Below, piece after piece: positions 1 to 24,884 of a stretch of DNA of 24,884 nt. The translations under genes were made by a program, and so were the position numbers. Numbering within the stretch: the first letter of the stretch is position 1; every line of letters begins with the position of its first letter. A model generated the notes under the pieces. That model had not been told where the DNA came from, did no database searches, and worked only from the letters and a program-made list of their open reading frames with translations. Origin of the DNA: a virus; IMG/VR virus record IMGVR_UViG_3300042465_002201, positions 1 through 24,884 of that record; one strand, 5' to 3'.

Positions 1-583
1 TACCAGCCCTCCGAGCCTTGTCAAACATTCCTACAATCTCTGACACCGTTTCACGTGTCCACTTATCTAGGTTGATTAACTCTGATGTTGCGCCCTTACG
101 TGCGTCCCAGTATACACCATACTTAGGACGGACACCGAACACTTCCTCCATGGCTACCGCATAGATACCCAACTGAAAGTCTGATGACGGCATACGTGCG
201 CCAGACTTAATGTCTAGTACCACTAGGTCACCGTCAGGTAACACCATCATGCGGTCAAGTGCACCCTTAACCATGACATCATCAAGGTTAATCGTGAATA
301 CTAATTCAATGGCAGGTTCACCTTGGGGTGTAACCCATAGTTCCAGGTTGTGCCTAGAGTGACGAAAGTTCACCCAGTTGTGCACCATATTTAGACCATT
401 GAACTGCCACCAGTTGCCGTCTTCCTTGTTGGGGTTGGCTATGGTTGCACGTCCACCAGCACGCCACTGTGAGGTGTCGTCCTGCCCCTCAACGGCACGC
501 TGACGGTCTAAGTTCTCTTGCCAGTAGGTAGACCACAACTCATCAGGTGAGTAAATTACAGGGGCTTGTTCTTGTTGTGTCAT
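1..583 (-). CDS. RecB/Cas4-like PD-(D/E)XK nuclease, C-terminal ORF (partial)
   Basis: This ORF starts at the ATG at 583 and runs off the left edge (194 codons visible). It carries the catalytic core of a Cas4/RecB-type PD-(D/E)XK exonuclease: GALDR near residues 107-111, VVLDIKSG at 121-128 supplying the metal-binding Asp124 and Lys126, and a following QLGIYA (137-142) matching the usual downstream Gln/Tyr motif. Family members normally also have an N-terminal segment with one cysteine of an iron-sulfur cluster. That segment is encoded by the separate upstream ORF at 583-786, joined by a TAATG overlap. The end of that ORF contains a GAGGGA Shine-Dalgarno-like stretch about 7 bases before this ATG, which favours re-initiation over frameshifting. 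The expected role is processing of DNA ends in replication or recombination. The C-terminal cysteines would lie outside the window. Confidence 0.82.
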   Translation of the reverse strand, partial: MTQQEQAPVIYSPDELWSTYWQENLDRQRAVEGQDDTSQWRAGGRATIANPNKEDGNWWQFNGLNMVHNWVNFRHSRHNLELWVTPQGEPAIELVFTINLDDVMVKGALDRMMVLPDGDLVVLDIKSGARMPSSDFQLGIYAVAMEEVFGVRPKYGVYWDARKGATSELINLDKWTRETVSEIVGMFDKARRAG

Positions 584-786
584 TATCGTCCCTCGGTTTC
601 CCATAGTTGGCGGTCGTAGGCTTCGGTTGCTTCGTGAACTGCAACACCACCAGCCAACCACCAGGTTTGTCCCTCAGGGACAGCCAAAGCCTTAGACAAC
701 CAATACTTGTAACCACAAGAATTGTATGTACCTATCTGGCTATGGCTAACGTGTACGGGTAGTTCATACCCATTGACCTTAATCAT
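583..786 (-). CDS. RecB/Cas4-like nuclease, N-terminal ORF
   Basis: This is a 67-residue protein matching only the N-terminus of phage Cas4-family nucleases: a Ser-x-Ile-x-Thr-Tyr segment, then CGYKYW (Cys24, the likely first iron-sulfur ligand), then a WWLAGGVAVHEATEAYDR region (about residues 42-59) like the conserved GxAVHxAxE helix. It ends with TAA overlapping the ATG of the ORF that carries the catalytic residues, so the enzyme is divided between two polypeptides. The start has a good AGAGG ribosome-binding site. It is the first gene after a canonical minus-strand promoter (872-900), with a leader of about 80 bases that can form two hairpins. A sequencing frameshift could mimic the split, but the precise TAATG junction and the internal Shine-Dalgarno argue for a real two-gene arrangement. 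Confidence 0.78.
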   Translation of the reverse strand: MIKVNGYELPVHVSHSQIGTYNSCGYKYWLSKALAVPEGQTWWLAGGVAVHEATEAYDRQLWETEGR

Positions 787-803
787 TTTTCCTCTGTTTC
801 TTA

Positions 804-850
804 TGTTCGCCTTTAAGGGCGAACCTATTGTTGGTTCTGCCTTAGCAGAA
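804..850 (-). promoter_or_regulatory. Two tandem hairpins in nuclease mRNA leader
   Basis: Two perfect 7-bp stem-loops lie between the promoter at 872-900 and the nuclease start at 786. They are GTTCTGC/GCAGAAC around a 4-base loop (833-850) and GTTCGCC/GGCGAAC around a 6-base loop (804-823). Neither is followed by a T-run on the minus strand, so simple termination is unlikely. They may protect the 5' end or modulate translation. Confidence 0.5.
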
Positions 851-871
851 CTTGTGTTGTTGTTGTGTTAA

Positions 872-900
872 GTTATAATCCATGTTTAGGTGGTTGTCAA
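872..900 (-). promoter_or_regulatory. Sigma-70-type promoter for the nuclease operon
   Basis: Read on the minus strand, there is a perfect TTGACA -35 box (895-900), exactly 17 bases of spacer and a TATAAC -10 box (872-877). It lies about 85 bases upstream of the nuclease N-terminal ORF, pointing at it. It is the best match to a vegetative bacterial promoter on the left side of the window. Confidence 0.72.
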
Positions 901-913
901 ATCGTACACGGCG

Positions 914-970
914 TGTCGTGGGAGCAGTGATGAAACATGGAGGTGAAAAAATCACCGCTCAACCACGACA
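914..970 (-). repeat. Long imperfect inverted repeat between operons
   Basis: Arms at 914-921 and 963-970 (TGTCGTGG/CCACGACA) continue, after a 2-base bulge, into 922-931 and 951-960 (10 positions, one mismatch that becomes a U-G wobble in minus-strand RNA). A shorter alternative hairpin, GGTGA/TCACC, sits inside at 942-956. It lies just after the stop of the 995-1330 gene and just before the next promoter, so it may end or stabilise the upstream transcript or bind a regulator. There is no classic terminal T-run. Confidence 0.5.
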
Positions 971-994
971 GCCATACTTAGTTTCCCATAAGTT

Positions 995-1330
995 CTACCT
1001 TATGTCAAACAAGTCTCCTTGCACTTCGTCACTATCTGCAAAGACTTTGGTAGGTGCAAGCACCTTGAATACTCTGGCTACATCACCTGGCTTTAGTGCT
1101 CGGATGTTACCTCGTCCCTCGTAATCCTTAGCAGCCATAGTAGTTGACTCATAAGGTCCGAACAAGAATTGTCCAACGCCTTGATAGTTCACACCTACTA
1201 CGTAGAGTTCACGTTCACGGCGCATCTCGTCTATCATTTTCCAGATAATCTCTGCCAGGTACACGACATCGTGGTGTTCCTGCTCAAGAACATCTGCAAT
1301 AGCATCTAACTCTTTCTTACGGGTACGCAT
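995..1330 (-). CDS. Hypothetical protein, 111 aa
   Basis: I do not recognise this family. The protein is hydrophilic with a charged, probably helical N-terminal half (residues 1-40, rich in Lys, Glu and Arg), followed by a segment with alternating hydrophobic residues that ends in a short acidic tail. The ATG is preceded by a strong GAGGAGG ribosome-binding site. Its start overlaps the end of the upstream 63-residue gene by 25 bases, so the two are very probably translated together. It is the last gene of the minus-strand operon before the inverted repeat at 914-970. Confidence 0.65.
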   Translation of the reverse strand: MRTRKKELDAIADVLEQEHHDVVYLAEIIWKMIDEMRRERELYVVGVNYQGVGQFLFGPYESTTMAAKDYEGRGNIRALKPGDVARVFKVLAPTKVFADSDEVQGDLFDIR

Positions 1331-1497
1331 TGTTCCTCCTCAATCCACCAGTTGTGGTGCTTAGTGCATTCATACACCCTAGATGTTGGATACTTTTGTT
1401 TAAGTGGGCAGTCATAGGGGTAGTGTTCGCCGTTACCAGTTCGTGATACAACTACACACCCCCTATTAACTGCGCTCTTACATAGATACTTACTCAA
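1306..1497 (-). CDS. Small Cys/His-rich protein, 63 aa
   Basis: The protein has five cysteines (residues 6, 14, 30, 44, 57) and His25, His47 and His48 in 63 residues, suggesting metal binding or disulfides. No named family was recognised. No ATG is available near the start. The ORF opens with TTG overlapping the preceding gene's end by 8 bases, with AGGA a few bases upstream. It overlaps the following gene by 25 bases. The overlaps support a real, translationally coupled gene, although the TTG start is less certain than the reading frame. Confidence 0.55.
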   Translation of the reverse strand: MSKYLCKSAVNRGCVVVSRTGNGEHYPYDCPLKQKYPTSRVYECTKHHNWWIEEEQCVPVRKS

Positions 1498-1681
1498 CTT
1501 GTCCTGCTAATAGTTCCTCTTCCAGTAATGCACCCTGCATTGTAAACATTAGCCGTTCAAACGTCTCACGTTTCATAAAGAAATGTGTGTTGCCTAGAAA
1601 GATTGACGCTGTGTCTGGTTCAACCTCTACGTGTATCTCCTCATAAACATCTGACTCTTTTTCAACTGTGCTGATTACCAT
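1490..1681 (-). CDS. Hypothetical protein, 63 aa
   Basis: This is a small acidic protein with a beta-like N-terminal half (MVISTVEKES onward) and an amphipathic C-terminal helix. No family was recognised. A longer reading from a TTG at 1696 is possible, but the ATG at 1681 forms a TAATG stop/start overlap with the WhiB gene, as most neighbours do, so the shorter form is preferred. Position directly after whiB suggests co-expression only. Confidence 0.55.
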   Translation of the reverse strand: MVISTVEKESDVYEEIHVEVEPDTASIFLGNTHFFMKRETFERLMFTMQGALLEEELLAGQVE

Positions 1682-1965
1682 TACTTTTTTGTCCAATCAT
1701 TTTCGGGCAAGTTCAATCTAATACCACGCTTGTTGCGGATAGTACGTCTCTCGTACGGCGTAGTACCACCCCAGAAACCATACTTCTCGTGCTTGATTGC
1801 GTACTCCATACACTCAACAAGTATGTTGCAGTTAGAGCAAAACTCTTTTAAGTCTGCTACCTCTTGCGCCGTTGTCTTATTGTCGTAGTCCTGATAGAAC
1901 ACATCCACACCCATACGTGCGCAGTTTTGTGTGCCGTCATAGTTCGGGTACTTAATTTTCTCCAT
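1681..1965 (-). CDS. whiB: WhiB-family [4Fe-4S] transcription factor
   Basis: This 94-residue protein has the full WhiB signature. Four cysteines at residues 15, 43, 46 and 52 show the spacing C-x27-C-x2-C-x5-C that holds a 4Fe-4S cluster. The GFWGG turn follows at 63-67, and a basic C-terminal tail (ERRTIRNKR, 72-80) is expected to contact DNA. WhiB proteins are restricted to actinobacteria and their phages and usually act with the host primary sigma factor, so this gene is the best evidence for the host group. A phage copy could activate or silence host or phage promoters. The start has GGAGG 8 bases upstream and overlaps the end of the preceding microprotein gene. The next gene follows by TAATG. 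Confidence 0.93.
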   Translation of the reverse strand: MEKIKYPNYDGTQNCARMGVDVFYQDYDNKTTAQEVADLKEFCSNCNILVECMEYAIKHEKYGFWGGTTPYERRTIRNKRGIRLNLPENDWTKK

Positions 1966-2080
1966 AAGTTTTTTCCTCCAGTTGTTCTGATTCTATTTCT
2001 CCGTGTTCGGTACACTGCCAGTAGCGGTAACCGTCTCTATCGTCCTGCCATACCCAGTCACAATGCATAGTCTCACTCAT
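1952..2080 (-). CDS. Microprotein with Cys/His pairs, 42 aa
   Basis: This short ORF shares its start region with the preceding microprotein's end and overlaps the whiB start by 14 bases. The 42-residue product contains His6-Cys7, then aromatic and charged residues, then Cys23-x2-His26, which could bind one zinc ion. Tryptophan and tyrosine are abundant (Trp9, Trp11, Tyr18, Tyr20, Trp21). A GGGGAG ribosome-binding site lies upstream. Tight overlaps on both sides are the main evidence that it is translated. Confidence 0.6.
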   Translation of the reverse strand: MSETMHCDWVWQDDRDGYRYWQCTEHGEIESEQLEEKTYGEN

Positions 2081-2198
2081 TGTCTGGTCTCCCCTCGCAT
2101 TCGTGCCAGGGGTCATTCATACTGCACCGCTTACATACATACACATCCTGTGTGTATACGGTGTGTATCTCATCATCATCCAGTTCATACGGTGACAT
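2073..2198 (-). CDS. Zinc-finger-like microprotein, 41 aa
   Basis: This 41-residue ORF has a compact metal-binding pattern, Cys22-x2-Cys25 followed by His32-x-Cys34, after an acidic N-terminus with three consecutive Asp residues. Its ATG sits 9 bases after a strong AGAGGAGG sequence located in the end of the 142-residue gene, which it overlaps by 14 bases. Its stop overlaps the next microprotein. A zinc-binding adaptor or host-interaction role is possible, but no family was recognised. Confidence 0.6.
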   Translation of the reverse strand: MSPYELDDDEIHTVYTQDVYVCKRCSMNDPWHECEGRPDNE

Positions 2199-2613
2199 CA
2201 GGTCTAGCCTCCTCTAGTTCTCGTTGCGCATAGTGCAACAAACCAAAGATGTCCTTACAACCCAGATACTCAAGGATAGATAGTTTAAGTAAAGCATCAC
2301 CTAGTTCGTGCTCATAACTATACTCATAGAATGTAACGGTGCTGTGGTTAAAGTCCACTACTGGCACGTATTGGTATTCTGTATCGGTTACGTTGTTGAT
2401 ACTAAAGGCGTAGCCTGTTGTGCTATCCCAGGATTCACCAATTAGTTGAGAGATAATAATACGGTTAGCGCGCTCACTGCTTTGACTATGTGCATACGCC
2501 TTGTGGATAGCATTCCTTAGGTTGTTATCCCAGTCCTCTCCGCCCCAATGAGAGTAAAGGTACAGCACGTCACCAGTTCTATCGGTTACACCGAATGTAA
2601 ACCTGTCACCCAT
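2185..2613 (-). CDS. Conserved actinophage-type hypothetical protein, 142 aa
   Basis: The N-terminus (MGDRFTFGVTDRTGDVLYLYSH without further extension), the central IIISQLIGESWDSTTGYAF segment and a later VPVVDF resemble a small protein I recall as frequent in actinobacteriophage genomes. Its function is unknown. Mixed alpha/beta content is likely, with no signal peptide or membrane segment. It starts by a TAATG overlap with the 52-residue gene upstream and carries the ribosome-binding site for the next gene inside its own end. Confidence 0.7.
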   Translation of the reverse strand: MGDRFTFGVTDRTGDVLYLYSHWGGEDWDNNLRNAIHKAYAHSQSSERANRIIISQLIGESWDSTTGYAFSINNVTDTEYQYVPVVDFNHSTVTFYEYSYEHELGDALLKLSILEYLGCKDIFGLLHYAQRELEEARPDVTV

Positions 2614-2771
2614 TAGTTCACCTGTATGCTTTCATCAACTAAGGAAATCTTGTCCGATTTCCATTCAACAACACCGCAACGTGGGTCACTTTCCCAAACG
2701 TGTAGCGCATCACTAGGGCTATCCGCCTCTACTAGGTAAGTAATTACCTGCGTTACCTCGTACTTATCCAT
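2613..2771 (-). CDS. Hypothetical protein, 52 aa
   Basis: This is a small ORF with an AGGAGG site 8 bases before its ATG and a TAATG overlap with the next gene. The product begins with a beta-strand-like stretch (YEVTQVITYLVEA), then a short acidic helix and a second hydrophobic strand pattern. That order resembles small one-domain proteins in which repeated strands pack on a helix. No family was recognised. It overlaps the upstream 41-residue gene by 8 bases. Confidence 0.55.
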   Translation of the reverse strand: MDKYEVTQVITYLVEADSPSDALHVWESDPRCGVVEWKSDKISLVDESIQVN

Positions 2772-2889
2772 TGTTCATACCTCCTCTGATTACAATGTAT
2801 TCGTCATACGTTTCGTCACTTGCCATACGCACCATTAGTTCATCTAACCGTGCGAATGTGTCTTGCTGTTGCTTGTTAAATAGTTTCAT
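2764..2889 (-). CDS. Hypothetical protein, 41 aa
   Basis: This short ORF starts by TAATG at the end of the upstream gene, with GGAGG 7 bases before the ATG. The N-terminal two thirds form a likely charged helix (Gln-rich, then LDELMVRMASDE). The C-terminus, which encodes Arg-Gly-Gly, is also the ribosome-binding site of the next gene. No function can be assigned. Confidence 0.5.
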   Translation of the reverse strand: MKLFNKQQQDTFARLDELMVRMASDETYDEYIVIRGGMNNG

Positions 2890-3113
2890 TACATTTCCTC
2901 CATACTATTTTCCTTAAGGATTACGGCTAACGCATCCTCCATTGTTAGGTAAATCTCTTTATGTACCTGGTAATCAGGCTCATCAGGGTAAATCCATTCC
3001 TGTACCTCACTGTCATAGAATAACCTGTCGTTTAAGTCTTGCACCGTATCAACATCAACCTCCCATTGTTCGGTACTTGAATCGTACATAACTACGTATT
3101 GGTATTGCGCCAT
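2889..3113 (-). CDS. Hypothetical protein, 74 aa
   Basis: The product starts MAQYQYVVMYD and is acidic and rich in Tyr and Trp. It ends in a helix with paired Met and Glu. The longer reading from an ATG at 3122 would leave only one base between AGGAGG and the start, so the ATG at 3113, which overlaps the upstream stop as TAATG and sits 10 bases after AGGAGG, is preferred. No family was recognised. Confidence 0.6.
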   Translation of the reverse strand: MAQYQYVVMYDSSTEQWEVDVDTVQDLNDRLFYDSEVQEWIYPDEPDYQVHKEIYLTMEDALAVILKENSMEEM

Positions 3114-3529
3114 TATGCCCATACCTCCTTACCGTATACGGCTAGTTGGATGATGATGTCACCAACACACCCGTCCCACCTGTCTGTGTCTAAGTCAATC
3201 TTTCCACCGCAAGGCACGTGATGATAGCCCTCGGTCATAGCGAATTGGAAAGCCTTAACTAAATCGTCAATAGTTAATCGTTTAGTTAGCCACTTGTCCT
3301 GATTCCACCCCTCCTCTGTATCCTTCTCGTCCACATACTTAACCTCTGCCACACCTGGCGTGTCCCAATCACCCTCAATAAAGTCAAGGGACATAAACCA
3401 GTTACGGGCTACGGGGTCATTCTCAAAACCGCTACCCCAAACCCCCGTCCATAAAGATTCATCGTTAATTTCATAGGTGGTAGTGGTAGTTAGTACCTCG
3501 TCTTTAGTTACCGTTGTAATCGTTGCCAT
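3113..3529 (-). CDS. Conserved phage hypothetical protein, 138 aa
   Basis: The product is acidic and tryptophan-rich, with a DWDTPGVAEVKYVDE stretch near residues 54-68 and a C-terminal region containing YHHVPCGG and Cys120 before GDIIIQLAVYGKEVWA. This layout resembles hypothetical proteins I recall from actinophages, in which a similar GxxHCGGC element precedes a final hydrophobic helix. Here two of the usual cysteines are reduced to Cys107 and Cys120. It starts and ends in TAATG overlaps. The role is unknown. Confidence 0.65.
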   Translation of the reverse strand: MATITTVTKDEVLTTTTTYEINDESLWTGVWGSGFENDPVARNWFMSLDFIEGDWDTPGVAEVKYVDEKDTEEGWNQDKWLTKRLTIDDLVKAFQFAMTEGYHHVPCGGKIDLDTDRWDGCVGDIIIQLAVYGKEVWA

Positions 3530-3735
3530 TAAACTACCCCTCCCCTTATCTCGTTATTGTAAAACTCCATTTGCTCCTCGTTTAATTCGGTGTCCTCTGC
3601 ATCACCAACAAAATACATAAACTCTGACTCATCAAAATTGTCCCATTGGTAATCGTTTAACTTGTAAAGTTGTTGTAACGTGTTCTCGTCACAAACTATG
3701 GTTACTTTCTTTCCTACTAGCGGTGCTTTAGTCAT
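3529..3735 (-). CDS. Acidic hypothetical protein, 68 aa
   Basis: After a short basic N-terminus (MTKAPLVGKKVTIV) the protein is strongly acidic, with many Asp and Glu and several Tyr and Asn. It could be a DNA-mimic-like or host-interacting protein, but there is no specific motif. Its start overlaps the end of the upstream 41-residue gene by 8 bases with AGGTG just before it, and its stop overlaps the next start as TAATG. Confidence 0.55.
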   Translation of the reverse strand: MTKAPLVGKKVTIVCDENTLQQLYKLNDYQWDNFDESEFMYFVGDAEDTELNEEQMEFYNNEIRGGVV

Positions 3736-3853
3736 TGTTCACCTGCTTTACAGATAGAGTTTCAATCCCCTGCTCATCTAATAATTCATTCCAATCCCAC
3801 TTGAGGGGATTACCATTTTCTGTTTCTAAGACAATAGTAATTTTGTATTTCAT
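3728..3853 (-). CDS. Hypothetical protein, 41 aa
   Basis: This short ORF starts by an ATGA overlap with the upstream gene. The product begins MKYKITIVLE, very like MKYNVTISLD in the next gene upstream (3850-4020), which suggests the two arose by duplication and have diverged in length. The remainder is acidic with two tryptophans. No function can be assigned. Confidence 0.5.
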   Translation of the reverse strand: MKYKITIVLETENGNPLKWDWNELLDEQGIETLSVKQVNND

Positions 3854-4020
3854 TGTGTTACCTCCGTTGGTGTAGTTGTCCACCATACGCCGTCCCAGGC
3901 TAGTGATGTTTCAATTGTTGCTAGTTCATCTATTAGTTGGTTAATCATTTTCTCTGCTTGTTCCTCGCTGTCTGCCTCTACCTCTATGACATCAAGAGAA
4001 ATTGTTACGTTGTATTTCAT
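3850..4020 (-). CDS. Hypothetical protein, 56 aa
   Basis: The product begins with a beta strand (MKYNVTISLDVIEVEA) followed by an acidic helix with EEQAEKMINQLIDEL, the strand-helix order common in small single-domain phage proteins, and ends in a Thr-rich tail after two Trp. An upstream in-frame ATG at 4035 is part of the ATGGAGG ribosome-binding sequence itself, so the second ATG (4020), eight bases after GGAGG, is the likely start. Confidence 0.6.
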   Translation of the reverse strand: MKYNVTISLDVIEVEADSEEQAEKMINQLIDELATIETSLAWDGVWWTTTPTEVTQ

Positions 4021-4038
4021 TTTGGTTACCTCCATAAC

Positions 4039-4221
4039 CTAGTCATTCACTAACACGTAGTGATTGTTAATTAAGTGTTCGCGGTATCTCCGCTTAGCCT
4101 CCGCCTTGTCGTAGCCGTAGTAAGTCTGTCTTTCGTACCAACTACCGCCTAGCACGGTATCGCGTACGTGTGCGCTAATCTCTAACGCGCCTGACGGGTG
4201 AATCTTGTTTACTGTAATCAT
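4039..4221 (-). CDS. Conserved small actinophage-type protein, 60 aa
   Basis: The product starts MITVNKIHPSGALEISA and contains YYGYDKAEAKRRYREHL, a combination I recall in a small protein family widespread in actinophages and of unknown function. It is predicted as beta strands followed by one basic helix. As in the neighbours, the first possible ATG (4233) lies inside the ATGGAGG ribosome-binding sequence, and the ATG at 4221 is the likely start. It is the first gene after a candidate promoter at 4255-4283. Confidence 0.65.
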   Translation of the reverse strand: MITVNKIHPSGALEISAHVRDTVLGGSWYERQTYYGYDKAEAKRRYREHLINNHYVLVND

Positions 4222-4254
4222 TGAAACCTCCATAGTTTCGTTGTTGTTATGTCT

Positions 4255-4283
4255 AGTTAATCGTTGTCCTTGATAGGTGTCAA
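4255..4283 (-). promoter_or_regulatory. Candidate promoter for genes from 4221 leftward
   Basis: On the minus strand there is a perfect TTGACA -35 (4278-4283) and a weak TTAACT -10 (4255-4260) after 17 bases. The downstream leader contains AACAACAAC, similar to that after the promoter at 872-900. The -10 matches only three of six consensus positions. Confidence 0.45.
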
Positions 4284-4308
4284 GGCTATTTGAAAGTCTT
4301 TACTAAAT

Positions 4309-4340
4309 CTTTACCATTCCGTTATCATTCCGTTATCAAG
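4309..4340 (-). repeat. Copy of the ATAAC-N4-TGGTAA motif with tandem half-site
   Basis: Read leftward, ATAACGGAATG occurs twice in tandem, and the second copy leads into ATAAC-GGAA-TGGTAAAG. It overlaps the end of the 36-residue membrane-protein gene and lies just upstream of the promoter at 4255-4283. The same motif occurs at 5955-5975, 6039-6060 and, in the opposite orientation, 6372-6392. Confidence 0.6.
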
Positions 4341-4435
4341 TAGAACATAAGCACGATAACCCCTGCACTTGCTACCAGGCAGGACAGGGCGATTAAGTTG
4401 CTACCTAACCGCCTTGCCTTGGGTGTCCAATTCAT
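4325..4435 (-). CDS. Single-pass membrane microprotein, 36 aa
   Basis: The ORF starts by an ATGA overlap with the preceding gene and has GGAGG 7 bases upstream. The product has a short basic N-terminus (residues 1-12 with Lys and three Arg) followed by one hydrophobic stretch, about residues 13-34, long enough to cross the membrane once. By the positive-inside rule the N-terminus should be cytoplasmic. Roles such as superinfection exclusion are possible but unproven. Its stop lies inside the repeat motif at 4309-4340. Confidence 0.6.
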   Translation of the reverse strand: MNWTPKARRLGSNLIALSCLVASAGVIVLMFYLITE

Positions 4436-4617
4436 CCCGTTACCTCCACTCTAAAATCCTCCACCGTTGCTAAGCCGTGTCCACTTAACGGGGTCACGGT
4501 GTAGCGTGTGCGTCCATAGGCTTGCTTTACGTCCGTAATCTTGACGGCTACCCGTAGCCCGTTAGTTTCTAGTAGCCCCTCGCGCCCAATTAGTTGGGCT
4601 AGTTGTGCCGTTGTCAT
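4432..4617 (-). CDS. Conserved small phage protein, 61 aa
   Basis: The product begins MTTAQLAQLIGREG and continues with beta-strand patterns (LRVAVKITDV, TRYTVTPL, DFRVEV), consistent with a small beta-barrel-like fold. Similar short proteins with AQLAxLIGREG starts are, from memory, recurrent in actinophages and have no known function. The start has AAGGAG about 8 bases upstream and follows a structured RNA element at 4646-4704. The stop overlaps the next start as ATGA. Confidence 0.65.
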   Translation of the reverse strand: MTTAQLAQLIGREGLLETNGLRVAVKITDVKQAYGRTRYTVTPLSGHGLATVEDFRVEVTG

Positions 4618-4645
4618 TGTCTTGTCTCCTTGTTTCTTGTAGTTC

Positions 4646-4704
4646 GGGCTAGGTTGCCCGCCCCGTCCCTATCCCGAAAGATAGGGGCGAGACTAGTTAC
4701 CTAG
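4646..4704 (-). ncRNA. Intergenic structured RNA element, copy 3 (CUAG motif)
   Basis: Read on the minus strand, the outer helix is CUAGGU (4704-4699) with ACCUAG (4654-4649), and its CUAG contains the UAG stop codon of the preceding gene. After a 9-base joint comes CGCCCC (4689-4684) pairing with GGGGCG (4664-4659), and inside it UAUCU/GGAUA closed by a UUCG tetraloop (4683-4670). A 5-base bulge, GGGAC (4669-4665), sits on the 3' side. GGG before and CCC after the last strand could add a pseudoknot. Four G-tracts (4675-4657) could alternatively form a G-quadruplex. The function is unknown; copies 1 and 2 share the architecture. Confidence 0.6.
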
Positions 4705-4835
4705 ATTAGTTGGAATGAATCTATTTTCTTAGTGATTTCGTATTGCCCCGCGAGTATCTCCATAGCCTTGCTATGGCTGTGGCATTCATAGACATACTTT
4801 ACGCCCTCTACGATTACTACTAATGAATTGAACAC
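4701..4835 (-). CDS. Hypothetical protein, 44 aa
   Basis: The likely start is the GTG at 4835, placed 8 bases after GGAGG. An in-frame ATG at 4850 coincides with the ribosome-binding sequence, and a still longer reading frame would cover the structured RNA at 4857-4916. The product begins with a hydrophobic strand pair (SLVVIVEGVKYVYE), then Cys-His-Ser-His and a short helix. No family was recognised. Its UAG stop is part of the next RNA element's outer helix. Confidence 0.5.
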   Translation of the reverse strand: MFNSLVVIVEGVKYVYECHSHSKAMEILAGQYEITKKIDSFQLI

Positions 4836-4856
4836 TTGTCTTACCTCCATTTTGTC

Positions 4857-4916
4857 GGGGCTAGTTACCCCACCCCGTCCCCCTGGTTTCCCAGGGGGGC
4901 GAGATGTAACAACTAG
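4857..4916 (-). ncRNA. Intergenic structured RNA element, copy 2 (CUAG motif)
   Basis: The outer helix is CUAGUU (4916-4911) with AACUAG (4866-4861). The UAG is the stop codon of the 65-residue gene. A 9-base joint follows, then CGCCCC (4901-4896) with GGGGUG (4876-4871, one G-U pair), and CCUGG/CCAGG capped by a GAAA tetraloop (4895-4882), with the same GGGAC 3' bulge (4881-4877) as copy 3. Differences from copy 3 in the outer helix and in P2 preserve pairing. Four G-tracts at 4892-4868 could form a G-quadruplex. Confidence 0.6.
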
Positions 4917-5110
4917 ATAAAGCGGATTCGGCAATAATCGCAGGTCATTCCTCCGCCTGTAATAATGTAGTGATTAGCCTCTATCTCCTCAACGGGGCTA
5001 AAGGTGTGACCCTCCTCAATAACGCCCCCCTTATTGTCTGCGCACCTCTTACAGATTTGGATTGTCCCAGGAATGTTGTTTTTAAATCCTACATAACCTA
5101 AAGTATTCAT
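4913..5110 (-). CDS. Zinc-ribbon-like small protein, 65 aa
   Basis: Two CxxC knuckles, Cys20-x2-Cys23 and Cys57-x2-Cys60, are separated by 33 residues that are expected to form the ribbon strands. This is a classic four-cysteine zinc site. The ATG at 5110 has GGAGG 7 bases upstream, and a tiny AUG...UAA frame from the AUGGAGG sequence ends by TAATG exactly at this start. It lies between two copies of the structured RNA element. A nucleic-acid or protein-binding role is likely, but no family name can be given. Confidence 0.65.
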   Translation of the reverse strand: MNTLGYVGFKNNIPGTIQICKRCADNKGGVIEEGHTFSPVEEIEANHYIITGGGMTCDYCRIRFI

Positions 5111-5136
5111 TATCTTGCCTCCATTGTTTTCTATCT

Positions 5137-5199
5137 GGCTAGGGTTTAGCCAAGCCCTACCCCGTACCCGTAAGCACGGGGGAGAGCCAAGCCCCCTAG
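5137..5199 (-). ncRNA. Intergenic structured RNA element, copy 1 (CUAG motif)
   Basis: The outer helix is CUAGGG (5199-5194) with CCCUAG (5145-5140), starting four bases after the ArdA-like gene's UAA. A 9-base joint leads to CUCCCC (5184-5179) pairing with GGGUAG (5163-5158, one mismatch), then CGU/ACG with a GCUU loop (5178-5169) and a GGUAC 3' bulge (5168-5164). This copy is the most divergent: the joint before the last strand is 12 rather than 4 bases, and CUUGGCU occurs in both joints. Confidence 0.5.
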
Positions 5200-5203
5200 A
5201 GTC

Positions 5204-5554
5204 TTAGCGATTCCAAAAGTAGAACCCGTCCGATTCCCACACGTCCCCACCTAGTTCTAGGTCACGCCCGAACATCTCATAGTCAAAGTACCTAGCAAGT
5301 TCGCCCATAGAATCGGTGTCAATGATGCCTTGGTCTGCCATAAGTTCGCCTAGCCATTGGTGGGCGTTGAACCCGTCCACCTCGCCTATGTAGCACTCTT
5401 GGACGTCCTCTATCCATTCGGCTATGTCGTCCCAGTTGCCCCCAATGTTGCCCCAGTAGGCAAAGATTGCCTTGGCAGGGATTCCGTACTCGTTGGCGTA
5501 GGTGTCCGCCTGCTCTAGTTGGGTGACTGCCGTTAGTTCTAGATTCGTTACCAT
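5204..5554 (-). CDS. ardA: ArdA-like antirestriction protein, 116 aa
   Basis: The C-terminal third matches ArdA antirestriction proteins: LARYFDYEMFGRDLEL (86-101) followed by a short acidic turn and GFYFW (110-114). The central part has WDDIAEWIED and a long acidic stretch with few basic residues, as expected of a DNA mimic that occupies type I restriction enzymes and modification enzymes. Classical ArdA is about 165 residues with three domains, so this form appears to lack the first domain. The start at 5554 has GGAGG 7 bases upstream. A longer frame reading back to 5704 passes through the hammerhead ribozyme and is rejected. Its mRNA would be released with a new 5' end about 50 bases upstream after ribozyme cleavage. 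Confidence 0.8.
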   Translation of the reverse strand: MVTNLELTAVTQLEQADTYANEYGIPAKAIFAYWGNIGGNWDDIAEWIEDVQECYIGEVDGFNAHQWLGELMADQGIIDTDSMGELARYFDYEMFGRDLELGGDVWESDGFYFWNR

Positions 5555-5574
5555 TTTCTTACCTCCATTTTGTT

Positions 5575-5631
5575 CTGACCTCATCAGACACCGCCTCACG
5601 GTGTGACACCCTTTCGGGTGTTTCGGTCTAG
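5575..5631 (-). ncRNA. Type II hammerhead self-cleaving ribozyme
   Basis: On the minus strand every hammerhead core element is present in type II order. Stem II 5' side GACC is at 5628-5625 and GAAA at 5624-5621. Stem III is CACCC/GGGUG (5620-5616, 5611-5607) with a GAAA loop, plus the A5621-U5606 pair. The cleavage base is C5605 (GUC). Stem I is ACACCG/CGGUGU (5604-5599, 5593-5588) with a UGAGG loop. CUGAUGA is at 5587-5581, and GGUC (5580-5577) closes stem II. CU (5631-5630) with AG (5576-5575) extends stem II past a bulged A. Cleavage is predicted between 5605 and 5604. It begins at the UAG stop of the preceding gene and lies upstream of ardA. Confidence 0.93.
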
Positions 5632-5852
5632 TTGTAGGCGTAAGCCTTCGTCTCACGTGCCTTGCGAACTCCGTACTCCTTGCGCCATTCGGCACACTCT
5701 GCACACCAGCACATTCTCACAGGCTGGTTGCTGTCGGATGCCTCGCAGATTGACTTGAAAAATGGGGCTTTGGAATATTCACGCTCTGCAATAAATGCGG
5801 TGGACAGTTCCTCTAGTGCCTCAATCCATAGGTAGCGGTTGTCTTCGTACAT
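5628..5852 (-). CDS. Small Cys-containing protein, 74 aa
   Basis: This is the first gene of the leftward operon. The product has a helical N-terminal half (residues 5-25), then Cys36 and a CWCAEC cluster (Cys48, Cys50, Cys53), which could bind zinc, and a basic C-terminus. The ATG at 5852 is 9 bases after GGAGG, while a longer frame from 5945 has no ribosome-binding site and crosses the hairpin at 5872-5896. Its UAG stop is embedded in stem II of the hammerhead ribozyme. No family was recognised. Confidence 0.6.
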   Translation of the reverse strand: MYEDNRYLWIEALEELSTAFIAEREYSKAPFFKSICEASDSNQPVRMCWCAECAEWRKEYGVRKARETKAYAYN

Positions 5853-5871
5853 TTGTTCTAACCTCCATTTG

Positions 5872-5896
5872 CTTGCCTGGGCTTTTCCCTGGCAAG
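5872..5896 (-). promoter_or_regulatory. Leader hairpin before first leftward gene
   Basis: CTTGCC/GGCAAG plus inner GGG/CCC with one A-A mismatch form a stem closed by a 5-base loop. It ends just before the AAATGGAGG ribosome-binding cassette of the gene starting at 5852. It occupies the position held by the ribozyme and CUAG elements in the next four gaps but shares neither architecture. Confidence 0.5.
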
Positions 5897-5954
5897 AACA
5901 ATTAGAGCAGATAGGGGAAAGGGGCGCAAGCCAATCGGGGCACATTTACCACTT

Positions 5955-5975
5955 CTTTACCAAACCGTTATAAAG
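5955..5975 (-). repeat. Copy of TATAAC-N4-TGGTAA motif
   Basis: Read leftward this is CTTTATAAC, GGTT, TGGTAAAG. It lies about 100 bases upstream of the first leftward gene and points toward it. The ends CTTTA/TAAAG make it partly palindromic. Confidence 0.65.
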
Positions 5976-6038
5976 TTTCATAATGTGGAATTGTTCCCAA
6001 TGCACACAACCGAATGGAACACAAGCCGACACGCCGAC

Positions 6039-6060
6039 CTTTACCAGATTGTTATAAAAG
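6039..6060 (-). repeat. Copy of TATAAC-N4-TGGTAA motif
   Basis: Read leftward this is CTTTTATAAC, AATC, TGGTAAAG, the second leftward-pointing copy, 64 bases farther from the genes than the copy at 5955-5975. The spacing between the ATAAC and TGGTAA halves is identical in all copies. Confidence 0.65.
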
Positions 6061-6137
6061 AATTGTGCGCCCTGGATTCCTGGGAGTTGGGGGGGGATAG
6101 TCGCCCACTATGTGGAACTCGTCTATTGTTAATAACC

Positions 6138-6243
6138 TGTGGATAAAGTGTATCCACTCCCTCCCCAGCCCGTCCCCAGCCCTCCCCTGCCTGTGGATAA
6201 GTTATCAACAAGTTATCAACACCTGTGGATAACCTGTGGAAAA
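6138..6243. other. Candidate replication origin: DnaA-box cluster
   Basis: Three perfect TGTGGATAA boxes (6138-6146, 6192-6200, 6224-6232), one TGTGGAAAA (6235-6243) and two TTATCAACA boxes (6202-6210, 6213-6221) occur within 106 bases. A C-rich pyrimidine tract (about 6156-6191) separates the first box from the rest. The cluster lies between the divergent operons and next to an AT-rich stretch, as in bacterial origins. The inference is that host DnaA helps start phage replication here, or regulates the flanking promoters. Confidence 0.7.
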
Positions 6244-6259
6244 CGTATGACCCACCCCC

Positions 6260-6320
6260 ATTAACATCTACCTATACATATACTATTATTAGGGTACCAT
6301 CTAATATTTTTTGCAGTATT
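6260..6320. other. AT-rich stretch, possible DNA unwinding element
   Basis: About 60 bases dominated by A and T, including ACATATACTATTATTAG-like sequence and a run of six T, lie immediately to the right of the DnaA boxes. That is where an unwinding element would be expected. No gene was found here. Confidence 0.4.
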
Positions 6321-6371
6321 TGCTCTATAGGCTCACAACTAAAACCCATTGGATAAAGGACTTTAAAAATA

Positions 6372-6392
6372 GTTTATAACAATTTGGTAACG
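6372..6392 (+). repeat. Copy of TATAAC-N4-TGGTAA motif, rightward
   Basis: GTTTATAAC, AATT, TGGTAACG reads on the plus strand, opposite to the other copies, and lies 17 bases upstream of the -35 box of the rightward promoter. Each copy thus points in the direction of the operon it precedes. Confidence 0.62.
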
Positions 6393-6408
6393 AAACGTTA
6401 CAGTCCCT

Positions 6409-6437
6409 TTGTAACAGGGTTAGTATATATGTAGGAT
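6409..6437 (+). promoter_or_regulatory. Rightward promoter for virion genes
   Basis: TTGTAA (6409-6414), a 17-base spacer and TAGGAT (6432-6437) each match the sigma-70 boxes at four of six positions. Transcription would start near 6444, just before the array of four hairpins, and run into the gene at 6637. Confidence 0.5.
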
Positions 6438-6449
6438 AAAATAACATAA

Positions 6450-6551
6450 GTGCGCTTTGGCGCACACAACCTAATGGCAGCCTTTTGTGGCTGCCTTTAA
6501 CAACGAAAGCAGCCCTTCGGGGGCTGCTATTATGTGCCCCTAAAGGGGCAC
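6450..6551 (+). ncRNA. Array of four tandem hairpins in rightward leader
   Basis: Four perfect stem-loops lie head to tail: GTGCGC/GCGCAC (6450-6465), GGCAGCC/GGCTGCC (6476-6495), AGCAGCCC/GGGCTGCT (6508-6528) and GTGCCCC/GGGGCAC (6534-6551). The first and fourth share GTGC...GCAC arms, and the second and third share GCAGCC. Only the second is followed by TTT, so they are not simply terminators. The array is untranslated and sits between promoter and first gene. Antitermination, RNA stability or small RNA production are all possible. Confidence 0.55.
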
Positions 6552-6636
6552 TTATATAGGTTCTTTTTATATCATTTTATTTAGACATGATTTAGCGGTG
6601 GATGCTAAATTAAATTAACCCACTTAGGAGAGCCAA

Positions 6637-6942
6637 ATGGCTAAAGGTGACAAGACAGATGTTCGTAATGCCAAGCGCACCGCCGCTGCCATGAAAAAAG
6701 GTGGCTTGCGAGTCAGTGCCTCAGCCGCCAAAGCATTTAACAAGGAAACCCGTAATGCTAATAAGGCTGGCAAGGGTGCAAGCATCCGAACCACCTCTAG
6801 TGGTTTCAGAGCAGCAAACTCTGTCTCAGCCACCAAGCCATCAGTTGCTTCTAAGGCTAACGCCAAGAACAAGATGAAGGCTCAGGGCGCTAAAATTGGT
6901 TCTTCAGCAACTTCAGGATACGGCAAGACAACTAAGAAATAA
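6637..6942 (+). CDS. Basic Lys/Ala/Ser-rich protein, 101 aa
   Basis: This is a low-complexity, strongly basic protein composed mainly of Lys, Ala, Ser, Gly and Thr, with almost no aromatic residues (Phe34, Phe57 and Tyr95). It has no recognisable domain. Such composition suits nucleic-acid binding, for example packaging-associated or DNA-condensing. It is the first gene of the rightward operon, directly before large terminase, where many phages place the small terminase, but it lacks the usual small-terminase features. AGGAG lies 7 bases before the ATG. Confidence 0.65.
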   Translation: MAKGDKTDVRNAKRTAAAMKKGGLRVSASAAKAFNKETRNANKAGKGASIRTTSSGFRAANSVSATKPSVASKANAKNKMKAQGAKIGSSATSGYGKTTKK

Positions 6943-6961
6943 CCAGACAGGATAACTTCAT

Positions 6962-8848
6962 ATGGCAGCCAAGGGCGGTGCAGAGCACCATAATGTGGTA
7001 CGCCTTAGAGAAGATAAGTCCAAGGTTATAGACCACGTAGCCAATGGCATTGAGGTTCGCGCCGCGATTGCTATGGTGGGTCGTAAGCCCGATGTTCTAA
7101 AGAAGTGGCTCACAGACCCTGTGTTCGCCAAAGACCTAGAGATAGCCCGAACCAAGGGCTCAGACCTAATGAAGGTCACCCTGGGAAGCGAGAACGGCAA
7201 GAACATAGACTTTGCCACGTTTTCCAAAGAGTTCCTAGGTAACGAAGTATTCCCTCACCAACAGGACTGGATTGACGTTCTGGAGGGTAGAGAACCTAGT
7301 TGGCTCCATCCAGCCATGTCCTATGAAAAGGGCAACAAGAACCGTATCTTGATTAATGTGCCACCTGAGCACGCCAAATCCACCGTAATCACCGTAGGTT
7401 ATTCCACCTACCGTATTGCCATGGATTCCAACGTGCGTATCATTGTGGTGTCCAAGACTTTAAATAAAGCCCGTGAGTTCGTCTACTCCATCAAGCAGCG
7501 ACTTAGCCATCCACGCTATGCTAAGTTACAGCAGGTCTATGGACCTTCTGGTGGTTGGAAAGAAGACTCTGACACCTGGAAGACCGATACGGTCTACCTA
7601 GGTCAAGAAGCCCGTGACTCATCCGAAAAGGACCCTACGCTTCAGGCGCTAGGTATTGGTGGTCAGATTTACGGTGCTCGTGCTGACCTCATCATCCTAG
7701 ATGACGTTATTACGACCGCGAATGCCCATGAGTGGGAGAAGCAGTTAGACTGGCTTCAGAAGGAAGTTATCACTCGTCTGGGTAAGAACGGTAAGTTACT
7801 CATCGTTGGTACTCGCATTGGCGCGGTCGACTTGTACCGCGAACTGCGCAATCCAGAACACTGGTCTGGTGGTGCAAGCCCGTTTACACGACTTGCCATG
7901 CCAGCAGCCTTAGAGGTCAATGATGACCCTAAGAAGTGGGTTACCCTCTGGGAGCGTTCAGACCGTCCTTGGGATGGTGACGAGGATGCCGAACCAGATG
8001 AAGATGGTTACTACCAGAAGTGGGATGGACCAGCACTCTTTTCAAGACGTAGCGAGGTGACTGCCTCAACATGGGCTTTAGTTTACCAGCAACAGGATAT
8101 TGACGATGACGCAATTTTTAACCCAACGATTGTTAATGCCTGTGTTAACCGTATGCGTAAGCCTGGTCCTCTCCGCGTGGGAGCGGCTGGACATCCACGA
8201 GACGGACAATGGGTAACCTTAATTGGTATGGACCCTGCTATGGCAGGAAAGACTGCGTTTGTAGCCTATGCAATAGACCGTCAATCTGGCAAGCGTATGG
8301 TTTTAGATGCCTACAATATGTCAGACCCAACACCTGGCAAGATTCGTGCAGTCATTGAAGACTGGATTAACACTTACCGCCCAGTAGAACTGCGTATTGA
8401 AATCAACGCCCACCAGAAGATGTACGAGGTGGATGAAGAGTTCCGCCAGTATCTGGCTAACAAGGGCGTAAGGTTCTCCAGTCACTTCACTGGCAAGAAC
8501 AAGTGGGACACTGACTTCGGTGTGGCTGCTATGCAGGGCTTGTTTGGCACCATGGGTGGTGTTAAGCACAACCGAGATAACCTCATTGAACTACCAGACC
8601 CTCAGTACCACGAGGGCATCAAGGCTCTAATCAATCAGTTGATTACTTGGAAGCCTGGAACTCGCAATCCTACAGACGTTGTAATGGCTCTGTGGTTCTG
8701 TGAGATTAAAGCCAAGGAAATGATTCAGCACTCTGGGAATCAAATTTGGCACACAACAAGTCGCTTTGTTACACAGCGCCAGATGGCGCAACAAGCGGTT
8801 GTTAATCTTGACGATTTAGCAATGGAACAATTTACAACTTATCTTTAA
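6962..8848 (+). CDS. terL: Terminase large subunit
   Basis: This is the DNA-packaging motor ATPase and nuclease, 628 residues. ATPase motifs are an adenine-binding FPHQQDW (97-103), Walker A PPEHAKST (134-141), Walker B DLIILDD (242-248) and coupling motif GTR (283-285). The C-terminal RNase H-like nuclease shows Asp424 in GMDPA, Glu480 in RIEIN and Asp572 in TDVVMALW. Residues about 18-70 form an extra N-terminal segment with a helix-turn-helix look (VIDHVANGIEVRAAIAMVG, then WLTDP), resembling small-terminase DNA-binding domains. Recognition and motor functions may therefore be joined. The ribosome-binding site is weak (AGGA). The portal gene follows after 8 bases. Confidence 0.95.
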   Translation: MAAKGGAEHHNVVRLREDKSKVIDHVANGIEVRAAIAMVGRKPDVLKKWLTDPVFAKDLEIARTKGSDLMKVTLGSENGKNIDFATFSKEFLGNEVFPHQQDWIDVLEGREPSWLHPAMSYEKGNKNRILINVPPEHAKSTVITVGYSTYRIAMDSNVRIIVVSKTLNKAREFVYSIKQRLSHPRYAKLQQVYGPSGGWKEDSDTWKTDTVYLGQEARDSSEKDPTLQALGIGGQIYGARADLIILDDVITTANAHEWEKQLDWLQKEVITRLGKNGKLLIVGTRIGAVDLYRELRNPEHWSGGASPFTRLAMPAALEVNDDPKKWVTLWERSDRPWDGDEDAEPDEDGYYQKWDGPALFSRRSEVTASTWALVYQQQDIDDDAIFNPTIVNACVNRMRKPGPLRVGAAGHPRDGQWVTLIGMDPAMAGKTAFVAYAIDRQSGKRMVLDAYNMSDPTPGKIRAVIEDWINTYRPVELRIEINAHQKMYEVDEEFRQYLANKGVRFSSHFTGKNKWDTDFGVAAMQGLFGTMGGVKHNRDNLIELPDPQYHEGIKALINQLITWKPGTRNPTDVVMALWFCEIKAKEMIQHSGNQIWHTTSRFVTQRQMAQQAVVNLDDLAMEQFTTYL

Positions 8849-8856
8849 GGATATTC

Positions 8857-10650
8857 ATGGCACTCTCAATGGAACAGGTCGCTGACAAGGTACTTTACCT
8901 ACGCCAGCGATACTCAGTACGTGACCAGCGTATGGCTGATATCACTGCTGTACGCCGTGGTGACATGGTATCGGTATATCCAGACATGTTCCCTGAGGGC
9001 ATGACTAAGCCAATGATTGCCAACTTCGTTGATGTTGCTGCTCGTGACTTGGCTGAAGTATTGGCTCCATTGCCATCGTTTAATTGTCAGACACCTGACG
9101 TAACATCTGACAGGGCAAAAAAGAACGCTAACTTGCGTTCCATGATTGTCAACAACTACGTTGAGTATTCTGAGTTACAAACTCAGATGTATACAGGCGC
9201 AGACTGGTATAACACATATGCCTTCCTGCCGTTTGTTGTAGAGCCTGACTTTGAGGCTCGTATGCCGCGCATTCGTGTAGAAAACCCATTGGGTGCTTAC
9301 CCAGAATATGACCGCTACGGACGATGTGTTTCATATAGCAAGCGTTACCTAAAGTCCATGGGAGAACTACTTGTAGAGTTCCCAGAGTATGAACGCCAAA
9401 TCCTTGGTGGAAATGACCGCAGAGATATTGACCTCGGTACTCTACTTGATTTGATTCGCTACGAGGACAAAGACCAGATAATCCTGTTTCTCCCACAACG
9501 AGGAGACCTTCCCCTACGCAAGGCAAAAAACCCACTAGGTAAACTAAGTGTGCGTATTGCTAGACGACCAGGTATTGATACCGAAGACCCACGTGGTCAG
9601 TTTGATGATGTCATCTGGGCACAGATTGCTCGTGCTCGCTTTAGCCTTCTTGCCATGGATGCTGCTGAGAAATCAGTTAACGCACCTATGGTTGTACCAC
9701 AGGATATGCAAGAGTTTGCATTTGGTCCTGATGCAGTCATGCGTACTGCCAACCCACAGGGTGTTCGCCGTGTTGGTCTAGAGATTCCAATGGGTGCATT
9801 CCAAGAACAACAGGTTCTTGAACAAGAAATGCGCATGGGTGCTCGTTACCCAGAAGGTCGCTCAGGAACAATCAACGCATCTGTAATTACAGGAACTGGT
9901 GTCCAAGCACTTCTTGGTGGATTTGATTCTCAAATCAAGGCTGGTCAACAAATCCTTGCAGAAGTATTGCAGGATGTAATGGCACTAGCCATGGAGATGG
10001 ACGAGAAGTTATTCCCTGGCGAGAAGTCAACACAGATGACTTACAATGGTGCACCATACGTACTTAAGTACAGCCCAGAAAAAGACATCAAGGAAGACTA
10101 CAGCGTACAGGTACGTTATGGTCTTATGTCTGGACTTGACCCATCACGTGCCCTTATCTTTAGCCTTCAGGCTTTACAGGCAAACCTAATCTCACAAGAA
10201 TTTGTAATGCAAGAACTTCCATGGAACGTAAATGTATCCAAGGAAATTGAACGCATTGACATTGAAAAGATGCGCAACGCTTTAATGGGTGCATTAAGTG
10301 CAACATCGCAAGCAATCCCACAGATGGCTGCTCAAGGTCAAGACCCTTCAGACATTGTTATGAAGATTGCTCAAACTATTGATGCACGCCGTAACGGTAA
10401 GAGTGTAGAAGATTCCGTAATGGAAGTATTCAAAAAGCCTGAACCAGAGCCTACTCCAGAACAAGCGCCACAGATGACACCAGAACAAATGATGGGTGCT
10501 CTCGGAGGTGGTGCTCCACAAGCCGCCCCAGGAGAGGGTGCTCCAGTTGAAGCACAAGGACCCGAAACTATGGGTGGTGCTCCTGTCGCAGCATCCCCTG
10601 GGGCTCCCTCCCCTAACATCCAGGATATCTTAGCGCAACTGGGTGGATAA
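8857..10650 (+). CDS. Portal protein
   Basis: This 597-residue protein lies directly after terminase. The N-terminal region with MIANFVDVAARDLAEVLAPL (about 53-72) and a later YPEYDRYGR match portal proteins of actinophages as I recall them. Twelve copies would form the ring at one capsid vertex through which DNA passes and to which terminase and tail attach. The C-terminal 70 or so residues are rich in Pro, Gly, Gln and Glu and probably disordered. AAGGA precedes the ATG, and the stop overlaps the next start as TAATG. Confidence 0.88.
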   Translation: MALSMEQVADKVLYLRQRYSVRDQRMADITAVRRGDMVSVYPDMFPEGMTKPMIANFVDVAARDLAEVLAPLPSFNCQTPDVTSDRAKKNANLRSMIVNNYVEYSELQTQMYTGADWYNTYAFLPFVVEPDFEARMPRIRVENPLGAYPEYDRYGRCVSYSKRYLKSMGELLVEFPEYERQILGGNDRRDIDLGTLLDLIRYEDKDQIILFLPQRGDLPLRKAKNPLGKLSVRIARRPGIDTEDPRGQFDDVIWAQIARARFSLLAMDAAEKSVNAPMVVPQDMQEFAFGPDAVMRTANPQGVRRVGLEIPMGAFQEQQVLEQEMRMGARYPEGRSGTINASVITGTGVQALLGGFDSQIKAGQQILAEVLQDVMALAMEMDEKLFPGEKSTQMTYNGAPYVLKYSPEKDIKEDYSVQVRYGLMSGLDPSRALIFSLQALQANLISQEFVMQELPWNVNVSKEIERIDIEKMRNALMGALSATSQAIPQMAAQGQDPSDIVMKIAQTIDARRNGKSVEDSVMEVFKKPEPEPTPEQAPQMTPEQMMGALGGGAPQAAPGEGAPVEAQGPETMGGAPVAASPGAPSPNIQDILAQLGG

Positions 10651-11162
10651 TGACTACAATCATTGCCATCAGAAATGCTAAAGGTTTTACCTTTGCAGCA
10701 GATGCACAAGTAACAGATACTGAACGACCATATCAACATAGAAGTATGAAGAAGATTGTTGAAGTTAGTCAGTATGTAATGGCTGGTGCTGGTAACTCAC
10801 GTTGTTGTGACGTTATCCTATACGGTTGGGAACCACCGAAATATGACGGTTCAGAAGCCTACACCTTCATGGTGTCTAAGTTTATCCCTGAAATGCGTAA
10901 GCAACATGAAGATGCTGGCATTACACTGAAAGAAGATGAAGACTTTGTATTCCTTGTTGGATTTAAAGACAGAGTATTTCATGTCGCATCTAACTACGCT
11001 GTGCTTGAAACAAACACGGGTGTTTATGGAATAGGCACTGGTGCGGCTTACGCACTTGGTGCTATTGCGCATGGCGCAACACTGCAAGAAGCAATGAAGA
11101 TTGCTAAGAAGTTTGATATTAATACTGGTGGAAAAATCCAGATAGTTGAAAGAGGACAATAA
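10650..11162 (+). CDS. HslV/proteasome-beta-like Ntn-hydrolase, likely capsid maturation protease
   Basis: This 170-residue protein starts MTTIIAIRNAKGFTFAADAQ, which aligns with mature HslV and proteasome beta subunits. After removal of Met1, Thr2 would be the catalytic N-terminal threonine, Asp18 falls at the conserved position 17, and Lys34 falls at position 33. A YGIGTGAAYALGAI stretch (about 125-138) matches the conserved GxGxxYALAA helix. No HslU-like ATPase is nearby. The gene is fused by TAATG overlaps to portal and the next gene. No other prohead protease was seen, so it probably cleaves scaffold or capsid proteins during head maturation. That role is inferred from position. Confidence 0.82.
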   Translation: MTTIIAIRNAKGFTFAADAQVTDTERPYQHRSMKKIVEVSQYVMAGAGNSRCCDVILYGWEPPKYDGSEAYTFMVSKFIPEMRKQHEDAGITLKEDEDFVFLVGFKDRVFHVASNYAVLETNTGVYGIGTGAAYALGAIAHGATLQEAMKIAKKFDINTGGKIQIVERGQ

Positions 11163-11572
11163 TGGCAAGAGGTGGTTTGCGTACACAGCGCACGAATACT
11201 GAAGCAAAGCCAGTATCTGGTCCAGGCGCTCTTTCACAACGTACAGATATGGACCCAATCCAGCCAGGTCAAGTTCCTGCCTCGCAGGTTCCAAAAGTTC
11301 CAGCACCGCGTGTATCTAGTCCTGCTTCAAATCTACAGGCAATGACTCGTCAGCCAATAACTAATATCTTTGCACCAACAGAAAATCCTAATGAGCCAGT
11401 AACTGCTGGAGCACCTATGGGTGCTGGTCGTAACCCAGAGCCAGTGTCTGATTATGCAATGATTCAAAAGTACATGCCACAACTGGATTCATTGGCTGCG
11501 AAAGAAGATTCGCCAGAGTCCTTTAAGATATTTTTAGGATTGGTTAAGTCAATAGTTAACGAAGGTCTTTAA
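11162..11572 (+). CDS. Hypothetical virion-module protein, 136 aa
   Basis: The first 90 residues are rich in Pro, Gly, Ala, Gln, Arg and Thr and look disordered (MARGGLRTQRTN, then repeated Pro-Val/Pro-Ala). The last 40 residues form a likely helical domain. Short proteins with a MARGG(R/L)-type basic start next to the portal gene occur in other actinophages, with unknown function. TAATG overlaps on both sides support coupled translation with protease and the 54-residue gene. Confidence 0.65.
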   Translation: MARGGLRTQRTNTEAKPVSGPGALSQRTDMDPIQPGQVPASQVPKVPAPRVSSPASNLQAMTRQPITNIFAPTENPNEPVTAGAPMGAGRNPEPVSDYAMIQKYMPQLDSLAAKEDSPESFKIFLGLVKSIVNEGL

Positions 11573-11736
11573 TGTCTTTAGATAAAAACATTGCAGCATT
11601 TTCAAATTTTTTCAACTATAAGGCACCAGAAATTATATTTGCTTTTTCAGTTGTTGACTGGGAATCCTCCGAAGAACGAAATAAGTTTATTTCTGAAATG
11701 GTAAAACTCAATGACGGACGCAGGATTGGAGACTAG
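11572..11736 (+). CDS. Hypothetical protein, 54 aa
   Basis: This ORF starts by TAATG at the previous stop and ends immediately before the GTG of the giant gene. The product has an aromatic N-terminal half (several Phe near residues 10-26), then an acidic, possibly helical tail. It is short but framed exactly by coding neighbours without spare bases, which supports a genuine gene. Its end carries the GGAG ribosome-binding site for the next gene. Confidence 0.6.
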   Translation: MSLDKNIAAFSNFFNYKAPEIIFAFSVVDWESSEERNKFISEMVKLNDGRRIGD

Positions 11737-14700
11737 GTGGCAATCAAAAGAGACCTAGGCGGTCCTGGTGCTCAAAAAGGTGACCTAGACCAATTTATAA
11801 ATAATCTTGGTGACGCAATTCAGGAAAATCAAATTGCTTCTCAGGCAGACGCGCTTGCAGTAAAGCGCAGTCCTCTTGCTAAAAATGTTGCAAAGGTTCA
11901 AGGCACAGTAAAAAATACAGTTCTAGATGTTCTTAAGCAAGGAACTGTTTTTGAAGACCCAGAAAAATCAATTTATGGTAAACCCATTCTTGATAAAAAT
12001 GGACAGCCTATGCTTGATGCTGCTGGTGTTCCAATGTTAACTATGCCTGGATTAACAACGGAAGAATTATTTCAACCTATTATTAAACCATATCGCCAAG
12101 AGGTTGCCCCACGCATTAGTGCTGCATTTCTTGTGTCATCACAACAGTATCGTCAAGAAAATGCTGAACTTGCAGTTATGGGAAACGGTGTTTTGTTTGA
12201 AAAGGCTGTTGAGGATTCGCGTAAGCCAGTAAATCCAGAAGACTCTACTGAAGATTTTCTTGCACCAAGAGTTTACTCTCCAGGTCGTTCTATGATTTTT
12301 GCTATTGCAGGTTCAATTCCTGGGCAGCAGGGTGTGGAAAAACTTGACTGGGAAAATAACAAAGAAGTAGATGAGTATTATCGTCAGGGACTACCACAGT
12401 TCTTTTCAGGATTAGCAGACTTTGGGTTCAATGGACTTGACCCTGCATTTGTTTTAACTGGTGGTGCAACCAAGGCTTACAAATTAACTGTAAAGCGACC
12501 AATTACTACTAAAAATAGTGCGGCTATTTCTAACCAAATTGAAGCCGCTAAAAATCCAAATATTAAAAACTCATATTCTCCCGTTCTTGATTTCATTGAA
12601 GAAGCAGCATCACCTGAAACTTTTAATCCAAGTATGCTAGATAACCTTGGAATGGTTAACGGTGGTAGTGGCGCAAATCAAACTAGAGTTCTTATTGATG
12701 CACAAATTATTGGTGGTCGTGAACTTGCAGCAGATGTATTAAAAGTTGCAAGCGACCCTGGAAACCTCAATGCACTTGATGAACTTACAGCAAAAAGCGA
12801 AACTATTTCCGCTAGACTAAGACATCTATCTCAAAAAGAAGAAAAGATTAATGGCTACATAACTAGCCTTCTTAATCCAGAAGAAATTACTCCACCTCTA
12901 AGTAGCATTAAAGGTATGCGAAAGTATGCAGTAGATGCCCCACCTATTGGTGATGACTTAATTGAAGGTCAAAAGCGACTAGCAACTTATCTTCAGGATG
13001 AAGTAGCAGAAAAACTTCGTGCTGAAATTCGCGAAAAAGATGCCTTGGCTAATGTGTACTTAGACACCCATGCTATTGCTGGAACAATGTTAAACGAATC
13101 AGTTCCTATCACTATATTCCGAAAACTACAGGAACATAGAGTAAATGTAGCAAGAAGCGCAGATGATGCTTACTGGGGATTTGAACCTACGATTGGTTCC
13201 GATGGTATGTCAAGAATTGCATACTGGGTTAATCCAAGTGGACGCTTACGCGAAGCACCACGTGGAATGGCTCAGATGTCTGGACCTGCTGGTGCACGTT
13301 CAGATAGAGAAATTGCTGCACGTATTCGTGACCTTATGAAGGTTACAGATATGTCTCCTGCAACTGCAAGAGCAATTTATAATGACTACAAAATGCTTGG
13401 CACCAAGTCAGAGATGTTTGGTGCTGCCGATGAATTATTAATTCGCACACAAGTAGACGTAACTGCAAAACACGTTCCTGATGTTTTGCGTTTATCACCA
13501 GAACAACAACAAGTATTTAAAAAAGTTTACGAAGCACTTAACGTTCAAACAAACAAAGCACGTGGCGATGTAATTTCACAGATTTCAAAAAACAATTACA
13601 CCATAACAGTTGATGGAAAAAACGTAAAGATTCCACAACTGCAGGGATTAATTGAAGATATGGCAAGTGATTATGCACTTGAGGTATCTATGGGCGCTCG
13701 GAGTGTTCCAACTCCAGCAGAAATTCGTTATGTAACTGATGAGTTGATTAAGGGAACGCCAACAACTACATCACAAGTACCTGGTATTCACTTTGCTCCA
13801 CGTGTTAGTGAAGTTGAAGACTTTGTAATTAGGCACAAGTCTGAACTGCAACACCTTGTTGATGATATTATAGATGGAAACCTAAGTGTTGACATTATTG
13901 ATGAGATTGTTAAAAATCCAGAAGATTTTATAAATAAAACAACCTTGTCTGGTGTTAAAACAACTGGCAAGGAAAAAAGAACTCTTGCAGTTGATAATCT
14001 TGCTAGTGCATACATTGCCTATCAGAACAACGTATGGAAGCCAATGACACTAATTGGTTTTGGCTACACATCACGTAACATTCTTGAAGGCATGTCACGT
14101 GTTGCGGTTCTTTTCTCAGAATTTAATCAAGAGCGTGGGTTTAAGTACAGTGATATGTTTACTGACTTTACTGGTGCCAATGTTCGTATTGCAAATCGCA
14201 GAACAAACAAGGCTGAAGCAAAAGCCTGGCGACAGAACATTGACGATTTTAACGCAAAGTTTGATGACCTTACAAAAACAATGTCATCTCAAGCAAAAGT
14301 TGCAGAAGACACATTCTTAAATGCTCAAGATAGTGTTGCAATGTCAATGCGTGGGTTTGACGAAATTCGCGCAACCCTTGATGACTTTGTTACCGACTCT
14401 CCAGATGGTATTCGTTTTCTTGGAACCGTAAAGCGTAGCGCTGACTTAGCGTTTAAACAATCCCGACCAAAGGGTGCCTCTCAAGAGTTCATTGATGCAA
14501 TAACTAAGGGTGACTACAAGCGTTCTTGGGAGTTATCAGTTAGCATGACTCCAGAACAGTTGACATTAAACCTAGGTTACATAAAAAATCAGTCTCTGGA
14601 AACATTAAGAGAAGTTGGTTACTTTGTTGACGAAGGAAAACTGTCTGCTGGCTCATTCCAGATAGCGCAAAAACTTCAATTATCTTTATCTCACATTATT

Positions 14701-17364
14701 GCATCAACTGATACCGCATATCTTGGTTTAGTAGAGCGTGCAAAGGTACGTGGTGAACTTGAAAGTTATGTTGCAAGCGCTAAATTAAAGAAACCACAAA
14801 AAGTTCGTCAGGGTGAAGGGCAGTTTGAGCCCATTCCTGGTTCTGGTTACTTACTAGATGACTCATATGCAAACAACATTGGTCAGATTATGCGCGGTCA
14901 GGTTTCATCCGCCTCCTCTACCACTAGCACAATCCTTAATGTTCGCCAACAGATTGCACAAACAAAGTGGAATATGTTCGCAAAGGAAGAACTCATATTT
15001 CCTAACGAAGTAATTGGCAATCAAGTAACAAATAACATTAATCGTTCTTGGGCTGAAGCATTTGCAGATTACTCAAATAATATCTACTACAATGATGCGC
15101 TTTCAGTTAAAATTCTTTCAGCAAAAACTCCTCAGCAACGTGAGAAGTTAAAGAAAGAACTTGAGCAATGGTTAAAGAGTAGAGATTCTGCCGAATGGCG
15201 TAACAACCTAGAGTACGAAGTATCACGTTACCCAATGCGCTCTGACAATAAGTCAAAGTATGTAACCATTCTTGAAGAACGCATGGTTGAACTTGATAGA
15301 ATGTACCCTATCGTTGGTGCCAATGGTGAAGACCTTGCTTACTTGCGTCAAAAGGTTATTGACAGAACGTTTACTAATGCTGATGCTGTTGCAATTCCAG
15401 CAGTAGACAGAATGCCAGTAAACGGAATTACGATTTCAAAGCACCCAGAAGATAAACTTCGTAACGCTGGACGTTGGTATCGTGCACAAGTTAACTCAAT
15501 ATTTAAGTACCTTGGTACTGTTCCAGAAGATAACTTTGTTCGTTTTCCTTTCTACCGCACAGTTTACCGTAATGAAGTTCGCCGCCGTGTCAGAATGATT
15601 ACTGATGCAGGTAAAGACCCTGCAAAGTACGAGCAGCAGATTCTTGCCGTTGCTCGTCAGCAAGCATACAAAGACACAATGGAACGTTTGTACTCTATTG
15701 AACGGTACACAGACCTCGGACAGGCAATGCAATACTTGTCACCGTTCTACATGGCTGGACAAAACTCAGCACGTTTCTGGTCTGGTGCTATAACTCGTAA
15801 GCCTGAAACAATGGTTAATGCTCTTAAGATTTGGAACATTCCAAACTCTGCTGGTGTTGTCTATGATGATGAAGGCAACAGAATAGCATATGACACACCA
15901 TGGACTGCTGAAGACAGCACCATCTTGGCTGGATTACCAGCACCTGTTGCAAAACTTTTCGGTGCAGAAGATTTCATGGCTCCAAAAGAATCACTTGACT
16001 TAGCATTCCAGGGAAGAATACCTGGTGTTCCTTCACTTGGCGGTCCAGTTGTTGATACCGCTACCGCAAACATTATGCGCTACATTGCTGGAACAGCAGC
16101 AGACCCAGACCTTTGGGCTTTAAGAATGGGACTTGGACCTAACTTTATTGGAGATAAGGTTGTTCCTTTCTACCAGTCGGTTAAAGAAAATCCTGACGAA
16201 AATATGGTATTACGTGCTGCTCGTGCCTTTGTTGGATATGGTTCACAATGGAAGCCTTTAATGGCTGTGGCTGCTGCAGTATCTGGAACTCCTAATTTAA
16301 AATTTATGACTACTCAAGATAGTTTATACCGAAGCGAACTAATTAAATTAGAGCGCGAAGGTGGACAGTACACCGCGTTGGAGCATACTGAGGCTATTGG
16401 ACGTGCTTACGGAAAAGCAATAATAACGCTTCTGGCTGAAGGGTTACTTGGTAATGCTCCAACTGTTGTTAAACCTAAATTCCAGAATGCTCAGCAAAAA
16501 GAAAAAGATAGGATTCAAAGTTTTATTCAAAGATATGGCTACGAACAGGGTATACTTGAATACGGAAAGCAACAGGCAGGAGAAGGTTCTCCAGTTAATG
16601 CAGGAATTCTAGCCAGTGCAAACGTTGTAAATGATAATATCTTTGGATTGTATAGCAATACAGAAAGTGTACGTAACTTTAGACTTAATAAAGATTTAGT
16701 TGCTGAAATAGATTTACTTAACTCTAACAGTTCTGTCGTTGGTTACTTCTTAAACACTGGAAATCCATCCAATGATTACAGCATAACCGCAGAAGAATAT
16801 CTATACACAACAAATATTAATAACAAGAACATTAAGTCAAAGAACCTTGGCGAGGCTATTAGTCCTTACGAATTGCAGCGCAAAGCATACAATAATGAAT
16901 ACTATTCATACGTAAACTCGGTAGATTTAATGCAGGTAACTGATGCTCAGGCTGGTAAAGAGCAAAAATCTACATTCTACGAAAACCTTAAAGATGAAAA
17001 ACAAGCAGAACTGGAAAAGAAGTATCCAGTGTATGCACTTGAGCCAACTTTCAGGCAACAAAGTTCTATCATCAATGACATTCGTACAATGTATGCGTTC
17101 ATTGAGAATAAAAAGTTTATGAAAACTGTTGGCAATGAAAACAAGAATGTTCTTGTTGCAAAGAAGTATTTATATGAAACTCGTCCTACCTTAGTTGAAG
17201 ATAAGAAGAGCAAGAAGAAAACAACTAAAGAACTTGACCAGATTAAGATTCAATTTATTCAAGACAACTCTAGTGGGGACCCAGAACTTAAGAAGTTCCT
17301 TGAGATATTCTTTAGCAGAGATGATTATACAGAAATTAACATGACAAACGTTTGGGATAAGTAA
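11737..17364 (+). CDS. Giant virion-associated protein, 1875 aa, unassigned
   Basis: The GTG start follows the upstream TAG directly with GGAG before it. This is by far the largest gene. No enzyme motif was recognised. The sequence is mostly helical in character, with an aromatic-rich segment near residues 766-785 (FGYTSRNILEG) and another near 1267-1348 (VRFPFYRTVYRNEVRRR, then LSPFYMAGQNSARFW). I recall this pair in large structural proteins of other phages. The C-terminus near 1815-1835 is very lysine-rich. Lying between portal/protease and capsid genes with no tape-measure protein nearby, it is best viewed as an internal or ejected virion protein, by analogy with short-tailed phages. That remains inference. 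Confidence 0.75.
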   Translation: MAIKRDLGGPGAQKGDLDQFINNLGDAIQENQIASQADALAVKRSPLAKNVAKVQGTVKNTVLDVLKQGTVFEDPEKSIYGKPILDKNGQPMLDAAGVPMLTMPGLTTEELFQPIIKPYRQEVAPRISAAFLVSSQQYRQENAELAVMGNGVLFEKAVEDSRKPVNPEDSTEDFLAPRVYSPGRSMIFAIAGSIPGQQGVEKLDWENNKEVDEYYRQGLPQFFSGLADFGFNGLDPAFVLTGGATKAYKLTVKRPITTKNSAAISNQIEAAKNPNIKNSYSPVLDFIEEAASPETFNPSMLDNLGMVNGGSGANQTRVLIDAQIIGGRELAADVLKVASDPGNLNALDELTAKSETISARLRHLSQKEEKINGYITSLLNPEEITPPLSSIKGMRKYAVDAPPIGDDLIEGQKRLATYLQDEVAEKLRAEIREKDALANVYLDTHAIAGTMLNESVPITIFRKLQEHRVNVARSADDAYWGFEPTIGSDGMSRIAYWVNPSGRLREAPRGMAQMSGPAGARSDREIAARIRDLMKVTDMSPATARAIYNDYKMLGTKSEMFGAADELLIRTQVDVTAKHVPDVLRLSPEQQQVFKKVYEALNVQTNKARGDVISQISKNNYTITVDGKNVKIPQLQGLIEDMASDYALEVSMGARSVPTPAEIRYVTDELIKGTPTTTSQVPGIHFAPRVSEVEDFVIRHKSELQHLVDDIIDGNLSVDIIDEIVKNPEDFINKTTLSGVKTTGKEKRTLAVDNLASAYIAYQNNVWKPMTLIGFGYTSRNILEGMSRVAVLFSEFNQERGFKYSDMFTDFTGANVRIANRRTNKAEAKAWRQNIDDFNAKFDDLTKTMSSQAKVAEDTFLNAQDSVAMSMRGFDEIRATLDDFVTDSPDGIRFLGTVKRSADLAFKQSRPKGASQEFIDAITKGDYKRSWELSVSMTPEQLTLNLGYIKNQSLETLREVGYFVDEGKLSAGSFQIAQKLQLSLSHIIASTDTAYLGLVERAKVRGELESYVASAKLKKPQKVRQGEGQFEPIPGSGYLLDDSYANNIGQIMRGQVSSASSTTSTILNVRQQIAQTKWNMFAKEELIFPNEVIGNQVTNNINRSWAEAFADYSNNIYYNDALSVKILSAKTPQQREKLKKELEQWLKSRDSAEWRNNLEYEVSRYPMRSDNKSKYVTILEERMVELDRMYPIVGANGEDLAYLRQKVIDRTFTNADAVAIPAVDRMPVNGITISKHPEDKLRNAGRWYRAQVNSIFKYLGTVPEDNFVRFPFYRTVYRNEVRRRVRMITDAGKDPAKYEQQILAVARQQAYKDTMERLYSIERYTDLGQAMQYLSPFYMAGQNSARFWSGAITRKPETMVNALKIWNIPNSAGVVYDDEGNRIAYDTPWTAEDSTILAGLPAPVAKLFGAEDFMAPKESLDLAFQGRIPGVPSLGGPVVDTATANIMRYIAGTAADPDLWALRMGLGPNFIGDKVVPFYQSVKENPDENMVLRAARAFVGYGSQWKPLMAVAAAVSGTPNLKFMTTQDSLYRSELIKLEREGGQYTALEHTEAIGRAYGKAIITLLAEGLLGNAPTVVKPKFQNAQQKEKDRIQSFIQRYGYEQGILEYGKQQAGEGSPVNAGILASANVVNDNIFGLYSNTESVRNFRLNKDLVAEIDLLNSNSSVVGYFLNTGNPSNDYSITAEEYLYTTNINNKNIKSKNLGEAISPYELQRKAYNNEYYSYVNSVDLMQVTDAQAGKEQKSTFYENLKDEKQAELEKKYPVYALEPTFRQQSSIINDIRTMYAFIENKKFMKTVGNENKNVLVAKKYLYETRPTLVEDKKSKKKTTKELDQIKIQFIQDNSSGDPELKKFLEIFFSRDDYTEINMTNVWDK

Positions 17365-18126
17365 ATGGCTGCAAATAAAGGAAGCACTACTGTTTCGGTT
17401 AGTGTGTACACACCGCAACTTGCTAATCAAATTCTTGATGCAGCAGTAAGTGCAACATTTGGTAGTGAAGTAACGTTAACTGACAAGCAACGCAATGACT
17501 TTTACAAAAAGTTAACTGCTGGTCAAAAAAAGGGAACAGCAACCAAATACACACGCAAGGGCGGAAAGTCTTACGTAACCACAACCTCCTCCTTTGACGA
17601 AGAAGCGTTCCGCAAGAAGTATGTTGGAACTATTCTTGAGGACTTAGTTACTAGAGACGATGACATTGACCTTGAGGGTGATGCTGGTGCTTACCAGGAC
17701 ACACTCTTAAAGTACGCAGATGACATGGGACTCATTAAGGGTCGCAGAGAAGTAAACAGTTATGTTAAAGAGATTATCGGAAACAATCGTAGCGTTGATG
17801 ATGTCGCTGCTGATATGCGTAAACAAGCAGCAGTTCTTTATTCTAACTTTGCAGACCGTTTAAACGCTGACCCTAAGTTAACCGTTCGTGACCTTGTAAA
17901 CCCATATTTACAGGTTATGGCTGACACATTGGAAATTGACCCTAACACCGTGAAACTAACAGACTCAACAATTCAGAATGCAATTAGTGGAACTAAGTTA
18001 CGCTCATTGTCTGATTTTCAAAAAGACATGCGTGCAGATTCACGCTTCGCCACTACTAAAGTAGCAAAGAGAGAAGCAGTTGACCTTGCTCAGTCTCTTC
18101 TACGTTCGTTTGGATTTGGTGCATAA
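17365..18126 (+). CDS. Putative virion protein, 253 aa
   Basis: The gene starts directly after the giant gene's TAA and ends in a TAATG overlap. The product has a Ser/Thr/Val-rich N-terminus, a basic patch around residues 53-70 and a mainly helical remainder with DLVNPYLQVMADTLEIDP near 172-189. That motif seems shared with internal or tail-associated proteins of other phages, but I cannot name a family. Co-translation with its neighbours suggests it works with the giant protein in the particle. Confidence 0.65.
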   Translation: MAANKGSTTVSVSVYTPQLANQILDAAVSATFGSEVTLTDKQRNDFYKKLTAGQKKGTATKYTRKGGKSYVTTTSSFDEEAFRKKYVGTILEDLVTRDDDIDLEGDAGAYQDTLLKYADDMGLIKGRREVNSYVKEIIGNNRSVDDVAADMRKQAAVLYSNFADRLNADPKLTVRDLVNPYLQVMADTLEIDPNTVKLTDSTIQNAISGTKLRSLSDFQKDMRADSRFATTKVAKREAVDLAQSLLRSFGFGA

Positions 18127-19022
18127 TGGCTGTTGAAGAACAAGATACCGATACTGGTCGCGATAACACAAACAGAGAATTATTCCGTCTAGTTATGAGT
18201 CAGGCTTTTGACTTAACTAGAGACGGAACCTGGATTGATTCTTTATTTGATTCTGCTAAAAGATTTTATGACCAGAATATTACTGGTGATGCTGTAGTTG
18301 AACTTTTATTGCGTGAAGAAAATGCACCTGAACCATTTAAAAATAGATTCCGCCTATACCTAGAAAAAGATAGAGCCGATACTACTGCTGGTAGGGCACC
18401 AAGATTTGGCAATATTGCCACATTCTTGGCAACCGAACGAGCAATCGGAGATAAGTTGTCAAGTTATGGAAATGCATTTCAAGCATTAAATACTCAAGAA
18501 AGTATTAACAATCTTATTTCTGGTGATGTGTCTGCTGATGAGGTAGGTCGCAGAATTGATAATGCTTACTATGCTATTCAAACTGCAGATGAAACATTAA
18601 AGAATGAAATTAAAAAAATATTACCATCTGCTACCGATGCAGACCTAGCCAGGGCTTTAGTCACTGGCAATACTGATGCTTTAACTGGTGCTCAGAAGAT
18701 TGGTCAAGCAGGTATTATGGCTGCCGCAACAACTACTGGTTACGGTGCGGTTGCTTCCAATGTTTCTGACCTACAGAGACAGGGTGTAACACGTGAAAAG
18801 GCTGCTACTGGATTCCAGCAAGTTGCTCGTGAACGTAGCGGTATCCAACAGGCTGCTCGTACTTTTGGAGCAACAGCACCTACGCAAGCAGAACTTGAGC
18901 AGGAAGCGTTGCTTGGAACTGAATCCAGGTCTGCTAAGGCTTTACGTTCTCAGGCACGTGCACAATTTGGTGGACAGTCTGGAATTGCAACTGGCTCATT
19001 AGGTCGCAAAAAGCAAGCATAA
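18126..19022 (+). CDS. Putative virion protein, 298 aa
   Basis: The protein is largely helical. An acidic start is followed by alternating charged and Ala-rich segments. A Gly/Ala/Thr-rich stretch near residues 195-210 could insert into or associate with membranes, and the C-terminal 70 residues are Arg/Gln/Ala-rich. No known domain was recognised. It closes the block of three large genes joined without gaps, and after it comes the first real intergenic space of the virion operon. An internal virion or ejection role is possible from position only. Confidence 0.6.
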   Translation: MAVEEQDTDTGRDNTNRELFRLVMSQAFDLTRDGTWIDSLFDSAKRFYDQNITGDAVVELLLREENAPEPFKNRFRLYLEKDRADTTAGRAPRFGNIATFLATERAIGDKLSSYGNAFQALNTQESINNLISGDVSADEVGRRIDNAYYAIQTADETLKNEIKKILPSATDADLARALVTGNTDALTGAQKIGQAGIMAAATTTGYGAVASNVSDLQRQGVTREKAATGFQQVARERSGIQQAARTFGATAPTQAELEQEALLGTESRSAKALRSQARAQFGGQSGIATGSLGRKKQA

Positions 19023-19028
19023 CAAACT

Positions 19029-19099
19029 CTCGTTGGATTAACCGCCCCCAACGAGTAAAAGAGCGGTAGTACATACCAACCTACATACCCCTGTGTAGG
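19029..19099 (+). promoter_or_regulatory. Two hairpins upstream of scaffold gene
   Basis: CTCGTTGG/CCAACGAG (19029-19036, 19048-19055) is followed by TAAAAG, and CCTACA/TGTAGG (19080-19085, 19094-19099) lies 25 bases on. They may attenuate or process transcripts so that scaffold and capsid are made at levels different from the upstream genes. No convincing promoter was found in the rest of this 123-base gap. Confidence 0.42.
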
Positions 19100-19145
19100 A
19101 GTGAGACTTGTACGAACAACAACTAATGTAAGGGAGATAGTTGCG

Positions 19146-19637
19146 ATGAGCAACAATAATCAAGACTGGGACGATGACTTTGAGTTTGAGGACTTTGACG
19201 AGGAACCACAACGTGGTTCATCTGATGATGTACTCAAGAAAGTTAGACGTGCCGAACGTGCGAAAGACAAACAACTCAAAGAGTTGCAAGCCGAATTGGA
19301 TTCACTGCGCAAGTTCCAACGGGAAGCAACAATCAGCCAAGTCTTGGCGGAGAAAGGTGTCAACCCAAAGGTTGCCAAATTCATTCCATCAGATATTGAA
19401 ATGTCCTCGGACAGTATCGGTAACTGGTTAACTGATAATGGTGAACTGTTTGGTGTTGCTGCACCTGTACAACAATCAGCAGAACAAAGTGAAAACTTTG
19501 CTGCTTTGCGTCAAATAGATGCAGTAACATCTGGGGCTATTTCTCCAGATGACGTGAATGATGCTTTCAACATCATGAACAACGCTGGCTCTGCGGAGGA
19601 GTTACTTAACTTCCTCTACAGTCAAGGCGCAGAATAA
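19146..19637 (+). CDS. Capsid scaffold protein
   Basis: This 163-residue protein has a very acidic N-terminus (residues 6-22 almost all Asp, Glu or Phe) and a charged coiled-coil region (about 29-62). A region with VLAEKGVNPKVAKFIP and GNWLTDNGELFG (about 68-103) is typical of actinophage scaffolds encoded just before the major capsid gene. It would guide shell assembly and then leave, perhaps cut by the Ntn-hydrolase. The start at 19146 has GGGAGA upstream. A longer frame from 19101 lacks a good site. Confidence 0.78.
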   Translation: MSNNNQDWDDDFEFEDFDEEPQRGSSDDVLKKVRRAERAKDKQLKELQAELDSLRKFQREATISQVLAEKGVNPKVAKFIPSDIEMSSDSIGNWLTDNGELFGVAAPVQQSAEQSENFAALRQIDAVTSGAISPDDVNDAFNIMNNAGSAEELLNFLYSQGAE

Positions 19638-19672
19638 ATCGCAAATTAATCTAACCCCTAAGGAAATATATT

Positions 19673-20683
19673 ATGCCGAATACAGGCTTATCAGGTGGTA
19701 GTGCAGCAACTAACGGTGGTCTTGGTGGTGGCGCTTACGCTTCCGCTAACAACGTTGGTGCTTTCACTCCATCAAACGCCGCAGGTCTAGTTCAGAAGGC
19801 TTACGACCGCCTTGTTGAATTTGAACTACGCGCAACCCCACTCATCCGCTCCGTAGCGGACAAGAAGCCAGCACGTCAGGCAATGCCTGGTTCAAGTGTT
19901 GCGCTACAAATCTACAACGACCTTGCTGTTGCTAAGACCGCTTTGTCGGAAGATGTAGACCCATCAGCAGTATCACTTGCTACTCCAGACATCGTAACCG
20001 TAACCCTAAACGAATACGGCAACGCAACTGTAGTAACTCGCAAGTTGCAGTTGATGTCTCTTGCAGACGTTGACCCTGCTGTTGCTAATATCCTTGCATA
20101 CAACATGGCTGATTCCATTGACGAACTAGCACAGGATGCACTACTTGCAGGTACTAACGTACTTTACGCAACTGGTGGTTCAACCGTAGCAACAACTACT
20201 TCAGGTATCACTTCAGATGACACAATCACTGCTGCAGATATCCGTCGTGCTGTTGCCAAGTTGCGTACCAACAAGGCTAACGGACGTAAGGGTTCAATGT
20301 ACTGGTGTGGTATTCACCCAGAAGTATCCCATGACCTTCGCGCTCAGAGTGGTTCCGCCAACTGGCGTTTGCCGCACGAGTATTCAGCACAGAGCAACAT
20401 CTGGGCTGGCGAAATCGGTAACTTTGAAGGTGCTTACTTCATTGAATCCCCTCGCCTACGTAAGGGTGCAGATGGTGCTTCAAGCATTCCTGTATACCGT
20501 ACATTCCTTGCAGGACAGCAAGCACTTGCTGAGGCTGTAGCCGAAGAACCACACGTGGTTATTGGTCCAGTCGTTGACAAGTTGATGCGTCAGCGTCCAA
20601 TCGGTTGGTACGGTGTTCTAGGACACGCAGTCTACCGTAACGAGGCACTGTTCCGCATTGAGTCATCCTCAAGCATTGCGTAA
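19673..20683 (+). CDS. Major capsid protein, N4-gp56-like HK97 fold
   Basis: This 336-residue protein follows scaffold. After a Gly/Ala/Ser-rich, flexible N-terminus, VTLNEYGNATVVTRKL (about 104-119) matches the strand pair seen in N4-gp56-type capsid proteins. The next helix, with NMADSIDELAQDALLAGT, and a later WCGIHPEVSHDLR also fit. This family adopts the HK97 fold and forms the icosahedral shell. AAGGAA lies 8 bases before the ATG. A strong hairpin (20702-20727) follows, as is common after capsid genes. Confidence 0.85.
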   Translation: MPNTGLSGGSAATNGGLGGGAYASANNVGAFTPSNAAGLVQKAYDRLVEFELRATPLIRSVADKKPARQAMPGSSVALQIYNDLAVAKTALSEDVDPSAVSLATPDIVTVTLNEYGNATVVTRKLQLMSLADVDPAVANILAYNMADSIDELAQDALLAGTNVLYATGGSTVATTTSGITSDDTITAADIRRAVAKLRTNKANGRKGSMYWCGIHPEVSHDLRAQSGSANWRLPHEYSAQSNIWAGEIGNFEGAYFIESPRLRKGADGASSIPVYRTFLAGQQALAEAVAEEPHVVIGPVVDKLMRQRPIGWYGVLGHAVYRNEALFRIESSSSIA

Positions 20684-20701
20684 CTAGCAATCTAATCTCA
20701 T

Positions 20702-20727
20702 CCCCAGGTCATATAACGGTCCTGGGG
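20702..20727 (+). terminator. Hairpin after major capsid gene
   Basis: CCCCAGG/CCTGGGG form a 7-bp stem with a 12-base loop, 18 bases after the capsid stop. A weaker GGTTA/TAACC hairpin follows. There is no proper T-run, so it may be a partial terminator or an mRNA-stabilising structure for the capsid transcript. Confidence 0.5.
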
Positions 20728-20762
20728 GTGGGGTTATGTTTCTAACCAAGAAGGAAAACATA

Positions 20763-21014
20763 ATGGCTTATCTATTCGCACCACCCACAGAGGACCAAGG
20801 TCCTGCAGGTGGGCACTGGTTGTTCTGGCGATACAACCTAAAGCGTGGAATTACTGTCTACAAAATTGATGGACAGTGGTACGAAGAGCAGTACCCATCA
20901 CAAGATGATTTAGATATTGCCGATGTTTACTACCTTGGCGGACATGAATACACCGTAACCGAAGCCGAGAAGGATGACCTTGAGGCTGCTGGCTATGAGG
21001 TGAGTACGGTATGA
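20763..21014 (+). CDS. Conserved phage hypothetical protein, 83 aa
   Basis: The product starts MAYLFAPPTEDQ and contains ADVYYLGGHEYTVTEAEKDDLEAAGY, split here as YYLGGHEYTV (about 56-65) and a final helix. I recall similar small proteins after the capsid gene in many actinophages, apparently structural or tail-associated, with unproven function. AAGGA lies 8 bases before this ATG, whereas the longer frame from 20736 overlaps the small hairpin. The stop overlaps the next start as ATGA. Confidence 0.68.
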   Translation: MAYLFAPPTEDQGPAGGHWLFWRYNLKRGITVYKIDGQWYEEQYPSQDDLDIADVYYLGGHEYTVTEAEKDDLEAAGYEVSTV

Positions 21015-21238
21015 CACTGTTAGAATCCCTGTCCATAGTTTCTTTAGCCCTAGGAATTATTGCCATGCTAGGTAAGTTCTTAATTGTTAATCCGTTAAAG
21101 GCTTACATTAAAGACCAGACACATCCTATCCAGCCTACTAGTAATGGTGGTCGTAGCCTTAGAGATGTATCAGAAACTGTTGCAAGAATTGAAACTCGTT
21201 TAAACGAACATATTGATTTCCACCTGAAGGATAAATAA
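21011..21238 (+). CDS. Small membrane protein, holin-like candidate, 75 aa
   Basis: One hydrophobic segment (about residues 4-28) is followed by a charged, probably coiled-coil tail in which SLRDVSETVARIETRLNEHI (48-67) has regular hydrophobic spacing. One transmembrane helix plus a cytoplasmic tail fits some small phage holins or membrane anchors. No lysin gene is visible in the window, so holin is only a suggestion. The gene overlaps both neighbours (ATGA and TAATG). Confidence 0.6.
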   Translation: MTLLESLSIVSLALGIIAMLGKFLIVNPLKAYIKDQTHPIQPTSNGGRSLRDVSETVARIETRLNEHIDFHLKDK

Positions 21239-21567
21239 TGAGTGGTAAGTACAACATTGTAGCCGAACAAGGTGCTACCTTCAACCTTAACTTTAGAGTT
21301 GAGACAGACGGCACTGCTTGGAACTTATCTGACTACACCTTTGCTATGCAGGTTCGCCGTTCTACATCTTCTAACACAACTCTACTTAACATTACCTCAG
21401 CCACTATGACCTCACTTGGTCGTGTCTCTGTTACTGTCCCTGCAGCCACCATGTCTGATGTTCCTGCTGGTCGCTGGGTATACGACATTGAACTTACTTC
21501 ATCTGGTGATGAGGTCACTCGCATCTTGGAGGGTCGCTTTATTGTATCGCCACAGGTGACACAATAA
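21238..21567 (+). CDS. Baseplate/fibre-associated beta-sandwich protein, 109 aa
   Basis: The pattern [22 protein letters not shown], split here as a start (EQGATF, 10-15), then [17 protein letters not shown] strands ([12 protein letters not shown], 30-41) and later [12 protein letters not shown], resembles the N-terminal BppU-type beta-sandwich domain used in phage baseplate and fibre proteins. Here the domain is a separate polypeptide placed just before the collagen-like fibre gene, joined by TAATG overlaps, so it probably connects fibres to the tail. Confidence 0.65.
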
Positions 21568-22967
21568 TGTCAGACTTTACTATTATCATTGAGGAAGAAG
21601 TTGTATCAACTACTGTCACTATTGAAGAGACAGTTACTGACATTATTCTTGGTGAAGAAGTTCTACAAGAAACCGTTGTCATTGTTGACAACCAACAAGG
21701 TCCACAGGGAACTCAAGGCATCACAGGACCTACAGGTGCCCAAGGCATCCAAGGCATCCAAGGTATTACGGGTCCTACTGGTAGCACTGGTGCTACTGGC
21801 TCAACTGGACCTACTGGTCCAACAGGAGCAACGGGTGCAGACAGCACTGTAGTTGGTCCTACGGGCTCTACAGGGGCTACAGGTCCCACTGGACCTGATG
21901 GTCTTGTTGGTGCTATTGGTGAAGATGGTCCTACAGGTCCAACTGGAGATGTAGGTCCAACAGGACCCACTGGTGCAACTGGTTCTACGGGTGCTACTGG
22001 CGCAGTAGGTTCAACTGGACCGACTGGACCAGCAGGTATTGACGGCATGAATGGTATCAATGGGGCTACAGGACCTACTGGAGCCACTGGTCCCACTGGT
22101 GCTGACTCTACTGTTGCTGGACCAACAGGTCCTACAGGACCTACAGGTGCTGATGGCTTCATAGGCTCTGATGGTGCAACTGGAGCAACGGGTCCTACGG
22201 GACCCACAGGTGCAACGGGTGCTACTGGACCAACTGGTGCGGATAGCACAGTAATAGGACCAACTGGTCCTACGGGTCCAACTGGAGCGACTGGAGCGAC
22301 TGGTCCTGGCGTAGCCTCTGGTGGTAGCACTGGTCAGTTTCTTAAAAAGAATAGTGGAACTGATTACGACACCACATGGTCAACTGTTTCTGGTGCTGTC
22401 TATCAAGCATCCGCACCAAGCACACCTAAGAATGGTGACATTTGGATTGACTCCGATGCTACTGCATCTGTAATTAACACTAATGATTTTTTACTAAAGA
22501 ATGATTTTAATTTACAGTCCACTCCTATTGGTGGAGTAACTCAATATGCTGGCGCTACAAGTCCTAGTTCTAGTTGGGCTATCTGTGATGGTGCTGCAGT
22601 AAGCCGTACAACTTATGCAACTTTGTTTACACGCATTGGCACTACCTACGGTGTTGGTGACAACTCAACCACATTTAACTTGCCTAACTTAAAGGGCAGA
22701 GTTCCAGTTGGCTTAGATTCAACTCAAACAGAGTTTGATACATTGGCTGAAACTGGTGGCGCTAAGACACACACCTTAACTATTCCTGAAATGCCAAGCC
22801 ACAATCATACGCATAATGGTACGGCTGCTGCTAACTTTGCAGGAACTGGAGGACTGCAAGGTTCGCAAGTGACACAACCTGCAGTCATTAATAGCACTGG
22901 TGGCGGATTGCCTCACAATAACTTGCAGCCTTACATTGTTATGAACTACTTGATTAGGATTCTGTAA
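21567..22967 (+). CDS. Collagen-like tail fibre with tail-collar domain
   Basis: This is a 466-residue fibre protein. Residues 1-44 form a Val/Ile/Glu/Thr-rich N-terminal domain, probably for attachment. Residues 45-248 are Gly-x-y triplets, mostly GPT, GAT and GST, expected to make a trimeric collagen-like rod. A joint (about 249-310) includes a [19 protein letters not shown] module. The C-terminal part (about 318-466) matches the phage tail collar domain, with [18 protein letters not shown] and a final [15 protein letters not shown]. It likely contacts the host surface. It is coupled to both neighbours by TAATG. Confidence 0.9.
21699..22310 (+). repeat. Collagen-like Gly-x-y coding repeat
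   Basis: About 200 residues of Gly-x-y triplets are encoded by degenerate 9-base units such as GGTCCTACT or GGAGCAACG. The sequence varies at third positions, so it is maintained at protein level and is not a recent DNA expansion. ADSTV(V/A/I) interruptions recur at roughly regular distances. Confidence 0.9.
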
Positions 22968-23812
22968 TGACAACTAGACCAGGATACGTATGGGATGGCG
23001 GAAACGATGAGTGGGTTGAGATTGGACAGGCTGCTGTCCTAGCGCCAGTTAAGTACCAAGCAACTGCTCCAAGTTCCCCTGCTACAGGTGACATTTGGAT
23101 TGACAGTGATGATGAAGCCCCAGGTATCACATCATCTCTTAACTACCGCTGGCGCAGGATTGCAACTGGTGGCGAGACTTCACTATCAGGTAATGATTCA
23201 TCAGGTCTACCGCTTGCCTACAATCCAGGATATGAACAGGTTTACCTAAACGGTGTATTGCTTTACCGAGGCAGTGACTACGTTGCTACAACTGGTAACA
23301 CCATTACAGGATTGACTGCGCTAGTAGCCAATGACACCATTGAAGTGCTTTCCTTTGTAACTGCGCCTATCGGTGATACGTACAGTCAGGCTGTTGCTGA
23401 CGCAAAGTTTAATCCTATTGGTATTGGTTATAGTAACTTTACTTCCTTTGCTACCACAGGCTCCAACTCATCAACTAGCATTGCAGACTTTAATGGTGGT
23501 GGTGCTACTACTGTTGTTAAGAGAAGTTCATCAACTAAATTATTGGTAGAAATAACTATTCAATACAGCCCACAGTATGCAAATACAAGTGACCACGTTA
23601 TGTATGTTCAAATTAACGGAACCGACTATCAACTAACTGTGTTTGCCAGTGGAGCGCAATACAACATGACTCAGCGCATTGGCATGGCAAACATTTCTGG
23701 TATTCCTGCTGGAACTTACACAGCAAAAGTTCGCTACAAGGTTATAGGATTGCAAGATTTATATACCGTTGCTGGGTATCAAAATTACATTAAAGTTACT
23801 GAGGTTGCATAA
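22967..23812 (+). CDS. Tail fibre / receptor-binding protein, 281 aa
   Basis: The N-terminus has WDGGNDEWVEIG, and residues about 30-50 repeat the [19 protein letters not shown] module also found in the preceding fibre protein. A central domain with YLNGVLLYRGSDYVATTGNT (split by the reader at 92-111) and GLTALVANDTIEVLSF is a common fibre beta-domain that ends in a trimerisation region. The C-terminal beta-rich half probably binds the receptor. It is coupled by TAATG overlaps to its neighbours. Confidence 0.72.
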   Translation: MTTRPGYVWDGGNDEWVEIGQAAVLAPVKYQATAPSSPATGDIWIDSDDEAPGITSSLNYRWRRIATGGETSLSGNDSSGLPLAYNPGYEQVYLNGVLLYRGSDYVATTGNTITGLTALVANDTIEVLSFVTAPIGDTYSQAVADAKFNPIGIGYSNFTSFATTGSNSSTSIADFNGGGATTVVKRSSSTKLLVEITIQYSPQYANTSDHVMYVQINGTDYQLTVFASGAQYNMTQRIGMANISGIPAGTYTAKVRYKVIGLQDLYTVAGYQNYIKVTEVA

Positions 23813-24117
23813 TGACTAGAGCGAGAGACCTTGCAAGTGGACTTGCTGGAGTGCGTCCATTTGCTACGGCAATGGGATTAGTTTCAGGTGGAATTATTAG
23901 TTCGGCAACTAATTACTCGGTAACTTTCCCAGCAAATAGATTTACAGTTGCTCCAATGCTTGTATTTGGAATACAAGAGGACCAATCTGGATGGGCTAGA
24001 GCATCTTCTAACACAACCTCTGGATGCACAATAACTCATGCTCCTTTTAGTGGCTCAACCATTACTCGCGTAGTGTGGACTGCAATTCAAATGACTTCAA
24101 GTTCAGCGTCAGGATAA
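23812..24117 (+). CDS. Small fibre protein with possible H-type lectin-like domain, 101 aa
   Basis: It begins MTRARDLASG, a start recurrent in phage fibre proteins. The rest, with YSVTFPANRFTVAPMLVFGI (about 35-54) and a final strand ending in VVWTAIQ, fits the beta-sandwich pattern of H-type lectins, in which FP...F..xPxV precedes the sugar-binding strands. Sugar binding is inferred from this resemblance only. It starts by TAATG after the receptor-binding gene. Confidence 0.6.
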   Translation: MTRARDLASGLAGVRPFATAMGLVSGGIISSATNYSVTFPANRFTVAPMLVFGIQEDQSGWARASSNTTSGCTITHAPFSGSTITRVVWTAIQMTSSSASG

Positions 24118-24119
24118 TA

Positions 24120-24263
24120 ATGATTAAAAATGTTACGTGCCACACCGATGGTTGCGAAAATAAAGATATTGTAATTCCTTTTGAAGACCCAGCAGACATT
24201 GTTATCTGCGGTCCTTGCGGTATCCAGATTGAGGATGTGATTCCAGTTGGCGAAGAAGGCTAA
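24120..24263 (+). CDS. Four-cysteine zinc-ribbon-like protein, 47 aa
   Basis: Cys7-x4-Cys12 and Cys30-x2-Cys33 in a 47-residue acidic protein suggest a small zinc-binding domain. The ATG at 24120 follows the upstream stop by two bases. An upstream in-frame start at 24075 would lie inside the previous gene and lacks support. Among fibre genes such a protein is unexpected; a folding or assembly aid is possible. The next gene's start overlaps its end by 17 bases. Confidence 0.58.
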   Translation: MIKNVTCHTDGCENKDIVIPFEDPADIVICGPCGIQIEDVIPVGEEG

Positions 24264-24884
24264 AGTTTATACAGGCACTGAATGGGTTGACTTGGCTGCT
24301 GCTACTGTTGACCTGTCTGGTTATCCTGCACTAGCAACGAATCAGTTTGGTTTTCGTAACAAGATAATCAACGGTGATTTCCGAATTAACCAACGTGCTT
24401 ACACCAGCGCATCTAACCTTGCCTCTGGTTCTTACGGCTTTGACCGTTGGAAGTCAACCTTTACTAACACCACTCTTACCTTTACTAGCGCACCACAAGG
24501 ACAGGCTGTAACTATTAACAGCGGTGGTTCTGTAGAACAAGTTATTGAACGTGCCAACATGCCAGCAGGAACTTACGTTCTTTCTTGGACTGGCACTGCT
24601 ACTGGTCGTGTTTACAACACTGGAGCAACACCACCTTCGTATGCTGCGTCTCCAATCCTTGTAACCCTTGACGGCACTGCAAACGTAGAAGTTGAGTTTA
24701 CCGCTAGCGGTGGAACTAGAACATTGCAGAACGTGCAACTAGAAGCAGGTAGCGTTCCTAGCGCATTTGAGTATCGTCCTATTGGTACAGAACTAGCGCT
24801 GTGTCAGAGGTATTATCATCAAGTTAGTAACCCCACTAATATAGTTAATATGCGTTGGTGTAATGGTTTGCAAGCAACAACAAC
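24247..24884 (+). CDS. Tail fibre protein, 5' part (truncated by window)
   Basis: An open frame runs to the right edge from a TTG at 24247. A TGA at 24238-24240 blocks any earlier start, and no ATG or GTG is available nearby. The product starts MAKKAKVYTGTEWVDLA, then NKIINGDFRINQRA and YGFDRWKSTF (about 60-69), the usual opening of fibre carbohydrate-binding-like jelly-roll domains, and later LQNVQLEAGS with FEYRPIGTELALCQRYY. This pattern recurs in host-recognition fibres of many phages. The TTG start has only GAGG about 12 bases upstream. Confidence 0.75.
   Translation, partial: MAKKAKVYTGTEWVDLAAATVDLSGYPALATNQFGFRNKIINGDFRINQRAYTSASNLASGSYGFDRWKSTFTNTTLTFTSAPQGQAVTINSGGSVEQVIERANMPAGTYVLSWTGTATGRVYNTGATPPSYAASPILVTLDGTANVEVEFTASGGTRTLQNVQLEAGSVPSAFEYRPIGTELALCQRYYHQVSNPTNIVNMRWCNGLQATT

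Follow-up and report, generated by a model that had tools for sequence, protein, structure and literature searches.

The window analyzed here, a viral DNA stretch of 24,884 nucleotides, encodes a WhiB protein, a PD-(D/E)XK exonuclease, a terminase, a portal protein, an HslV-like peptidase and a capsid protein. The nearest isolate terminases are those of two unannotated Caudovirales records, followed by Streptomyces phages; together with the gene content, they point to an actinobacterial tailed phage. The exonuclease gene (positions 2 to 786, minus strand) is split into two open frames, a break that is probably not an assembly error since the relative L002 is split in this way as well, with other DNA separating the two parts. 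A type II hammerhead ribozyme occupies the first junction in the minus-strand operon, between a small open reading frame, for which family searches (Pfam, PHROG) yielded no match, and a gene for an ArdA-like antirestriction protein. This protein scored 39.1 bits against the Pfam ArdA profile (cut-off 27), but the match covers only positions 77 to 149 of the 155 in the profile; it is therefore a short form of 116 amino acids in which the N-terminal portion of the profile is missing, and L002 has the same short form. The features of the junction, all on the minus strand, are:

5628–5852: upstream open reading frame, 74 amino acids from its ATG, frame open to 5945, cysteine-rich, first gene of the operon
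5628–5630: UAG stop codon of the upstream open reading frame (sequence; this offset recurs in 55 of the 110 phage sites among the matches listed)
5577–5628: type II hammerhead ribozyme (Rfam RF02276; model R1, 72 bits; covariation)
5625–5628: 5' strand of stem II, GACC, partner GGUC at 5577–5580 (sequence; stem II covaries in relatives)
5622–5624: core G12, A13 and A14 (sequence)
5606–5621: stem III hairpin ACACCC-GAAA-GGGUGU, opened by A15.1-U16.1 (sequence; pair changes in relatives)
5604–5605: predicted cleavage site C5605/A5604, after C17 (5605; GUC triplet, from the hammerhead consensus)
5588–5604: stem I hairpin, loop I starting at U5598 (sequence of relatives)
5581–5587: core CUGAUGA (C3 to A9), with N7 being U5583 (sequence)
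5575–5587: alternative hairpin CUGAU-GAG-GUCAG, predicted in the 3' product (comparison and folding)
5561–5566: Shine-Dalgarno sequence GGAGGU of ardA (sequence)
5204–5554: ArdA-like antirestriction gene, start at 5554, 116 amino acids (Pfam ArdA, 1.5e-9; PHROG 2059, 6.5e-10)

Read from 5628 to 5577, the ribozyme has the sequence GACC-GAAA-CACCCGAAAGGGUGU-C-ACACCGUGAGGCGGUGU-CUGAUGA-GGUC. Every invariant base of the hammerhead core (CUGANGA, GAAA and UH, together with the pairs A15.1-U16.1 and G10.1-C11.1) is present, and the strand order, with stems III and I closed by loops and stem II open, is that of type II (Hammerhead_II). Stem II consists of 4 bp (G5628-C5577, A5627-U5578, C5626-G5579 and C5625-G5580), stem III of 6 bp (5621–5616 with 5611–5606, A15.1-U16.1 being 5621-5606) around a GAAA loop, and stem I of 6 bp plus a U-G pair (5604–5598 with 5594–5588); the folding z-score is −2.9. 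The first-pass annotation, made from the letters alone, had described a complete type II hammerhead, and the intact core and the covariation reported below bear out this description with its sequence and coordinates. The cut that it predicted between C5605 and A5604 agrees in its GUC triplet with the hammerhead consensus, the stable hairpin that it expected at the new 5' end corresponds to stem I, and the ribozyme does fit between the UAG stop (5630–5628) and the next ribosome-binding site (5566–5561). The upstream stop codon lies 25 nt before the predicted cut and the next start about 50 nt beyond it, so that neither reading frame would be damaged.

When the window was compared with the 4227 families of Rfam, RF02276 was the sole meaningful match (32.2 bits, E = 0.0049), and matches to SNORA68 and RFPL3-AS1_2 were taken as chance. 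With RF02276 alone as the query, the window gave an E-value of 1.1e-6, while none of 14 control genomes was matched. The covariance-model hit that had been proposed as a check was thus obtained, but at a score under the RF02276 gathering cut-off of 37 bits. We therefore file the ribozyme as a type II variant, type II by its strand order and outside the score of the curated Rfam family. A model built from 42 phage relatives (R1), a training set that includes the window itself, scored 72 bits at the ribozyme and 12 bits at the next best place in the window. The Rfam cut-off recovers none of the eight hammerheads of contig L171 and three of the 11 of contig L208 (both described below); it overlooks many phage hammerheads, and present annotation consequently undercounts them.

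Viral contigs were searched with a pattern restricted to the core and stem II (GACC-GAAAC-N-GUC-N-CUGANGAGGUC), stems I and III not being required, and more copies exist than are listed. More than 119 stretches in viral contigs match the pattern without its leading TA. Among the matches listed, 42 diverse phage rows had all of their 628 pair cells paired (100%), with 176 two-sided changes, while only 29–38% were paired when the partners were slid by one to three columns. A second set of sites, which differ in the sequence of stem II, displayed two-sided changes in stem II as well (498 in total), with 99.8% of the cells paired in an alignment that was fitted to the model and is hence biased towards it. 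Two bases that the pattern did not specify, the A preceding stem II and the U that opens loop I (U5598 in the window), are invariant (42 of 42 among the matches listed), and a third, the A following stem II, is present in 41 of 42. Near relatives of the window phage carry the same ribozyme with changed pairs 1.1 to 2.1 (A-U, G-C, U-A) and a shorter stem III. Such covariation in independent phages excludes a chance arrangement and establishes the ribozyme structure by comparison. We also considered the segment as coding sequence, given that no stop interrupts the ardA frame upstream as far as 5704, and rejected this candidate: the ribozymes of the window and of its relatives are unequal in length by 2 nt, and the changes track pairs, not codons. 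A stricter form of the pattern matched contigs of just two of about 85,000 host genomes, and a BLAST search of isolate phages with a 67-nt stretch returned only one weak match, in Streptomyces phage Hank144.

The G of the UAG stop codon at 5630–5628 is the first base of stem II, and this arrangement is the commonest one (55 of 110) among the matches listed that have enough flank for position counts. In 100 of these 110 sites the upstream stop codon falls within −12 to +2 of stem II, as compared with 9.1% of random places in the same contigs; in 95, the stop is combined with a Shine-Dalgarno sequence and start within 70 nt, mostly 19–27 nt past stem II (random, 2.9%). UAG makes up 61 of the 100 stops adjoining ribozymes among the matches listed vs. 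21% of the stops of long frames in the same contigs. The fit is less tight in the second set, where 106 of 119 sites fit the stop and 76 of 119 the stop with a Shine-Dalgarno sequence and start, against 12 and 5% at random. Comparison thus places these ribozymes between cistrons; since compact phage genomes alone favor a tight fit, the site statistics speak to position and not to mechanism.

Some phages carry the ribozyme in series, with a copy at the majority of their gene junctions. In the 8.2 kb contig L171 (3034–6292, plus strand), eight tandem type II hammerheads punctuate a gene cluster, nearly all of them with the upstream stop abutting stem II and a start codon 13–27 nt after stem II. 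In the 67.6 kb phage contig L208 (171–5158, minus strand), 11 type II hammerheads are found within 5 kb; in many of them stem III starts with GGCGCGC, which gives the impression of copies derived from each other. We found no report in the open-access literature of strings longer than a triple hammerhead arrangement.

The bases after stem II in the window complete the sequence GUCAG, a partner of core CUGAU (5587–5583 with 5579–5575). Among 281 distinct sites, 113 obtain UCAG by joining the terminal UC of a stem II strand to a following AG (referred to here as the direct class), and 53–56, depending on the exact rule, have a separate UCAG past stem II, usually as GUCAG or AUCAG right there. The tail is missing in 115 of the 281 sites and also in the relative L030, and it is therefore not essential. 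In the separate-tail sites, core base N7 and the base preceding UCAG (N') form C-G in 32, U-A in 20 and other combinations in three cases; this amounts to Watson-Crick pairs in 52 of 55 (Fisher p = 7e-13), while permutation gave a mean of 28 and a maximum of 41. Because related sequences inflate such p-values, we also give the figures after thinning to 85% similarity (12 C-G, 13 U-A, two other; p = 2.7e-6); the strictest cut, 75%, leaves too few sites for the comparison of N7 with N'. Four clusters of similar sites each hold both C-G and U-A. Moreover, the AG after stem II is present in 113 of the 134 strands with a UC end vs. 44 of 147 others (p = 6e-21; 1e-7 at 85% redundancy), and 42 of the 147 strands without the UC end carry RUCAG instead. 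N7 is a pyrimidine in all 166 sites able to form the hairpin vs. 103 of 115 elsewhere.

Position N7 is otherwise free in hammerheads. The alternative hairpin excludes both the active core and stem II, and pairing of N7 with N' is impossible in the active core. The covariation of these two bases therefore argues that selection probably acts on a hairpin that cannot coexist with the active fold. A literature search found no report of it, which is weak evidence of novelty. Folding of the 3' product gave the CUGAN-N'UCAG hairpin a probability of 0.97–1.0, with the hairpin beginning at the base after stem I. In the uncut RNA of the window the hairpin is likewise predicted at 0.93, vs. 0.06 for stem II, and the medians for the two classes of sites are 0.78 and 0.97, all from folding energies that omit tertiary contacts. 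On these figures, a restraining effect of the hairpin on the ribozyme before cleavage is equally conceivable.

Watson-Crick pairing of loop I with the tail, which would form a pseudoknot, showed no excess in tail-bearing sites (19 vs. 14.3 ± 3.3 expected) and a slight excess in sites without the UCAG tail (19 vs. 9.9 ± 3.0). Being not above chance in most sites, it was rejected as a general feature. The invariant U of loop I and the A next to stem II hint at a contact of the reverse-Hoogsteen type.

We propose that the hammerhead would act in cis and cut the polycistronic, probably early, minus-strand RNA between its first and second cistron. The stem III hairpin, bearing a 2',3'-cyclic phosphate, would then form the 3' end of the upstream mRNA, and stem I, bearing a 5'-OH, the start of the downstream one; the two products would stay joined just by the 4-bp stem II and by tertiary contacts. 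Refolding of the downstream piece would pair core CUGAU with the GUCAG just downstream, right beside stem I, and would either remove the stem II strand, as in the direct class, or compete with stem II. With stem II dismantled, the cut would become irreversible and the two mRNAs would part. The downstream mRNA would start with two adjacent hairpins, which, judging from general knowledge of bacterial RNA decay, should resist decay starting at the 5' end. Cleavage in the cell, trapping of the product, and an effect on mRNA stability or gene dosage are what we infer beyond the comparisons; that the genes are early and their control timed, as the first-pass annotation had it, is conjecture. The release of a hidden ribosome-binding site by cleavage was considered and rejected, for the predicted access to the Shine-Dalgarno sequence is about equal before (0.60) and after (0.56) the cut.

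We lean, by somewhat more than an even chance, towards this intercistronic cut followed by refolding of the downstream end into a product trap, and regard as possible, at a clearly lower probability, that the hairpin instead acts before the cut, as a brake or timer. RNA still uncut when the UCAG tail emerges from the polymerase would have its core trapped and remain polycistronic, and the fraction of cut and uncut message would thereby be set. The predicted precursor pairing favors the hairpin, the tail is made just a few nt after stem II, and the hairpin excludes the active core, all of which fits a brake; yet the energies ignore the tertiary contacts (the invariant loop I U and the A on either side of stem II) that speed natural hammerheads, and arrays of eight to 11 copies look built for cutting, not for waiting. 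It is less probable still, and in our judgment unlikely, that the ribozyme is a plain intercistronic cutter as envisaged in 2011, when long phage transcripts were proposed to be processed into gene-length mRNAs (PMC3088659), with the UCAG tail serving as a protein site or 5' stabilizer only. The many sites without the tail agree with this reading, which nevertheless leaves the covariation of N7 with the base before UCAG unexplained. As to the broader proposition that widespread phage type II hammerheads contain a built-in switch, in which a covarying N'UCAG tail sequesters the catalytic strand CUGAN7, either once the RNA is cut or in place of cutting, and that strings of up to 11 of them cut gene clusters into single-gene mRNAs, we hold the arguments for and against to be evenly balanced.

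Two further readings concern the locus itself. That the segment is a hammerhead-like chance sequence or an inactive relic might be read from its score under the Rfam cut-off, but the near-perfect pairing, the abundant compensatory changes in independent phages, and operons with copies at every junction make this exceedingly improbable. We also think it quite improbable that the ribozyme specifically times or dampens ardA, a tie that the placement of the ribozyme had initially suggested. In its favor, ardA lies downstream in the window and in L002 and L027, the Agrobacterium and Legionella cases are known (PMC3088659), and genes downstream of phage hammerheads encode ArdA in four of 102 cases vs. 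none of 141 control genes from the same contigs (one-sided p of about 0.03). Two of these four stem from a single phage group, that of the window, so that the mild over-representation is suggestive only. On the other side, near relatives (terminase 94–98% identical) have the ribozyme at the same first minus-strand junction mostly with other genes downstream, the genes that follow phage hammerheads mostly lack a functional assignment and share little with each other, and L011 has an ardA gene (62% identical) with no hammerhead before it. About ten of the near relatives covering the junction have the ribozyme and about ten do not, and the flanking genes vary. The hammerhead is thus an optional element of the junction and not a part of ardA, and a special tie to this gene finds no support. 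The gap upstream of the L011 ardA gene contains a strong hairpin, CCCCCCTC-TTTC-GGGAGGGGG, in place of the hammerhead. In 112 kb of hammerhead-free relatives, a search for other ribozyme classes at the same junction gave no Rfam match over the cut-off.

Phage type II hammerheads, even beside ardA, were reported in 2011 (Perreault et al., PMC3088659), and ribozymes of this kind were found to cut themselves both in vitro and in E. coli. The window ribozyme shares with these and with Rfam RF02276 the core, the cleavage site, the open stem II, the intergenic position in phages, the occurrence of several copies flanking genes, and the ardA neighbor, a neighborhood seen in Agrobacterium and Legionella. 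The RF02276 type has a stem II of 1–2 bp and a pseudoknot between loop I and the tail, the latter in the majority, not all, of the known type II ribozymes, whereas stem II of the window has 4 bp and the phage copies have the invariant loop I U, an A flanking stem II on both sides, and the conserved CUGAN7-N'UCAG. Three tandem arrangements were tested and one triple arrangement was described in that study (PMC3088659); in the triple of Agrobacterium tumefaciens, ribozymes likewise occupy junctions around ardA and cleavage was demonstrated in vitro and in E. coli, while the window carries a single ribozyme, at the first operon junction, and other phages studied here have 8–11. Type I and III hammerheads with loop-loop contacts (PMC6155905) share the catalytic core and differ in their permuted strand order and in their viroid and retrozyme setting as opposed to phage operons. 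The ribozyme of the window is itself of a known kind; what goes beyond the 2011 report is the fit to the intercistronic gap, the clusters of 8–11 copies and the alternative hairpin. The alternative hairpin, the missing usual pseudoknot and the long strings set the phage group apart as a new variant. What hammerheads do in prokaryotes has been described as an open question (PMC6155905). The locking of a cut mRNA end by a conserved second fold may help to explain their role in phages, and the stop/ribosome-binding-site fit, the arrays, and above all the covarying hairpin that uses the catalytic strand make a prokaryotic role testable.

Elsewhere in the window, between two divergent operons, positions 6127–6246 hold a DnaA-box-like cluster (three copies of TGTGGATAA and one of TGTGGAAAA) surrounded by a long inverted repeat (6041–6058 and 6373–6390), which together possibly constitute a replication origin. 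Upstream of the plus-strand operon, at 6450–6561, several strong GC-rich hairpins follow each other in a row, some of them terminator-like.
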